From: Candidatus Nitrosopumilus sp. | GTDB taxonomy: Archaea > Thermoproteota > Nitrososphaeria > Nitrososphaerales > Nitrosopumilaceae | NCBI GenBank assembly: GCA_025699075.1 | Contig: JAILWG010000002.1 | Span: forward strand, 120,048 to 184,047 | Reading direction: 5' to 3' | DNA length: 64,000 bases | Shown: positions 1 through 64,000 of the stretch, piece by piece | Layout of the letters: each line of letters begins with the position of its first letter | How positions within the stretch are numbered: position 1 is the stretch's first letter | Position numbers and translations under genes: made by a program | Notes under the pieces: model-generated | Told to the model about the DNA's origin: nothing | The model's input: the letters and a program-made list of their open reading frames with translations, nothing else | Databases searched by the model: none

Positions 1-11
1 CATATCCTATA

Positions 12-1265
12 TTGGGATCTATTCAGGTAATTCCTGCAATTGTTGGTATAATGTATCTTGCTAAACAAGGTTCAAGTCTTTCATGGATGTTGATCTTATT
101 TGGATTTATCATTTATGGGGTGGCAGATACTTTCTTCCTCTTTGCTGAACTTGATGGTACATACTATGATGGGCATCCAGTGGATTTGCTATGGCTTTAC
201 ACATACATTTTGATAGTTTTTGCATTTCACATTCGTCTTAAAATCGCAAATATTCCTGGTGAAGAACACAGTTCTTTGTTTACTGAAAATATTAAATTTG
301 AAACAATTAGTAAATTTGGAATTCCTTTAACTTTGACTATAGTTAGCATGATCATCATCATGTCTCTTATCCATTCAATGTTTATGGAGAGTGATGAACA
401 AATTTCTGCTCAAAGTATGATGCTTGGAGTTGTGGCCATGTTGGCTGTATTTGCAGTAATTGTGCTTACGATTAACAAGAATCTCTCACGTCTAGTAAAA
501 ATGAGAACAAATGAACTAATAGAACAACGAAATAATCTTGAAAATCTTGTTGAAGAAAAAACTCATGAAATTTTAAAATCTGAAAGATTATCTGCAATAG
601 GTGAATTATCTGGACGTCTTGCTCATGACTTGAGAAATCCCTTGTCTGTAATGAAAATGTCTGTTGATTTAATAAAACAAAGTCCTGCAGATTCAAAAAT
701 TTCTGACGAGAACATTACAAAGCGTATTGACATGATTGAGAAAAGTATTGATAGAATTTCCCATCAGGTAGATGATGTTTTAGGTTATGTCCGAAACTCT
801 CCTTTGAATTTGTCAAATGTTTCATTAAATGAATTAATTCAAAGCTCTCTGGATAAAGTAAATGTTCCAAAAGATGTGCAAGTTGAACTTTCTAAAAAAC
901 AAATCAAAATAGATTGTGATCCAGACAAACTTGATGCAGTATTCATCAATCTAATCATTAATTCTATTCAAGCAATGCCTAATGGAGGAAAAATCCAAAT
1001 CAAAATTACTGATCAAGATAACTTGGCAATCTTAAAATTCATTGATTCAGGTGATGGAATCTCTGAAAAAAACATAGAAAAAATCTTTGAACCATTGTTC
1101 ACAACAAAGCAAAAAGGAACTGGATTAGGTTTAGCAAGTTGTAAAAATATTATAGAACAACATCATGGAGAAATTTCTGTTACAAATAATCCTACAACAT
1201 TTACTATTGTGTTACCAAAAATGCTATCCGTTCAACAGGTAAAACTAGAATCTAAAAAAAGTTAG
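12..1265 (+). CDS. Sensor histidine kinase (N-terminal TM region, HisKA + HATPase); likely truncated by window start
   Basis: LSGRLAHDLRNPLSVMK H-box; DKLDAVFINLIINSIQAM N-box; DSGDGI and GTGLGLA G-boxes. Confidence 0.9.
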   Translation: MGSIQVIPAIVGIMYLAKQGSSLSWMLILFGFIIYGVADTFFLFAELDGTYYDGHPVDLLWLYTYILIVFAFHIRLKIANIPGEEHSSLFTENIKFETISKFGIPLTLTIVSMIIIMSLIHSMFMESDEQISAQSMMLGVVAMLAVFAVIVLTINKNLSRLVKMRTNELIEQRNNLENLVEEKTHEILKSERLSAIGELSGRLAHDLRNPLSVMKMSVDLIKQSPADSKISDENITKRIDMIEKSIDRISHQVDDVLGYVRNSPLNLSNVSLNELIQSSLDKVNVPKDVQVELSKKQIKIDCDPDKLDAVFINLIINSIQAMPNGGKIQIKITDQDNLAILKFIDSGDGISEKNIEKIFEPLFTTKQKGTGLGLASCKNIIEQHHGEISVTNNPTTFTIVLPKMLSVQQVKLESKKS

Positions 1266-1828
1266 AGTTTCTTTAATAGGGTAAATCTTGGTTTGTTAGG
1301 CTCTATATCCTCATGCATATCCACATTACTGACAAATTTTACCTTGTAGTCAAGCCATTTACTTTGCATGTTGCGTGATTTTTGATTGCTATCAATCTGT
1401 TTTTCTGTTTCGTCATATTTTTCGCAATTCATAATCCATTTTGTAGAAACTCTAAACATCTCTGCTACTCCTTTTTCTACTGTTTCATCATCCAAATAGT
1501 TCATCAATCCATGAGTAAACACAAAATCTATTGACGAGTCTTTAAAAGGCAACTCGGTGATACTTCCTTTCTCAAAGTTGGCAATTGGAAGTTTCTCTTG
1601 TGCTATTCTTAGCGCCTTATCATTAAGATCAATTCCATAAATTTGAAATGTGTCTGGAAATAGCCTTAGATCAATTCCTGTACCACAACCTATCTCCAGT
1701 ACGCTTGTACAGTGTAAAGACATAGCCAAGTCTCTGACGAATTTGGAAAATTCTTCATTATATCTTGCTTCATTCTCATCTGAATATTTATTCCAAAATT
1801 CTTCGTTGTAACTCATAAAATTTCCCAA
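1262..1828 (-). CDS. SAM-dependent class I methyltransferase
   Basis: VLEIGCGTGIDLRLF motif I. Confidence 0.85.
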   Translation of the reverse strand: MGNFMSYNEEFWNKYSDENEARYNEEFSKFVRDLAMSLHCTSVLEIGCGTGIDLRLFPDTFQIYGIDLNDKALRIAQEKLPIANFEKGSITELPFKDSSIDFVFTHGLMNYLDDETVEKGVAEMFRVSTKWIMNCEKYDETEKQIDSNQKSRNMQSKWLDYKVKFVSNVDMHEDIEPNKPRFTLLKKL

Positions 1829-1854
1829 ACAAAGCCGTATTTGATACTAATTGT

Positions 1855-2016
1855 TTAATGCTTACACTTGCAAGGAATCAGTTTTGTATCAAATGTACAA
1901 TCGTGTGGACCATCTGATTTTCCCTGTGTGGGAATCTCTTTCATACAATCATCATGACGACCTTTTCTACAAAACCAACAAATTTCATATGTATCACCAG
2001 TAGCACACGAATCCAT
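1855..2016 (-). CDS. Cys-rich microprotein (53 aa), putative metal-binding; not in supplied ORF track
   Basis: ORF MDSCATGDTYEICWFCRKGRHDDCMKEIPTQGKSDGPHDCTFDTKLIPCKCKH read from the minus strand. Confidence 0.6.
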   Translation of the reverse strand: MDSCATGDTYEICWFCRKGRHDDCMKEIPTQGKSDGPHDCTFDTKLIPCKCKH

Positions 2017-2056
2017 AATTTCTAATCCTTATTGCGGGTAAAAAACTTCTTGGAAT

Positions 2057-2989
2057 CTAGACAAATGTCAACCAAGGCAAGAATCTTTCATCTTTACCCA
2101 TTACTACGTCTGAAAATGATTTTTGAAGCGCTTTAGTAATACTTCCCATATTGCCAGTCCCAATCTTTACTTTATCAATTTGTGTAACTGATTTTACTTC
2201 AGCTGCTGTCCCTGTCATGAAAATCTCATCAGCGTTATACAAATCATCCCGCTCTAGATCTCGCTCAATAACAAATCCGCCGTTTTCTTCAAGAATTTGA
2301 ATAATGCTGTCTCTGGTAATTCCTTCCAATCCTCCTGCTGAAAGTGGCGGAGTTTGAATTACATCGTCTTTGATGATAAAGATATTCTCAGCACTTCCCT
2401 CTGCTACTTTGCCATGAGAATTTAACATGATGGCCTCATCATATCCATTTTCTAATGCTTCCATTCTTGCAAGAGCTGCATTTGCATAATTCGATGCTGC
2501 CTTTGCTTGCATTGGTTGAGATCTTGAATCGATTTTTGTCCAACTCGATACTTTGCATTTTGCTCCTGAAAACTTACCTGCTTTAGATTCTCCCATCTTC
2601 CATTCCCAACATGCAATTGAAACATCTACCTTGTTTGTAGTTGGGGTTAATCCCATTGTTCCATATCCGTAATATGCTAATGGCCTAATGTATGATTCTT
2701 TGAGTCCTCCTGCTTGAACAGTTTTTACAATTGCATCTGAAATCACTTTTTTTGAGAACTGCATTTTCATAGAGTACAGCCTTGCAGATTTGAAAAACCT
2801 ATCAACATGTTCTGGTAGTCTGAAAATTGCCGATCCATTTGGAGTATCATAACATCTGATTCCCTCAAAAATTGATGTAGAATAATGTAAAGCGTGAGTT
2901 AATACGTGAACTTTGGCGTCTTTGAATGGTACCAATTTCCCATTCATCCATATTTTACCAACCTCTTTCATAGGAGAGCAAAAAATCAA
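2057..2989 (-). CDS. ilvE: Branched-chain amino acid aminotransferase
   Basis: KIWMNGKLVPFKDAKVHVLTHALHYSTSIFEGIRCY; EGSAENIFI; class IV aminotransferase. Confidence 0.93.
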   Translation of the reverse strand: MIFCSPMKEVGKIWMNGKLVPFKDAKVHVLTHALHYSTSIFEGIRCYDTPNGSAIFRLPEHVDRFFKSARLYSMKMQFSKKVISDAIVKTVQAGGLKESYIRPLAYYGYGTMGLTPTTNKVDVSIACWEWKMGESKAGKFSGAKCKVSSWTKIDSRSQPMQAKAASNYANAALARMEALENGYDEAIMLNSHGKVAEGSAENIFIIKDDVIQTPPLSAGGLEGITRDSIIQILEENGGFVIERDLERDDLYNADEIFMTGTAAEVKSVTQIDKVKIGTGNMGSITKALQKSFSDVVMGKDERFLPWLTFV

Positions 2990-3049
2990 TGCTAATTTAA
3001 AGAATTATCTTTTCCGGTATTTGTATATCTTAAACTACATATCTGACAT

Positions 3050-3271
3050 ATGATAAATTCCAACATGGAGTGGATTTTGGGCTTTGCCGGAATTGCCTGT
3101 CTTGTAGTAGGGTTGGTTGGTCAGGCATTTGAAATGAGAAAAATTCGTCTTACTACATACAAAGACGAAGATTTAGGCTCAGCCAACATTTTTGCAAACA
3201 GGAGAAACTTCAAGTGGTATGCCTTACTAGGTATTGGAATTGTTTTGTGGTTTGCTGCTGAGCGTATGTGA
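3050..3271 (+). CDS. Small membrane protein
   Basis: Two hydrophobic segments, 73 aa. Confidence 0.6.
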   Translation: MINSNMEWILGFAGIACLVVGLVGQAFEMRKIRLTTYKDEDLGSANIFANRRNFKWYALLGIGIVLWFAAERM

Positions 3272-3274
3272 ATG

Positions 3275-3411
3275 GATCTATATAGATCAGCTCTAAATAC
3301 TATGAATTGTAACCTATAGTATCGCGTGTTTTGGGTAACGCCGGACTAACTCTAGATAAAGGTCCAAGAACAAACCCATGTTGGCGTTTACAGGTGAAAG
3401 CCCGTAACGCC
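3275..3411 (+). ncRNA. Candidate structured RNA / 3' regulatory region
   Basis: Perfect palindrome GATCTATATAGATC (3275-3288); ATACTAT/ATAGTAT hairpin (3297-3303/3316-3322); TAACGCC (3336-3342), GGCGTT (3383-3388) and GTAACGCC (3404-3411), which can form alternative stems; no ORF. Confidence 0.4.
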
Positions 3412-3420
3412 ACTCTTACA

Positions 3421-4836
3421 TTAAATAAAATTAATATTTGAAATTTCTTTGTGTACTGCTCTAATAGCTTTTGTTATGTTGTCATGTGTATCTTCTACAA
3501 CAATAATTATCCGTGATGTTTCTTCTTGTGCATCCATGTTCAAAATGTTTAATCCTGATTCACCGATCTTTGCACTGGTTCTAGAAGCTACTTGCTGAAC
3601 TCTCCACATTTCGTCTCCGATTAACGTAATTACTCCTCTGTTGTATGTAATGGTGGCAAGTGAATCAAATGCTAAAAGATACTTTTCATTTCTCTTAACA
3701 TATTCACCATCTAAGAATAATATTCTGGAGAATTCTATTCCGTCTTTTGTAAATGGCGACAAGATTACAAATTCACTATAATGTTTGTCTTTTTCTAAAG
3801 ATGTCAATAATTTATGAATTGAATTTGTTTCAATTCTAAAAATTGCACAATTTTCTTTTCCTGTTACTATTTTGATAGGATGCCCTTTCTGTTCTTCCAA
3901 GTTTCTTTTGATTGTGGTAACCTTTTCAGGATTTTTCATATTTGTAATTATGATTGGCATGTCTACGCCATTTTCAACAATCTCTTTAATTGCAATTGGA
4001 TCTAAAATTTTCATTCCAAACATTCCTGCCAACCTTGCTTCATTATATGATAATTGAATTACTTCTCTTAATTCGGAATCAACAATTTTTGGATCTGCAG
4101 AAACCACTGCACTGTCTTTCTCAAAGTCTATGCTGGTTTCATATTCTTTATGAAATAATATTCCTAAATCTGCTGCAGTTCTATCTGAACCACCACGCTC
4201 ATATGTTGTAGTAATACCATCAACTGTTTTACCAATAAATCCCCCTATGGTAACTACTTGATTTTTATCCACTAATTCTGCAATCTTGTCCATCTTCTCC
4301 TTTGATTCTGTTATGAGGAAATTTGTAAATTCTATATTATGATCAGTAATAATGGGCCAGTCCTCAAATTCTACTGCTTCCGTTTTAATGTCATTACTTC
4401 TTAGAATGTGGGTCATTACATGTGACATTAAAATTTCTCCTGAAAATGCTAATGCTTGAGAACGTACCTCGTTGGCAAATTCTTTGTTCTTAAATGCATC
4501 ATCAAGTGCTTTTTGTGCTTTTTCTAGGTGAAAATCAATTGTTTTTTTACAATTTTCTCTGTTATTTTCATCAACCATTTCTAGAATTTTCTGATAAGTT
4601 GATTTTACAATATCTAGAGATGGTTTTAATCCTCTTTCTGAATTTTTTCCCTGTTCTAAGATCACATCAGTCAATGAACGCTTTTTTTCATTATGAATTG
4701 TTAAAGGAGCTGAAAAAACTGCAATGACTTTGGAATCTTTTTTTAAATCTGAAATCCTTTGAATGATTTTTGGAATTGTCTCCCCGTTTGGACCTATTGC
4801 ACTGCCACCAAATTTGGCAACTACTAGTCTAGTCAT
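3421..4836 (-). CDS. lysC: Aspartate kinase with C-terminal ACT domains
   Basis: VVAKFGGSAIG N-terminus; GGFIGKTVDGITTTYERGGSDRTAADLG. Confidence 0.92.
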   Translation of the reverse strand: MTRLVVAKFGGSAIGPNGETIPKIIQRISDLKKDSKVIAVFSAPLTIHNEKKRSLTDVILEQGKNSERGLKPSLDIVKSTYQKILEMVDENNRENCKKTIDFHLEKAQKALDDAFKNKEFANEVRSQALAFSGEILMSHVMTHILRSNDIKTEAVEFEDWPIITDHNIEFTNFLITESKEKMDKIAELVDKNQVVTIGGFIGKTVDGITTTYERGGSDRTAADLGILFHKEYETSIDFEKDSAVVSADPKIVDSELREVIQLSYNEARLAGMFGMKILDPIAIKEIVENGVDMPIIITNMKNPEKVTTIKRNLEEQKGHPIKIVTGKENCAIFRIETNSIHKLLTSLEKDKHYSEFVILSPFTKDGIEFSRILFLDGEYVKRNEKYLLAFDSLATITYNRGVITLIGDEMWRVQQVASRTSAKIGESGLNILNMDAQEETSRIIIVVEDTHDNITKAIRAVHKEISNINFI

Positions 4837-4881
4837 AGTACTTTATCAAAACCAACTGGCCTTCTATTAAGCATTTGATTG

Positions 4882-5898
4882 CTATTTCATTAATTTCTGA
4901 ATAATTTCAGCTGCAACTTTGGCACCATTTGTGTTTACTTGCTTTCGTTTTGTTTCTAATTTTTCCAAAATCAATTTTTCTAATCTGTTGATATCTTCAA
5001 ATTCAAATCCTTCTTCTCTTGCGTTGTCTTCTTGCTCAAAATGTCCTTTGATTGGTATGAATATTCCAGGAGTCCCATACGCATTAGCCTCATCTATAGT
5101 TGATTTCCCTGCCAATGATATGATCACATCTGCTGCAAAAATTAACTCATGTAAATTATCTACAAATCCTAAATTTTTCACGTTTTCAAATTTTTTATTT
5201 ACTGCTGGACCTGAAACCAAAATTATATCTAGATTTTGATTAATTTTTGAAATAGCTTCTAATGCTTTTTTGATAAGAAATAACCCTGCACTAGTTCCAC
5301 CAATAGAGATAATTATTGTCTTTTTTTCAAAGCAAAACTTGTTTCTTAATTCTTCTCTAGTTCTACAAGTCTCCCTAACAATCGTTCCTACTTTTTTGAT
5401 GTTATCTTGATTGTCTCCTTTTTCTGGAACGATTACTGTATCACATTTCTTAATAATCTCTTGCATGGACTTGTTCATCTTTTTTTCTATAAATGATGCT
5501 ATGCCTTTGGTAAAACGAGTCTCTAGAACATCTGTAATTAACACTGTTGGAATTTTCATCTCTTGTGCAACAGTTAATGATGCAAAATCTTCATCACTAA
5601 TAACTAAATTTGGTTTATCTTTTTGTAGAATTTTTTCTGAAATATTTTTACAATCTCTATAGTATTGATAATAATTCCATAGCCATTTTGCAGGATTTTT
5701 TAGTACTCCATTTTCAATAATAAACGAAGGAGGATTGTATACGTCTTGTACATTATAATCTAATTTTTCTAAAATTTTTGTAGCACCACTTCCTGTAACA
5801 AATTTAGTTGATATATTTTCAAAATTATTCACAATGGCAATATCTCGAGTGACGTGACCTAAACCAATTGGGCTTGAAAAAAAACTAAATACATTCAT
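4882..5898 (-). CDS. MurG-like glycosyltransferase family protein
   Basis: SSPIGLGHVTRDIAI; IISIGGTSAG; AGKSTIDEANAYGTPGIFIPIKGHFEQEDNA. Confidence 0.75.
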   Translation of the reverse strand: MNVFSFFSSPIGLGHVTRDIAIVNNFENISTKFVTGSGATKILEKLDYNVQDVYNPPSFIIENGVLKNPAKWLWNYYQYYRDCKNISEKILQKDKPNLVISDEDFASLTVAQEMKIPTVLITDVLETRFTKGIASFIEKKMNKSMQEIIKKCDTVIVPEKGDNQDNIKKVGTIVRETCRTREELRNKFCFEKKTIIISIGGTSAGLFLIKKALEAISKINQNLDIILVSGPAVNKKFENVKNLGFVDNLHELIFAADVIISLAGKSTIDEANAYGTPGIFIPIKGHFEQEDNAREEGFEFEDINRLEKLILEKLETKRKQVNTNGAKVAAEIIQKLMK

Positions 5899-5977
5899 GA
5901 TTTTCTTGATTTTTAATCAAATTTCTAGATTTTCTCTTGTCTCAAAGTTTAAATGGATTTTAACAAGGTAGGTTTCT

Positions 5978-6052
5978 GGGCTCATAGTCCAGGTCGGTTA
6001 TGACGTCGCCCTTACACGGCGAAGATCCGGGGTTCAAATCCCCGTGGGCCCA
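5978..6052 (+). tRNA. tRNA-Val (anticodon UAC), integration target
   Basis: Cloverleaf: GGGCTCA/TGGGCCC acceptor, TCGCC-CTTACAC-GGCGA anticodon arm, GGGG-TTCAAAT-CCCC T-arm. Confidence 0.93.
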
Positions 6053-6053
6053 T
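6037..6053 (+). repeat. attL core: 17-bp direct repeat AATCCCCGTGGGCCCAT
   Basis: Identical to 22521-22537; overlaps tRNA-Val 3' end. Confidence 0.9.
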
Positions 6054-6096
6054 GCCCTTTCATGGGGCTAAAATAGGACGCACTCGTACCTAAGTC

Positions 6097-7263
6097 ATGG
6101 AAATTTCCCTTGATAATGTCAAATCCAGATCTGATCCTTATCAAATATTCTTAGATTCTATTAGAAGCCCTGCAACACTTCGCAGATACAAGAATCTACT
6201 TTACGCCTTTCTCAAGCTTGTTCCAAACAAGTTCTACACTGAAGCCCTTGGCAAAACCCCTGAAAATCGAGAACCTGAAACATTGACTCGATTCTTTGTT
6301 GACTTGGCAAGAAAGGACATGGAACTATCTTCAAACATTATTGCTGAATTTATCAAACAAGACAAGAAGCGAGTAGAGTCTGGTGAGATTAGCTCGCAAA
6401 CTCTTCCAAACCACATCAAACCAATCAAGGCATTACTAGAGTCAAATGCAGTTCCAATCCATTGGAAATCTCTTAACAAACTTCTTCCACGAAGAGAAGC
6501 AAAATCAAAAGATAGGGCATACACTAAAGAAGAAATCCAAAAGATGCTCGAGGTATCAAACAACATTACCGACAAAGTTTTGATTTTGATGTTCTCGTCA
6601 GGTGGTTTCAGATTAGAAGCATGGGATTATTTTACATGGAAAGATGTAATCTTTTTCAAAAATAATGATGGGACATACAAGGGGGCTGCTTTGAGAATCT
6701 ATAGCGGAGATCCTGAAAGTTACTTTACGTTTATCACTCCAGAAGCTTGTAAAGCACTTGAGATTTATCGTGAAAATTGGAAAGCAGACATTGGAGAATA
6801 TCCAAAACCTGATGATCCTTTAATCAAGACAGTTGCATCACCTATGATTCGTAGACTTGCTCAGAAAGGAGTTCGAAAAAGAATCGACAAAGTTGTTACT
6901 GATATTGGTCTAAGGCCACCATTACCACCAGGAAAAAGAAGACATGAGGTGCAACTTGACCATGGATTTAGAAAATATTTCAATACAATGCTAAGACGTG
7001 CTAAGGTTGATTATCTGGATAAAGAAGACATGATGGGACACAAGGTAGGCTTGGAAAAGCACTATGAACGTTATCAAGAAGAAGACTTTGAGAGGTTTCC
7101 AGAATATCAAAAGGCAATACCACTTCTAACAATATCTGAAGAGGAAACAATCCGTCTAGAAAATGAACAACTACGTAAGGAAAAATCTGAACTTGAAGTG
7201 TACAAACAAAAAATTGACGAATTATGGGCAGATAAACAAAGAATGGAATCTAATCATAGCTAA
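6097..7263 (+). CDS. Tyrosine recombinase / archaeal integrase
   Basis: SGGFRLEAWDYFTW (Arg I), DHGFRKYFNTML (HxxR), MGHKVGLEKHYERY (catalytic Tyr); 45 bp from tRNA. Confidence 0.9.
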   Translation: MEISLDNVKSRSDPYQIFLDSIRSPATLRRYKNLLYAFLKLVPNKFYTEALGKTPENREPETLTRFFVDLARKDMELSSNIIAEFIKQDKKRVESGEISSQTLPNHIKPIKALLESNAVPIHWKSLNKLLPRREAKSKDRAYTKEEIQKMLEVSNNITDKVLILMFSSGGFRLEAWDYFTWKDVIFFKNNDGTYKGAALRIYSGDPESYFTFITPEACKALEIYRENWKADIGEYPKPDDPLIKTVASPMIRRLAQKGVRKRIDKVVTDIGLRPPLPPGKRRHEVQLDHGFRKYFNTMLRRAKVDYLDKEDMMGHKVGLEKHYERYQEEDFERFPEYQKAIPLLTISEEETIRLENEQLRKEKSELEVYKQKIDELWADKQRMESNHS

Positions 7264-8183
7264 TTAGCGTAGTAATCTGCAGGTTTATGCTTCCAATTAG
7301 TTTTGTAATCTAGTTTTCTCAATTTTTTGTCTATTGCATCTTTTGTATTCTTATAGTAAAATTCACTACAGCTAATCATTGGCATTTTGAATGATCTTGT
7401 TCTTTTTGTCTCTCCAAACTCCTCAAAATATTTTGTCTCATCTAACTCAAAAGCCCATAACCATACATGTCCTAATTGTCTGTGTTCACTGTCTACTGTT
7501 CGTGTTTTTTTCCAATCTACTAATGTAAGTGGTGTTCTTTCCCAATACAATCTTCCATGGGTTACTATGTCAATAATTGTGTGATTCTCTATACATTTTT
7601 GCATGAAAGATTTAAACTCCTTTTTGATTTCTTCATCTGAAAAAGATATGTCTAAACTTCCCATATTTCTTAACTGAACAAAAAACCCAAAATAATAAGC
7701 ATCTGCTGAAAGCTGTTTTGTCAATTGTATTCCATTTAAGACATGCCAAGCAATCATTAATGTAATATCGTCTTCTACAAACATTTCAAGAAACTGTCTT
7801 GCATTTGGAATTCTAAAAATACTTGAATAAAACTCTGAATATTTCTTAAAAAAGAAATTTTTTTGCAATGGAACTACTTGTGTTATTGCAATTATTCCTT
7901 TTACCTTTAGATAGAATTTCTTTTCCTCTTTTCCAAATCTATGATGGTTTGTTGTTCTTTCTTCTACATATTCATGAGGTATCAACCCCATGAATCTAGA
8001 ACTTCCATCAAGTCTTTTTTTAATTCCCCACCTGTCTAAACTATCTGCATATTTTGTGGTAAATTTTGATAATTGACTTAGATTCAATGGACCATGTAAT
8101 GCTAGAAATTTCAAAATACGTTTTTCATACTCGTCTAAAACGAATACCTCTGAACACATTTTTTCTAGGATTAGTTTGTTCAA
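7260..8183 (-). CDS. Winged-helix domain protein, element regulator or plasmid protein
   Basis: LDEYEKRILKFLALHGPLNLSQLSKFTTKYADSLDRWGIKKRLD HTH-like N-terminus. Confidence 0.55.
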   Translation of the reverse strand: MNKLILEKMCSEVFVLDEYEKRILKFLALHGPLNLSQLSKFTTKYADSLDRWGIKKRLDGSSRFMGLIPHEYVEERTTNHHRFGKEEKKFYLKVKGIIAITQVVPLQKNFFFKKYSEFYSSIFRIPNARQFLEMFVEDDITLMIAWHVLNGIQLTKQLSADAYYFGFFVQLRNMGSLDISFSDEEIKKEFKSFMQKCIENHTIIDIVTHGRLYWERTPLTLVDWKKTRTVDSEHRQLGHVWLWAFELDETKYFEEFGETKRTRSFKMPMISCSEFYYKNTKDAIDKKLRKLDYKTNWKHKPADYYAN

Positions 8184-8251
8184 TTATATGTGATTATTTT
8201 AGGTATATTATATTGATTTATACCTAATTATGTCAAATTATATGTGATTAT
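8182..8251. promoter_or_regulatory. Repeat-rich divergent intergenic region: possible operator or replication origin
   Basis: Direct repeats AATTATATGTGATTAT at 8182-8197 and 8236-8251 flanking inverted repeat TAGGTATA (8200-8207)/TATACCTA (8219-8226). Confidence 0.6.
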
Positions 8252-8285
8252 AAAATGATTTGTGCTCAAATTACGTAGTAATGAT

Positions 8286-8399
8286 GTGATAACAACTATA
8301 GTAATTTCCAAAGACACTCGAGAACAATTAAAGAATCTAGGAAAAAAAGGCGAATCCTATGAGCAGATCATAAGAAGATTACTTAATCTGGGTGACTAA
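8286..8399 (+). CDS. Small antitoxin/RHH-like DNA-binding protein (37 aa, GTG start)
   Basis: VITTIVISKDTREQLKNLGKKGESYEQIIRRLLNLGD resembles VapB/RHH-type small regulators; not in ORF track. Confidence 0.55.
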   Translation: MITTIVISKDTREQLKNLGKKGESYEQIIRRLLNLGD

Positions 8400-8400
8400 A

Positions 8401-8553
8401 TTGAGTAAGCAAATTTTCTCATGTTGTGAAAATCCATCAGAATTTCTAATTACGTACAGCGTTGCTGGAGAAACGAAAACGTATCAAGTATGTAATCATT
8501 GTAGTGATTTAGACTGTTTTAAGAGATTCGTAATAAAAAAATTAAAAATTTAG
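8401..8553 (+). CDS. Small zinc-binding protein (50 aa, TTG start)
   Basis: LSKQIFSCCENPSEFLITYSVAGETKTYQVCNHCSDLDCFKRFVIKKLKI; CC...CxxC pattern. Confidence 0.5.
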   Translation: MSKQIFSCCENPSEFLITYSVAGETKTYQVCNHCSDLDCFKRFVIKKLKI

Positions 8554-9515
8554 TGATTATCATGCAATCATTAATTCCATTTTTACGTCCTGCCTCTGAG
8601 CAAAGTAGTTCTACATTACAAAACGTAGCAGATTTTGTTTCAGAGTATAAGTTTCTTACAAATTGGATGAGTATAGACTATCAAGGATGGACACTTCCTG
8701 CAACACATGAACCACATGACTGGTGCGGTTTATGGAAGACCATAGGTTGTATTAATGCAGATAAACATGAGCAGTTGGGCAAAGGAAGGTTGGTATATAT
8801 CAAACAGTTTCGACGTTCATGCTACCGTGCAAAGTGTAAATCATGTTATACTAATTGGATTGCAAGACAAGCTAATGTATCTACTAGAAGAATAGAAGCT
8901 TATTTTGAAAAATCAAAACAAAGACCAATTCACTTGATACTGGCAGTTCCTGAAAACCAACGAGAGTTACCAGTAAAACTGCTACGTCAAAGGATGAGCC
9001 ATATCCTAAAACTTGGAAATATTAAAGGAGGTTCGGTTATCTTTCATCCATTTCGATTTAGTAAAGCTCAGCATAGATGGTATTCGTCTCCTCATTTTCA
9101 TCTTGTAGGATTTGGAAAATCTTCTGATATCAAGAATGCATTTGGAAGATATGGTTGGTATGTCAAAGAAGCTGGAGAAAGAGACTCAGTATTTCAAACA
9201 TTTTGTTACCTTCTATCTCATTGTGGAATCCAGAAAGGCTATCAGGCAGTCACCTGGTTTGGAAGTCTCTCTTATAGCAAATTGCATATTGAAAAAGAGC
9301 CTAGAATTACTAAATGTCCTCTTTGTAACGGAGAATTTGAGGAAATTTACTATGAAGATCTATTTCATCCTATAATACCGCCTGATAAGCACTATGAAGG
9401 ATTAGTAGATGAGATAGGATGGTACAGGGTGATGACTTTCGAGTATGAAGAACCAACTTTCGAGTATGCCTCAACTAGAGACTTGGATGAATTATTGAAA
9501 GGATTGGCAAATTAA
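8553..9515 (+). CDS. Putative HUH rolling-circle replication initiator (Rep)-like protein
   Basis: SPHFHLVGFG (HUH), downstream DSVFQTFCYLLSHCG (candidate catalytic Tyr motif), Cys clusters CYRAKCKSC and CPLC. Confidence 0.65.
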   Translation: MIIMQSLIPFLRPASEQSSSTLQNVADFVSEYKFLTNWMSIDYQGWTLPATHEPHDWCGLWKTIGCINADKHEQLGKGRLVYIKQFRRSCYRAKCKSCYTNWIARQANVSTRRIEAYFEKSKQRPIHLILAVPENQRELPVKLLRQRMSHILKLGNIKGGSVIFHPFRFSKAQHRWYSSPHFHLVGFGKSSDIKNAFGRYGWYVKEAGERDSVFQTFCYLLSHCGIQKGYQAVTWFGSLSYSKLHIEKEPRITKCPLCNGEFEEIYYEDLFHPIIPPDKHYEGLVDEIGWYRVMTFEYEEPTFEYASTRDLDELLKGLAN

Positions 9516-9657
9516 TTCCTAATTGTGTTCTACATTATCCCTACTTTACACTTCTAAACAGGGATTTAGGCATGAATTTTCTAGACTACAGAAAAATGAG
9601 TTACTTGTCAAAAGTTCGATACTAAGGAACCGAAAAGAAATTCTTTGAGACTCACAC

Positions 9658-10872
9658 ATGTCAATTTTAATTCAGGAATCTAAACCTGTATCAATTGATT
9701 TTAAAGGCATGATGCCAGAGTTATCCAAACGACATAGGGCAACACACCATATTCATAAATATCCTGCAAAACTCATTCCTCACATTCCAAATTATTTAAT
9801 ACAAAAATATTCTCAAGAAAAGGACATTGTATTAGATCCATTTTGTGGTTCTGGAACAACTTTGTTAGAAGCAATACTTTGTAACAGAAATGCTTTAGGT
9901 GTAGAATTAAATCCTATAGGAAGATTAATCTCAAAAGTTAAAACGACACCATTAGATATTGAATCCGTAGAAGCAGCATCTAAAAAATGTTATAAAAAAA
10001 TCAAAACTTGTAATAAGTTCACTATTCCTGAATTTGAGAATCGAGATCTTTGGTTTACGAAAAAAACCCAAAACAATCTTGCAAAAATAAAATCAAGTAT
10101 TGAATCTCTTGACTTAGATCAAGACATTTTTGATTTTCTTATGGTTTCCCTATCTTCGATAATTTACAAAGTTTCAAATTCAGAACAAAGAGATCTTATG
10201 CCAAGATTATCAAAAAATCCTATTCAAGCAAACGTATTAAATGAATTTCTGAGACAATTAAATTTCAATATAGAACGTATAAAGACTTTACAATCAATTA
10301 AGACAAAATCGCAAATTATAGGAAACGATGCTGTAACTATTAATTCTAAAAGAAAAGCAAATTTGATAGTTACTTCTCCTCCATATCTTTCTGCTATGGC
10401 ATATTTTAGAACTACAAAATTAGAATACTATTGGTTAAATAATGGAAATGAAAAAAGTTACAAAAATTTTGCTAGAAAATCTATTCATGGTGAATTGTCA
10501 TCTGGAATACCAAAACAAATTCATCATACAGAAATTGAAGAAATTGATCATTTAATTTCTTCACTTTACAAAAAATCTAAACCATATGGTCTGAAAACTA
10601 GTTTGTATTTCGAACAAATGGAAAAAATCTTAGAAAAAATGCATAAAATCCTGTATGATGATGGTCATTTTGCCATGATTGTAGGGAATAGTAAAATTTT
10701 GGAAAAGCGAATTTTCCTAAATAGATTAATTCCTAAATTAGCTGAAAAGACTGGATTTGAATTCAAACTAGAATTACGTGATAGAATAAAGTTTCATAGA
10801 TTAGGAATAAAAAGATCTAATAAAACTAATAGGATTTATAACGAACATATTCTCCTATTTAAAAAATATTGA
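9658..10872 (+). CDS. DNA methyltransferase (N4-cytosine/N6-adenine type)
   Basis: VLDPFCGSGTTLLEA (motif I), GVELNPIG, LIVTSPPYLSAMAYFRTTKLEYYWL (motif IV). Confidence 0.88.
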   Translation: MSILIQESKPVSIDFKGMMPELSKRHRATHHIHKYPAKLIPHIPNYLIQKYSQEKDIVLDPFCGSGTTLLEAILCNRNALGVELNPIGRLISKVKTTPLDIESVEAASKKCYKKIKTCNKFTIPEFENRDLWFTKKTQNNLAKIKSSIESLDLDQDIFDFLMVSLSSIIYKVSNSEQRDLMPRLSKNPIQANVLNEFLRQLNFNIERIKTLQSIKTKSQIIGNDAVTINSKRKANLIVTSPPYLSAMAYFRTTKLEYYWLNNGNEKSYKNFARKSIHGELSSGIPKQIHHTEIEEIDHLISSLYKKSKPYGLKTSLYFEQMEKILEKMHKILYDDGHFAMIVGNSKILEKRIFLNRLIPKLAEKTGFEFKLELRDRIKFHRLGIKRSNKTNRIYNEHILLFKKY

Positions 10873-11837
10873 TGAAACTTGCTTTAGAAAATCTTCATGC
10901 TGAAAAAATTTCTGAATTAGAAACTTACGCTAAAGATAAAATTTCCATAAGAGGCAATCATCCAAAATATCGTGTTCCTGCAGACTTTGCTAATACAGAA
11001 TGGTTTCTTCCATTTAATGAAATTCCAATAAAATATTGTCCTACAGATAGGTATTCTTTTTTGAATAAATACCAAAGTTCAATTCCTAAAACTCAAACTT
11101 GGCCTATGCTGAAAGGCAATATCTTAGATGATATGTATGAACAATTTATAAATAATCTAATTTCTTATCTCAACTCTAAAGAATTAAGCACTGTAAATGT
11201 GTTGCATGATTTTGAAGAATTTGAATCTCAGATAATGACCAAAATTACTGAAAAAATTGATAACAAAAAAAATGATTTACTAATTAAACCTGAAGATAAT
11301 GAAATAGATGACTTTAAAAAATTAATTACGTCTGTAATTCATTTTGAAACTCAACTCGGAAGTGCACTAATTGATTATAAAATTTCTATGAATGATAGTC
11401 TGGAATTAAAAACTATGGTAACAATGCTTTTTCCATTTGTTTCAAAACCTACTTACACAATTACTTCTTTTGGAATAACAAATAGAGTTCAACCTGATTT
11501 TCTATTTGATAATAAAATCATAATTGATGTGAAATCCCCTCCTTGGATTGATGATTACTATGTTGCTTTAGGAGGTTATGCTTTAGTTTATGAAAAATCT
11601 AATGAACGTGAGATGAATTTAGGAATGATTGTCACTCCTGAGTATAATTCTACTCGTAAAGTTCCATTTTATTTTAATTCCGAAATCGTTCCAATTGAGG
11701 ATCGATACCGTAGAGAATTCCTTTTACGAAGGGATAAACTACTTGAACTAATTAAAAATAATCAAGACCCTGGTGTCCCAACTGACACACAGCCATGTAC
11801 CTCGTGTGCTTATTTTAATCACTGTTGTGGTTCTTAA
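10872..11837 (+). CDS. Cas4/Csa1-like PD-(D/E)XK nuclease with predicted 4-Cys Fe-S cluster
   Basis: N-terminal KYCPTDRYSFLNK Cys, QPDFLFDNKIIIDVKSPPW nuclease core, C-terminal CTSCAYFNHCC; ATG overlaps upstream TGA. Confidence 0.7.
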   Translation: MKLALENLHAEKISELETYAKDKISIRGNHPKYRVPADFANTEWFLPFNEIPIKYCPTDRYSFLNKYQSSIPKTQTWPMLKGNILDDMYEQFINNLISYLNSKELSTVNVLHDFEEFESQIMTKITEKIDNKKNDLLIKPEDNEIDDFKKLITSVIHFETQLGSALIDYKISMNDSLELKTMVTMLFPFVSKPTYTITSFGITNRVQPDFLFDNKIIIDVKSPPWIDDYYVALGGYALVYEKSNEREMNLGMIVTPEYNSTRKVPFYFNSEIVPIEDRYRREFLLRRDKLLELIKNNQDPGVPTDTQPCTSCAYFNHCCGS

Positions 11838-12661
11838 TGGAAAATACATTATTAGCGTTAAAAATTTCACCTAAAGATGTTCTCCCTCTTCTACAAATTA
11901 TTGAATCAAGTAAAACTCGGGATGAAATAGAAAAAAAAACTTTTGAATATTATAAAAAAAGTAGTAAAGATATTCATTCTCCACACATTAGCCCCTTTAG
12001 AGTTAGGGTAGCTCATTCTTTTAGAAAGCTTGGTTTGATTACTGGCGATAAACATGAAATTAAGTTAACCCCTGAAGCAAAATTTCTTCTTGAAAAATCT
12101 GAAAATTTGGATAAATTTAAAAAAGAATTTTCTAGGTTGATTCTTCATCTTGATCAAGAAAAAGTTAAACTAATCAATTTTTTAAAAAAAATTGATGGTT
12201 CATTCACTTATAATGATATTGTAGAAAATTTTGAAAAGGAAGGAATTACAATTAAAAAAACTGATGATAAATTACGAAGATGGTTACAATTCTTGTTCTA
12301 TTGTGATTTAATCTCGTTTAGTTCTCCATATTATGAAATAAATCTCATAACTCTTACTGCACTTGATACTGCAGTCAAAAAAGTATCCATTAAAGAATTT
12401 GAAAAAATTCTTTATGAAGAATATGAAATTTTAAAAAAGAACAAAGGCTCCTATGTACCAATACTTGATCTGACTCTCTCTGTTTCTAATAAATTAAAAC
12501 ACAAAGGATTTGCACCAATTGATTTTAAGGAACATCTATTGAAAACAATTTCATCTAAACCAAAAAAACAAATTACTCTTTCTGAGACAGGAGTTAGAAA
12601 AGAAGGCGGAATTATTCACAATAAAGTTTATTACTATTTTTTGTCCATTCATGAGAAATGA
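11837..12661 (+). CDS. wHTH-domain protein of the four-gene operon
   Basis: RVRVAHSFRKLGLITGDKHEIKLTPEAKFLLEKS winged-helix-like; TAATG overlap upstream, ATGA overlap downstream. Confidence 0.6.
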   Translation: MENTLLALKISPKDVLPLLQIIESSKTRDEIEKKTFEYYKKSSKDIHSPHISPFRVRVAHSFRKLGLITGDKHEIKLTPEAKFLLEKSENLDKFKKEFSRLILHLDQEKVKLINFLKKIDGSFTYNDIVENFEKEGITIKKTDDKLRRWLQFLFYCDLISFSSPYYEINLITLTALDTAVKKVSIKEFEKILYEEYEILKKNKGSYVPILDLTLSVSNKLKHKGFAPIDFKEHLLKTISSKPKKQITLSETGVRKEGGIIHNKVYYYFLSIHEK

Positions 12662-13749
12662 CTTCTGACGATTATAATCTCAAACATGGTCTTTTTGATG
12701 ATTTAGCGTATGAATACCCAATAATTGCTAGAAATGAACAATGGAAAATTCTTGAGGATTTCATCAATAAAGATTCCAAAGGAAGTAGAACTTTTCTAAT
12801 TGTTGGGGATTATGGTTGTGGAAAAACTCTTTTCCTTCAAAATGTAAAAAACAAATTTCGAGATGGCGAATTTGCAAATTCTGAAAAAAGTTTAGTTATT
12901 TCTATGCGTGTAATCGAAGGTGAGCCTGAATCAAAAATTGGTTTATCTTTTGTAACTCGTGCATTCCAAAAAATAGGATATGGAAAAATTACTCAGATAG
13001 CAAAAAAAGTATCCTCTTTAGATGAACGATTATTTGATTCAAATTTTCAAAAAATCATTCAAGCTTTACAAAATCAAGAACGAGAAGCATATGATTGGTT
13101 ATGTGGTGTTGCTTTAACTGAAAAAACAAGAAGAATCTTTGGAATTCAAAAAAATCTCTCAACTAGTAATGAAGCATTATCTGTATTCTTTAATTTTTTA
13201 AAATTATGTAAGCAAGCAGAAATTGAAAATGTCTATTTATTAATAGATGAATTTGAATATGTTGTAACAAGTTATTCTCAAAAACAGGTTGATGCACTTC
13301 TTTATCTTTTCAAAGATATCTATGACAAATATGGTGAAGAACAAGATACTATGGCCAAAACAATTTTCATTATTGCTATGACTCCTGGCTGTTGGGATTT
13401 TCTTCTAAATATGGAAGATAGAAGAACTGGAGGTGGTGGAGCAATACCTTGGAAAGAAAGAGTAAATCCTAATATCAATCAAATTCAGTTATTACGCTTT
13501 AATGAAAATGAGACAGAAGATTTACTTATTCAAAGAATTAAGATGAATAGGATAAAACATTCCGACAAACTCCCTCATGACACTTGGCCTTTTGTTCGTC
13601 CTGAATTTTTCTCCATTATCTATGAAAAAGGCGAAGGAATTCCACGTAAATGTCTAAAGTATTGTGATCATGTTTTTGATTGTGGTATTGAAGATAATGT
13701 TGATGAATTTGATGGAGAATATACTAAAAAAATTCTTGATAAAATTTAA
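12658..13749 (+). CDS. P-loop AAA-type ATPase (BrxC/BrxD/DUF2791-like flavour)
   Basis: FLIVGDYGCGKTLFLQ Walker A; NVYLLIDEFEYV Walker B; IFIIAMTPGCWDF. Confidence 0.8.
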   Translation: MTSDDYNLKHGLFDDLAYEYPIIARNEQWKILEDFINKDSKGSRTFLIVGDYGCGKTLFLQNVKNKFRDGEFANSEKSLVISMRVIEGEPESKIGLSFVTRAFQKIGYGKITQIAKKVSSLDERLFDSNFQKIIQALQNQEREAYDWLCGVALTEKTRRIFGIQKNLSTSNEALSVFFNFLKLCKQAEIENVYLLIDEFEYVVTSYSQKQVDALLYLFKDIYDKYGEEQDTMAKTIFIIAMTPGCWDFLLNMEDRRTGGGGAIPWKERVNPNINQIQLLRFNENETEDLLIQRIKMNRIKHSDKLPHDTWPFVRPEFFSIIYEKGEGIPRKCLKYCDHVFDCGIEDNVDEFDGEYTKKILDKI

Positions 13750-13822
13750 TGAAACTATAAAACATCTATGAGGAAAACTTGAATCTGTTTCTTTAAAATT
13801 TCATCTATGTGTATTTGACTAA

Positions 13823-13990
13823 TCACACATCTGTAAGCTCTTCAAGGATTTCTTCAAGCATTGAAATCTCAAGTCTATGTGCATTAAGAATTGCTTCACT
13901 TGCATTTTCGTCTCTGTCACGATTTAACAAATTTGTTTTACGCTCAATTTCTCCCTTCAATAGCATTTTAGCACGTTCTACTGTCATCAT
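13823..13990 (-). CDS. Small helical protein (55 aa)
   Basis: MMTVERAKMLLKGEIERKTNLLNRDRDENASEAILNAHRLEISMLEEILEELTDV; not in ORF track; antisense + ORF judged spurious. Confidence 0.5.
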   Translation of the reverse strand: MMTVERAKMLLKGEIERKTNLLNRDRDENASEAILNAHRLEISMLEEILEELTDV

Positions 13991-14063
13991 ATATTCATAA
14001 TTTTACATGAATAAATTGTTTTGACTATCATTAGATGAAACAATACCACAAAAAAGGTTCAAG

Positions 14064-14118
14064 CCTATTTGCGTCCATTTTTAACCCCAAAACAGTAGCT
14101 GAGTCCCCGTGGATTCTA
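14064..14118 (+). repeat. Degenerate internal att-like site
   Basis: CCTATTTGCGTCC-ATTTTTAACCCCAAAACAGTAGCTGAGTCCCCGTGG aligns with the flank and core at 22483-22531 (CCTATCTGCGTCCCAATTTGTCCCCAATTTGGTGGCTGAATCCCCGTGG). Confidence 0.7.
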
Positions 14119-14222
14119 AATGGAATCTCTTTTTGTTTCCAAACAAGTAGCTGGGCCTCTAAGGATTAGATCCATGTAGGCATGAAAATCAAGATCAAGT
14201 TAATCTACTTCTGTATTATTTT

Positions 14223-14795
14223 ATGAACATGTTTGGTAGGAAAAGAGAAGAAGAACCAGAACAAGAATTGGGATTTGATATTTCTGAGTTTGATAAAAAA
14301 GAACAAAGTGAGATTGAAAGAGTAAAACAGATTTTAGAGGTTGCAGAAATTATCAAAACAGTTGCAAGACAAAGTAAAGTGATGCCAGGTGGTTCATTAG
14401 TTACTCCAAACATTATCTTTGCAACTGATAAGAGATTGATCATCAGAGATCCTACAGCATTAGGCTTACGTGCAGGTATGGATTCAATTCCATATAGTCA
14501 AATAAACAAAATTCATCTACAAAAAGGAGCATTTACATCAGAAATCGTTGTTGATGTAGGAAGATTTGAGGGAGACAATAGGAAAAAAATCCAAGCAATT
14601 CCAAAGAAAAAAGCATCGGAAATTCTTGCAATCATTAATGAGTATATTCGTCAATCTCAAGATGTGAATAGTGCTCCAAAAACAATTATCCAAAAACAAG
14701 ACGAAGATGATCCGCTTAAAATTCTCAAAATAAGATTTGCCAAAGGCGAAATTTCTAAAGAAGAATACGATGAAATGAAATCTGCATTAGAATGA
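14223..14795 (+). CDS. PH-like (bPH) + C-terminal SHOCT domain protein
   Basis: IIFATDKRLIIRDPT...IPYSQINKIHLQKG; DPLKILKIRFAKGEISKEEYDEMKSALE. Confidence 0.8.
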   Translation: MNMFGRKREEEPEQELGFDISEFDKKEQSEIERVKQILEVAEIIKTVARQSKVMPGGSLVTPNIIFATDKRLIIRDPTALGLRAGMDSIPYSQINKIHLQKGAFTSEIVVDVGRFEGDNRKKIQAIPKKKASEILAIINEYIRQSQDVNSAPKTIIQKQDEDDPLKILKIRFAKGEISKEEYDEMKSALE

Positions 14796-16795
14796 ATAAA
14801 TTATTTTTATTTTCGATTGCAGTTGTAATTGTTTCTTCTAGTGTACTGTTTCAAGAATCATTTGCAGAATCAACAAAATTGATTTTGAATAAACCCCCAT
14901 CAAAAGTATATGCAGGTGATTTGATTACCTTCTCAGGAAAATTATCTACTGCCTCAGGACAAGGAATTTCTGGTGCAATTGTTGAAATTAAGGATGATGA
15001 TTCTTGGGGACCTGATGATCTAGTTGCTACAACCAGAACTGATTCTATGGGAAAATTTTCTGTTACTGTAACTGCTAAAGATTGGGATGGTTGGAGTGAT
15101 GCAAGTGAAATTTATGCTGTTTTTGAAAAAAGTGCAAACTATGAAAAATCTCGTTCTCTCACATATGATGTAGATGTACTCCAAAAACCATCTAACACTA
15201 CCACAAAATCTCAATCCAGTAGTTATGGCTCTAGTAACAAGAGCATTCAAAAACAATCCACTCAAATCTCAATTAATGCACCCTCCAAGGCAATCACAGG
15301 TCAAACAATAACAATTTCAGGTAAACTAACCTCAAACGGTAATGGGTTAGCAAATCAGGTGGTATACATTAAAGATGAAGACGTGGCAGATGCTGATGAT
15401 ACTTTAGTCAGAACCACGACTGATTCTAATGGACGATTTAGCGTAAACTGGCAAGTCAAAGATGTGGATTCAAATGATAGGAAACTTTTTGCTACCCTCT
15501 TACAGTTTGTTGATCCTACATTTATGATAGCACCAACTGCAAATGGATTTCTAAATGCATTTGAAGTTGGAACAGTCGAGCTTTTTGCTAGTTTTAGTGG
15601 AAATGAAAAATATTCTCCATCTCAATCCTGTAAATCTAAAACCACTAGCAACGGTGTAATATTAAAATGCAAAAATAATGTTTTAGCAATTTTGGATAAG
15701 AGTGGAGCCATAGAATCAAAAATCATGAATCAGGTTTTAACAGGATTAATTCCTGGCAGTGGGGTATTGACAAATAATTCACAAGATATCTTTGCATTAT
15801 TACAGAGTAACAGTATTTCTAAAACTGAAGAAAATTTAATAAAAAAATTATTGATTAGTGCAATTGCAGATGAAACAGGAATAGAAGTATCCACTTTTGA
15901 TCAAGCAGTACAATTACTTGAAAAATCTAGTTCTTCTTCAAGTTCAAGTACTAAATCTACTTCAAATTCATACACTTCCCAGTCATCACCAAGTTATTCG
16001 TCAAAAAACAATGTACAAAATAAAATTAATCAGATTAATTATCAATTAGATGTATATCAACAAAAAATTAAAACACTTGAGAGAGAACTACAAAATACAA
16101 ATTCTTATTTGAACTCCATGGAGAAACGATACAATGTTCACTTGGGAAGTTCATCATCTACATTAACCAATATCTCAAACCAAAAAGAAAACAAATCATT
16201 TGGTTCAAATGCCCAGTATTTACTTGACAATGGAATGCATTCTCAACTTGAACAAAAAATTATTAATGAAAATAATAGATTAGATTCTTTGATAAAGAAT
16301 GTTCAAAGTATAAAGAGTTCGATACAAAAGAAATTCATTGATTCAGATCAAGATGGAATATTCGATTCTGTTGATCAATGTGATTATCAAAAAGAGACTT
16401 TTAATGGGTACAAAGACACAGATGGATGTCCAGACACAAAACCAATTGACTGGAAGCAAAAATCTCTAAAATCCCAAAATCTGGTAAATTCTAAAATAAT
16501 TTCTATGAAATCAGGCATAAATCAGGCTGAAAAATCCCTTTCAGGCGTGTGGTATGATTCAGCTGCTCAATGGAATATTGACCAAGCGTGGACAGAATTA
16601 TGGTGGGCAAAAAAATACCTAGGTGATTCTGAATGGACACAAAAAGAAGGTGAAAAACTAATTGCAAATAACAATTTCAAAAATGCATTTTACAAATATG
16701 AGCACTCAAAAGATACTGCAGAAAAGATAAACATTCATCTAAAGAACATTTCATTTTATCTTGATAAAGCACATAAAGTTCATTATGGAAAATAG
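14792..16795 (+). CDS. Secreted surface protein with Ig/carboxypeptidase-regulatory-like repeats, coiled coil and Ca-binding TSP3-like segment
   Basis: Signal peptide; two repeats of (V/I)xAGxxITxSGKL...TDSxGxF; DSDQDGIFDSVDQCDYQKETFNGYKDTDGCPD. Confidence 0.75.
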   Translation: MNKLFLFSIAVVIVSSSVLFQESFAESTKLILNKPPSKVYAGDLITFSGKLSTASGQGISGAIVEIKDDDSWGPDDLVATTRTDSMGKFSVTVTAKDWDGWSDASEIYAVFEKSANYEKSRSLTYDVDVLQKPSNTTTKSQSSSYGSSNKSIQKQSTQISINAPSKAITGQTITISGKLTSNGNGLANQVVYIKDEDVADADDTLVRTTTDSNGRFSVNWQVKDVDSNDRKLFATLLQFVDPTFMIAPTANGFLNAFEVGTVELFASFSGNEKYSPSQSCKSKTTSNGVILKCKNNVLAILDKSGAIESKIMNQVLTGLIPGSGVLTNNSQDIFALLQSNSISKTEENLIKKLLISAIADETGIEVSTFDQAVQLLEKSSSSSSSSTKSTSNSYTSQSSPSYSSKNNVQNKINQINYQLDVYQQKIKTLERELQNTNSYLNSMEKRYNVHLGSSSSTLTNISNQKENKSFGSNAQYLLDNGMHSQLEQKIINENNRLDSLIKNVQSIKSSIQKKFIDSDQDGIFDSVDQCDYQKETFNGYKDTDGCPDTKPIDWKQKSLKSQNLVNSKIISMKSGINQAEKSLSGVWYDSAAQWNIDQAWTELWWAKKYLGDSEWTQKEGEKLIANNNFKNAFYKYEHSKDTAEKINIHLKNISFYLDKAHKVHYGK

Positions 16796-16798
16796 AAA

Positions 16799-17713
16799 AT
16801 GAAGATAATATTTCTAATGCTTTTAGTTCTAAGTTTCATATTATCGCCAATTTTAGTTGATGCTCATCAAAGTGGTTGCCATAGATGGCATTCATGTCCC
16901 TCAGATTCAGGAAGTTATGTGTGTGGGGATTTAGGATATTATACATATTGTCCTAATTACAGCATTCCTAAATCAGAACCAAAAGAAGAACCGCAAAAAT
17001 ACATTCAGCCTCCAATTCCATCTTGGATCAAAAGCAGTGCAAGATGGTGGGCTCAAGATCAAATAGATGACACTACATTTGTGCAGGGAATTCAATATTT
17101 AGTTAAAGAAAATATTCTAAAGATTCCTCCAACTGCACAAGGAAATAGTTATGGTGTAAATCAAATCCCAACATGGATAAAAAACAATGCTTTATGGTGG
17201 TCAGAGGATACAATTGATGACAAGTCATTTGTTACAGGCATTGAATTTTTAATAAAAGAAGGAATTGTAAATTTAACAAAAAATAACACAATAAAAATTA
17301 CAAAAGATGATACGAGAAATGACACACAAGAAGATACAAAAAAGAATATTTGTTCTGGTAATGCAAGATGTATTTCAGGAACGATAACTGAAATAATTGA
17401 TGGTGATACAATCAAAGTTGATGGTCAGTCTATTCGATTTTCATTAGCATCTGCACCTGAACTTGATGATGGTGGAGGAATTTCTGCAAAAAACTTCATT
17501 GAAGAAATTTGTCCTGTAGGATCTACTGCAATAGTTGATGAGGATGATGAGCAAACTAGGGGTAGTTATGGGCGTATTTTAGGCGTGATTTATTGCAACG
17601 ATGTGAATCTTAATGAGGAATTGTTGGTTTCAGGGCATGGACGCATTTCTTCAGCATATTGCTCCTTTAGCGAATTTTCCAATCATGACTGGGCTAGAAA
17701 ATATGGATGTTAA
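16799..17713 (+). CDS. Secreted staphylococcal-nuclease-like (thermonuclease) domain protein with two WWxxD modules
   Basis: CISGTITEIIDGDTIKVDGQSIRFSLASAPELDDGG; PSWIKSSARWWAQDQIDDTTFVQGIQYLVKENIL repeats. Confidence 0.82.
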   Translation: MKIIFLMLLVLSFILSPILVDAHQSGCHRWHSCPSDSGSYVCGDLGYYTYCPNYSIPKSEPKEEPQKYIQPPIPSWIKSSARWWAQDQIDDTTFVQGIQYLVKENILKIPPTAQGNSYGVNQIPTWIKNNALWWSEDTIDDKSFVTGIEFLIKEGIVNLTKNNTIKITKDDTRNDTQEDTKKNICSGNARCISGTITEIIDGDTIKVDGQSIRFSLASAPELDDGGGISAKNFIEEICPVGSTAIVDEDDEQTRGSYGRILGVIYCNDVNLNEELLVSGHGRISSAYCSFSEFSNHDWARKYGC

Positions 17714-17785
17714 AATATTGAACAAAAATTTAGTCTGATTGGCCTTTATCAACATGCTTAAGTTCATAATATTCACATTCTGAAT

Positions 17786-18751
17786 ATGGGTTGTAGTCAC
17801 AACTATGTTTTTACTCAAGGGTATTTTGTTTGTACTAAATGTGGTAAACGCTCCTATGGAAGATCATATAAGAAAAAACAAGGAAAGAAAATTGCAGCAG
17901 GAGTTACTGTTAGTTTAATACTGATTATTGGATTTTTTGCATACTCTAATGGAATATTTGAAATTAATCCAGCAAAATTAGATGAAACACTTCAAAGCAT
18001 TCCAAAAGATCTTCCTACCCTTACTAAAAATCTTCCATCAATTCCATTTCAAGTCTCTGAACCAATAAACAAAATTGTAGATTCTTCTGTAAATGAAATT
18101 AATAAAATTGAAGAAAAAATTCAAGAGGCAAGTATGCCAGTAGAATCATCAGAAAAGTATGCAGTAGAATCTATTGAATACATTAATGAAAAAAGAATAC
18201 AAAATGGAAAAAATCCCATTATTCATGATTCTAGAGTCTATGAATTAGCTATGGCAAGGGCAAAAGACATGTACGAATATCAGTATCTTGATCACACAAA
18301 TCCGATTACAGGAACATGTCCATATAATATGAAATCAAGTTTTGGATTAAAATCTAATGAAAATGTTGCAGAAAATGCATATCTATTTGGAACTGAAACT
18401 AATCCAACCCTTTACAATCCTTCTTACACTGAAATAATTAATGGTTGGATGCAGAGTACAGGTCATAGAATGAATTTGCTTAGCTATGAACATGTTGGAG
18501 GTTCTGTTGCATGTTATGGTGGTTTTTGTGTTTTCTTGGGATTGAATCATGGACTGTATGGTGAAGGATGTTATACTGCATCAGAAGGACAAGCATATGC
18601 ATCGAGATTTGATAATTGTACTCCTGAACAAATGAGACAATATGAAAAACTGCAACAAGATTATGACAAGATTCCATCTGTTGTTAATTCTCAAACAGAA
18701 TATCATAGAGCTATGGAGATGTATAATCAATTAGAAAATTTTAGGTGTTGA
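17786..18751 (+). CDS. Zinc-ribbon + TM + CAP/SCP domain protein
   Basis: CSHNYVFTQGYFVCTKCGKR; INEKRIQNGKNPIIHDSRVYELAMARAKDMYEYQYLDHTNP; NVAENAY; GWMQSTGHRMNLLS. Confidence 0.82.
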   Translation: MGCSHNYVFTQGYFVCTKCGKRSYGRSYKKKQGKKIAAGVTVSLILIIGFFAYSNGIFEINPAKLDETLQSIPKDLPTLTKNLPSIPFQVSEPINKIVDSSVNEINKIEEKIQEASMPVESSEKYAVESIEYINEKRIQNGKNPIIHDSRVYELAMARAKDMYEYQYLDHTNPITGTCPYNMKSSFGLKSNENVAENAYLFGTETNPTLYNPSYTEIINGWMQSTGHRMNLLSYEHVGGSVACYGGFCVFLGLNHGLYGEGCYTASEGQAYASRFDNCTPEQMRQYEKLQQDYDKIPSVVNSQTEYHRAMEMYNQLENFRC

Positions 18752-19776
18752 TTTTGCTAAGACCCTATCTTATAGAAATTCGCTTGATGGGAGAAACAAA
18801 AAATCTCACTAAAAAACTCATTTATGATATTTTTCATAAATTCCGTGTTAAAGGCCAGGTAAGAAAAAAACCTGTTCCACATGTTACCTTATTTGGTCCA
18901 TTTGCATGCAAGAATATTCGTCAAGTAATACATGCTATAGGTGAGGTTGGATCACAATACTCTGAATTACCGTATGAAATTAACGGATTTGATTACTTTG
19001 AATTAAAGAAAAAATTTCTATTCATTACAACATCAACAAAGAAAAATGTAGTTTATCTGAAAATAGTTCCAAGTGATGATCTAAAAGACTTTAGACATGA
19101 ATTGGCAAAAAAATTACTAAAATTTACAGATGCAGTAAATACATCTCATGATTCACGAGACAAATTCAAATTCCATGCAACTATTGCAATGAAAGACATT
19201 CATCACAAATTTGATGAGATATGGGAGTATCTCAAAAATTATGATATCAAAACTAAAGGAATGTGTTATCGAATCACACTTCTCAATCAAGGTAAAATTA
19301 TGTATGAATATGACATGCCCACAAAAAGACTACTAAATCGTAAACAAGCTCTAGGACGAAGACCAAGAGAAAGAACCAGTGAAAATTATCGTACTAGCCA
19401 AAGCCAAACTGAAGAAAATCGTTCTAGACGGAGTCATTTTAGACAAGATAGAACTAGGAAAAATTACCGTAGACAAGAGAGTTCTAGACAAGATCGTACT
19501 CAACAAAATAGAAGACAAGACAGAACAGGAGGAAATAATCAAACTAAACAAAATACTCGTGAGAGAAGTACATCTACTTTACACGACTGCTATAGCATTT
19601 TAGAAATAAGTGAAAACTCTACGTCTGCTGAGATTCATAGCTCTTACAGACGTCTATCTCTCTTATGGCATCCAGACAAACACATTGACTCTACAAGAAA
19701 AAAAATTGCAGAAGAACAAATGAAATTAATCAATAATGCAAAAAAAACATTAGAAAGTATGGGTAAATGGGATTAA
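18745..19776 (+). CDS. 2H phosphoesterase (LigT/CPDase-like) fused through an Arg/Gln-rich linker to a C-terminal J-domain
   Basis: HVTLFGPF and HATIAMK (two HxT motifs); RQDRT-repeat linker; DCYSILEISENSTSAEIHSSYRRLSLLWHPDKH (HPD). Confidence 0.8.
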   Translation: MLILLRPYLIEIRLMGETKNLTKKLIYDIFHKFRVKGQVRKKPVPHVTLFGPFACKNIRQVIHAIGEVGSQYSELPYEINGFDYFELKKKFLFITTSTKKNVVYLKIVPSDDLKDFRHELAKKLLKFTDAVNTSHDSRDKFKFHATIAMKDIHHKFDEIWEYLKNYDIKTKGMCYRITLLNQGKIMYEYDMPTKRLLNRKQALGRRPRERTSENYRTSQSQTEENRSRRSHFRQDRTRKNYRRQESSRQDRTQQNRRQDRTGGNNQTKQNTRERSTSTLHDCYSILEISENSTSAEIHSSYRRLSLLWHPDKHIDSTRKKIAEEQMKLINNAKKTLESMGKWD

Positions 19777-20717
19777 AGATTGTGGGATTAGAAATGAGCA
19801 CAATTAGAAATGAGATGGAGAGGTTCTTTCAAAAGACCAACATGGTTAGTACATACAAACCAATGTTCCTGAAGGCTCTCTTGGATTTGGGTGACTTTAA
19901 AGAGAATGAAGGTAGTCAATGGGTAAAAGATGATGGAAAAAATCTAGAAGTAGATTTGAATTTTGTAGCAGTTCGATTCATTTACTATTGTCATCCCCTA
20001 TATTTTAAATTCAAACTAAAACAGCAATTTGGAATTATGACCGTTCTAAGTTACAAGATTTTTGAAGAGTTTGATGTATTCAATGCAAAAAATAAGGTTT
20101 CCAAAGTAGAATTCTCAAAGGACAAATACAAAGATGCAAGAGACAGGCTTATCAAAGATGGAATTGATAAAACAGTTTTCAAATTATTGTTAAAGGATTG
20201 TAATATTTACACTAGAACAAAAAAATACACTTTCAAAATCTCTAAAGAAAATGTATCTTATCTTAAAGAACACAAGAATCAACTTACAAAAGCATTGAAC
20301 CATGAACTGTCTTTATTTTTAGGAAGATTCAACAATTCTCCTGACATTCCAGGAAAACTGGAGGAAATCAAGAAACGACCCTCTCTTAACAAGGAAGACT
20401 CTTTAGAAAACATTAGACTGGCAAAGAATAGATGTTTTTATTGTGATGAAAAAGGAACAGAGTTTGCTCAAGATCACTTTATTCCTTGGAACTATGTCTA
20501 TACAACTGAAAAATATAACATGGTTCCCGCATGTACCTCATGTAATTCCTCAAAGCATGACAAGCTTGCAACTCATCAATTTCTAGACAAAATTATTCAG
20601 AGAAATAAGAAACTACAACTTTCACTAGCCTACTCTAAATCCTTTATGAAAAGTCAATGGGAGAACTGTCGAATTAATTATCATGGAGAAGATGAATCAT
20701 TGTGGAAAAATGCTTGA
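19767..20717 (+). CDS. HNH endonuclease
   Basis: NRCFYCDEKGTEFAQDHFIPWNYVYTTEKYNMVPACTSCNSSKHDK. Confidence 0.87.
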   Translation: MGLKIVGLEMSTIRNEMERFFQKTNMVSTYKPMFLKALLDLGDFKENEGSQWVKDDGKNLEVDLNFVAVRFIYYCHPLYFKFKLKQQFGIMTVLSYKIFEEFDVFNAKNKVSKVEFSKDKYKDARDRLIKDGIDKTVFKLLLKDCNIYTRTKKYTFKISKENVSYLKEHKNQLTKALNHELSLFLGRFNNSPDIPGKLEEIKKRPSLNKEDSLENIRLAKNRCFYCDEKGTEFAQDHFIPWNYVYTTEKYNMVPACTSCNSSKHDKLATHQFLDKIIQRNKKLQLSLAYSKSFMKSQWENCRINYHGEDESLWKNA

Positions 20718-20791
20718 GATGTGGTAAACCCAACGATACTTGCTGGCAAGAATGTTCTAAATGCATCAAAAAATTTTATCCTGAAACCTGA
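20702..20791 (+). CDS. Possible 29-aa Cys-rich microprotein (GTG start)
   Basis: VEKCLRCGKPNDTCWQECSKCIKKFYPET; CxxC pairs; overlaps HNH gene 3' end. Confidence 0.35.
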   Translation: MEKCLRCGKPNDTCWQECSKCIKKFYPET

Positions 20792-20909
20792 TTATTCCTA
20801 AAAATGGTTCAAGCCTCTAAAAATTTTACACTCAAAATTTAGTCTAAATCAGAATATTTCCATATAATTTGATTGATCATTTTATTAGATTAGAAAATGA
20901 TGTGAAAAT

Positions 20910-22475
20910 GTGAAATCATTATTAATTATTGTAATAGTGTTTGTTTTGTTAATTCCAACATCTGTTTTTGCTGAAATTTCTATCTCTGATAATGGAGGAG
21001 ACTGTTCTCTAATAGGTGAATGGCATTCAAATTCAAAAACTTGTACTTTGAATACTGATACAAATGAGAATATTATAGTCAACGGGAATAATATCACATT
21101 AGACGGAAATTCTCATTATGTTATCGGTGGTAATGATAATTCAGGTACAATTCAATCAAGATCATGTATTTCTGTAGATGCAAAATTCGGTGTTATCATA
21201 AAGAATTTTGAAATTAAAAATTGTGCAATAGGAATCTCCTTCCAAGATGTACAAGAAAGTACAATTGAAAGGAATATTATTTCTGAAAATTTGGCTGGAG
21301 GCATCCATATGACACAATCAAATGACAACATCATCAAAAACAATCAAATCATAAAGAATCCAAATGGTGGAGTAGCCATCAATGGGAATAATAATTTAAT
21401 TGAAAAAAATACCATTACAGATAATTCTCATTTGTATTTAGAAAACGAATTACAGGGTGTTGGGTTAAGTCTAAATCTAAAAAATTCTATTGACAATATC
21501 TTTCGTTCTAATATAATCAAAGGTCACAAAATAGGCATGAATTTTGATGGTGTTTTATTGAAAAATAGAGTTTTAGAAAATTCTGTTTCAAATAATGAAA
21601 TTGGAATTAATTTGAATACAAGTGAACAGTTTCTTGTTTTGGAAAATATTATAGAGAATAATGAGATTGGTATTTCTAGTCGCATGTATGGTGGAACTGG
21701 AGGAAAAAATACTATTGAAGAAAATACGATTAGTCGAAACAATGAAGGAATACATTTAGAATCAAAACTAAACATTTTAACAAAAAATACTATTTCAAAT
21801 AATTCAGAATACGGATTACGTATTGCTGACAGAACTACCCTTACAATGGATTTAGATAATAAAATATTCAACAATAATTTCATTAATAATGCTAGACATG
21901 TTTTTCATGGGGAAGCAAATTCTTTCACTGTGAATGGTTTTGGAAATTATTGGAATGATTTTAGTTCTAACTGTGTAGATGTAAATTCTGATAAAATTTG
22001 TGATGAACCATATCCATTTTCTTCAGGTACTGTAGGTGTTGTAGATAATGATGTTTGGGTAGAAAAAGATGGATGGCTAACTTCTGATGTGAAAGAAATA
22101 ATGCCGATCTCTGAATCTAAACAGATAGTTTGTCCTCAAGGTTTTGAACCAATTAATGGTAAATGTCCAGACAAACCAGTGATTGAATCAGATATTGAAC
22201 CTAAATTAGGACTTGCGTCTTTTGTCGACAAATCAAAAGATCCTCAATCTTATGTAGATAGATACAACAATGAACCAGAATACAAGAAATGGTTTGATGA
22301 TAACTACCCACAATATGATTCCATTGAGCAAGCTGTAGGTCTAGAATTGATTGAGAAGATTCCTGGGTGGGTTAAGAACATCTTTGGATGGTATGCTGCA
22401 GATCAAGTTTCTGAAGATGAATTACTTAACGCAATAAAGTATCTGATTAATGAGAAAATCCTGGTAGTGAATTAG
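20910..22475 (+). CDS. NosD-like right-handed parallel beta-helix secreted protein
   Basis: IVNGNNITLDGNSHYVIG; repeated N-x-I-x-x-N rungs; C-terminal YVDRYNNEPEYKKWFDDNYPQYDSIEQAVGLE and WVKNIFGWYAADQVS modules. Confidence 0.82.
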   Translation: MKSLLIIVIVFVLLIPTSVFAEISISDNGGDCSLIGEWHSNSKTCTLNTDTNENIIVNGNNITLDGNSHYVIGGNDNSGTIQSRSCISVDAKFGVIIKNFEIKNCAIGISFQDVQESTIERNIISENLAGGIHMTQSNDNIIKNNQIIKNPNGGVAINGNNNLIEKNTITDNSHLYLENELQGVGLSLNLKNSIDNIFRSNIIKGHKIGMNFDGVLLKNRVLENSVSNNEIGINLNTSEQFLVLENIIENNEIGISSRMYGGTGGKNTIEENTISRNNEGIHLESKLNILTKNTISNNSEYGLRIADRTTLTMDLDNKIFNNNFINNARHVFHGEANSFTVNGFGNYWNDFSSNCVDVNSDKICDEPYPFSSGTVGVVDNDVWVEKDGWLTSDVKEIMPISESKQIVCPQGFEPINGKCPDKPVIESDIEPKLGLASFVDKSKDPQSYVDRYNNEPEYKKWFDDNYPQYDSIEQAVGLELIEKIPGWVKNIFGWYAADQVSEDELLNAIKYLINEKILVVN

Positions 22476-22520
22476 ATTTACGCCTATCTGCGTCCCAATT
22501 TGTCCCCAATTTGGTGGCTG

Positions 22521-22537
22521 AATCCCCGTGGGCCCAT
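22521..22537 (+). repeat. attR core: 17-bp direct repeat of tRNA-Val 3' end
   Basis: AATCCCCGTGGGCCCAT identical to 6037-6053. Confidence 0.9.
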
Positions 22538-22572
22538 TTTTGTATTTAAAATAAGAACAAAAATATGATTTT

Positions 22573-22722
22573 TCATTCTATATTTTTGATTTCTAAACGT
22601 ATTTCTCTTAATTCTGCTTCTAATTTTTGCTTATTTTCTTTAGAGATAGAATTGTTACATAATTTTTCTAAAATTAAAAATTCTTTGTCCTTTAATGAGG
22701 AAAGATAACTATTCTCATTCAT
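22573..22722 (-). CDS. Small coiled-coil protein (49 aa)
   Basis: MNENSYLSSLKDKEFLILEKLCNNSISKENKQKLEAELREIRLEIKNIE; not in ORF track. Confidence 0.45.
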   Translation of the reverse strand: MNENSYLSSLKDKEFLILEKLCNNSISKENKQKLEAELREIRLEIKNIE

Positions 22723-22809
22723 AACTTTTTAGGATATTTTTTGAACTTAAGATTTCCTTTCATTCTCAAGCATGAAATTATATTTCTTGAGGGTGAGACT
22801 TGATTAAAT

Positions 22810-23229
22810 ATGATGAGATACAATGGATTGTGGATGTCTGAAAAAGAATTCCCTCTTGAAGATATCACAAATAAAATAAAAAACATTTCACTAGAACCTG
22901 AAATTAGATTTTGTGGTTTAATTGATAGTGATGGCGAATTAATTACAGGTCAATTCAAAACCGGAATCATTCCTCTTGAAAATGATTCGCGACGAAGGCA
23001 AATGTTTCAAGAGTTAGCACATAGAGTTGCAAATAGAACTAACTTTGATGCTAATTTGGGTAGGGTAAAATATTCTGCTTCTAGGAGAGAGGAAGTTGTT
23101 ATGATGAGTTTTCCTATTGGAAAATATATCATAATGGTTGTTGCTGAACCCAGTGTGAATATTGACAGACTAGGTTGGAAAATTATCGACAAGTTAGGGC
23201 AACAATGGTCTGAATTTCAAGGATTCTAA
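22810..23229 (+). CDS. Conserved archaeal hypothetical protein (roadblock/DUF6659-like fold suspected)
   Basis: IRFCGLIDSDGELITGQFKTGI...EEVVMMSFPIGKYIIMVVAEP. Confidence 0.6.
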   Translation: MMRYNGLWMSEKEFPLEDITNKIKNISLEPEIRFCGLIDSDGELITGQFKTGIIPLENDSRRRQMFQELAHRVANRTNFDANLGRVKYSASRREEVVMMSFPIGKYIIMVVAEPSVNIDRLGWKIIDKLGQQWSEFQGF

Positions 23230-23242
23230 TTAAAATAAAAAA

Positions 23243-23545
23243 TTAATTTGTAGGGTTCATTGCCGCTGCCCTTTCTTTGACTTTTTTATCTATTAGTGCA
23301 TTAACATATTCCCCTTGTTGTACTTTACAATCTCCAATATTTACTGCAAAGCCATCAAAGGTTTCTGCAATACATCCTGCTTCAGTTACTGCTATCACCT
23401 TCACCCTTTCAATATATTCATCAGGAGATACATACCACATTAAATATGCAAATAGGGCTAAAGCTCCTATGAGTATAACACCTCCAACAATCAGAATGGA
23501 CTTCCTGCTAGATGAATTACTTGATTGATTGTTTACTGCAGACAT
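23243..23545 (-). CDS. Small single-TM protein
   Basis: N-terminal TM segment, 100 aa. Confidence 0.6.
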   Translation of the reverse strand: MSAVNNQSSNSSSRKSILIVGGVILIGALALFAYLMWYVSPDEYIERVKVIAVTEAGCIAETFDGFAVNIGDCKVQQGEYVNALIDKKVKERAAAMNPTN

Positions 23546-23668
23546 GTATTCTTTATGCAGTTTTTAAATAAAAATGAAAATGTACATTTTCAAAGATGGT
23601 TTTTAACAAAACAAATCATACATAAAATAATTTTCTTCAAATGACTTTACAAAAGTAATCTTTGAATA

Positions 23669-23896
23669 TTATGACAGTTTTTTAAGTAATTCTTGTTTTT
23701 TTGGAATTCCTGTAAATTCTAATTTACTGTCAATTACAATCCCTGGAGCAGTAAATATTGGATATCTCTCTAAATATTCCGGTTTTTCTGTAACATCTAT
23801 AATTTCATATGACATTTTTAACTCATTCAGCATTTTTTCAACTATCTTACAATTTTCACAAGAAGGAGTTGTCAAAATCTCTATTTTATGACTCAT
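23669..23896 (-). CDS. Glutaredoxin/thioredoxin-like protein
   Basis: MSHKIEILTTPSCENCKIVEKMLNEL CxxC; start chosen at internal Met. Confidence 0.8.
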   Translation of the reverse strand: MSHKIEILTTPSCENCKIVEKMLNELKMSYEIIDVTEKPEYLERYPIFTAPGIVIDSKLEFTGIPKKQELLKKLS

Positions 23897-24026
23897 TTTC
23901 AAATTGCTCTGGATTATTTTCGAATGCCCATCTACAACTAGCACAACAAAATCGATATTCTTTGCCTTTGTGCATTAATATTTCTCCTTTTTCTCCAATC
24001 TCCATTCCACAAACAGGATCTTTCAT
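23886..24026 (-). CDS. YHS-domain small metal-binding protein (46 aa)
   Basis: MKDPVCGMEIGEKGEILMHKGKEYRFCCASCRWAFENNPEQFENES; not in ORF track. Confidence 0.82.
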   Translation of the reverse strand: MKDPVCGMEIGEKGEILMHKGKEYRFCCASCRWAFENNPEQFENES

Positions 24027-25018
24027 GTATTCACCATTTTCAATTTAATTATAGAACGTACAAGAATTGGGCTTAAAATTAACACTGCTAACAAAGCAGG
24101 ATAGAAGATTTTAAAATCTTTTCCAGAACCTTCGTGTTCATGAGTATGTTCTTCCATTTCAAATTCAGAAGGAATTGAAGTCATTTCAATTAAATTATTC
24201 CATCCTTGATGGATGAATGTTTCTTCATACCATTCATGACCTTCTGGGAGGCCATTGACAATCAAAAATGCTCCAATTACTATCAACATCCATCCTGATG
24301 CTTGTTCAATTGATTCTCTTTTGACTGTAAGACTTTTTGTTGCATTAATTCCGATTATTGCAAGTACTGACATCAAAATCAAAGGAATTGATCTTCCTAC
24401 ACCATGTACAATGCCTAACGATGCTCCAACTTCAATGCTCCCTGTTCCTGCAATGTAAATGAGGAGCCAATAAAATAGAGGGTTAGGACAACCTACTCCA
24501 GCGTTTCCCAACAATAAACCCATAAAAAATGATTTTGTATATTCTCCACGTTTTTGAATAAATTTAGGAGTGCCTGAATAAGATGGTAATCTTAAAGAAA
24601 TTATTTTTAATTGAGATAATCCAAAAACAAAAGCTGCAAGTCCTGCTATCAAAAACATTAGAGTAGATGCTTGATCTAATGACGCAGTTTGTCCTATTGC
24701 AGAAATTCCTACACCATAAGATGCGATAGTCAAGGTTAAACCCAAACCAAAAAGCAATGCCATTGTTAGTCCTTTTTTGTATCCTTGTCCCATACTCAAT
24801 GGAACAATTATGAATACAAGAGGCAGGGTGCATGGTAAAACAATCATTGACAAACCTGCAACATATGCAATCATTACCCATGAAAGAAATGTAGTTTGTT
24901 CTTCTTCTTCAATTACAAAAGTTGACCCTAAAGAAAAAATGACTCCAATAAAGATAAACGAAAATAAAATAAATGCAATTAAGACCATCGATTTTTTTGC
25001 AAGTATCTCTGTAGACAC
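24023..25018 (-). CDS. CcdA/DsbD-like cytochrome c biogenesis transmembrane protein
   Basis: VLPCTLPLVFIIVPL; GNAGVGCPNPLFYWLL; multiple TM segments. Confidence 0.8.
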   Translation of the reverse strand: MSTEILAKKSMVLIAFILFSFIFIGVIFSLGSTFVIEEEEQTTFLSWVMIAYVAGLSMIVLPCTLPLVFIIVPLSMGQGYKKGLTMALLFGLGLTLTIASYGVGISAIGQTASLDQASTLMFLIAGLAAFVFGLSQLKIISLRLPSYSGTPKFIQKRGEYTKSFFMGLLLGNAGVGCPNPLFYWLLIYIAGTGSIEVGASLGIVHGVGRSIPLILMSVLAIIGINATKSLTVKRESIEQASGWMLIVIGAFLIVNGLPEGHEWYEETFIHQGWNNLIEMTSIPSEFEMEEHTHEHEGSGKDFKIFYPALLAVLILSPILVRSIIKLKMVNT

Positions 25019-25127
25019 ACAAGATATGCTCTTTTTTTGATATTTAACACGTGACCTACGTTTACGATATCTTTCTTATTTTCGTCATTAAACAAAGATT
25101 ATTAGCCATAATTGACCCTGAGAAAAT

Positions 25128-25379
25128 ATGGCAGAATTTTCATCAGACGAGAAAACCCTTCTTGTTCAATATGGAATTAAAAAATACGAAAACGAAGAAA
25201 CAATCTTTGAAAAATTAAAGTCAATATTACCTGAAAAAGACATTCAAAGAAATATTGACACTCTTCTTGGAACTCAGCGTGTTAGAAGAATAGGCCCTGA
25301 AAACCTTCAAAATAATGAGAGTCATACTGAATTACCAGAACTTCCAGAACACCTCAAATCCATAATTGACAATCTTTAA
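25128..25379 (+). CDS. Small conserved protein
   Basis: Intact 83-aa ORF with good spacing. Confidence 0.55.
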   Translation: MAEFSSDEKTLLVQYGIKKYENEETIFEKLKSILPEKDIQRNIDTLLGTQRVRRIGPENLQNNESHTELPELPEHLKSIIDNL

Positions 25380-25419
25380 TCTGAAAAATTCTTAAGCTAC
25401 TATATTACATGATTTTGAT

Positions 25420-25872
25420 ATGAATAAAGTAATTTTATTTTCTAGCATTCTAGCTTTAACTTTTGTTTTCGCTTTTTCAACTGGTTCTGCTTTTGCACAT
25501 CCACATACAGGACAAGTTCTCATTAACGGCCATACACATGAACCTCAAACTGAAATTATTCCATTAAGCGGAAATATTGCACTTGAAAAATCAACTGTCT
25601 TTTTCCATTCTCCTGAAGAAAACTCACTGCCATGGGCCTTTGTAGAAGGGAAAATTGCAAATCATGTTGAAGGCTATCCCGTAATCATTCAAATTTTCAA
25701 AGAAAATGATGCAATTCACTTTGCTCAAACAAATGTGGAGCAAGATGGTGGATATGAGTACAAATTCAGAGTACTGAATTCTGAAAATGGTGTTACAAGT
25801 AAAATATTTGATGGGGATTATTTAGTAAAAATTTTCAAGGTAGTGTACCTTAACCCTGGAAATCTGATCTAG
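25420..25872 (+). CDS. Secreted protein
   Basis: Signal peptide ILALTFVFAFSTGSAFAHPHTG. Confidence 0.65.
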   Translation: MNKVILFSSILALTFVFAFSTGSAFAHPHTGQVLINGHTHEPQTEIIPLSGNIALEKSTVFFHSPEENSLPWAFVEGKIANHVEGYPVIIQIFKENDAIHFAQTNVEQDGGYEYKFRVLNSENGVTSKIFDGDYLVKIFKVVYLNPGNLI

Positions 25873-26750
25873 AATCCACGTAATCCTTGTGGGCGTACAA
25901 TCTCTGGATGCTGCTTCATCCATTCTACTTTCTCTAACATCTCTTGCTTGTCTTGAGGGAATGTCCCCTTTACTGTATATGCATTAGAACCATGATTTAC
26001 TCTAAAAATAATTTCATCTTTAGTTTCAATCTGATTTATCAAATCATACAGTTCTTCTAATGATTCATCATCGTTAATTCTAACAAATTCTCCTTCATAC
26101 TTGTCAATGAATTCTTGTTTGATTCCATTTTCCAAGTATAGTGTTAGTGCACCAACATAGTTTGGTGAACATGCACTAAGTACTTCTGCAGTTCCTTTGA
26201 TATGTTCTTTTGAATATTTTTTTCCACCTAATCCTAAAATTACCATACATGACATAACATAGCCTGCATCTTTTGCTTTGTTAACGGATTTGATGATTGT
26301 TTTTGCAATGGCACCTTTTGTTACTTTTTTCAAAACAATATCTGAGCCACTTTCAATTCCTAAATAGAACATGTCTAAACCTGCCTCATTCATTTTTTTC
26401 AGTTCTTCTGATGTTTTCTTTAAAATGTTCATAGGCATTGCATAGCAAGAAATTCTTTCAATATTTTGAAATTTTTCTCTGATATATTTTACAATTTTAA
26501 TCATGTATTCTGAATCAATATTTAGTGCATCTCCATCTGCAAGAAAAACTCGTTTTGTGTCAGGCAAATAACCTGCCATCATGTCAATTTCTGCTTTAAC
26601 ATCTTCCCATGGTCTTTCAGAATATTCTTTTGATCTGTACATGTCACAAAATGAACATTCGTTAAATGAACAACCAAGAGTCACTTGAAATATCAGTGAT
26701 CTGGCTTCTGATGGTGGTCTATACAATGGCGCATCATAATTTAACATCAT
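25869..26750 (-). CDS. Radical SAM protein
   Basis: FQVTLGCSFNECSFCDMYRSKEYSERP (CxxxxCxxC). Confidence 0.85.
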   Translation of the reverse strand: MMLNYDAPLYRPPSEARSLIFQVTLGCSFNECSFCDMYRSKEYSERPWEDVKAEIDMMAGYLPDTKRVFLADGDALNIDSEYMIKIVKYIREKFQNIERISCYAMPMNILKKTSEELKKMNEAGLDMFYLGIESGSDIVLKKVTKGAIAKTIIKSVNKAKDAGYVMSCMVILGLGGKKYSKEHIKGTAEVLSACSPNYVGALTLYLENGIKQEFIDKYEGEFVRINDDESLEELYDLINQIETKDEIIFRVNHGSNAYTVKGTFPQDKQEMLEKVEWMKQHPEIVRPQGLRGF

Positions 26751-26852
26751 TTTCTATTTCACTAAAATTTGTCTGACTTGTTTTTTATACTTTCTACTTT
26801 TTTTTATTTCAGAATACCTTTTAGTAGTAAATGGGAAGAAATTTCATAAATT

Positions 26853-27155
26853 ATGGCAAATGATCCTGATGCAAAAAGACTCTTGTGGTTTGTATTTGCA
26901 GGTTCACGAGGGGGATTGAATCGATTAAAAATAATTTCAAAATTAAAGGAAAATCCGTTTAACACTAATCAATTAGCAAAAGAACTGGGTCTTGATTACA
27001 AGGCAATTCAGCATCATATTAGAGTTTTAGAAAAAAATAACATGATAAGTAAAGTTGGAGAAAAATACAACGTCAACTATTTTATCTCAACTTTTCTTGA
27101 AGTAAATATGGAGACATTTGAAGAAATTGAAGGAAAACTGGATAAAAGTAAATAA
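26853..27155 (+). CDS. ArsR-like winged-helix transcriptional regulator
   Basis: NPFNTNQLAKELGLDYKAIQHHIRVLEKNNMISKVGE. Confidence 0.82.
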   Translation: MANDPDAKRLLWFVFAGSRGGLNRLKIISKLKENPFNTNQLAKELGLDYKAIQHHIRVLEKNNMISKVGEKYNVNYFISTFLEVNMETFEEIEGKLDKSK

Positions 27156-27180
27156 AAGCTCAATGGGTGTTTTACACTAA

Positions 27181-27465
27181 ATGGAATCTACTTCTCTAGT
27201 GTTGTCTATTGTCTCAATTGCAAACATGGGGATACTTGGAATTCTAATCTACATATTTGGAAAAATGTATGTCAAAACTAGAGCACAACTTCCATTAGGC
27301 ATGATAGTTGTTGCAGGGATGTTATTTTTGCATAATGTCATTGGAGCATTTGCTTACTTTTCTATGGAAGAGATTTTCTCACATGAAATTTTTCCATACA
27401 TGTTAGGAGTGGGAATTGCCGAGCTTATAGGATTGATCATATTTTTGAAAATCACTTTAGACTAA
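27181..27465 (+). CDS. Membrane protein
   Basis: Three hydrophobic segments. Confidence 0.65.
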   Translation: MESTSLVLSIVSIANMGILGILIYIFGKMYVKTRAQLPLGMIVVAGMLFLHNVIGAFAYFSMEEIFSHEIFPYMLGVGIAELIGLIIFLKITLD

Positions 27466-27500
27466 TCTTAGTTTATTTGTAACAAATGATGTTCTAATAC

Positions 27501-27944
27501 GTGCTTCAAGAATATCTAAAATTAAACAAAAATGTTCTCATAGCATTTGCAGCGTCAATAATTATCTCAGCTATAATTGCTCAAATATTATCTGATCAAG
27601 CTGATTATCTCAATACAACATACACAACAATTGCAGATTATGTGATCTATTTTTCAGTTTTCAGTTTCTTATTTTATATCGATAATAGAAAAAAATATCG
27701 ACTAGATTCAGGAAAAACTGATACTGCAAAATTAAAAGATGATCTAAAAAAACTAATTACTTCTCTAGGAATTGCCGAAGTTGTATACACTGCAGCTAGA
27801 TGGATATTACAATATTATTTTCTAACCATAAATTATGATCCATACCTTGCATCTATTGCATCACAAGGAATATCTACAATTATTTACATGATAGTACTAA
27901 ATCTGACTGTGAAAATAACGAGGTTGTATAAAGATGGGAGTTAA
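27501..27944 (+). CDS. Membrane protein
   Basis: Hydrophobic segments; overlaps next gene. Confidence 0.6.
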   Translation: MLQEYLKLNKNVLIAFAASIIISAIIAQILSDQADYLNTTYTTIADYVIYFSVFSFLFYIDNRKKYRLDSGKTDTAKLKDDLKKLITSLGIAEVVYTAARWILQYYFLTINYDPYLASIASQGISTIIYMIVLNLTVKITRLYKDGS

Positions 27945-28290
27945 TATTTACGTTGATGGGTCTGGTGGATCTGATAGTGGATATGGATATTTTGTTAAGG
28001 AAACAGGAGAGTCATTCTATGAAAAAAAACCTGCGCTGACTAACAATCAGGCAGAATATCTTGCAATAATTTCTGCACTAAACAAATATGCTGATTCAGA
28101 TGAAGAAATTATTATCCACAGTGACTCTAAAAATACTGTAAACCAACTGAATCATGAATTTGCAATAAATAATGAGGAATTAAGAAATCTTGCACGAGAG
28201 GCATGGTCAATCATGGGAAAATTTTCAAATTTATCTATTGTATGGGTTCCTAGAAAAGAGAATTTAGCTGGAAAAATGCTGGGAAGCTAA
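27934..28290 (+). CDS. rnhA: Type 1 RNase H-like protein
   Basis: IYVDGSGGSDSGYGY; TNNQAEYLAIISAL; IHSDSKNTVNQL. Confidence 0.85.
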   Translation: MGVNIYVDGSGGSDSGYGYFVKETGESFYEKKPALTNNQAEYLAIISALNKYADSDEEIIIHSDSKNTVNQLNHEFAINNEELRNLAREAWSIMGKFSNLSIVWVPRKENLAGKMLGS

Positions 28291-28353
28291 AACTAGAGAT
28301 CAGAAATTTCCATGAATAACTTTATTATACAAAATCCTTAGATTCAACATATC

Positions 28354-30450
28354 ATGGCAGATTCTGTCTTTTTATCTCCAAAATCAATTGCAGTTATTGG
28401 AGCATCCGACAAGAGAGGAAGTGTTGGAGCAACTATCACATCAAATATTATGAATGGTTTCAAAGGAACTGTTTTTCCAATTAGTCCTTCAAGGGATACA
28501 GTATTTTATAAAAAAGCATACAAGAGTGTTTTAGATGTTCCAAAATCAATTGATCTTGCAGTTATTGTAATCAAAAATACACTGGTTGCTCCAGTTTTAG
28601 AAGAATGTGGAAAGAAAAAAGTCAAAGGTGTTATCATTATCACCGCAGGTTTCAAAGAAGTAGATGAAGAAGGAGCAAAGCGTGAACAAGAAATTAAAGA
28701 CATAGCTAAAAAATACAAAATACAGATCATTGGGCCAAACTGTCTTGGTGTCATGAATCTTGACCCAAAAACAATGATGAATTCTACTTTTCTAAAAGTC
28801 ACACCAAAATCTGGAAAAATTGCACTTGTATCTCAAAGTGGTGCAATCTGTGCAGCACTAGTTGAAGATGCAAGTGCTCAAGGAATTGGTTTTTCTGCAG
28901 TTGTAAGTCTTGGGAATAAAGCTGCAATGAGCGAAGTTGACATTCTAAAGATTCTTGCAAATCACAAACAAACCAAAGTCATTGTAATGTATCTTGAAGA
29001 CATGGGAGATGGCCAAGAATTCCTCAAAGTTTGTAAAAATATTACTAAAAAACTCAAAAAACCTGTTCTTGTTCTCAAATCAGGACGTAGTCCTGAGGGT
29101 GCAAAGGCTGCAATGTCTCATACCGGAGCACTAATGGGCTCAGATGAAATCTATGATGCTTTACTAAAACAATCAGGTGCAATACGAGTAGACACTATGG
29201 AGGAACTCTTCGATTATGCTACAGCATTTTCAAAACAACCACTTCCAACAGCAGGTGGTTTAGTTATCGTATCCAATGCAGGTGGACCTGCAATAATTTC
29301 TACTGATGCTTGCTCTAAAGCAGGAATTAGGATGGCCAAAATTGATAGCATTCGTCCAAAAATCGATGAGGTTATTCCTCCTTGGGGGAGCTCTAGAAAT
29401 CCAGTAGACATTGTAGGTGATGCTGATTTTAATAGATTCCACAATGTTTTAGATAGAGTTCTAAAACATCCAAAAGTTGGTTCTGTTATTACCATGTGTA
29501 CTCCTTCTGGTACTCTCAACTATGACAAACTAGCAGAAGTAATTGTTGCAATGTCAAAGAAATACAAAAAGACAATGCTTGCAAGCTTGATGGGATTGGA
29601 TGAGGGAATTACTAATAGAGAAATTTTATCCAAGGGAGATGTCCCTTATTACACATATGCTGAAGGAGCAATTAGAACTTTAGCTGCAATGATAAAGTTT
29701 GCAATTTGGGTAAATACCAAAGAGGGAAAAATTACTAAATTCAAAGTTAACAAAGCAAAAGCAAAGAAGGTCTTTGATAAAGTGAAAAAAGAAAAGAGAC
29801 CAAATCTTCTAGAAGAGGAAGGACAAGAAGTTCTCAAAGCTTATGGCTTACCATTGCCCCAAAGTGCACTTGCCAAAAATGAAACAGAAGCAGTAAAGAT
29901 TGCAAAAAAGATTGGATATCCTGTAGTGATGAAGATTGCATCACCCCAAATAATTCACAAGTCTGATGCTGGCGGCGTCAAAGTAAACTTGAACAATGAT
30001 TCTGAAGTTAAAGATGCATTCAAAACAATTATCAAAAATGCCAAAAAATACAACAAAAACGCTGAGATCAAAGGCGTATTGATTGTAGAGATGGTAAAAG
30101 GTGGGAAAGAACTCATCATTGGCTCAAAACTTGAGCCTGGATTTGGCCCTGTAATTATGCTTGGAATGGGTGGAATCTATGTTGAAGTTCTCAAAGATGT
30201 AACATTCAAGCTAGCCCCTGTTACTGATAAAGAGGCTGATGACATGATAGCATCAATCAAGACGCAAAAATTACTACAGGGAGTTAGAGGGGAAAAACCA
30301 TCTGATATTGTGAAACTTTCTGAATGTATCCAAAGATTATCACAACTAGTTTCTGACTTTAAGGAGATCAAAGAATTAGATATGAATCCTGTACTAGTCA
30401 TGGAAAAAGGAAAAGGATGTAGAATCCTTGATGTCAGAATTGGACTCTGA
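28354..30450 (+). CDS. ADP-forming acyl-CoA synthetase, likely 4-hydroxybutyrate-CoA ligase of the HP/HB cycle
   Basis: AVIGASDKRGSVG; GPNCLGVMN; ATP-grasp VVMKIASPQIIHKSDAGGVK; adjacent to 4-hydroxybutyryl-CoA dehydratase. Confidence 0.85.
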   Translation: MADSVFLSPKSIAVIGASDKRGSVGATITSNIMNGFKGTVFPISPSRDTVFYKKAYKSVLDVPKSIDLAVIVIKNTLVAPVLEECGKKKVKGVIIITAGFKEVDEEGAKREQEIKDIAKKYKIQIIGPNCLGVMNLDPKTMMNSTFLKVTPKSGKIALVSQSGAICAALVEDASAQGIGFSAVVSLGNKAAMSEVDILKILANHKQTKVIVMYLEDMGDGQEFLKVCKNITKKLKKPVLVLKSGRSPEGAKAAMSHTGALMGSDEIYDALLKQSGAIRVDTMEELFDYATAFSKQPLPTAGGLVIVSNAGGPAIISTDACSKAGIRMAKIDSIRPKIDEVIPPWGSSRNPVDIVGDADFNRFHNVLDRVLKHPKVGSVITMCTPSGTLNYDKLAEVIVAMSKKYKKTMLASLMGLDEGITNREILSKGDVPYYTYAEGAIRTLAAMIKFAIWVNTKEGKITKFKVNKAKAKKVFDKVKKEKRPNLLEEEGQEVLKAYGLPLPQSALAKNETEAVKIAKKIGYPVVMKIASPQIIHKSDAGGVKVNLNNDSEVKDAFKTIIKNAKKYNKNAEIKGVLIVEMVKGGKELIIGSKLEPGFGPVIMLGMGGIYVEVLKDVTFKLAPVTDKEADDMIASIKTQKLLQGVRGEKPSDIVKLSECIQRLSQLVSDFKEIKELDMNPVLVMEKGKGCRILDVRIGL

Positions 30451-30523
30451 TCGCAATTCCTTCCTGAAATTTATCTCGCACAAATTTAGAATATTTATAC
30501 AACTTCAAGATGAGTAGTATTAC

Positions 30524-32050
30524 ATGTCTAATACTTTAAAGACAATTAGAACAGGTGACGATTACATTGAAAGTCTTAGAGGTCGCGATCTCAAAATTTA
30601 CCTCTTTGGAGAATTAATCGAGAATCCCGTTGATCATCCAATTATTAGACCATCGATTAATGCTGTTGCAGAAACTTATGATCTTGCAGTACGTGAGGCA
30701 GCATTAGCTTCTGCGGATTCATCAATTACTGGATTGAAAGTTAACAGATTTTTACACATTGCAGAAAGTGCAGAAGATTTAGTTTTACAAAATAAAATGC
30801 AGAGAAAACTTGGACAAAACACTGGAACATGTTTCCAGAGATGTGTTGGAATGGATGCCATGAACGCTTTACACTCTACTACATTTGAAATTGATGAAAA
30901 ACATGGAACCGATTACCATAAAAGATTCTTAGAATTTGTAAAGATGGTACAGAAAGAAAATCTTGTAATTGGTGGTGCCATGACTGATCCTAAAGGAGAC
31001 CGAAGTAAGGGTCCTTCAGAACAAGATGACCCTGATCTATTTACACGAATTGTAGAAACTGATGATAAAGGAATCTATGTTTCAGGCGCAAAAGCACACC
31101 AAACTGGATGTATCAATTCCCATTGGATTCTTTTGATGCCTACAATTAGATTGACAGAAGATGATAAAGATTGGGCAGTTGTTGGAGCAATTCCTGCAGA
31201 TGCAAAAGGAGTCACTTACATTTACGGTAGACAATCTTGTGACACAAGAAGTATGGAAGAAGGTGATATTGATGATGGTAACGCAAAATTTGGCGGCCAA
31301 GAAGCCTTGATAATTTTAGATAAAGTGTTTATTCCATGGGACAAAGTATTCATGAATGGTGAATACGAATTTGCATCAATGCTTGTAGAGAGATTCACAT
31401 GTTATCATAGACGTAGTTATGTATGCAAAACAGGTCTGGGTGATGTGTTAATTGGTGCAGCAGCAACTATTGCTGATTACAATGGTGTTCCAAAAGTCTC
31501 TCATATCAAAGATAAAATTATTGAGATGACTCATCTTAATGAAACAATTTTTGCTGCAGGTATTGCATCATCTCACCAAGGACATAAGATGAAGTCAGGT
31601 GTATTTCTAAATGATGATATGCTTGCTCAAGTTTGTAAACACAACGTCACAAGATTCCCATATGAGATTAGTAGACTGGCACAAGATATTGCAGGTGGTT
31701 TGGTAGTTACATTACCATCAGAAAAAGACTTTAGACATCCAGAAGCAGGACCACTACTTAAAAAATATCTTGCTGGAAGAAAAGGTGTTGATGTTGAAAA
31801 TAGAATGAGAATTTTGAGATTAATTGAAAACATGACTTTGGGAAGAAATGCAGTTGGATATCTTACAGAATCAATGCATGGTGCAGGATCACCACAAGCC
31901 CAAAGAATCCAAATTCAAAGACAAATGCAAGTTGGATACAAAAAGAATTTGGCAAAGAATTTGGCTGGAATCAAAAATGATATTGAGGAACCAAAAGAAC
32001 CATCTGAATACTTTAAACGAGTTTTCAAAACTAAAGATTCTGTTCTTTAG
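30524..32050 (+). CDS. 4-hydroxybutyryl-CoA dehydratase
   Basis: TGDDYIESLRGRDLKIYLFGE; HPIIRPSINAVAETYDLA; RCVGMDAMNAL. Confidence 0.92.
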   Translation: MSNTLKTIRTGDDYIESLRGRDLKIYLFGELIENPVDHPIIRPSINAVAETYDLAVREAALASADSSITGLKVNRFLHIAESAEDLVLQNKMQRKLGQNTGTCFQRCVGMDAMNALHSTTFEIDEKHGTDYHKRFLEFVKMVQKENLVIGGAMTDPKGDRSKGPSEQDDPDLFTRIVETDDKGIYVSGAKAHQTGCINSHWILLMPTIRLTEDDKDWAVVGAIPADAKGVTYIYGRQSCDTRSMEEGDIDDGNAKFGGQEALIILDKVFIPWDKVFMNGEYEFASMLVERFTCYHRRSYVCKTGLGDVLIGAAATIADYNGVPKVSHIKDKIIEMTHLNETIFAAGIASSHQGHKMKSGVFLNDDMLAQVCKHNVTRFPYEISRLAQDIAGGLVVTLPSEKDFRHPEAGPLLKKYLAGRKGVDVENRMRILRLIENMTLGRNAVGYLTESMHGAGSPQAQRIQIQRQMQVGYKKNLAKNLAGIKNDIEEPKEPSEYFKRVFKTKDSVL

Positions 32051-32177
32051 AAATTATTTCAAATTTTACTATTTTCAAGAGGTTTTATTATCAATTTTCC
32101 TAACGAATGTACTTTCAACCTGTCTGTTCATTTTTAACTAACAGGTCTTTAATAGCAAAACTCTAAAACTACATTTA

Positions 32178-33011
32178 ATGACTTTTTCAAAAACAAACTT
32201 TCGAAAACCACTGCTAATACTTCCAGTATTACTTGCAATTGGATTAATGATTGTGATGCCTATTGGAGTTTCAGCAGCCAAACCCAATCAAATTCCTTCT
32301 GATGGATTAATTCCTGAATTACAAGCTGTTGTACCTGACTCTCTTCAAGTTGTACACACACAACAATCAGATATACTTCGATTTACTAATGGAATTGCTA
32401 ATTTAGGTCCTGGACATTGGCAAATGGAACCAACATTCCCTAATGGCCCAGATGGAAATGTAATTGCCACTCAACAAATTCTTGATGTAGATGGAAATGT
32501 TGTATATGATAAGGTAGTAAGTGTATTTACATTCCATGAAGATCACAATCATTGGCATATTGCTGATGTCACTGAATTTAGTGTTCATCAAGGTTCTCCT
32601 GACGGTCCACAAATAGGAGATTCAAACAAAGTTACATTTTGTATTGAAGATGTTTATGCTATGGTAGGAAATTCTAATACTGCTGAAAGAATCTTTTGGG
32701 ATTGCACAGTTAGTCTCCAAGGAGTTCAAGCAGGTTGGGCTGATCAATACCATCAATCAACACCTGGAAATCAAGTAGATATTACTGGAATTTCTGATGG
32801 ACTCTATTATTTGGTTCATAATGTAAATCCTGATGGTTCATTCATCGAAAGTGATACAACAAACAACAAAGCATGGACAGAGTTTATTGTTACACACAAA
32901 AACAATGGTCAAGTAAAAATCACTGAGACTGGAAATACTTCATGTGATTTACTTCCTGATTCAATCTACAAACCAGCTTTATGTGGCGCAGTAACTGCTA
33001 ATCGCGGTTAA
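32178..33011 (+). CDS. Secreted lysyl-oxidase-like copper protein
   Basis: Signal peptide; FHEDHNHWHIADVTEFSV His cluster; VNPDGSFIESDTTNNKAW. Confidence 0.75.
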   Translation: MTFSKTNFRKPLLILPVLLAIGLMIVMPIGVSAAKPNQIPSDGLIPELQAVVPDSLQVVHTQQSDILRFTNGIANLGPGHWQMEPTFPNGPDGNVIATQQILDVDGNVVYDKVVSVFTFHEDHNHWHIADVTEFSVHQGSPDGPQIGDSNKVTFCIEDVYAMVGNSNTAERIFWDCTVSLQGVQAGWADQYHQSTPGNQVDITGISDGLYYLVHNVNPDGSFIESDTTNNKAWTEFIVTHKNNGQVKITETGNTSCDLLPDSIYKPALCGAVTANRG

Positions 33012-33877
33012 TTCTTTTTTCTTTTATTTTTTATCTGATAGATTACACTAGCTGGTACTGCCACATACATTCCCAAATTCATCAAAATCACACCTATTCC
33101 ATAACCTAATACTTCAGTTTCTGTTTCTGCATATTCCATTACAGACAATGTTGATAGCAATGGAGTGATTCCAATTTTTACAAATTCCTTGAATACTGGA
33201 CTTTCTCTTTCCATGTCTGCCACATATGGTGAAAATGAATAATAGAACTGGTTAAATCCTGTCATGAATAACGAACCTGTTTGTGTCTTCATCAACTGAT
33301 TATCTCTGATTTCTCTTAACAATTGAATCTGTGGTGCCATTTCAGAGCCATATGCTGCAGTAGCAATGAGACAACCTCCACCCTCAGTAGTATCAACAAT
33401 CCAACACTTTCCATCTATCAGTTCAGCATCTTCACCACATTCAGTTTTTATTTCAATATTATTTTCATTTGATTCTTCTAAAATCGATTCTTCTAATTCT
33501 TTTTGTTGTTGTGCAATCTCTTGAGGAATTTCTTTTATGTTAACAGATTTTGTATCTATTTTTCCTTCTTCTGCCTCTTTTGCACTTTCTTGAATTTCTA
33601 AACTATAATACATTCTACTGGCTTCGATTAGTTTTTGATATCTATCTGGTTCTGAATATAACCATAAATCATCATTGTACAAATTTCCACATAACCTTGA
33701 TTCAATAGAGTGATGATGATGTTCAAAAAAATCATTTCCCATAAAATAATACAGTTGGTAATTTTCTTCACACCATTCTATCCCATTTAATGTCAAGCCT
33801 GCAGTATCACGAAATGGAGTTTGTGCGTATGCAGAGCCGACTAAAAATAATATTGAAAAAACAAGAAAATATTTCAA
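33008..33877 (-). CDS. Secreted/membrane protein with CFI-box-like motif
   Basis: Signal peptide; GGGCLIATAAYGSEMAPQIQLLREIRDNQL. Confidence 0.75.
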   Translation of the reverse strand: MKYFLVFSILFLVGSAYAQTPFRDTAGLTLNGIEWCEENYQLYYFMGNDFFEHHHHSIESRLCGNLYNDDLWLYSEPDRYQKLIEASRMYYSLEIQESAKEAEEGKIDTKSVNIKEIPQEIAQQQKELEESILEESNENNIEIKTECGEDAELIDGKCWIVDTTEGGGCLIATAAYGSEMAPQIQLLREIRDNQLMKTQTGSLFMTGFNQFYYSFSPYVADMERESPVFKEFVKIGITPLLSTLSVMEYAETETEVLGYGIGVILMNLGMYVAVPASVIYQIKNKRKKN

Positions 33878-34049
33878 TCAGGAATTTTCTTTTCTACTAC
33901 TTCATAAATGATACTACTCTTGAAACTAATGATTTCTTAGGATCCTTTTTTAGTAAATTTGACGTAATTATACTACCAAGCAAGCAGGACGATCTATTGC
34001 TCTTGTTATGTGGCATATGTGAACCTGTTTGCCTGAAAAATTTACAATA

Positions 34050-34823
34050 CTAGTATTCTTTGTCTTTTTTCTTTGGACTTTCTTTAGATTCTGATTCGTT
34101 ATTATTGATGGAATCTTCAATCCCTTGTAACTTCTCATCAATTTCTGATGTTTTTGTTATGTTTTCTGGTTCATCAGTATCATCTAATTCCTCATTATCT
34201 CTTGAATTTTCAACATGTTCAGAATACTCAGAATCCTTTACAATTTTATCAATGTCTGATAATTCTTCAATGGTTTCAGTATTCATTGAATCTAATGGAT
34301 CCGTAAATGTAAGTTCTTTTTCATTTTTCTTTTTTATTACTTGTTTTACTACCATTATTCCAATAACTACTGCAATAATGACATAGTTGGTTGGAGGTTT
34401 TAGTAATTGAGTAACATATCCTACTTGAGGAATTGTATATGCAACTTTTCCAATATATTCCTCCTCTGTAATTGGAAAGTCTGTTCCAGGAATTGATGCT
34501 GGATTTGCATCTCCTTTGGTTCTAATTGTTTTAGGATCCTCCTCCATTATTGAGGCGACTCTATGTACAATAACTCTGTCGTGGTCTGATGGTCGATTAA
34601 ACACAATGATGTCTCCTATTTGGATATCTTCAAAGTCTACGTGACCTGAAACTATCAAAACATCATAAACTTCTAAAACCGGAATCATACTTCCACTTGC
34701 AACTACATAAAATGGATTTTGTGTTCCAAATGCTACTTGTAAACCAATCCAAATAACCAAAACCCCTACAGCGACAATTATGATGTCTTTAACTACTCCT
34801 TTAGAGATTGATCTTTTTGCCAA
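34050..34823 (-). CDS. Signal peptidase I (archaeal type) with acidic C-terminal tail
   Basis: FYVVASGSMIPVLEVYDVLIV; IIVFNRPSDHDRVIVHRV; TKGDANP. Confidence 0.85.
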   Translation of the reverse strand: MAKRSISKGVVKDIIIVAVGVLVIWIGLQVAFGTQNPFYVVASGSMIPVLEVYDVLIVSGHVDFEDIQIGDIIVFNRPSDHDRVIVHRVASIMEEDPKTIRTKGDANPASIPGTDFPITEEEYIGKVAYTIPQVGYVTQLLKPPTNYVIIAVVIGIMVVKQVIKKKNEKELTFTDPLDSMNTETIEELSDIDKIVKDSEYSEHVENSRDNEELDDTDEPENITKTSEIDEKLQGIEDSINNNESESKESPKKKDKEY

Positions 34824-34866
34824 TTACATTATCGCCTAAACTACCATTGATTAAATTTACTCAGAA

Positions 34867-35619
34867 TCAGATTTTGGTTCCACATTCTTCACAGAATTTG
34901 GAGCCCTCTTTGTTAGTAAATCCACAACTAGAGCATTTTCCTGCTTGAACTTTTACTTCGGGACTTCCTAATAGGACAACCTGACCTATCTTTTTGATGC
35001 TATTCCATGGAATACTGCCTTCTGTCCCGTCTTCTTTAGTGATTACTAAAACCATTGATTGTGTAGAGTCAATTCCAACTTGTTTTGCAGTTCCTATCAT
35101 GTTTGCATTTTCATCAAATACACTTTTTCCTTCAATTGATGTAACTGAAGTTGCAGGACCTGGTTGGGTAGTAGTTGCTTGTGTAGTTGTAGGTTGTGGT
35201 ACTACTGGTTGCGGTACTTGTTGTGTTGTAACTTCTTGTTGTGGTGCACTTTGAACTTGAGGTTCTAATGGTTTTGCACTTCCGACTTCACCTGCTTCAT
35301 CTTCTTTTTTGAAATCTCTGTATTCTGCAATTGAGGCATTACATGAATTACAAATGTATTGACCTCGTTCTGCAAGAATTAAATTTTCTGCAACTTCTTC
35401 ATTTGGATTCTCAAATTCAATTTTTGGAGGACCTTCAAATTCTTTCTCACAAGTATTGCAAAAATGTTTAGTAATTTTATCAGGATCTAATCTTCCAATT
35501 GGTGCCAAAAATAGATCTGGACCGCCTAGGTTACCTTTCATTTGTTGTTCATCTGTAACTGTGGCCATAACATAGCCTCCAGATCCTCGTAATTTTTTAA
35601 GTCTAAGTTCTGAACTCAT
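34867..35619 (-). CDS. Zinc-ribbon protein with PRC-barrel-like segment
   Basis: CNTCEKEF, CNSC, KCSSCGFTNKEGSKFCEECGTKI. Confidence 0.7.
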   Translation of the reverse strand: MSSELRLKKLRGSGGYVMATVTDEQQMKGNLGGPDLFLAPIGRLDPDKITKHFCNTCEKEFEGPPKIEFENPNEEVAENLILAERGQYICNSCNASIAEYRDFKKEDEAGEVGSAKPLEPQVQSAPQQEVTTQQVPQPVVPQPTTTQATTTQPGPATSVTSIEGKSVFDENANMIGTAKQVGIDSTQSMVLVITKEDGTEGSIPWNSIKKIGQVVLLGSPEVKVQAGKCSSCGFTNKEGSKFCEECGTKI

Positions 35620-35734
35620 ATCTGAGATTTAGCAAAACGTCATTTAAGTATATATCAAAATTAATTTTCCAACAAAAAATACGGTGCTAATTCTGGTGAA
35701 CGTTTTTAGGTACGTGCAATAAAATAATGATAGA

Positions 35735-36061
35735 ATGGCTGTAACACAAATTTCAGATGCAAAATCATGGGAAGTAGATGTGATAAATTCTGACATTCCT
35801 GTATTTGTAGACTTTTGGGCCGAATGGTGTGGTCCATGTAGAATGGTAGGTCCAGTAGTTGAAGAACTGGCAGCTGACTATGACGGCAAAGTAAAATTTG
35901 TCAAGGTTAACGTTGATGAGGCCAATGAATTGGCATCAAAATACAATGTCTTTAGTATTCCAACTTTAATCCTCTTAAACAAAGGTGAAATAGTTAGCCA
36001 ACAAGTAGGTGCTGCATCTAAAGAATCATACCAAGGTATGATTGATAGAGCACTTGCATAA
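35735..36061 (+). CDS. trxA: Thioredoxin
   Basis: VDFWAEWCGPCRMVGPVVEEL. Confidence 0.95.
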   Translation: MAVTQISDAKSWEVDVINSDIPVFVDFWAEWCGPCRMVGPVVEELAADYDGKVKFVKVNVDEANELASKYNVFSIPTLILLNKGEIVSQQVGAASKESYQGMIDRALA

Positions 36062-36122
36062 ATTCAAACACATATTTTCCACTTTTTTGATCCTAAAGTA
36101 ATTAATATTCCAAAAACCGAGT

Positions 36123-36662
36123 GTGATTATGTCATTTGGTGAAGTAGATACACTAAACATGCTCTTTGACAAGCTACAGAGCTTGTTTGATGAATCTCAG
36201 GGATACTATGAATCATTTCTTGATACAAACAACATGTACAAGAAAGGCCAACTTAGTGACAAAGAATTCTTTCAAAAACTAGGTGATTATACAGTTGCAT
36301 ATTCTGCATTAGAATTTTTAGCAATCAAAGTAATATTTGAATTAAAAAAATCAATTGGTTCTGGCTCTGGAAGCACACAGTCTCCCGGTTTGATGCCTGG
36401 AATGGGTCAACCAGGAATGATGGCAGGTGGAATGGGACAACCACCAAGAGCAGGAACTGCACAGAATCCTGTAGGTGGAGGTCCACCAGGAATTGTTTCT
36501 GCACAAGAAGCATTTGGAGATATTGGAACATTACCATCACCTGATCCATCTTTGATGCCAAGACAAACAATGCAACCACAAGGTGGAAACGGATGTTCCT
36601 CATGTGGTGCAACACTCAGAGCAGGTGCAAAGTTTTGCACAAAGTGTGGCGCTAAAGCATAA
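36123..36662 (+). CDS. Zinc-ribbon protein
   Basis: C-terminal CSSCGATLRAGAKFCTKCGAKA. Confidence 0.75.
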   Translation: MIMSFGEVDTLNMLFDKLQSLFDESQGYYESFLDTNNMYKKGQLSDKEFFQKLGDYTVAYSALEFLAIKVIFELKKSIGSGSGSTQSPGLMPGMGQPGMMAGGMGQPPRAGTAQNPVGGGPPGIVSAQEAFGDIGTLPSPDPSLMPRQTMQPQGGNGCSSCGATLRAGAKFCTKCGAKA

Positions 36663-36686
36663 AATTAGTAATTAAAAATTATTTTC

Positions 36687-37046
36687 TTATTCTTGTGTTG
36701 TTCCACATTCAGGACAGAATTTTGCAGTAGAAGAAAGACTGGTACCGCATTCAGAACAAAACTTTCCACTTGAAATTTGTTCATTGTATGCATTTCCAAC
36801 AAGAGCTGAACTTTTTACTGCACCTGATGGCACGTATGTTTCATCGTCAATCAGGACTGGTTCAAAGTCTTGTTCTACCAAATATGTCATCATTCTTGGA
36901 ACTGCTTTCCCTTCATTTTTTGGATCTGGAACTGAATCACCCAACCAAAATGCAAATCTCATCAAAGTTAATTCTGGTGTAGAGAATGCTAGTGTATGCT
37001 TTGACATGTAATCTTGTGCAGCTTTTTTGCCGTCAAAACCTTCCAT
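36687..37046 (-). CDS. Zinc-ribbon protein
   Basis: FCSECGTSLSSTAKFCPECGTTQE. Confidence 0.75.
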   Translation of the reverse strand: MEGFDGKKAAQDYMSKHTLAFSTPELTLMRFAFWLGDSVPDPKNEGKAVPRMMTYLVEQDFEPVLIDDETYVPSGAVKSSALVGNAYNEQISSGKFCSECGTSLSSTAKFCPECGTTQE

Positions 37047-37089
37047 GATGATGATATTTTTTATTTATGTATAATAGTTTCTGGAAAAG

Positions 37090-37161
37090 TGGACCGGGAG
37101 GGAATCGCACCCCCGACATCCTCGTTGCGAACGAGGCATTATACTCCTAAACCACCGGCCC
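37090..37161 (-). tRNA. tRNA-Ala (anticodon CGC)
   Basis: Reverse complement GGGCCGG...CCTCG-TTCGCAA-CGAGG...CCGGTCC cloverleaf. Confidence 0.88.
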
Positions 37162-37251
37162 TCAGAATACCTCTTTTCAGTTGTTCTTTTATTCATTTTC
37201 TCAAGAAAGTTAACTAATCTCCATTGAAATCTATCCAGATTACTTGCAAAA

Positions 37252-37734
37252 TTAGTTTTCATTAATTACTTCAAAATGCATTGGGGCGTATGAAATGCCC
37301 TTTTCCACTCTAAAGGAAATATCCCAAATTCCAAAGAATTTACATTTTGGACATTCTTTCAAATCTTTTGATGATACAGGAGTAAAATAATGATTCACTG
37401 CACTTTTTGCTCCATCAAATGGATGTGTGTGATGAATTTTTCCATCAGGACGAACAAATACAATCTCTCCTTTTGAATTGAGTGGAATTTCACTTCCAAT
37501 AAAAAATACAGGATCATCTACTCCATAAGTTCCATCTAAAATGGCAAACGGTCCTGAATACAAATTATTTGAAAGCATCTCATATTCATCACTTTTTGAA
37601 ATTTCCTTAAATTCAGAATTTATAGAATGTGTTGAAGTATCTGTGTTGGTATCGTCTAGAACAACAGTGATGATTATTGCAGTCAAAATAATAATTGGAA
37701 TCCCAAGAATAATCTTGGGATTTTTAATATTCAT
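37252..37734 (-). CDS. Secreted/membrane-anchored protein
   Basis: N-terminal TM segment, 160 aa. Confidence 0.65.
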   Translation of the reverse strand: MNIKNPKIILGIPIIILTAIIITVVLDDTNTDTSTHSINSEFKEISKSDEYEMLSNNLYSGPFAILDGTYGVDDPVFFIGSEIPLNSKGEIVFVRPDGKIHHTHPFDGAKSAVNHYFTPVSSKDLKECPKCKFFGIWDISFRVEKGISYAPMHFEVINEN

Positions 37735-37894
37735 CTTGAGTCATCTCCAAAACATTTGTTACACAATACTTGACATGATTCGGTCAGAGACACTGGTACA
37801 TTACTTGACCAACATCTATGACAGAGACCCACAAAAGTTGGGACATATGGGGAGGAAGAGTTTCCCCGTATGGTTGAATCATGTGTTTTATGGC

Positions 37895-38077
37895 TTATGC
37901 AAGAGCAGCGACTGTGTGACATAGGATCTCCTCACCATACATGCATTGACTGTGGAATCTAACTTCGGTAGGTTCTGTGCACTTCATACAAACTAGTTGA
38001 ATTGGTTGGTTGCAATGAAAACACTTCTTTACAACATCCAATTCACATCCACACTGTCTACATAATGTATCTGGCAT
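37895..38077 (-). CDS. Small zinc-binding protein
   Basis: CRQCGCELDVVKKCFHCNQPIQLVCMKC; overlaps 37731-37922 ORF in another frame. Confidence 0.6.
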   Translation of the reverse strand: MPDTLCRQCGCELDVVKKCFHCNQPIQLVCMKCTEPTEVRFHSQCMYGEEILCHTVAALA

Positions 38078-38226
38078 TTTTTTACCTCAGGGAAAATTTC
38101 TCCTACCAAATTTCCATTTGGAGATAACTTCTTCACATTCTGAAGAAATTTTTTGTACAGACGACTCTACAGATTTTCTGATCTGTTTGAGTGATGAATT
38201 ACATTTCATCTTTTTGTACCTCCAGA

Positions 38227-38718
38227 TTATTCTACTGATACTATCTTGCCTTGGGGTTTTTCCTTGACAAGCGACAATGTCAGTTCTAAGATTCCATTTG
38301 CATATTTGGCTTTGGCAGAGCTTTCATCTACTTTTGATGGCAGAGGTATTTTTTTCTCATATTTCCTCTCTCCACGTTCAGCAGATATCAAAACTTGTTT
38401 ATCTGACACATTCAGTTTGATATCTGATTTTTCTATTCCTGGTATCTCAGAGACCAGTTTAACTGTATTTTCTTTGTCATTTACTGACACCTCTACAAAT
38501 GGAACTCTTATTTTGGAATCTCTAAGAGAGTTTGTAGATTTAGTATTTCCCCATTCAGTAACATGAGGAATACCGTTTTCACCTACAGTCTTTACATAAC
38601 CGTAGTAGTATGGCACAAAAGTTTGGGATGTGCCTCTTTGATTTTCAAAGACATCACCCATTGAAAAAAAGGGATTTGATAATCTTCGAAATACGTGTTC
38701 GAATTGGTCATCAAACAT
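38227..38718 (-). CDS. Hsp20/alpha-crystallin family protein
   Basis: KLVSEIPGIEKSDIKLNVSDKQVLISAERGERKYEKKIPLP...YANGILELTL. Confidence 0.85.
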   Translation of the reverse strand: MFDDQFEHVFRRLSNPFFSMGDVFENQRGTSQTFVPYYYGYVKTVGENGIPHVTEWGNTKSTNSLRDSKIRVPFVEVSVNDKENTVKLVSEIPGIEKSDIKLNVSDKQVLISAERGERKYEKKIPLPSKVDESSAKAKYANGILELTLSLVKEKPQGKIVSVE

Positions 38719-38857
38719 CTTTTAATCACCAAATTATCGTAATGGTGAAAATAAAATAAAAATATTGTGGATAAATTATCCATTCTTATGAGATGATAGA
38801 AAGCATTTTCACTGGTCATCTCAACGCATAATAGCATCAATCTCATAAAATTTACAG

Positions 38858-40261
38858 ATGACGTATGATACTCTAATTGCTGACTCACACGTTATTCTTC
38901 CTCAAGGAATGGTTGACAAAAATATCATTATTGATGAGGGAAAAATTGTTGGATTTACTACAGATACGCCTGCATGTGATCATAAAATCAATGGAGCAGG
39001 ACTAGTTTCAGTTCCAGGACCAATTGATACACATGTTCACTATGGTGTTTATTCTCCAATTAATGAAGCTGCAAAAACTGAATCTCATGCTGCAGCAATA
39101 GGTGGAATCACTACGATGATGCGAATGCTTAGACTAGGTGATCCGTTTTCCATCTCTTTACAAGCCCAACTTGATGCTGCATCTGAAAATCATTATGTTG
39201 ATTATGCAATACATGCTTCTGTTTTTACGCCACAACAAATCAGTGAGATGAATTTGTGTGTTGAAAAAGGAATTACTTCTTTTAAGATTTACATGAATCT
39301 TGGTGGTGAGGTTGGACATGTATACATGGATATGCCACCTAATTCCCAAAACCTTGTTGCAGCTCAAGTAGATGTAACTGATGAAATTGTTGAACAAACA
39401 GTAAAAGCTGCATCTGAACTTGGTTGTCCTGTTCTAGTTCATGCTGAAGACTATGAATCATGTGGATGTGGAATTAAAACTGCAAAAGAAAAACATCAGG
39501 ATGGATTATCTGCATGGTCCTCAAGTCGTTCTCCGGAATTTGAAGCTAAAGCAATCAAAACCGTGTCAAAATTTGGTAGAGATTATGATTGTGTAATTTA
39601 CTTTGTTCACATTGGTTCAGAACGTGCATTAAAACAAATTGAAGAGGAGAAAAAACTTGGAACAAAAATCTTTGTAGAAACTTGTCCTCATTATTTGACA
39701 CTCTCTTATGAAAAACAGTCTGGATACTTGGCAAAAGTTATGCCACCAATTAGAACAGAAGATGATCGTAAGGCCATATGGAATGCATTGGCAAATAACC
39801 AAATTGATACAATAGGCACTGATCATGTTGCAAATCAACTTAAACTCAAACTTGGTGGAGATGATGTTTGGAGTGCTCTTGCTGGATTTCCCGGCATAGG
39901 CACAGTAATTCCAATTTTACTCAACGATGGAGTCAATCAAAAGAAGATTACACTAGAGCAATTTGTACAGTTTACAAGCCAAAACGCTGCTCAAATCTTT
40001 GGAATGTATCCTCAAAAAGGGACCTTGGAGAAAAATTCTGACGCAGATGTTGTAATGCTGGATTTGAAAAAAGAAAAAACTGTAACTTCTGATCTTTTTG
40101 GTGGGTTCTCTGACTATATTGTATATGAGGGTAGAAGTCTTACAGGATGGCCTGTCAAGACAATTGTTCGTGGCGAATTAGTAGCTGAGAACTTTGAAGT
40201 GATTGGAAAACTTGGTCATGGTAAACTAGTTGATAGAAAAATTAACTTGTTTTCAAAATAA
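38858..40261 (+). CDS. pyrC: Dihydroorotase / amidohydrolase
   Basis: PGPIDTHVHYG; HAEDYESC; ETCPHYLTL; GTDHVANQ. Confidence 0.85.
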   Translation: MTYDTLIADSHVILPQGMVDKNIIIDEGKIVGFTTDTPACDHKINGAGLVSVPGPIDTHVHYGVYSPINEAAKTESHAAAIGGITTMMRMLRLGDPFSISLQAQLDAASENHYVDYAIHASVFTPQQISEMNLCVEKGITSFKIYMNLGGEVGHVYMDMPPNSQNLVAAQVDVTDEIVEQTVKAASELGCPVLVHAEDYESCGCGIKTAKEKHQDGLSAWSSSRSPEFEAKAIKTVSKFGRDYDCVIYFVHIGSERALKQIEEEKKLGTKIFVETCPHYLTLSYEKQSGYLAKVMPPIRTEDDRKAIWNALANNQIDTIGTDHVANQLKLKLGGDDVWSALAGFPGIGTVIPILLNDGVNQKKITLEQFVQFTSQNAAQIFGMYPQKGTLEKNSDADVVMLDLKKEKTVTSDLFGGFSDYIVYEGRSLTGWPVKTIVRGELVAENFEVIGKLGHGKLVDRKINLFSK

Positions 40262-40311
40262 TTTAGTTTTTTACGATTGCTTTTTAAGAGAAAAATACTG
40301 TACTCTTTTTA

Positions 40312-41250
40312 TTGCATTTTCAATATGTCCCTTTTTTTGTGATCCTTCTCACTCTTATTGTTAGTCCCTCTCTTGTTACAGATATTTCTGCTCAACAAGA
40401 TGTTCCTATACATCAACAATGGAAAAAATTCCTAGATTTTGACATGCTAACTTGTAAATCTGGATATTTGTTGTTGCAAAAAAGTAATGGTAATCCTGCA
40501 TGTGTGATGCCCTCCACATATTTGAAATTGGTAGATAGAGGATATGGCTCACACAATCAATCAATGATGGAAAAAAATCCTGAAATGATGAATTATTTGA
40601 TGAATAGCATGGCATCTAATGAAAAAATAATGCATCACTGGCATGAGATGTTGCAGAAAAATCCTAACATGATGATGCAAACAATGAATGATTGGGTGTC
40701 TCAAATGAAAGAAAACCCTGAACTGCTCAAAAACATGTTGGCATCTATGACTGCGCCAGAATTTAGAGACCAAATGATTTACACAATGAAGAATCATCAC
40801 CAAATGGAAAATCATCTAAAATCCCATTCAGAATGGATGAATTCAGTGCATCAACCAATGGGTTCTGGAATGGGACAAGGAATGCATCAATCAGACTGCA
40901 TGTGGTGCTCTGATTATAATCATGATTCAATGAATTCTCATGGGATGATGATGTCTGATTCTTCTAAAATGATGATGTCTGATTCTTCTAAAATGATGAT
41001 GTCTAATTCTTCTAAAATGATGGATATGATTCATCATATTTGGATAAATTCTGAAATGACTAAAGACATGCACACAATGATGCTTGAAGATCCTTCTCAT
41101 ATGACTATGATGTCTAAGCAAATGATGGAACCTATGCTAAACTCTGTAATGGATGATGAATACCTACGGGAACAAATGATAGAATTAATGTTAGAACACA
41201 AAGATTTCATGAATTCAATTAGACATGAAAATCCAAAAACAGATAACTAA
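40312..41250 (+). CDS. Secreted Met/His-rich protein, putative metal-binding
   Basis: Signal peptide; very high Met content; SDSSKMMM repeats. Confidence 0.7.
   Translation: MHFQYVPFFVILLTLIVSPSLVTDISAQQDVPIHQQWKKFLDFDMLTCKSGYLLLQKSNGNPACVMPSTYLKLVDRGYGSHNQSMMEKNPEMMNYLMNSMASNEKIMHHWHEMLQKNPNMMMQTMNDWVSQMKENPELLKNMLASMTAPEFRDQMIYTMKNHHQMENHLKSHSEWMNSVHQPMGSGMGQGMHQSDCMWCSDYNHDSMNSHGMMMSDSSKMMMSDSSKMMMSNSSKMMDMIHHIWINSEMTKDMHTMMLEDPSHMTMMSKQMMEPMLNSVMDDEYLREQMIELMLEHKDFMNSIRHENPKTDN
40945..41016 (+). repeat. Three tandem 24-bp repeats ATGATGATGTCTGATTCTTCTAAA
   Basis: Copies at 40945, 40969 and 40993 (last has one mismatch). Confidence 0.9.
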
Positions 41251-41308
41251 TTCTGAAATCAAAAAAATTACCGAGCGTTTTTAATCATAAAAATCTAAAT
41301 GATATTAA

Positions 41309-41965
41309 TTGTCAATTGAAAAAAAATATCATACTGCAATAAATGATTTAATTATACATCTGAAAAATTCAAAATTTCTAACTGATACTCGAGTAGAATC
41401 TGCACTAAGAAATATTCCAAGACACAAATTTGTTCCTGAATCTGAGTTAGATTATGCGTATAACAATGAACCACTACCACTGATGAAAAATCAAACCATT
41501 TCTCAACCTGGCGTTGTCACAAGAATGACCGAATGGTTGGATGTTAGAGAGGGACAAAAAATTCTAGAAATAGGTACCGGTTCAGGTTGGCAGAGTGCAA
41601 TTCTTTCTTATTTGGTAGGAAAAGGAGATGTTTATTCTGTTGAAAGACATCCAGAACTTGCAAAATTTGCACAAGAAAATCTGAAAAAATTAAACATTGA
41701 CAATGTTCATGTGGTTTTAGGAGATGGAAGTGTTGGATATCCTGATGAATCCCCATATGATCGAATCATAATCACTGCTGCATGTACTGAAATTCCCTTG
41801 CCGTTAATTGATCAACTTGATGAAGGTGGACTGATTCTTGCGCCCGTTGGTGATTCGTCACAATCACTAGTCCTACTACAAAAGACCTCCAAAGGAATGA
41901 TTGAGATTAAAAATCAGTCAAAATATGTTTTTGTCCCATTACATGGAAAATTTGGGAAAAAGTAA
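41309..41965 (+). CDS. pcm: Protein-L-isoaspartate O-methyltransferase
   Basis: ISQPGVVTRMTEWLDVREGQKILEIGTGSGWQSAIL. Confidence 0.92.
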   Translation: MSIEKKYHTAINDLIIHLKNSKFLTDTRVESALRNIPRHKFVPESELDYAYNNEPLPLMKNQTISQPGVVTRMTEWLDVREGQKILEIGTGSGWQSAILSYLVGKGDVYSVERHPELAKFAQENLKKLNIDNVHVVLGDGSVGYPDESPYDRIIITAACTEIPLPLIDQLDEGGLILAPVGDSSQSLVLLQKTSKGMIEIKNQSKYVFVPLHGKFGKK

Positions 41966-41980
41966 AGATCCACATTTCTG

Positions 41981-42814
41981 TTAAACAAATTTTATTGCAC
42001 CATAACCTACTACTGACTCTGTATCTCCTGACACATCTCCACTTGTTGCATAACTTAGCAGTTCTCCTTTTGTAGCGCCCAACTTTTTGCATGCAATCAT
42101 TGCTGATGCCATAGCTCCGTAACCACACGCAGTAACTCTTCTTTCATACAACACTTGATAGAATTTTTTTACATCCATTGCCAAGATTGGTTCTATCAAT
42201 GCTTTGTCTTGTTGATGTGCAAAAGAGTTTTCTTCATAATGCGTAAAGTCTGATGATGCAATAATTATTGCATTTTTCTTTTTTGCAATCTCATATACTG
42301 CATTCCCAACATCCATTGCCATTTTCATATCTTGTACACGTAAAATTATGGGAAGGATTTGAAATTCGTTTGAGAGTATTTCTTGCAGCATTGGAATCTG
42401 CACCTCTAGACTATGATCTTGAGAATGAGAATATTCATCAATCTCAATAAACTCTGATATTTCTGCCACTTGTCTTGCTGACTCTGAATCTACCTGAACT
42501 TCTCCTAAAGGAGTATGCCATTGGGCATCAGTCATTGTTGCAGCGTCTTTTCCTACGCCGAAATGATTTGGCCCTATAATTATTGCAAGTTCTGGATTCT
42601 GAGATGATATGGCCTTGTAAGAGTGACATGCGGTGGGTCCAGAATACACATATCCTGCATGAGGACAAACAATACCGTATATTTTTTCATCTGATAATTT
42701 GGACTTCCTGCCTGGTCCGTACTTGTGTTCCAGACAGTATTGAATCATGTTTTCTAAATCTTCTTTTTTATCAGGATAAAACTGTCCTGCAACAACTGGT
42801 TCTCTAATCATCAA
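41981..42814 (-). CDS. MEMO1 family protein (AmmeMemoRadiSam protein B)
   Basis: REPVVAGQFYPDKKEDL; CPHAGYVYSGPTACHSY. Confidence 0.92.
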   Translation of the reverse strand: MMIREPVVAGQFYPDKKEDLENMIQYCLEHKYGPGRKSKLSDEKIYGIVCPHAGYVYSGPTACHSYKAISSQNPELAIIIGPNHFGVGKDAATMTDAQWHTPLGEVQVDSESARQVAEISEFIEIDEYSHSQDHSLEVQIPMLQEILSNEFQILPIILRVQDMKMAMDVGNAVYEIAKKKNAIIIASSDFTHYEENSFAHQQDKALIEPILAMDVKKFYQVLYERRVTACGYGAMASAMIACKKLGATKGELLSYATSGDVSGDTESVVGYGAIKFV

Positions 42815-42832
42815 TTTGTTTTACACATTATT

Positions 42833-43453
42833 TTATAAAAAATGATTAGATGATTCTCTGATGATATTTCCATTTGGTGACACTTCTTTGAAAATTACTC
42901 CTTGAAATTTTGATATTTTTGTATCTTTATCTTTCCATGCGTCTTTTTTGAGCCCTGCTTTCTGACATGTAAATTCAAGAAATTCCTCAACATCCCAATT
43001 ATACTCTGTGGGAACTTGAGGTAAGAGTAAACCTGACGCAAAGGCATTTTCTACAATCAATCCATCTCTACCAATTTTGATCTCTGATAGATATTCCGAA
43101 GGTTTGTTCACTTTGATCTCCACAGGTGTTGTGAGAACTGTAACCTCAAAAACAATCTCATCTAGTTCGTCTAGAGTCACAGGACTAAATCGTGTATCTT
43201 GAGTTGCAGCTGATATTGCAGCATCGATTAACCCTTCTGATAATTTCTTTACTGGAATAGGATATCCTATACATCCTCTCAATGAATCTTGTTTGTTTAG
43301 TGTAACAAAAACTCCTGAACTAAAATCAAATTTTGAATTAAATACATCATCATTAATCTTTGAATGATTCTTTAAAAATTCAGTAACTGCCTTTCTTGCC
43401 ATTTTTACTAATTCTTCTCCTTCTGAATCAGTGAATTCCTTTGACTCTCCCAT
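42833..43453 (-). CDS. AMMECR1 family protein (AmmeMemoRadiSam protein A)
   Basis: GVFVTLNKQDSLRGCIGYP. Confidence 0.92.
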   Translation of the reverse strand: MGESKEFTDSEGEELVKMARKAVTEFLKNHSKINDDVFNSKFDFSSGVFVTLNKQDSLRGCIGYPIPVKKLSEGLIDAAISAATQDTRFSPVTLDELDEIVFEVTVLTTPVEIKVNKPSEYLSEIKIGRDGLIVENAFASGLLLPQVPTEYNWDVEEFLEFTCQKAGLKKDAWKDKDTKISKFQGVIFKEVSPNGNIIRESSNHFL

Positions 43454-43487
43454 ACTTGTTAAATACGTAAAAACACAATAAAAAACA

Positions 43488-44558
43488 TTGACGACTTTAC
43501 TTGGAAAAGAAGCAGAACTTTATGAGACATTACCTAATGACAAGGTAAAATGTACAGCTTGTGCCCGATATTGTGAAATCGGTAAAGGTCAAATCGGTTT
43601 ATGTGGAATCCGAGGAAATGAAAATGGCAAACTGCAGCTATATGCATATGGTAAAGTGATTTCAGGTCATGTTGATCCGATTGAGAAAAAACCATTAATT
43701 CACTATTATCCAGGCAGTAAAGTCTATTCTATTGCAACAACAGGATGTAATTGGCTTTGCAGATATTGCCAGAATTCTGATATCAGTCAAAGGAGGAAAG
43801 TCGAGGGAATTGATATGACTCCTGATGATGTTGCAAATACTGCAGTAAAATATGGTGCGCACGGAATTGCATATACCTACAACGAACCCTCTATCTTCAT
43901 TGAATTTGCACGTGATTGTGGAATTGCTGCTAGAAAAAAAGGCTTGTTTAACGTTTTTGTCTCTAATGGATACGATACTCCAGAATCAGTTTCAATGATG
44001 AATGAATTTCTTGATGGCATCACTGTTGATTTCAAAGGAAATGCAGAAAAAGAGTTTACCAGAAAATTTATCGGAGTTCCTGACCCTCAACCTGTCTTTG
44101 ACACTTTGTTGGAAATTAGAGATAAAACAAAAATTCATGTAGAAATTACTGATTTGGTTGTACCCAAAGTAGGTGATGATTTGGAACATGCAAGAAAACT
44201 TTCAAAATTCATTTATGATGAATTTGGACCTGAAATGCCAATTCACTTTTTGAGATTTCATCCTGATTACAAAATGATGGAATATCCTAGTACTCCTGTT
44301 GAGACTTTGGAAAAACATTATCAAGTTGCAAAAGATGTAGGCTTGAAGTATGTATATCTAGGAAATGTTCCTGGGCATAAATGGGAGCATACATACTGTT
44401 CTGAATGCAACAAAATAGTTGTTAATCGTTATGGGTTTAGTATTAGAGAATGGCATCTTGATAAGAACAACTGTTGTGAGTTTTGTGGGAATCATATACC
44501 TATTGAGGGTAACTTACAAGAAGGCTACAAGCAAGATCGTTTTCAGTTTGTATCTTAG
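43488..44558 (+). CDS. AmmeMemoRadiSam system radical SAM enzyme
   Basis: TTGCNWLCRYCQNSDISQ; CTACARYCEIGKGQIGLCGIRGN; TTG start. Confidence 0.92.
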   Translation: MTTLLGKEAELYETLPNDKVKCTACARYCEIGKGQIGLCGIRGNENGKLQLYAYGKVISGHVDPIEKKPLIHYYPGSKVYSIATTGCNWLCRYCQNSDISQRRKVEGIDMTPDDVANTAVKYGAHGIAYTYNEPSIFIEFARDCGIAARKKGLFNVFVSNGYDTPESVSMMNEFLDGITVDFKGNAEKEFTRKFIGVPDPQPVFDTLLEIRDKTKIHVEITDLVVPKVGDDLEHARKLSKFIYDEFGPEMPIHFLRFHPDYKMMEYPSTPVETLEKHYQVAKDVGLKYVYLGNVPGHKWEHTYCSECNKIVVNRYGFSIREWHLDKNNCCEFCGNHIPIEGNLQEGYKQDRFQFVS

Positions 44559-44649
44559 AAACTTTTTTAATTTTTTTTGTATTAGATTAATCAAAAAATC
44601 TAATATCTTAATTCATTACTTGACAAGTAGAAAATAAAAAGAAAGTGGA

Positions 44650-46629
44650 TTATTGTCCACAGTTACAATTTGGTCCACACATACATGGTCCGGCTTCGCC
44701 AGAACAAATACATGCACCCTCTTGATCACATGAACATCCTTCTGCACACTGGCAGGTTTCATCGGTACCACAGTTACAATTTGGTCCACACATACATGGT
44801 CCGGCTTCGCCAGAACATGTGCACACTCCTTCTGCATCACAATTACAATCTACTGCACAATCACACATTGCACCATGAGATCTCTTCTCTTGAACTGATA
44901 TTGACTCACTACCTCCCATTGTTACAATGGAATAGGTGATGCCAAATGGTTCAGTGCTAAATGTATGAGCTGCTAATGCATTACCTGTAAACATCCATGT
45001 TCCCATCTTGTTTTTTTGGTCAACAAGTGTTAGTGCAAACTTTGTCTTACCATCTGGAGTCCAGATAGTCTGTCCCATAACTTGATCTTCTGTTAATGGT
45101 CCGTGGAGTGCAACTAGTTGAACATTTTCAGATGCTGAATATGTAAGCATTCCTTTGTACATTTTCTCTGAAGGTGCTAGTAATACTGCAAGTTGGTGTA
45201 GTTCATGACCTTGTCCTGGATCAGTCTCTGACTGAATTACTCCAGTAACTGATTTCATCTCATATCCGCTCATTCTGTAATGATGTCCATACATGTTACC
45301 GCATGAACATACTCCATCACAGTGTTTCATATGTCCATAACTAGTTCCTGAACAATTACATCCTGCACCACATGAGCATTGACCGGATTCACCACATGAG
45401 CAAGTGTCACTATCACAAGTGCATCCTGCACCACATGAGCAAGTTCCATCCTCACTGCAGTTACATTTTGTGCCATCAGATCCATACTTCATAGAATCTC
45501 CACAGTTACAATTTGGTCCACACATACATGGTCCGGCTTCGCCAGAACAAATACATGCACCCTCTTGATCACATGAACATCCTTCTGCACAATCACAACT
45601 TCCATACATTGCATGTCCATCAGATACTTGTGCATAATGAAGTGAATATGACATTGAAAATGGTTCAGTGCTAAATGTATGAGCTGCTAATGCATTACCT
45701 GTAAACATCCATGTTCCCATCTTGTTTTTTTGGTCAACAAGTGTTAGTGCAAACTTTGTCTTACCATCTGGAGTCCAGATAGTCTGTCCCATAACTTGAT
45801 CTTCTGTTAATGGTCCGTGGAGTGCAACTAGTTGAACATTTTCAGATGCTGAATATGTAAGCATTCCTTTGTACATTTTCTCTGAAGGTGCTAGTAATAC
45901 TGCAAGTTGGTGTAGTTCATGACCTTGTCCTGGATCAGTCTCTGACTGAATTACTCCAGTAACTGATTTCATCTCATATCCGCTCATTCTGTAATGATGT
46001 CCATACATGTTACCGCATGAACATACTCCATCACAGTGTTTCATATGTCCATAACTAGTTCCTGAACAATTACATCCTGCACCACATGAGCATTGACCGG
46101 ATTCACCACATGAGCAAGTGTCACTATCACAAGTGCATCCTGCACCACATGAGCAAGTTCCATCCTCACTGCAGTTACATTTTGTGCCATCAGATCCATA
46201 CTTCATAGAATCTCCACAGTTACAATTTGGTCCACACATACATGGTCCGGCTTCGCCAGAACAAGTGCATGCACCTGCATCACAATTACAATCTTCTGCA
46301 CAATTACAAACCTCTCCTTGAGATCTTTTCTCTTGAACAGTTTCGGGAGGTAATGGCATTCCCTTTTGTTCGAGACCATAGCGAGGAATTACAATGTCGG
46401 CAGGAGTTTGTCCTGCTTCCCATGCTTCTTTTCCTCCCGGAATGTCTGAACATAATCTATCTCCACACACAGTTCCTTTTGTAGTGGAACCAAATGATTT
46501 AGTAGAAACACCTTGTCCCTTCATTGCGTCTGCATATTGAACTGAAGATGATGCAACTATTGCACCTGTCAATAGAATTGTAGTGGCAAATAGTACCGCT
46601 AGGGCTGTTAATTTCATTGTATAAGACAC
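44650..46629 (-). CDS. Secreted Cys-rich protein with duplicated CHRD-like domains and metallothionein-like CxC arrays
   Basis: Signal peptide; GPCMCGPNCNCG and CSCGAGCTCDSDTCSCGESG arrays; ASENVQLVALHGPLTEDQ... Confidence 0.8.
   Translation of the reverse strand: MSYTMKLTALAVLFATTILLTGAIVASSSVQYADAMKGQGVSTKSFGSTTKGTVCGDRLCSDIPGGKEAWEAGQTPADIVIPRYGLEQKGMPLPPETVQEKRSQGEVCNCAEDCNCDAGACTCSGEAGPCMCGPNCNCGDSMKYGSDGTKCNCSEDGTCSCGAGCTCDSDTCSCGESGQCSCGAGCNCSGTSYGHMKHCDGVCSCGNMYGHHYRMSGYEMKSVTGVIQSETDPGQGHELHQLAVLLAPSEKMYKGMLTYSASENVQLVALHGPLTEDQVMGQTIWTPDGKTKFALTLVDQKNKMGTWMFTGNALAAHTFSTEPFSMSYSLHYAQVSDGHAMYGSCDCAEGCSCDQEGACICSGEAGPCMCGPNCNCGDSMKYGSDGTKCNCSEDGTCSCGAGCTCDSDTCSCGESGQCSCGAGCNCSGTSYGHMKHCDGVCSCGNMYGHHYRMSGYEMKSVTGVIQSETDPGQGHELHQLAVLLAPSEKMYKGMLTYSASENVQLVALHGPLTEDQVMGQTIWTPDGKTKFALTLVDQKNKMGTWMFTGNALAAHTFSTEPFGITYSIVTMGGSESISVQEKRSHGAMCDCAVDCNCDAEGVCTCSGEAGPCMCGPNCNCGTDETCQCAEGCSCDQEGACICSGEAGPCMCGPNCNCGQ
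44945..45550 (-). repeat. 606-bp direct repeat, copy 1 (period 714 bp)
   Basis: Appears identical to 45659-46264 by eye; encodes ~202 identical aa. Confidence 0.9.
45659..46264 (-). repeat. 606-bp direct repeat, copy 2
   Basis: See 44945-45550. Confidence 0.9.
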
Positions 46630-46736
46630 CCCACATTCATTATAAAAGGAATTATATCATTTTCACAATTGGTTTACTGGTACAAACACTGAATTATTTT
46701 CACGAATGACAATTACGTTTCATTTTTAATATTAGT

Positions 46737-47663
46737 ATGCTAAAGATATCTGTGAATTATTTTACAATTGTTATGGGATTAATGTTAATTTTTTCAATTC
46801 AAGGAGCTTCTGCACAAGAAATTCCTCTTTGGATAAAAAATTCTGCACAATGGTGGTCTGAAGATTTGATAACAGATGCAGACTTTGTAAAAGGAATTGA
46901 ATTTTTGGTAAATGAAAAAATTATCCAAGTTGATACGAATTCATTAGAATATAAAAAATCTGAAAAAATTCCAACATGGGTTAAAAACAATGCAGGATGG
47001 TGGGCAGATGACACGATTGGTGATGTGGATTTCCTTAATGGAATAAAATATTTGATTTCAAATGGAATTATTTCAGTTAATCTAAATCAAAATACATCTG
47101 ATGAGAAATTAGTGATAGGAGGATTTGATTTGAGCAATGCAGGTCCGTTTGAAGGAAATAAAGATGCGCCATACACAATCATCATGTTTAGTGATCATCA
47201 ATGTGGAAAATGTGTAAACTGGCTATCCCATGAAAAAGAGATTGTTGATGAAAAACTTATCAATTCTGGAATGGCAAAATTCTTTTTATTGGACTATCCT
47301 ATGTTGGGAGAAGATTCTGTATCAGCTGCTGAGGCAAGTTACTGTGCTTTAGAACAGGGAAATTATTTTGAATATCTAGACGTACTTAACAAAAAATATG
47401 CTGGAGTTCAAAATGGATGGGCTAGTATGGATGCTCTTGTAGGCTATGCCAGGGGATTGGACTTGAATTTTGAAGAATTCGATGACTGTCTCTTCTGGGA
47501 ACAACAAGCACTAAGAGTTGATTACAACAAAAAAGTTGCGCTCTCACATGGTGTGGTGAGTACTCCTACATTTTTTGTTGTAGGTCCTGACAATCAGATA
47601 AAAAAAATTACAGGCTCTCAGCCTCCCATGATTTTTGAAGCAGTGATAAAGGAGATGAAATAA
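46737..47663 (+). CDS. DsbA/thioredoxin-like secreted protein with two WWxxD modules
   Basis: PYTIIMFSDHQCGKCVNWLSHE; VVSTPTFFVVGPD; IPLWIKNSAQWWSEDLITDADFVKGIEFL. Confidence 0.82.
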   Translation: MLKISVNYFTIVMGLMLIFSIQGASAQEIPLWIKNSAQWWSEDLITDADFVKGIEFLVNEKIIQVDTNSLEYKKSEKIPTWVKNNAGWWADDTIGDVDFLNGIKYLISNGIISVNLNQNTSDEKLVIGGFDLSNAGPFEGNKDAPYTIIMFSDHQCGKCVNWLSHEKEIVDEKLINSGMAKFFLLDYPMLGEDSVSAAEASYCALEQGNYFEYLDVLNKKYAGVQNGWASMDALVGYARGLDLNFEEFDDCLFWEQQALRVDYNKKVALSHGVVSTPTFFVVGPDNQIKKITGSQPPMIFEAVIKEMK

Positions 47664-47730
47664 TTTTTCTTCCTTAGAGAAACATGAATTAGCCCTCAAG
47701 GTAGTTTTTTCAAATTTTAGATATCTTGCT

Positions 47731-48174
47731 TTGTTTACGATATTTTTTTTGGGGTTATTCTTACCTCTAATTTATGTAACAGAGTATTTGTTTTTTGAAC
47801 CATATCTTTTGTTCTATGTTGCAGAATATGAGATTCTCAACTTTTTATCAATTGTTCTAATTTGTGCATTAACTGGAGTGGTTCTAAGCATGTCCATATT
47901 TAGAATCAGATTTCTCAGTGCAAGTACAAAAAAACTACGTACAGGACTAATTGGTTCTATCATTGGTGCCGGTGCTGGTGCTTGTTGTGGTGGTATAGGC
48001 ATTGCACTAATCTCAATTTTTGGGGCTGTTGGAGGTGTTGCAACATCTGTTCTTACAAATTTTGAAATTCCTCTAAGAGTTACATCAATAGCAATTCTTG
48101 TCTTTACATATTTTATGATAGTAAAAGATCTAAACCGAGAGTGTAAAGTAAAGTTTGATAAATTTCGAGATTGA
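47731..48174 (+). CDS. Small membrane protein
   Basis: Several TM segments; GAGAGACCGGIGIALISIFGAVGG. Confidence 0.65.
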   Translation: MFTIFFLGLFLPLIYVTEYLFFEPYLLFYVAEYEILNFLSIVLICALTGVVLSMSIFRIRFLSASTKKLRTGLIGSIIGAGAGACCGGIGIALISIFGAVGGVATSVLTNFEIPLRVTSIAILVFTYFMIVKDLNRECKVKFDKFRD

Positions 48175-48249
48175 TATTTATAAATTTCCAAATTTAATAT
48201 TGTAACTGTTCTGTAAATCTTCTTAGTTATAACAAAAAAAAAAATAAAG

Positions 48250-48732
48250 TTATTGAACATTTATGGATTTTTTCGTTTGAGGAGATGTTGGTTTACTTTT
48301 TGGAAGGGTCACATCTAAAACCCCATCAGTTAGCTTTGCCTTTACTTTTCCAGGAACAACTTTTTCAGACAATGGTATAGTCTGATAATATGACATACTG
48401 TGTCTCTCTTTTCTCAAGTAGTTCTTTTTCTTTTCTTCCTCTTTATGTTCACCAGTTACCTCAATTGAGTTATCTGTAACATTGAGTTTGATCTCATTTT
48501 TCTTCAATCCTGGCATGTTCATCTTCATACGAAGTTGATTTCCCTCATCAATTATGTCGCATCCAGTTTCATGCAATTTTGGAAAGGATGAAAAATCTAT
48601 TCTTGGAAAAGAAGAAAATGATTTTTCTAGGTCTCTTCTAAAATTGTCAAAAACTCTGTCAAATTCTGACATGCCTAACTTTGCAGGCGTTGATGCTAGT
48701 TTTTTTGCAGGTTTTTTTGCCATGCAAAACAA
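48250..48732 (-). CDS. Hsp20/alpha-crystallin family protein
   Basis: LRMKMNMPGLKKNEIKLNVTDNSIEVTGEHKEEEKK...LTDGVLDVTLPK. Confidence 0.88.
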   Translation of the reverse strand: MFCMAKKPAKKLASTPAKLGMSEFDRVFDNFRRDLEKSFSSFPRIDFSSFPKLHETGCDIIDEGNQLRMKMNMPGLKKNEIKLNVTDNSIEVTGEHKEEEKKKNYLRKERHSMSYYQTIPLSEKVVPGKVKAKLTDGVLDVTLPKSKPTSPQTKKSINVQ

Positions 48733-48815
48733 AACAAACTATTGCTTATCAATAGATTTGATAATTCTCAAATATGAAAACCAATAATTTTCATTCATCA
48801 TTACAATTTTAAGAA

Positions 48816-49244
48816 TTAGTTATTTTCAGTTTGAGTTTTTTCTATATCTTTTAACATGGATTTTCTTACGAGGATTGGAATATTGTAGTAAGTTGCCAAT
48901 GCTATTGCATCTGACGCTCTAAAGTTTCTAAAGACCATGTCTTTTTTTCCAGTAAAATACAGGTTTGCCCTAAAAATTCCTTCACTTTCATAAATTTTGA
49001 CCTTAACAAGAAAGATTTCATTTTCTTCGCATATTTGTTCGACTAATCGATAAATTGTTGGGGGTTCATCCCGCTTTCCCTCGATAAAATCAGAAATAAT
49101 ACTAGCTACTTCTGATGAAAAACCAGACATTACAAATTCAACTTTCTCATCTTTTAGCAGCACCGCACCTGTTACTGAATCAACCATTCCAATTTGATCT
49201 ACTTTCACTGTCTCATAATCTGAGTCAATTTCATTAATTTTCAT
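48816..49244 (-). CDS. Bifunctional nuclease (DUF151) family protein
   Basis: DSVTGAVLLKDE...FRASDAIALATYYNIPILVRKSML. Confidence 0.75.
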   Translation of the reverse strand: MKINEIDSDYETVKVDQIGMVDSVTGAVLLKDEKVEFVMSGFSSEVASIISDFIEGKRDEPPTIYRLVEQICEENEIFLVKVKIYESEGIFRANLYFTGKKDMVFRNFRASDAIALATYYNIPILVRKSMLKDIEKTQTENN

Positions 49245-49452
49245 TGTTCTCTGACATCACTTTTTCTACTTTTCTTTCTTCTTCAATCATAATTTTTTCA
49301 AATTCTTCTCGTAATTGGTCACACTTTGTCTCTTTGTCCTTTTCATTCATTTTTGAGAATCTTATGTTTCTAAATTCATTTACTATGGCAGATATCTTCT
49401 CATTTGTTTCAATCATGATATCATCAATCTGTTTTTGCGATTGAGAATCCAT
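49234..49452 (-). CDS. Small coiled-coil protein
   Basis: 72-aa helical ORF overlapping the downstream gene start. Confidence 0.55.
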   Translation of the reverse strand: MDSQSQKQIDDIMIETNEKISAIVNEFRNIRFSKMNEKDKETKCDQLREEFEKIMIEEERKVEKVMSENNEN

Positions 49453-49656
49453 ATGTTAAAATTGTCATCTAAGCACTTAAACAAATTTAAAGTTCTCAGA
49501 TGTGAAAATAGAGGTTCTATTTTTAACATATGCCATAAAAAAATCATCATGGCCCTAATTGGATTACATCAAAATAATATGATGAAAAAATCATATATTA
49601 AAATTAAAAATTGAAATGAACCTAAATTTGGAGATTAAAAAGTTAGGTTAAGAGTT

Positions 49657-49794
49657 TTGACAGAATGGATGTGTCATATTTGTCTTAGAAGAGGGAAGAT
49701 GAAAAAAATGGACAGATTGCATTTATGTGAAACATGTTTTGATAAAGTTACAGAACTAATCAAAATAAAAACAACTCCAACTCCTAAAAAATGA
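49657..49794 (+). CDS. Small zinc-binding protein (45 aa, TTG start)
   Basis: LTEWMCHICLRRGKMKKMDRLHLCETCFDKVTELIKIKTTPTPKK. Confidence 0.6.
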   Translation: MTEWMCHICLRRGKMKKMDRLHLCETCFDKVTELIKIKTTPTPKK

Positions 49795-49802
49795 TCAGAA
49801 AA

Positions 49803-50396
49803 TCATTTTACTGTAATTGATGCATTTGCCCAAGGATGTATCATACAAAAATAATCATACTTGCCTATCTTTTCAAATTTGTGAGAGAAAGTCTCTCCAG
49901 ATAATATTAGTCCGCTATCAAAATTTTTGTCTGGACCATTTACTATGTTTCCACTTGTAACAGTGTGTGCAGAAGAATCATCATTTCTCCAAATAATTTC
50001 ACCACCTTTGAAAATTATTAGAGTTGAAGGATCATAACACTTGTCCCCGTCTTCACAGCCAGGAACACTAGTACCTGCTGGGATAATGACTATTCTTGAT
50101 GGGAGTTTTGATGTTGTGTATTCCCTTGCCTCTTCTCCTATCTCTTTTGCCTCTTTGACTGCTTGTTTTGTCTTTTCAGTAACCTTGTCCATTACTTGCG
50201 AGCCTGATTTTGAAAGTTCTTGGATTTTCTCACTAGTTTCCTTGGTAGCCGCTTTGATTGGCTCTGCAGTCTTTTCCATGTTTATAGGAATATCTGTAGG
50301 CGCACCAGTACCACCAGTCGCTAAAAACCCTAATGCCATTGCAACTACTACCGCAGTAACTATGATTCCTGCCTTATCCATGGAAGTCAATGACAT
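49803..50396 (-). CDS. Plastocyanin/cupredoxin-domain membrane protein
   Basis: IIWRNDDSSAHTVTSG; KIGKYDYFCMIHPWANASITVK. Confidence 0.88.
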   Translation of the reverse strand: MSLTSMDKAGIIVTAVVVAMALGFLATGGTGAPTDIPINMEKTAEPIKAATKETSEKIQELSKSGSQVMDKVTEKTKQAVKEAKEIGEEAREYTTSKLPSRIVIIPAGTSVPGCEDGDKCYDPSTLIIFKGGEIIWRNDDSSAHTVTSGNIVNGPDKNFDSGLILSGETFSHKFEKIGKYDYFCMIHPWANASITVK

Positions 50397-50488
50397 TGTT
50401 GTTGTATCTGACTAGAAAAATAAAGTGTTCAATTGTCAGAAATGATAATGTCAGACTAGTTTAACTACAAAGATTGTTATCTAAAATT

Positions 50489-50608
50489 ATGACTGATAAT
50501 TTCTGTCACTGTGGTTCTTGTGGACATGAGAAAGTTGATGAATGCTATACAAAACAGTGCGCATGCTGTCTAACTGATCATCAAGGTCCATTTGGCAAAA
50601 ATAGATGA
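50489..50608 (+). CDS. Cys-rich microprotein (39 aa)
   Basis: MTDNFCHCGSCGHEKVDECYTKQCACCLTDHQGPFGKNR; not in ORF track. Confidence 0.6.
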   Translation: MTDNFCHCGSCGHEKVDECYTKQCACCLTDHQGPFGKNR

Positions 50609-50669
50609 TTAAAATAAATCTTCTCTAAACAATGATATCTGCGAAATAAGGATTCTTCTGAGTTTTGCT

Positions 50670-51344
50670 CTAAATAATATCAAATTTGCCGTTTTCTTTG
50701 GCCTTGTAAATTACATCCGGCTTTCTAAGGAATATCCCTGATTCCAAAACCCCAGTGGTCTGTTTTATTTTTTGAGTTAATGCTTTGGGATTCTTTATTG
50801 TTCCAAAATCACAATCCAAAATTATGTTTCCATTTTCTGTAAAGAAAGGATAGCCCCTATCAAGTGAACGAATCTGTGCATTCCCTCCAAGTTTTTTAAT
50901 TGAATTAGAAACAGAATTTCTAGCTAATGGGTGAATTTCTACTGGAACAGTTCTTGTAAAGTTTTTTACAAACTTTGTCTTGTCTGCCATGACTACAACC
51001 TTTTTTGCAAGACTAAACAAGATATTTTCTCTTAGTAAAGCACCGCCTCCGCCTTTGATTACATATTTTTGTGAATCAATTTGGTCTGCACCATCAAACA
51101 CAACATCAATGTGTTCCACTTGATCAGCTTCTACTAGTGGAATGCCTCCATTTTCTGCAATCAATTTAATTTGTAATGATGTTGGCACTCCCTTGATACT
51201 ATATCCTTTAAGTTTGATTAGTTTTGAAAGTGATTTTACAAGTGCAGTCGCTGCACGTCCGCTACCTAATCCCACAACATAATCGTCTTTTACAAATTTT
51301 AAAGCATCAGTTGATAATGCCTTTATGGCATCATCGTATGTCAA
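50670..51344 (-). CDS. rpiA: Ribose-5-phosphate isomerase A
   Basis: VVGLGSGRAATALVKSL; DVVFDGADQID; IKGGGGALLREN. Confidence 0.93.
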   Translation of the reverse strand: MTYDDAIKALSTDALKFVKDDYVVGLGSGRAATALVKSLSKLIKLKGYSIKGVPTSLQIKLIAENGGIPLVEADQVEHIDVVFDGADQIDSQKYVIKGGGGALLRENILFSLAKKVVVMADKTKFVKNFTRTVPVEIHPLARNSVSNSIKKLGGNAQIRSLDRGYPFFTENGNIILDCDFGTIKNPKALTQKIKQTTGVLESGIFLRKPDVIYKAKENGKFDII

Positions 51345-52295
51345 TTATTCTACCTCTGCTTGGTCCAGTTTTGATAATACTCTCATGATGTCACCTTTGA
51401 TTTTATCCAAATCATCTGTATCATCATCATAGTCATCATCTAATGTAACTGGTTTTTCTTTAATTGGCTCTGGAAGTGCCTTGTGTTCGTTAATCTTTGC
51501 TACTTCTTTGTTAATGTCAGGTTTGGTCTCAAGAGTAACTTCTGGTTTTGGTGTAACTGATTGAATAATCTCAATTTTGTCCTCGACTTTTGGTTTTGGC
51601 TGTATGATCTCCTGGACAATCTCTTCTTTTGGTTTGATTGTTTCAGTTGGAATTACTCTTGGTTGTGGCATTGGTTTTACAACCTGCTTTGCTTCTTCAA
51701 ATAATGGGAACTTTGGTTCTTTTCTTGAAATGTTTGTAAGGGTTGTTAATTCAAATGATTGTCTTGATCTTGGAGGAATCTCTACTGGAGGAATGTTGCT
51801 TTCTTTTGGTTTCTCAAAGTTAAACACGTTTGATATTTTTTGTTTTGCCTCTTGCTTTACTTCAGGCACTTTTACTTTTGGTGTTTCAACTTTGTTACTT
51901 ACCATCTTTGATGATAATTCATACAATCTGTCATCTAGTTTTGATAATTTTTGATCCATCAATGTGATCAAACCATCTCCAACTGGACCTAGGTCTGGAT
52001 GGCTACTTGCCTGTTCAAGTTTTTCTAGCTTGGCTAACACAATTCCTAATTGATGTTGATACTTTAGCAACAACTTGTCTTTTTGAATTTTAGAAAATTC
52101 TGTATCTGCTTGATACAATCTTGAAATGGTTTTAGTTAGAATATCTTTTTCAATTTTTAATGAATTGATTTGACTCTTAATGTGGGAGCTGGCGCCAAGA
52201 CTGAGTAATTGATTTTTGTCTCTTGGCATTTTACGTACAGCTGCTGCTGTAGCAACACCTGCTAATGAACTAAGAATAAGAACAATCTCTTGCAT
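51345..52295 (-). CDS. Coiled-coil membrane-associated hypothetical protein
   Basis: N-terminal hydrophobic segment, coiled coil, Pro/Lys/Glu-rich region. Confidence 0.6.
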   Translation of the reverse strand: MQEIVLILSSLAGVATAAAVRKMPRDKNQLLSLGASSHIKSQINSLKIEKDILTKTISRLYQADTEFSKIQKDKLLLKYQHQLGIVLAKLEKLEQASSHPDLGPVGDGLITLMDQKLSKLDDRLYELSSKMVSNKVETPKVKVPEVKQEAKQKISNVFNFEKPKESNIPPVEIPPRSRQSFELTTLTNISRKEPKFPLFEEAKQVVKPMPQPRVIPTETIKPKEEIVQEIIQPKPKVEDKIEIIQSVTPKPEVTLETKPDINKEVAKINEHKALPEPIKEKPVTLDDDYDDDTDDLDKIKGDIMRVLSKLDQAEVE

Positions 52296-52463
52296 CTATG
52301 TATACCATTTAATCCAGGAATACTTTCTGCGTTTGGCCTCTGGGAATCCACAACTTGCACATTGGTGATGACGTTTGTGAAGTGAGTTTTTACCACATCG
52401 TCTGCATCTGATGTGAACTTTCTTCTTTGTAAAACCACCCATAGAAGTTGTACCTTTCGTCAT
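52296..52463 (-). CDS. rpl37e: Ribosomal protein L37e
   Basis: [55 protein letters not shown]; not in ORF track. Confidence 0.92.
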
Positions 52464-52473
52464 TGCAATTCAC

Positions 52474-52713
52474 CTAATTCTGTGCTGGTGGAGGAGAAAT
52501 CATTACTACATTGTCTCCTCTAACTACAATGCTACCGAGGCTCTTAGAATCGCCTTCAGCGGGAATCTCCTCTGAAGAATCGAGTAGCAGGTTCATGTGT
52601 TGGTCAAAACCTAAAAGAGTACCTCTAATGGTCTTGTTTCCTTTGAGTTTTATCAATACAACTTGATTGATACTCTCATCCAATACTTTTACTGCCATAT
52701 CAACGGACATCAA
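52474..52713 (-). CDS. Sm-like (LSm) RNA-binding protein
   Basis: [44 protein letters not shown]. Confidence 0.92.
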
Positions 52714-52768
52714 TAATCACTTATTGACTTGGGTATTGAGGCGTTATATTAAATTTCCATTGGTGAAA

Positions 52769-53500
52769 CTATGAGCTATGCCCAGTAAGGCAAGTTTGAC
52801 ACTTTTTTCCGAGATTTTTGATGATTTCAGCTAAAATTGCTTGTCCGTCTTTCTTTGTAGCTCTTGTAGGATCGCCCCAAATTCCGTTTTTGGTAGCTTT
52901 AGGAAATGATTGATTTGCTAGTTTTCCAATCTTTGCAATTTCTTGTTTTGTCATCCCATCTGTGATTAGGCCTTTCTTTGCCAGATTCATTTTGACATTT
53001 TTTGAGATTGCAAGCATCAGTGAGGTCTCAACAAACCCTGCATGGTCAAACTCCCTTTCCATAAAATGCCAGTATGATAGTGGAAATACTTTGAGTTTGT
53101 TTTTTGATATTTTTTTGAGTTTCAAATCTAGATTCTGTATTGGTTTCAGATTTCCATGATGCCCGTTAATTATGAAAACTGTTTTGATGTTGTTTGATAA
53201 TAGTGACGAACACAAATCAACTAGAACAGTTCTTAGTGTTGATTCTCTTACACTTAGATTGAAAAAAGGTGCATGCTCATATGAGACCCCATAGTTTATT
53301 GTAGGAAGCAAAAGAAAACCGTATTTTTCTGAGATTTTTTTTGCAACCTCAGTTACAATGTCTGAATCAGTAGATATGGGCAAGTGTGGGCCGTGTTGCT
53401 CAATTGAGCCTACAGGAATTACTGCAACTTGTTTTTTCCTTGATATTGTTTTTCTAAGAATTGGATCAAATTGAGTTTTGATGTTAGTCATTGAATTCAC
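52769..53500 (-). CDS. Creatininase family amidohydrolase
   Basis: VIPVGSIEQHGPHLPISTDSDI; FIINGHHGN. Confidence 0.9.
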   Translation of the reverse strand: MNSMTNIKTQFDPILRKTISRKKQVAVIPVGSIEQHGPHLPISTDSDIVTEVAKKISEKYGFLLLPTINYGVSYEHAPFFNLSVRESTLRTVLVDLCSSLLSNNIKTVFIINGHHGNLKPIQNLDLKLKKISKNKLKVFPLSYWHFMEREFDHAGFVETSLMLAISKNVKMNLAKKGLITDGMTKQEIAKIGKLANQSFPKATKNGIWGDPTRATKKDGQAILAEIIKNLGKKCQTCLTGHSS

Positions 53501-54364
53501 TTATTTGATGTGAACTTTTCTCCAACGAACTTCAAGTTTGTTTTCTAGATGCATCTTCATTGCTTTTAGTAATGTGTCTGCTTCTAACTTTTGTCCTTTT
53601 GATTTTATTTTTTCTAGTGTGTCATTAGGATCCACTTTAAAAGAGTCTTGGAAAATAATTGGTCCTTGATCCAAGTTCTCAGTAACATAATGGGATGTGA
53701 CGCCGACAATCTTTGTTCCTCTCTCATAAGCTTGTGCATAAGCTAATGCTCCTGGAAATGCTGGAAGCAATGATGGGTGAATGTTAATTATTCTGTTTGG
53801 ATATCTCCATACAAAGTTAGGGCTAAGAATTCTCATGTATCTTGCAAGGGAAATCAAATCTATATCGTATTGTTTACAAATTTGTATAATTTTTTCCTCT
53901 GCTTTCTCTTGTATTTTATCTTCGATTGCAACAAAAGGAATCTTTACTTTTTTTGCTATTGGTTCTAATGTCTTCTCAGTACCTATGATCACTGAAATTT
54001 TACCTTTCAATGATTTTGAATTTTTAATTATTGTTTCAAGACATAGTGGCTCTTTAGTTACTAACACTGCAATATTTTTTTGAGAGTTTGTTTCATGATG
54101 TGTGCTGACATCCATTTTTTCTTTTTTAGCGAGACTTTGGATGTCTGAATCAAACTTTTTTACATCGACTGTTTTTGAAAAAGAAACTTCTAGATACATT
54201 CCGAATAGGCCTTTGATTACATTTTGATTTACTTTTTCAATGTTTCCGCCTTTAGAGAATGCAAAATTTGTAAATGCAGCTACAATTCCTTCTCTATCTT
54301 TACCTACAACTGTAATGCCTACCACTGTCTTTTTCATGACTTTGTTTGCTGAAGATTTTCTCAT
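53501..54364 (-). CDS. purU: Formyltetrahydrofolate deformylase
   Basis: ACT-like N-terminus; LARYMRILSPNFVWRYPNRIINIHPSLLPAFPGA; GVTSHYVTENLDQGPII. Confidence 0.92.
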   Translation of the reverse strand: MRKSSANKVMKKTVVGITVVGKDREGIVAAFTNFAFSKGGNIEKVNQNVIKGLFGMYLEVSFSKTVDVKKFDSDIQSLAKKEKMDVSTHHETNSQKNIAVLVTKEPLCLETIIKNSKSLKGKISVIIGTEKTLEPIAKKVKIPFVAIEDKIQEKAEEKIIQICKQYDIDLISLARYMRILSPNFVWRYPNRIINIHPSLLPAFPGALAYAQAYERGTKIVGVTSHYVTENLDQGPIIFQDSFKVDPNDTLEKIKSKGQKLEADTLLKAMKMHLENKLEVRWRKVHIK

Positions 54365-54392
54365 TATTAATCATTCACAGAAATCAAAATGG

Positions 54393-54477
54393 TGCGGGAG
54401 GTGGGATTTGAACCCACGAAATCCTGAGATATAGGGTCCTAAGCCCTACGCCTTTGACCAGGCTGGGCGACTCCCGC
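54393..54477 (-). tRNA. tRNA-Leu (anticodon UAG)
   Basis: Reverse complement GCGGGAG...TAGGG-CTTAGGA-CCCTA, long variable arm, GTGGG-TTCAAAT-CCCAC, CTCCCGC. Confidence 0.93.
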
Positions 54478-54512
54478 AACGGATGTGCCATTAAACACAA
54501 ATTTATCTATTA

Positions 54513-55874
54513 TTGCACAGTAATGTGGCAAAATTTTTCGGAACAAATGGAATTCGTGGAGTCTTTGATCAAGATTTCTCATTAGAATTCATTCATGACA
54601 TGACACTTGCAATTGGAACATACTTTGGAGAAGGACCTGTGTTGATAGGATATGATGGACGAGAATCAAGTCCTGTCATCTGTAAGGTTGTTAGTTCTGC
54701 TCTAAATTCAATAGGAATTAATTGTAATGTTGCAGGATTAGTTCCTACGCCTTGTTTGGAATTTGCAGTAAAGAGTTTGAAATATTCTGGGGGATTAATG
54801 ATAACAGCATCTCACAATCCACCACAATACAATGGTATCAAACCATGTGCAAATGATGGAGTAGAAGTTTCACGCGAAGATGAATTGATAATTGAGGATA
54901 TCTATTTACAAAAAACTTGGCTCAAAAAACCTGATTCATGGGGAACGACTGGAACTGAAAACAGAGCAATTCAAACATATCTGAAAGGAATTATTTCACA
55001 TATTGATTCTAAACTAATAGAATCTAAACATTTCAAAGTTGTTTTAGATTTAGGTAATGGTGCACAAGCAGTATCAGCACCCAACTTTTGTGAAATACTT
55101 GGTTGTGAAACATTTCTTGTAAATCCTAACATTGATGGTGCATTTCCAGGACGTGGATCAGAACCAACACCACAAAATCTTTCTGTACTTTCAAAAACTG
55201 TACAAGAACATGATGCAGATGTAGGAATTGCATTTGATGGTGATGGAGATAGAAGTATTTTTTGTGATAACAATGGAAATATCTTAACTGGAGATAAATC
55301 TGCACTAGTACTTACACAGCACATTCTAAAGAAAAATCCAAACTCTCTTGTTGTAACTTGTTTGAATTCTGGTTCTAACATTGAAGTTTTAGCTGAGAAA
55401 TTTAATTCCAAAGTTATTAGAACTAAAGTTGGAAGTGTTGAGGTTTCAAGAAAGATGGTTCCAACTGATGCACTAATTGGATTTGAAGAAAACGGCGGTT
55501 ACATGTTTGGAAAACACAATCAAGTTAGAGATGGTTGCATGACCTTGGCACTTATGCTGGACTTATTGGCAACCTCTGGGAGATCCCTTGCCGAAGAGAT
55601 TGAAAGTTTACCTCCTTCTTTTACCACCAAAGACAAAGTCTTATGTCCTGCCCAAAAAGTTCCAAAACTGATTTCTACTCTAAAAGAGGAATTCCCAAAC
55701 TCTGATACTTCTGATGGCATTAAGATTACAATTGATCCCAAAAATTGGGTAATGATTAGACCAAGTGGAACAGAACCGATAGTTAGAGTCTATGCAGAAG
55801 CTCAAAGTCAGGAGAAATTGGATACTTTGATGACAGAATATCTTGAAAAAGTCAGCTCTATCATTTCCAGATAA
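54513..55874 (+). CDS. glmM: Phosphoglucosamine/phosphomannomutase family
   Basis: FFGTNGIRGVFD; TASHNPPQYNGIK; FDGDGDR; RPSGTEPIVRVYAEA. Confidence 0.9.
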   Translation: MHSNVAKFFGTNGIRGVFDQDFSLEFIHDMTLAIGTYFGEGPVLIGYDGRESSPVICKVVSSALNSIGINCNVAGLVPTPCLEFAVKSLKYSGGLMITASHNPPQYNGIKPCANDGVEVSREDELIIEDIYLQKTWLKKPDSWGTTGTENRAIQTYLKGIISHIDSKLIESKHFKVVLDLGNGAQAVSAPNFCEILGCETFLVNPNIDGAFPGRGSEPTPQNLSVLSKTVQEHDADVGIAFDGDGDRSIFCDNNGNILTGDKSALVLTQHILKKNPNSLVVTCLNSGSNIEVLAEKFNSKVIRTKVGSVEVSRKMVPTDALIGFEENGGYMFGKHNQVRDGCMTLALMLDLLATSGRSLAEEIESLPPSFTTKDKVLCPAQKVPKLISTLKEEFPNSDTSDGIKITIDPKNWVMIRPSGTEPIVRVYAEAQSQEKLDTLMTEYLEKVSSIISR

Positions 55875-55936
55875 CACTTTTAAAACCAAACCCAACGAAG
55901 GATAGAATGGAGAATGAACCCCTAGGGTGACGAAGT

Positions 55937-56323
55937 ATGGGAAAATCATATTATGTTAAATTTGAGACGCCAGAAGACCTCGTTAATCCAATCTTAGAAG
56001 CCGTAAGAGTTGCATCAACTAGCGGTAAAGTAAAGAAAGGAACCAACGAAGCAACCAAGGCAATTGAACGTGGTACTAGTAAACTAATTGTAATCGCTGA
56101 AGATGTTGAACCACCAGAGGTAGTTGCCCATCTTCCAATTCTATGTGAAGAACAAGGTGCAGCATATGCATTTGTTCCAAGCAAACAGGAATTAGGCAAA
56201 TCTTTAGGTATTGATATCACTTCAGCCGCTGCAGCAATTTTGGATGCAGGTGATGCACAACACATTGTAGACCAAGTTGTATCATCCATCGCTAAAATTA
56301 AAGGCGGTAAGACCGAAGAATGA
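55937..56323 (+). CDS. rpl7ae: Ribosomal protein L7Ae
   Basis: [41 protein letters not shown]. Confidence 0.95.
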
Positions 56324-56532
56324 GTCAAAACGCTGAAGAAGTAGTTCAATCTGAAATTATTCAAATTGTTGGTAGAACCGGCATTGCTGGTGAAGTAATT
56401 CAAGTTAGAGTTAAAGTTCTTACTGGTAAGGATAAAGGTAGAATTCTTACAAGAAACGTAAAAGGTTCTGTTAGAATGGGTGAAATTCTCATGCTAAGAG
56501 AAACTGAGAGAGAAGCAAAGAAAATTCATTAG
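56320..56532 (+). CDS. rps28e: Ribosomal protein S28e
   Basis: [23 protein letters not shown]...[19 protein letters not shown]-like. Confidence 0.95.
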
Positions 56533-56540
56533 GTGTTAAG

Positions 56541-56741
56541 ATGAGTCTTTTAGTTAAACCATGTAATTTCTGTGACAGACCCGTAGCTAAAGGATCTGGT
56601 ACCATGCTTGCAAAAAATGATGGAACCGTTCTATGGTTCTGTTCTGCAAAATGTAAAAAGAATGCACTTGTCTTGAAGCGTGATCCAAGAAAACTAAAGT
56701 GGACAAAGAAGTACGTTAAAGGCGGAATTAGAAAGAAGTAG
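56541..56741 (+). CDS. rpl24e: Ribosomal protein L24e
   Basis: CNFCDRPVAKGSGTMLAKNDGTVLWFCSAKCKKN. Confidence 0.95.
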   Translation: MSLLVKPCNFCDRPVAKGSGTMLAKNDGTVLWFCSAKCKKNALVLKRDPRKLKWTKKYVKGGIRKK

Positions 56742-56743
56742 AA

Positions 56744-57145
56744 TTGACTGAACAATCATTATTCATTGTAAAACCAGATGCCGTAGCTAGAAATCTAGTA
56801 GGTGAGGTAATTTCAAGATTTGAGAGAAAAGGTTTCAAACTGTTGAAACTCAAGATGTTTACATTTACTCAAGCACAAGCTGAAAATTTCTATGGTGTTC
56901 ACAAAGACAAACCTTTCTTTGGTGAGTTAACATCATTTATCACATCTGGACCTGTAGTTGCTGCAATCATTGAGGGAAACAATGCAATTGCAACTACAAG
57001 AATTATGATTGGTGCAACAAAATCATTTGAAGCAGACCCTGGTTCAATCAGGGGGGACTTTGGATTGGGATTTAGTGAAAATATTATTCATGCATCAGAT
57101 TCACAGGAAAGTTTTGATCACGAATCGAGGGTAGCATTTGAGTGA
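56744..57145 (+). CDS. ndk: Nucleoside diphosphate kinase
   Basis: TEQSLFIVKPDAVARNLVGEVISRFERKGFKL; NIIHASDSQES. Confidence 0.95.
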   Translation: MTEQSLFIVKPDAVARNLVGEVISRFERKGFKLLKLKMFTFTQAQAENFYGVHKDKPFFGELTSFITSGPVVAAIIEGNNAIATTRIMIGATKSFEADPGSIRGDFGLGFSENIIHASDSQESFDHESRVAFE

Positions 57146-57151
57146 TCTGAT

Positions 57152-58933
57152 TTGCAAATTCGTCAGCCCATAGTGGCAGTTCTTGGTCACGTAGACTCTG
57201 GAAAAACATCTCTTTTAGATAGAATTCGTGGAACCGGTGTTCAAGGTAGAGAAGCAGGTGGTATTACCCAGCATATTGGTGCAAGCTTTCTTCCAACTGA
57301 CACCATCAAAGAGATGTGTGGTCCACTATACAAAAAACTTGAACAATCTGAAAACAAAATTCCTGGAATCTTAGTTATTGATACACCTGGACACGAAGTT
57401 TTTACAAATCTTCGTTCCAGAGGTGGCTCCGCAGCTGATATTGCAATTCTAGTAGTTGATGTTAATCGTGGGTTTCAACCACAGACGAATGAGAGCCTTA
57501 AAATTTTACAAAGCAGAAAAGTTCCCTTTGTTGTTGCGCTAAACAAATGTGATCAGATATCTGGATGGCGCAAGTCTGAGACGCCATTTATCTCACAAGC
57601 AATCAAAGAACAAGATGCATCAATTCAGGCAGATTTGGATCAAAAAATCTATGATGTTGTCGGAACACTATCTATCTTGGGATACAAGTCTGAAGCATTT
57701 TATCGTGTCGAGGATTTTAAATCAGAAATTGCCATAGTTCCAATCTCTGCACGCTCTGGTGTTGGTGTTCCTGAGCTTCTCAGTGTTTTGGTGGGACTGA
57801 CACAACAATATCTTCAAAAAAGACTCAATCAGGAAGAGAAAGAACCACGTGGTATCGTACTAGAAGTAAAAGATGAGGTGGGATTGGGACAAACGGCAAA
57901 TGTTATCCTTATTGACGGTAAAATCAAAAAAGAAGACAGCATAGTTGTTGCAAAGCGTGATGCAGTAATTGTTACAAAACCTAAGGCATTACTCTTACCA
58001 AAACCACTTGATGAAATGCGTGATCCCCGTGACAAATTCAAACCGGTTCAACAAATTGATGCAGCAGCTGGTTTCAAAATAGCTTCACCTGATCTTGAGG
58101 GAGTTCTTCCTGGAAGTACTTTGTATGTTGCAAAAAATGCTGAGGAAATTGCCAAATATACCAAATTAATTGAATCTGAAATGAAATCTGTATTTGTCGA
58201 TACTGAAACTAATGGTGTTGTATTGAAATGCGATACCATCGGCTCACTTGAGGCAATAGTTGAGATGCTTAAACGCTCTCAAGTTCCTGTTGCAAAAGCA
58301 GACATTGGTCCTGTAACTAGACATGATGTAATTGAAGCAAAAGCAATCAAAGAAAAAGACAGACATCTTGGAATTATTCTGGCATTTAATGTCAAGGTTC
58401 TACCTGATGCAAAAGAAGAATCTGAAACCAGTCACATCAAACTATTCGAAGACAAGGTAATCTACAGTCTGATTGACAACTATAACGCTTGGGTTGAGGA
58501 AGATTCTGCACATGAGGAAGACGCAATGTTTGCAGAACTTACACCAATATCAAAATTCTCTTTTATGAAAGGAATGGTATTCCGAAACAATAATCCTGCT
58601 GTCTTTGGAGTTCGTGTGGATGTTGGAACACTAAAACACAAAATTCCATTTATGAACATGGCAGGACGTAAAGTTGGATATATTCACCAACTGCAACTTG
58701 ACAAAAAGACAGTATCAGAAGCAAAAGCAGGAGATGAGGTTGCATGCTCTGTCAAAGATGTAACCATTGGAAGACAAATCTTTGAAGAAGAAGTATACTA
58801 TACATTTCCACCATCACATGAGGCAAAACAAATCTTGAAAAAATTCATGCACAAACTATCTCCTGAAGAGCAAGAAGTGTTTAATGACATAGTCAGAATT
58901 CAGAGAGAGATAGAACCCATTTATGGTTACTAA
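57152..58933 (+). CDS. infB: Translation initiation factor aIF5B
   Basis: VAVLGHVDSGKTSLLDRIRGT; IDTPGHEVFTNLRSRGGS; NKCD. Confidence 0.96.
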   Translation: MQIRQPIVAVLGHVDSGKTSLLDRIRGTGVQGREAGGITQHIGASFLPTDTIKEMCGPLYKKLEQSENKIPGILVIDTPGHEVFTNLRSRGGSAADIAILVVDVNRGFQPQTNESLKILQSRKVPFVVALNKCDQISGWRKSETPFISQAIKEQDASIQADLDQKIYDVVGTLSILGYKSEAFYRVEDFKSEIAIVPISARSGVGVPELLSVLVGLTQQYLQKRLNQEEKEPRGIVLEVKDEVGLGQTANVILIDGKIKKEDSIVVAKRDAVIVTKPKALLLPKPLDEMRDPRDKFKPVQQIDAAAGFKIASPDLEGVLPGSTLYVAKNAEEIAKYTKLIESEMKSVFVDTETNGVVLKCDTIGSLEAIVEMLKRSQVPVAKADIGPVTRHDVIEAKAIKEKDRHLGIILAFNVKVLPDAKEESETSHIKLFEDKVIYSLIDNYNAWVEEDSAHEEDAMFAELTPISKFSFMKGMVFRNNNPAVFGVRVDVGTLKHKIPFMNMAGRKVGYIHQLQLDKKTVSEAKAGDEVACSVKDVTIGRQIFEEEVYYTFPPSHEAKQILKKFMHKLSPEEQEVFNDIVRIQREIEPIYGY

Positions 58934-58955
58934 AAAAATAAAAAAAGAAAAAAGA

Positions 58956-60425
58956 TTAGGAGGTTGAATCGTAGTCCAAACCACTATTGATTGGAGTTCC
59001 TTTCTTATCGTGTGGAACACCTATTTCAACAGAACCTGAACACGTTGCACCAACTTCATCTGTTGCCATGAAAGACACTTGATATATTCTACCATCTGCA
59101 TCTTTCACATCACCATTTCCTGAACGCTCAGCTCTTAATTCTACAGAATCTTCATCGATGAATGCATCTGGTGAATCATCTCCATCTCCAAGACCATTTG
59201 TTGGTTCGTCTTGTAGAACTCCAATTACTTCTAAAGTAATGTCACCACCATCTGGATCGACAGCACCTGACAAAGTTACTTTAACAAGTTTGTGATTTGG
59301 AGGCCATAAGATACTCTCACTTGCTGCAACTGCAGAACAATCTGGAGGTGTATTTACCAAAATTGTTACACATTCAACCACATTTCCATTTCCGCCTGCA
59401 TCATTACCTGAAGCTCTGGCACAAATTTCATGTGAACCTGCACCTAAACCTGTAGCAAGGTGTGCATAAACTACAGATGCTGGTCCATTCTGTGGTAGAG
59501 TTGGAACAATGTTATCTGCAGCAGTGTAACCTGATGAATTCACATCTAGTTCAACATCTGTTAGTTCTGAGCCGATTGACTGTGTGATAGCATTTGCTAA
59601 TTCAGACATGTCAGTAATTTCAGTACAAACTGAACCTGCATCACCTAATGCTGCAACATCATCCAAGTCTCCACGAGGAGAGTTGTTTGAACATGATACT
59701 CCATTTCCAACTGCAAATGATTTGATTACAGTATTTGATGGAAATCCTGCAGTGTTGAATGTATTAACAGGACTTCCTTGAAAGTTTTCACCATCAGAAA
59801 TGAAGATGACGATTGCATTGTTATTTGCTGTAGCAACAAGGATTGAATTTGCAGCTTGAATTCCTGCAAAGTAGTTAGTTCCACCACCTGCAGATAGACC
59901 ATTTACCACATCTTCAATATCTGGAGTAGAATTACCATTTCCATCAAAATCGGGAGCAACAAGAATTTGTGTTCCTGCATCAAGAAGGTTTACATCTCTA
60001 ACAATTCCAGAACTTGAAAATGTTCCTAATCCTGTTTCTTCTACACTGGAATTAGGAAGTGCAGCTGCTTGATTTGCTTCTGAAATTCCAATTTTGGCGC
60101 ATGTTATTCTACTATCAGCACCTCCAAGACCATCACAGTTGTTTCCAGAACTTAGGTTCATACTTCCAGATGTATCCAGAATATATACAACAGTTGTATC
60201 TTTAATTGGGGTTCCAGTCCCTATGCTTGCTTTTCCGTCAACATTAACATCTACAGTCGGTCCAGTTAATTCAATTACATCTCCATCATTTGGAGAATCA
60301 ATGGTGACTGAAATGCTGGTACCACCAGGTAGATTGTCATCAGTTGCAAATGTTAAGTTTGCATTTAGTATTGGTGATATTCCCACCATAGCAATTGCTA
60401 TGATTAGAAAAGTTGTTTTAGTCAT
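58956..60425 (-). CDS. Secreted von Willebrand factor A domain protein
   Basis: VYILDTSGSMNLSSG MIDAS motif; signal peptide. Confidence 0.88.
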   Translation of the reverse strand: MTKTTFLIIAIAMVGISPILNANLTFATDDNLPGGTSISVTIDSPNDGDVIELTGPTVDVNVDGKASIGTGTPIKDTTVVYILDTSGSMNLSSGNNCDGLGGADSRITCAKIGISEANQAAALPNSSVEETGLGTFSSSGIVRDVNLLDAGTQILVAPDFDGNGNSTPDIEDVVNGLSAGGGTNYFAGIQAANSILVATANNNAIVIFISDGENFQGSPVNTFNTAGFPSNTVIKSFAVGNGVSCSNNSPRGDLDDVAALGDAGSVCTEITDMSELANAITQSIGSELTDVELDVNSSGYTAADNIVPTLPQNGPASVVYAHLATGLGAGSHEICARASGNDAGGNGNVVECVTILVNTPPDCSAVAASESILWPPNHKLVKVTLSGAVDPDGGDITLEVIGVLQDEPTNGLGDGDDSPDAFIDEDSVELRAERSGNGDVKDADGRIYQVSFMATDEVGATCSGSVEIGVPHDKKGTPINSGLDYDSTS

Positions 60426-60727
60426 TGAAAATACAAAAATGATTTTGGATTTAAGTTCAGCTCAGAAAATGTTACATTATGAGCAATTTCAAAATTGATA
60501 ATTCTGATCGTATTTATTTTTTATTCAAGTTTGTAACATTTGAAAAGCTACAAACCACATATTACAAATTTTTTGAACAAGAACCCAAGTATGTAATTAA
60601 TGACTAAAACAACTTTGGGAACTGTTCATTTTATCATTGTACAATTGAACAAATATCCATGTGTTTGTGTTTTATGAACAACAATCTTGATTGAAAAATA
60701 AAAAAGAAAAGATAGAGATGTTATCTT

Positions 60728-61063
60728 CTATGCTGTTTCTTCAGGAACTGGAACCTCTGGTTCTGGTTCTTCAGGAACATCACAAGTCAATTCACCATTT
60801 GCATCTGTAAATGGCTCATAGTCATCAGGATGTTTGTCAGAATTGGCATGTGCTGAATTTGCTGACACAGTGATTAAATCAACAGAAGATTCATCCTCTG
60901 GTGTTTCTGGATCATCTAATTCAACATGACAAATACTAATTTTTCCTGCTTTTGCCTTATCATTTGCGTTGTCATTGGGTGCTGCCATTGCTGGTGCAAA
61001 AGCACTCATTCCCAAAATGACTGCAAACATTGCGATTGCAGCTATTGTAAATGTTGTTTTCAT
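60728..61063 (-). CDS. Small secreted protein
   Basis: Signal peptide IAAIAMFAVILGMSAFAPAMA; ISICHVELDDPETPED. Confidence 0.7.
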   Translation of the reverse strand: MKTTFTIAAIAMFAVILGMSAFAPAMAAPNDNANDKAKAGKISICHVELDDPETPEDESSVDLITVSANSAHANSDKHPDDYEPFTDANGELTCDVPEEPEPEVPVPEETA

Positions 61064-61177
61064 TAAACAATCATACTACAGAATAGTGATATCCTTGATG
61101 CTGTACACTCTGAACAAATTTTACAAAACAAACTGAGATTAAATGAAACAAAAAGATTCTAAATGAAAAAAATGATT

Positions 61178-61453
61178 TTAATTGAAATCGTATTCTAATT
61201 GCTGCTTACTCATTGATTCTTTCATCTCACTAGAACCTGTTGATGCTCTTTTGTTAATTCTAGATAGTACTCTGTTTGCAATTTCATCCCCGTGTTCTGA
61301 TCGTAAATGCTTCATCATACTGGTACGAACTCTACCAAATCTTTGCTTGTCTGAAATTATTGCATCCTCACATGCAAGTTCGGACAACGCCTGCTTTTCC
61401 AAATTAACCCTTTTTTCTGCCTTTTTCATTACATTACATTGGAAAAAATCCAA
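61178..61453 (-). CDS. Small conserved hypothetical protein
   Basis: 91-aa ORF with isolated transcription unit. Confidence 0.55.
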   Translation of the reverse strand: MDFFQCNVMKKAEKRVNLEKQALSELACEDAIISDKQRFGRVRTSMMKHLRSEHGDEIANRVLSRINKRASTGSSEMKESMSKQQLEYDFN

Positions 61454-61496
61454 AGAAATATCGTTAGTTGTTCAATTTGAACTACAAAAAAATGTC

Positions 61497-61955
61497 TTAT
61501 TTGGAATGTTTCTTGCAGATCATATGTATTCCGGGTGCTCCTACTGCACCCATCATCTTATCCACAATTTGTCCTGATTTGAACATGATAAATGTTGGAA
61601 TTGATTGCACTGCAAATCTCATGGAAATGTTTTGATTGTTATCTACATTAACTCTGGCAAATTTTACATTTGGATATGTCTTTGAGAGACTCTCAAAAAT
61701 CGGATGCATTGATTTGCATGGACCACACCATTCTGCCCAAAAATCAACCAGTGTTGGATTTTCAGCAGATACAACCTGATCAAAATTAGACTCGTCCAAA
61801 TCAATAATTCCAGGCTCAATTTTGGGCTCTGGTTTTGGTTTGAGCATCTCCTCCATCTTTCGCTGCATTATTTTTGCAATTTCTGGATCTTCAGACAATG
61901 ATCTTGGAGGTGATATTCTACTAAAAAATCTATGTTGTAGCACTGTGCTGCTCAT
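61497..61955 (-). CDS. Thioredoxin with N-terminal extension
   Basis: LVDFWAEWCGPCKSMHPIFESLSK. Confidence 0.93.
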   Translation of the reverse strand: MSSTVLQHRFFSRISPPRSLSEDPEIAKIMQRKMEEMLKPKPEPKIEPGIIDLDESNFDQVVSAENPTLVDFWAEWCGPCKSMHPIFESLSKTYPNVKFARVNVDNNQNISMRFAVQSIPTFIMFKSGQIVDKMMGAVGAPGIHMICKKHSK

Positions 61956-62094
61956 CAGCAGATTTTACTGGAATTGATTCAAATCTCCTTGATTGACATA
62001 TTGGACATTGATCGATATATCTTGTAAAACTCACAGATGTATATGCGATTCCACAATCTCCGCAAATTCTAAGATTTCTAGCGAGTTTACCCAT
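61930..62094 (-). CDS. Small zinc-ribbon protein (54 aa)
   Basis: MGKLARNLRICGDCGIAYTSVSFTRYIDQCPICQSRRFESIPVKSADEQHSATT; overlaps thioredoxin start; not in ORF track. Confidence 0.65.
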   Translation of the reverse strand: MGKLARNLRICGDCGIAYTSVSFTRYIDQCPICQSRRFESIPVKSADEQHSATT

Positions 62095-62143
62095 TACTAA
62101 ATATCAAATAGTATTGTGATTAAAACTTAGCTTTGAAAATAAT

Positions 62144-63967
62144 TTACCAAAACTGCCACCATGGCTTTATGACTGGTCTTTTAACAATTGTACATACACC
62201 GTCAATTAATTTTGTTCCAGGACCGCAAATTCCAAATTTCTTCTCTTTTACTTTTGGCTCCTCTAACCCGACTGCTTGATAAATAGAATCATACTCTGCA
62301 AAGTTTTCATCAAACCATTTCTTGTATGTTGCCTCGTTATTGTATCTGTCAACATAGATCTGCGGATCTTTTGTCTCATCAACAAACGGAGCTGGAATTG
62401 GCAATGGCTCCTCTAATCCAACTGCTTGATAAATAGAATCATACTCTGCAAAGTTTTCATCAAACCATTTCTTGTATGTTGCCTCGTTATTGTATCTGTC
62501 AACATAGATCTGCGGATCTTTTGTCTCATCAACAAATGATGCAATTCCTAGTTCCTTTGGTTCATCAGTAGGTTCTGGTTCTGGTTGTGAAGTAAGAATA
62601 TCATTGACAGTAATGGTGATTGTTTCACTATCTAACTGTCCATCTTTTTTTGCAACTATGTCAAATGTGTATGTTTTTCCTCCATCCGAATTGGTTGGAG
62701 TCCATGAAAACACTCCTGTGTTTGAAATGATTTTTGCACCTGTTGGTGGATTTTTATCCAAACTAAATACAGCGTCTCTGACTGAATTATCTGTTAATTT
62801 GGCTGTAAATAGAAGCAATTTGCCTTCATCTATGGTCAATTTACCCAATGGACTAATCTGAATATTGGTAGGTTTTGGAGTGGCAGAGAATTCATTTGAT
62901 GAATCACTTGTTCCTGCATCATTAATTGCCGAAACTCTGTATGTGTACTTTGAATTTGTGGACAGATTTGTATGGGAATATGTTCTTGCAGTGCTTTCTG
63001 AATCTGCGACCAGTGTAGTAAATGAATTGTTATCCTTTTTCATCTCAATTTTGTAACCTGTAATTGCAGAATTACCATCTTCTACTGGAGGACTCCATGA
63101 TAAGTTGATTTGAGTTGATGAAACGACTGATGCAGTTAATTTTATTGGTGGAGAAGACTTTGTAATCTGAACTGCAGTTGATGTAATTGGATCATTATCT
63201 ACATTTGTTGAATCTTCTCGTGGAGTAGCTGATGCTGATGCTGATTCTCCTGTAGAACCAAATCCTATATTTGCACTAACTGCATACGTGTATGTCTTGT
63301 CAGTTGACAAATTTGTTACGATAAATGTTGTAGTTCCTGAATTTGTACTTCCTATGGTGTCATAAACTCCTTCAATCACTTCACGTTTAATATCGTAGCC
63401 AGTAATTGATTGTCCAAAAGTTTCAGATGGTGGTAGCCAAAAAAGCTTGATCTGACTTGGTGCAATTGCAGTTGCAATAAGTGCAGTTGGAGTTATGGTG
63501 TGTGCTGGTTTGGCAGAGGTGCTAGAATATGATGTGCTTGTTCCTTCTGAATTAACTGAATAAACGCGGTAAGAATAGGTTTCATCTGAATCTAAACCCT
63601 GATGGATAAATGCCGTAGTTGTACTTCGAGTATTTTGTGTAACTGGAATGTAATCATTTGAACCAACCCTGTATTCTATTTTGTAACCTGTAATTGCAGG
63701 AATGTTTTCAGTCATAGTTGGTTCTGCCCATGAGAGAATTACTGAAGTGGGAGATACTGGTGATGCTTTTAGATTATCTGGTCTATCCGGAAGCAAAACT
63801 GCAGGCTCGGAATTGAGATTAAAGGCTTGAATTCTGTCATTATCTGAATCTGCTACAAGCAACAAATCATTTGTTGTATCAAGTGCAATTCCCATTGGTG
63901 TGTTAAACTGTCCATTTCCTGTACCTGAGGAGCCAAACTCTTCAACAAAACAAACTCCATCAACCAC
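62144..63967 (-). CDS. FN3/NHL-repeat surface protein, N-terminus beyond window end
   Basis: FGSSGTGNGQFNTPMGIALD NHL; several FN3 repeats; tandem YVDRYNNEATYKKWFDENFAEYDSIYQAVGLEEP. Confidence 0.85.
   Translation of the reverse strand: MVDGVCFVEEFGSSGTGNGQFNTPMGIALDTTNDLLLVADSDNDRIQAFNLNSEPAVLLPDRPDNLKASPVSPTSVILSWAEPTMTENIPAITGYKIEYRVGSNDYIPVTQNTRSTTTAFIHQGLDSDETYSYRVYSVNSEGTSTSYSSTSAKPAHTITPTALIATAIAPSQIKLFWLPPSETFGQSITGYDIKREVIEGVYDTIGSTNSGTTTFIVTNLSTDKTYTYAVSANIGFGSTGESASASATPREDSTNVDNDPITSTAVQITKSSPPIKLTASVVSSTQINLSWSPPVEDGNSAITGYKIEMKKDNNSFTTLVADSESTARTYSHTNLSTNSKYTYRVSAINDAGTSDSSNEFSATPKPTNIQISPLGKLTIDEGKLLLFTAKLTDNSVRDAVFSLDKNPPTGAKIISNTGVFSWTPTNSDGGKTYTFDIVAKKDGQLDSETITITVNDILTSQPEPEPTDEPKELGIASFVDETKDPQIYVDRYNNEATYKKWFDENFAEYDSIYQAVGLEEPLPIPAPFVDETKDPQIYVDRYNNEATYKKWFDENFAEYDSIYQAVGLEEPKVKEKKFGICGPGTKLIDGVCTIVKRPVIKPWWQFW
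62256..62537 (-). repeat. Tandem 150-bp-period repeat (two near-identical ~132-bp copies)
   Basis: 62256-62387 versus 62406-62537. Confidence 0.88.
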
Positions 63968-64000
63968 TTCATCTGTTCCACTAGGGCAAGTATTTCCTTC

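Follow-up and report, generated by a model that had tools for sequence, protein, structure and literature searches.

The operon examined here, from a marine ammonia-oxidising archaeon (Candidatus Nitrosopumilus sp.), joins a DNA methyltransferase to a Cas4/Csa1-family nuclease, a winged-helix protein and an ATPase, and raises the question of what a Cas4-family nuclease would do in the company of a DNA-modification enzyme. A first-pass annotation of the 64,000-nt stretch of DNA analysed (the window) had proposed a candidate undescribed defence or modification system; this reading is supported by co-conservation of the genes and by the lack of a catalogue match, with defence itself remaining an inference. 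We consider it probable, in the absence of any experiment or methylome, that the operon is a mobile ATP-dependent restriction-modification cassette related to BREX and Dpd, with the Cas4-family nuclease as its cutter.

Organization of the operon

The four genes of the operon (9658-13749) are as follows:

9658..10872, + strand: DNA amino-methyltransferase, 404 aa (PF01555, 1.5e-21; PADLOC MTase_II, 2.9e-47; phrog_18146, 6.4e-59)
10872..11837, + strand: Cas4/Csa1-family Fe-S nuclease (PF06023, 2.7e-25; conserved catalytic and Cys residues; own clade)
11837..12661, + strand: tandem winged-helix (wHTH) putative DNA-recognition protein, 274 aa (AlphaFold model and PDB fold matches; no Pfam family)
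12658..13749, + strand: BrxD-like AAA+ ATPase (PF10923, 1.8e-10; PADLOC BrxD in 4 of 6 members)

As the first-pass annotation had described, the reading frames overlap consecutively as TGATG, TAATG and ATGA: the methyltransferase TGA (10870-10872) overlaps the nuclease ATG at 10872, the nuclease TAA (11835-11837) overlaps the wHTH ATG at 11837, and the wHTH TGA (12659-12661) overlaps the ATPase ATG at 12658. The mechanically called starts of the nuclease (TTG 10869) and of the wHTH protein (TTG 11825) are less likely than the ATG codons given here. Judged by gene content and overlaps, the operon holds a DNA methyltransferase and an endonuclease, the gene content of a restriction-modification system. 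The motifs previously reported were all located, namely DPFCGSGTT, TSPPY, KYCPTDRY, QPDFLFDNKIIIDVKS, CTSCAYFNHCC, GDYGCGKT and LLIDE. PF01555 matches the methyltransferase in two stretches, the best of which (E = 1.5e-21) aligns the profile's end close to the N-terminus; motif I (DPFCGSGTT) lies at ~9835-9861 and motif IV (TSPPY) at ~10372-10386, the latter suggesting, as an inference from the motif, an N4-cytosine target.

Distribution and co-conservation

The nuclease-wHTH-ATPase core is found with its gene order unchanged in seven further genomes, giving eight loci in total, an arrangement above chance. Its bearers are Bathyarchaeia, an archaeon of the same genus (in which the core lies inside a casposon), Chloroflexota, Actinobacteria and an unclassified bacterium, a range of Thermoproteota plus three bacterial lineages. 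Failure of the genes to recur elsewhere had been named in advance as grounds for refutation, and the core recurs in both archaea and bacteria. A DNA methyltransferase adjoins the core in five of the six loci with a readable flank, with at least two different methyltransferase types represented; L063 has none on its 7.5-kb contig. Relatives of the window methyltransferase adjoin the same core in L033, L050 and L062. The methyltransferases of the casposon copy and of L052 share 72% identity although the L052 wHTH-ATPase pair is remote, which argues for methyltransferase exchange between loci. The cassette is patchy, being present in 5 of the 397 sampled genomes of the phylum; strong ATPase matches were obtained in three of the 397, all with an adjoining nuclease. 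No plasmid or phage relatives were found with the nuclease or the ATPase, and none in IMG/VR with the ATPase or wHTH alignments. The sample comprises only these eight members, mostly from metagenome assemblies.

Identification with a known PADLOC or NCBIfam system was rejected: individual parts matched, never the set, and PADLOC recognised only a generic MTase_II, Cas4 and a weak BrxD. Nor was the cassette described in the searched passages of works on Cas4 phylogenomics (PMC5704561), BREX diversity (PMC12839542), DNA phosphorothioation systems (PMC10853773) and archaeal immunity (PMC12988326). The cassette is rare but co-inherited, and is not described in the catalogues or papers searched.

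The Cas4/Csa1-family nuclease

The earlier assignment of the second gene product as a Cas4/Csa1-type Fe-S nuclease is upheld by the PF06023 Csa1 profile, which matches residues 42-320 with 89.8 bits against a cut-off of 27 (2.7e-25), and by the presence of the PD-(D/E)XK catalytic residues (D210, D220 and K222) and four Fe-S cysteines (C57, C310, C313 and C319), all conserved with CRISPR Csa1 in an alignment. Residue numbers start from the TTG at 10869; Cys57 is encoded at ~11037-11039, the PD...DVK core at ~11493-11534 and the CxxC-x5-C at ~11796-11825. The PD-(D/E)XK fold that had been proposed rests on family homology and catalytic residues and has no modelling support: AlphaFold gave only a low-confidence model (pLDDT 50.5), its best PDB match, Cas4 8d3l, is not significant (E = 0.51), and a sequence search of solved structures returned no significant match.

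In a phylogenetic tree, the eight cassette nucleases are split from 28 other Csa1 proteins by one branch with support of 100/98. Six of six comparison loci read closely place Csa1 beside Cas1, i.e., they are CRISPR-adjacent. A CRISPR origin of the nuclease was rejected because Cas1 was not detectable in the host genome and the clade is separate from other Csa1. The cassette nuclease thus shares PF06023, a PD-D-x-K core and four cysteines with CRISPR-associated Csa1/Cas4a, but differs in its clade, in having no Cas1 or Cas2 neighbours, and in the GxxxH histidine usual in CRISPR Csa1, which is replaced by Asp or Glu in most members (3 of the 4 aligned at full length).

The winged-helix protein and the ATPase

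The third protein had been termed simply a wHTH protein. Its AlphaFold model (pLDDT 85.7) does contain tandem winged helices, but these resemble the DNA-recognition module of a restriction enzyme rather than a plain regulator. The top nine PDB fold matches are all restriction or nicking endonucleases, namely Nt.BspD6I and the recognition domain of BpuJI, with E = 5.2e-4 for the best, and a FokI-like fold appears again at rank 2 in a viral library; by TM-score the matches are weak (about 0.4, with rmsd of 7-8 Å), and no Pfam family was matched. On this model the protein looks like a restriction-enzyme-like recognition module, its DNA binding being inferred. Tandem wHTH domains of the FokI/BpuJI type are also the architecture of BrxA (PMC12839542); the likeness here is one of fold, yet without a Pfam family match.

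The fourth product carries Walker A (GDYGCGKT, ~12805-12828) and Walker B (LLIDE, ~13237-13251) motifs, in keeping with its annotation as a P-loop ATPase, to which an above-cut-off match to PF10923 (BrxC_BrxD, 1.8e-10) adds a likeness to BrxD. PADLOC BrxD matches the ATPase weakly in four of six cassette members, and the NCBIfam BrxD score of the window ATPase is far under the cut-off. Among solved chains, sequence search gave only weak nearest matches, DnaI, ClpE and Cdc6/ORC among them, none significant; by analogy with BrxD, the protein may be an ATPase of the ORC-Cdc6 type.

Archaeal loci of the Dpd-like (7-deazaguanine) kind contain the same wHTH-ATPase pair, the homology being supported by hhalign (E = 7.9e-11 and 3e-39). 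There the pair accompanies TGT/DpdA and preQ0 genes and, in several cases, PLD nucleases. The comparison of A12 with A13 was left out of this evidence owing to common members, and that of A8 with A6 was also left out. The ATPase of one Dpd-like locus, L051, matches PADLOC DpdH at the Walker region only (E = 0.052). The presence of homologous pairs beside TGT/DpdA and preQ0 genes indicates that the wHTH-ATPase pair follows DNA-modification enzymes. This bears on the suggestion that a solitary, ordinary methyltransferase merely sits beside an unrelated DNA-repair operon of a Cas4-like nuclease, a wHTH protein and a helicase-loader-like ATPase, for which one may cite the methyltransferase-less L063 and the replication proteins DnaI and Cdc6/ORC among the weak ATPase structure matches. 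We regard it as very improbable, given that at least two types of methyltransferase adjoin the core in 5 of 6 testable loci, that the pair also stands beside another DNA-modification pathway, and that a distribution of 5 in 397 is unlike that of a repair pathway.

Since the pair is common to methyltransferase/Csa1 and Dpd-like/PLD loci, modification enzyme and nuclease are exchangeable around a shared engine. We tentatively propose, with slightly more doubt than belief, a class of immune systems in which one wHTH-AAA+ engine is combined with interchangeable marks (methylation or 7-deazaguanine) and nucleases (Cas4/Csa1 or PLD); its Csa1 branch, which even a casposon carries, would put a Cas4-family nuclease to work as an effector outside CRISPR. 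Casposons are Cas1-bearing transposons thought to be ancestral to CRISPR adaptation.

The carrier element

The window copy sits on a 16.5-kb mobile element integrated at tRNA-Val, with these features:

6037..6053, + strand: attL, the 3' end of tRNA-Val (tRNA gene 5977-6053), a 17-nt exact repeat with 22521-22537
6097..7263, + strand: tyrosine integrase of the carrier element (phrog_1, 3.4e-9; PF00589, 0.001, under the cut-off)
8553..9515, + strand: possible HUH-type replication protein (HFHLVGFG; by sequence inspection only, no Pfam match)
22521..22537, + strand: attR of the 16.5-kb element, AATCCCCGTGGGCCCAT, an exact copy of attL

A search for the empty site with joined flanks recovered the tRNA-Val half in most relatives; the right flank was too diverged to show the site cleanly. 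Both copies in the genus lie on integrated elements, that of the window with a tyrosine integrase and that of the relative being a casposon, and the Cas4 of casposon NitNF5-C2 has been suggested as a possible aid to casposon integration (PMC6563490). The cassette could on these grounds serve the element rather than host defence, whether through addiction, through exclusion of other elements or by aiding integration. This seems quite unlikely: the cassette is also found on a tyrosine-integrase element without Cas1 and in bacteria and Bathyarchaeia, and so is not tied to casposon integration, while exclusion of rivals through restriction would involve the same biochemistry anyway.

Relationship to BREX, Dpd and restriction-modification systems

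The first-pass annotation knew of no standard layout matching these genes. This holds for the set as a whole, which matches no catalogue entry, but the BrxD-like ATPase and the restriction-type recognition module place the system nearer to BREX and Dpd than that statement allowed. With BREX, above all Type 2 for its BrxD and Types 1 and 3 for their BrxA, it shares an amino-methyltransferase, a BrxD-like AAA+ ATPase and, as far as the modelled fold shows, a tandem wHTH protein of the FokI/BpuJI recognition type. It differs in having only four genes, an added Cas4/Csa1 nuclease, and a methyltransferase of 404 aa in contrast to the large PglX type; BrxB, BrxL and BrxHI/HII were not seen, the host genome (85% complete) has no PglZ (PF08665), and inspection of the loci of the relatives showed none either. 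It remains possible, but unlikely, that this is a BREX-related defence in which the complex keeps unmethylated DNA from being replicated or packaged and the Cas4-family nuclease is an auxiliary end-processing effector. Consistent with this are the ATPase matches to BrxD and PF10923, a FokI/BpuJI-like tandem wHTH fold, which BrxA also has (PMC12839542), a frameshift that interrupts the casposon-copy nuclease, and the loss of the Fe-S cysteines from that of L062. Besides the missing BREX components, the PD-D/E-x-K residues are kept in all eight loci, which argues for the nuclease as main effector.

Archaeal Dpd variants have the homologous wHTH-ATPase pair; the cassette has a methyltransferase in place of TGT/DpdA and preQ0 synthesis (no such genes were recognised among the carrier element's ORFs) and Csa1 in place of a PLD nuclease. 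Type IIS/IIT restriction-modification systems (BpuJI, FokI, R.BspD6I) are similar in recognition-module fold, methyltransferase partner and nuclease cutter, whereas the cassette distributes recognition, cleavage and ATPase over separate proteins and Type IIS lacks an ATPase. UvrD-Cas4-like fusions, which adjoin Type III restriction-modification genes or Dcm (PMC5704561), also place a Cas4-type nuclease in a methyltransferase context, but their nuclease belongs to pfam12705 and they carry an SF1 helicase instead of an AAA+ ATPase and wHTH protein.

Proposed function

For the restriction-modification cassette that we favour, a working scheme may be drawn, its function being untested. The methyltransferase would mark carrier and host DNA, probably with N4-methylcytosine or N6-methyladenine. 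The tandem winged-helix protein would read DNA, its simplest role being that of specificity subunit of the restriction arm (compare the BpuJI/FokI recognition domains and BrxA), and the modelled fold match is the basis for inferring that the nuclease is directed to a site. The BrxD-like AAA+ ATPase would assemble on the wHTH protein and gate or remodel DNA, and the Csa1-type Fe-S nuclease would degrade DNA without the mark. That the proteins form a complex, which mark is set and at which site, that cleavage of unmethylated DNA is gated by ATP, and that the cassette protects against viruses or plasmids are all inferred.

Non-CRISPR Cas4-family nucleases have been termed uncharacterised defence or anti-defence factors (PMC5704561). 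The cassette provides a defined context in which such a nuclease most likely cuts for a methylation-guarded system, and allows the "Cas4 homologues" that were described from a Nitrosopumilus casposon to be read differently. The shared wHTH-ATPase pair links BREX-type and Dpd-type machinery, and for the ammonia-oxidising archaea the cassette is a concrete, testable defence candidate.

Gene content of the cassette

Reading of the sequence confirmed the four overlapping genes proposed for this region of the window:

9658-10872, + strand: methyltransferase (MTase)
10872-11837, + strand: Csa1 (Cas4) nuclease
11837-12661, + strand: wHTH protein
12658-13749, + strand: BrxD-like ATPase

The first-pass annotation had called gene 1 an amino-methyltransferase, gene 2 a Cas4/Csa1-type nuclease and gene 4 an ATPase. 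These assignments are upheld by matches to N6_N4_Mtase, to PF06023 (89.8 bits vs. a cut-off of 27) and, above its cut-off, to BrxC_BrxD (PF10923). The N6_N4_Mtase match falls in two stretches, with the end of the profile matched near the start of the protein. No Pfam family was matched by gene 3 in the profile search, and PADLOC reported only a generic MTase_II, Cas4 and a weak BrxD for the cassette.

The model of the gene 3 protein (pLDDT 85.7) contains repeated helix-strand-strand units, interpreted on the strength of this prediction as winged helices in tandem. Foldseek PDB ranks 1-9 were all taken by BpuJI recognition domains and Nt.BspD6I (best E 5.2e-4, TM-scores ~0.4), with FokI at rank 42; in the viral structure library a FokI-like protein ranked second. 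The available passages of a 2026 BREX survey report this same FokI/BpuJI-like architecture for BrxA and describe BrxD as an AAA+ ATPase of the ORC-Cdc6 type (PMC12839542).

Distribution of the core genes

Co-conservation beyond the window was also established, as the nuclease-wHTH-ATPase core recurs in archaea and bacteria, its genes overlapping or lying no more than 7 bases apart in every member.

Loci of other genomes carrying the core
L033/L047, Bathyarchaeota: nuclease-wHTH-ATPase plus MTase, convergent
L062, Bathyarchaeota: MTase-nuclease-wHTH-ATPase
L063, Bathyarchaeota: nuclease-wHTH-ATPase, without MTase on a contig of 7.5 kb
L034, second archaeon of the window's genus: cassette copy in a casposon
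L050, unclassified bacterium: all four genes, flanked by a mod-like methylase and a Type III res gene
L048 and L049, Dehalococcoidia and Actinobacteria: contig start inside the nuclease gene

ATPase matches at E <= 1e-12 occurred in only 5 of 397 genomes sampled from the phylum; the nuclease gene adjoins that of the ATPase in the strongest three (3/3, the window's genome included), and the remaining two are TGT loci. In a maximum-likelihood tree, a branch with 100/98 support separates all eight system nucleases from 28 other Csa1 proteins. At the six comparison loci read closely (L011, L021, L036, L037, L039, L041), Csa1 adjoins Cas1, recognized by inspection, in every case. CRISPR membership of the cassette was rejected. 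The PD, D-x-K and Cys positions of the nuclease are conserved in the alignment. Of the four full-length system nucleases aligned, three have an acidic residue (Asp or Glu) in place of the GxxxH His. The Bathyarchaeial nuclease at L062:2759-3650 keeps PD-ELK and is missing the Fe-S cysteines; its open reading frame extends upstream of the listed start. Because the AlphaFold model was poor, the nuclease fold rests on homology.

Mobile carriers

The 3'-terminal 17 nt of a tRNA-Val gene ending at 6053 are repeated exactly at 22521-22537, and a tyrosine integrase gene starts at 6097, placing the cassette within an integrated element of 16.5 kb. Gene content, together with the casposon copy in an archaeon of the same genus, leads to the inference that the host is an ammonia oxidiser of the Nitrosopumilus type. 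Judged from its HUH-like motif (HFHLVGFG) and Cys pairs, the protein at 8553-9515, which matched no family, is possibly the element's rolling-circle replication protein. The element also encodes a predicted 2'-5' RNA ligase/phosphoesterase-DnaJ domain fusion (18745-19776), followed by an HNH gene (19767-20717). Elsewhere, 44650-46629 encodes a secreted-type protein whose Cys-rich repeat blocks (CSCGAGCTCDSDTC...) form two near-identical halves.

The L034 copy lies between DNA polymerase B and Cas1 genes, adjoining elongation factor 2. That the window's element carries the cassette without Cas1 counts against a role tied to casposon integration; Cas1 was not detectable in the window's host genome (85% complete). 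The site matches that published for casposons NitNF5-C1/C2 of Nitrosopumilus adriaticus, and two Cas4 homologues are reported for NitNF5-C2 (PMC6563490, accessible passages); L034 is likely, though not proven, to be the same strain. Of two consecutive ORFs at L034:7391-8391, one matches the beginning of the Csa1 profile (19-88) and the other its end (114-290), so that they look like halves of one frameshifted gene; the two published homologues may be one broken gene. The cassette is real, co-inherited and mobile.

Relationship to known systems

PglZ was sought and not found in the host genome (85% complete), and BREX membership was rejected. The Cas4 phylogenomics passages available (PMC5704561) describe Cas4-type nucleases of other kinds accompanying Type III R-M or Dcm, and contain no description of Csa1 with this gene set. 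Cas4 is unmentioned in the available portions of the BREX survey and a phosphorothioate reappraisal (PMC10853773), and appears only in a reference title in those of a 2026 archaeal immunity survey (PMC12988326). Since the search was limited to passages of open-licence papers, prior description cannot be excluded.

Archaeal Dpd-like loci carry homologues of the wHTH protein and ATPase (hhalign E 7.9e-11 and 3e-39), and several encode a PLD nuclease. Such pairs adjoin TGT/DpdA genes at L051, L065 and L066; the first and last of these also carry preQ0 genes, and L066 additionally has a PLD nuclease. L080 has two TGT-like genes, a PLD nuclease and a wHTH protein related to that of L065; in L054 a PLD-type protein adjoins a DpdA-like gene. 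These five loci apparently represent a sister system of the window's cassette. A variant contig (L055:1-6330) combines MTase, HerA-like ATPase, PLD protein and BrxD-like ATPase. Within the methylation branch the MTase itself is exchanged: the casposon enzyme shares 72% identity with the MTase of L052, a locus with only remote versions of the wHTH protein and ATPase. Such interchangeability of parts is the best argument for a role of the wHTH-ATPase pair in telling self from non-self by DNA modification.

The most probable reading of the cassette is a restriction-modification system that depends on ATP, is related to both BREX and Dpd, and cuts with a Cas4-family nuclease.
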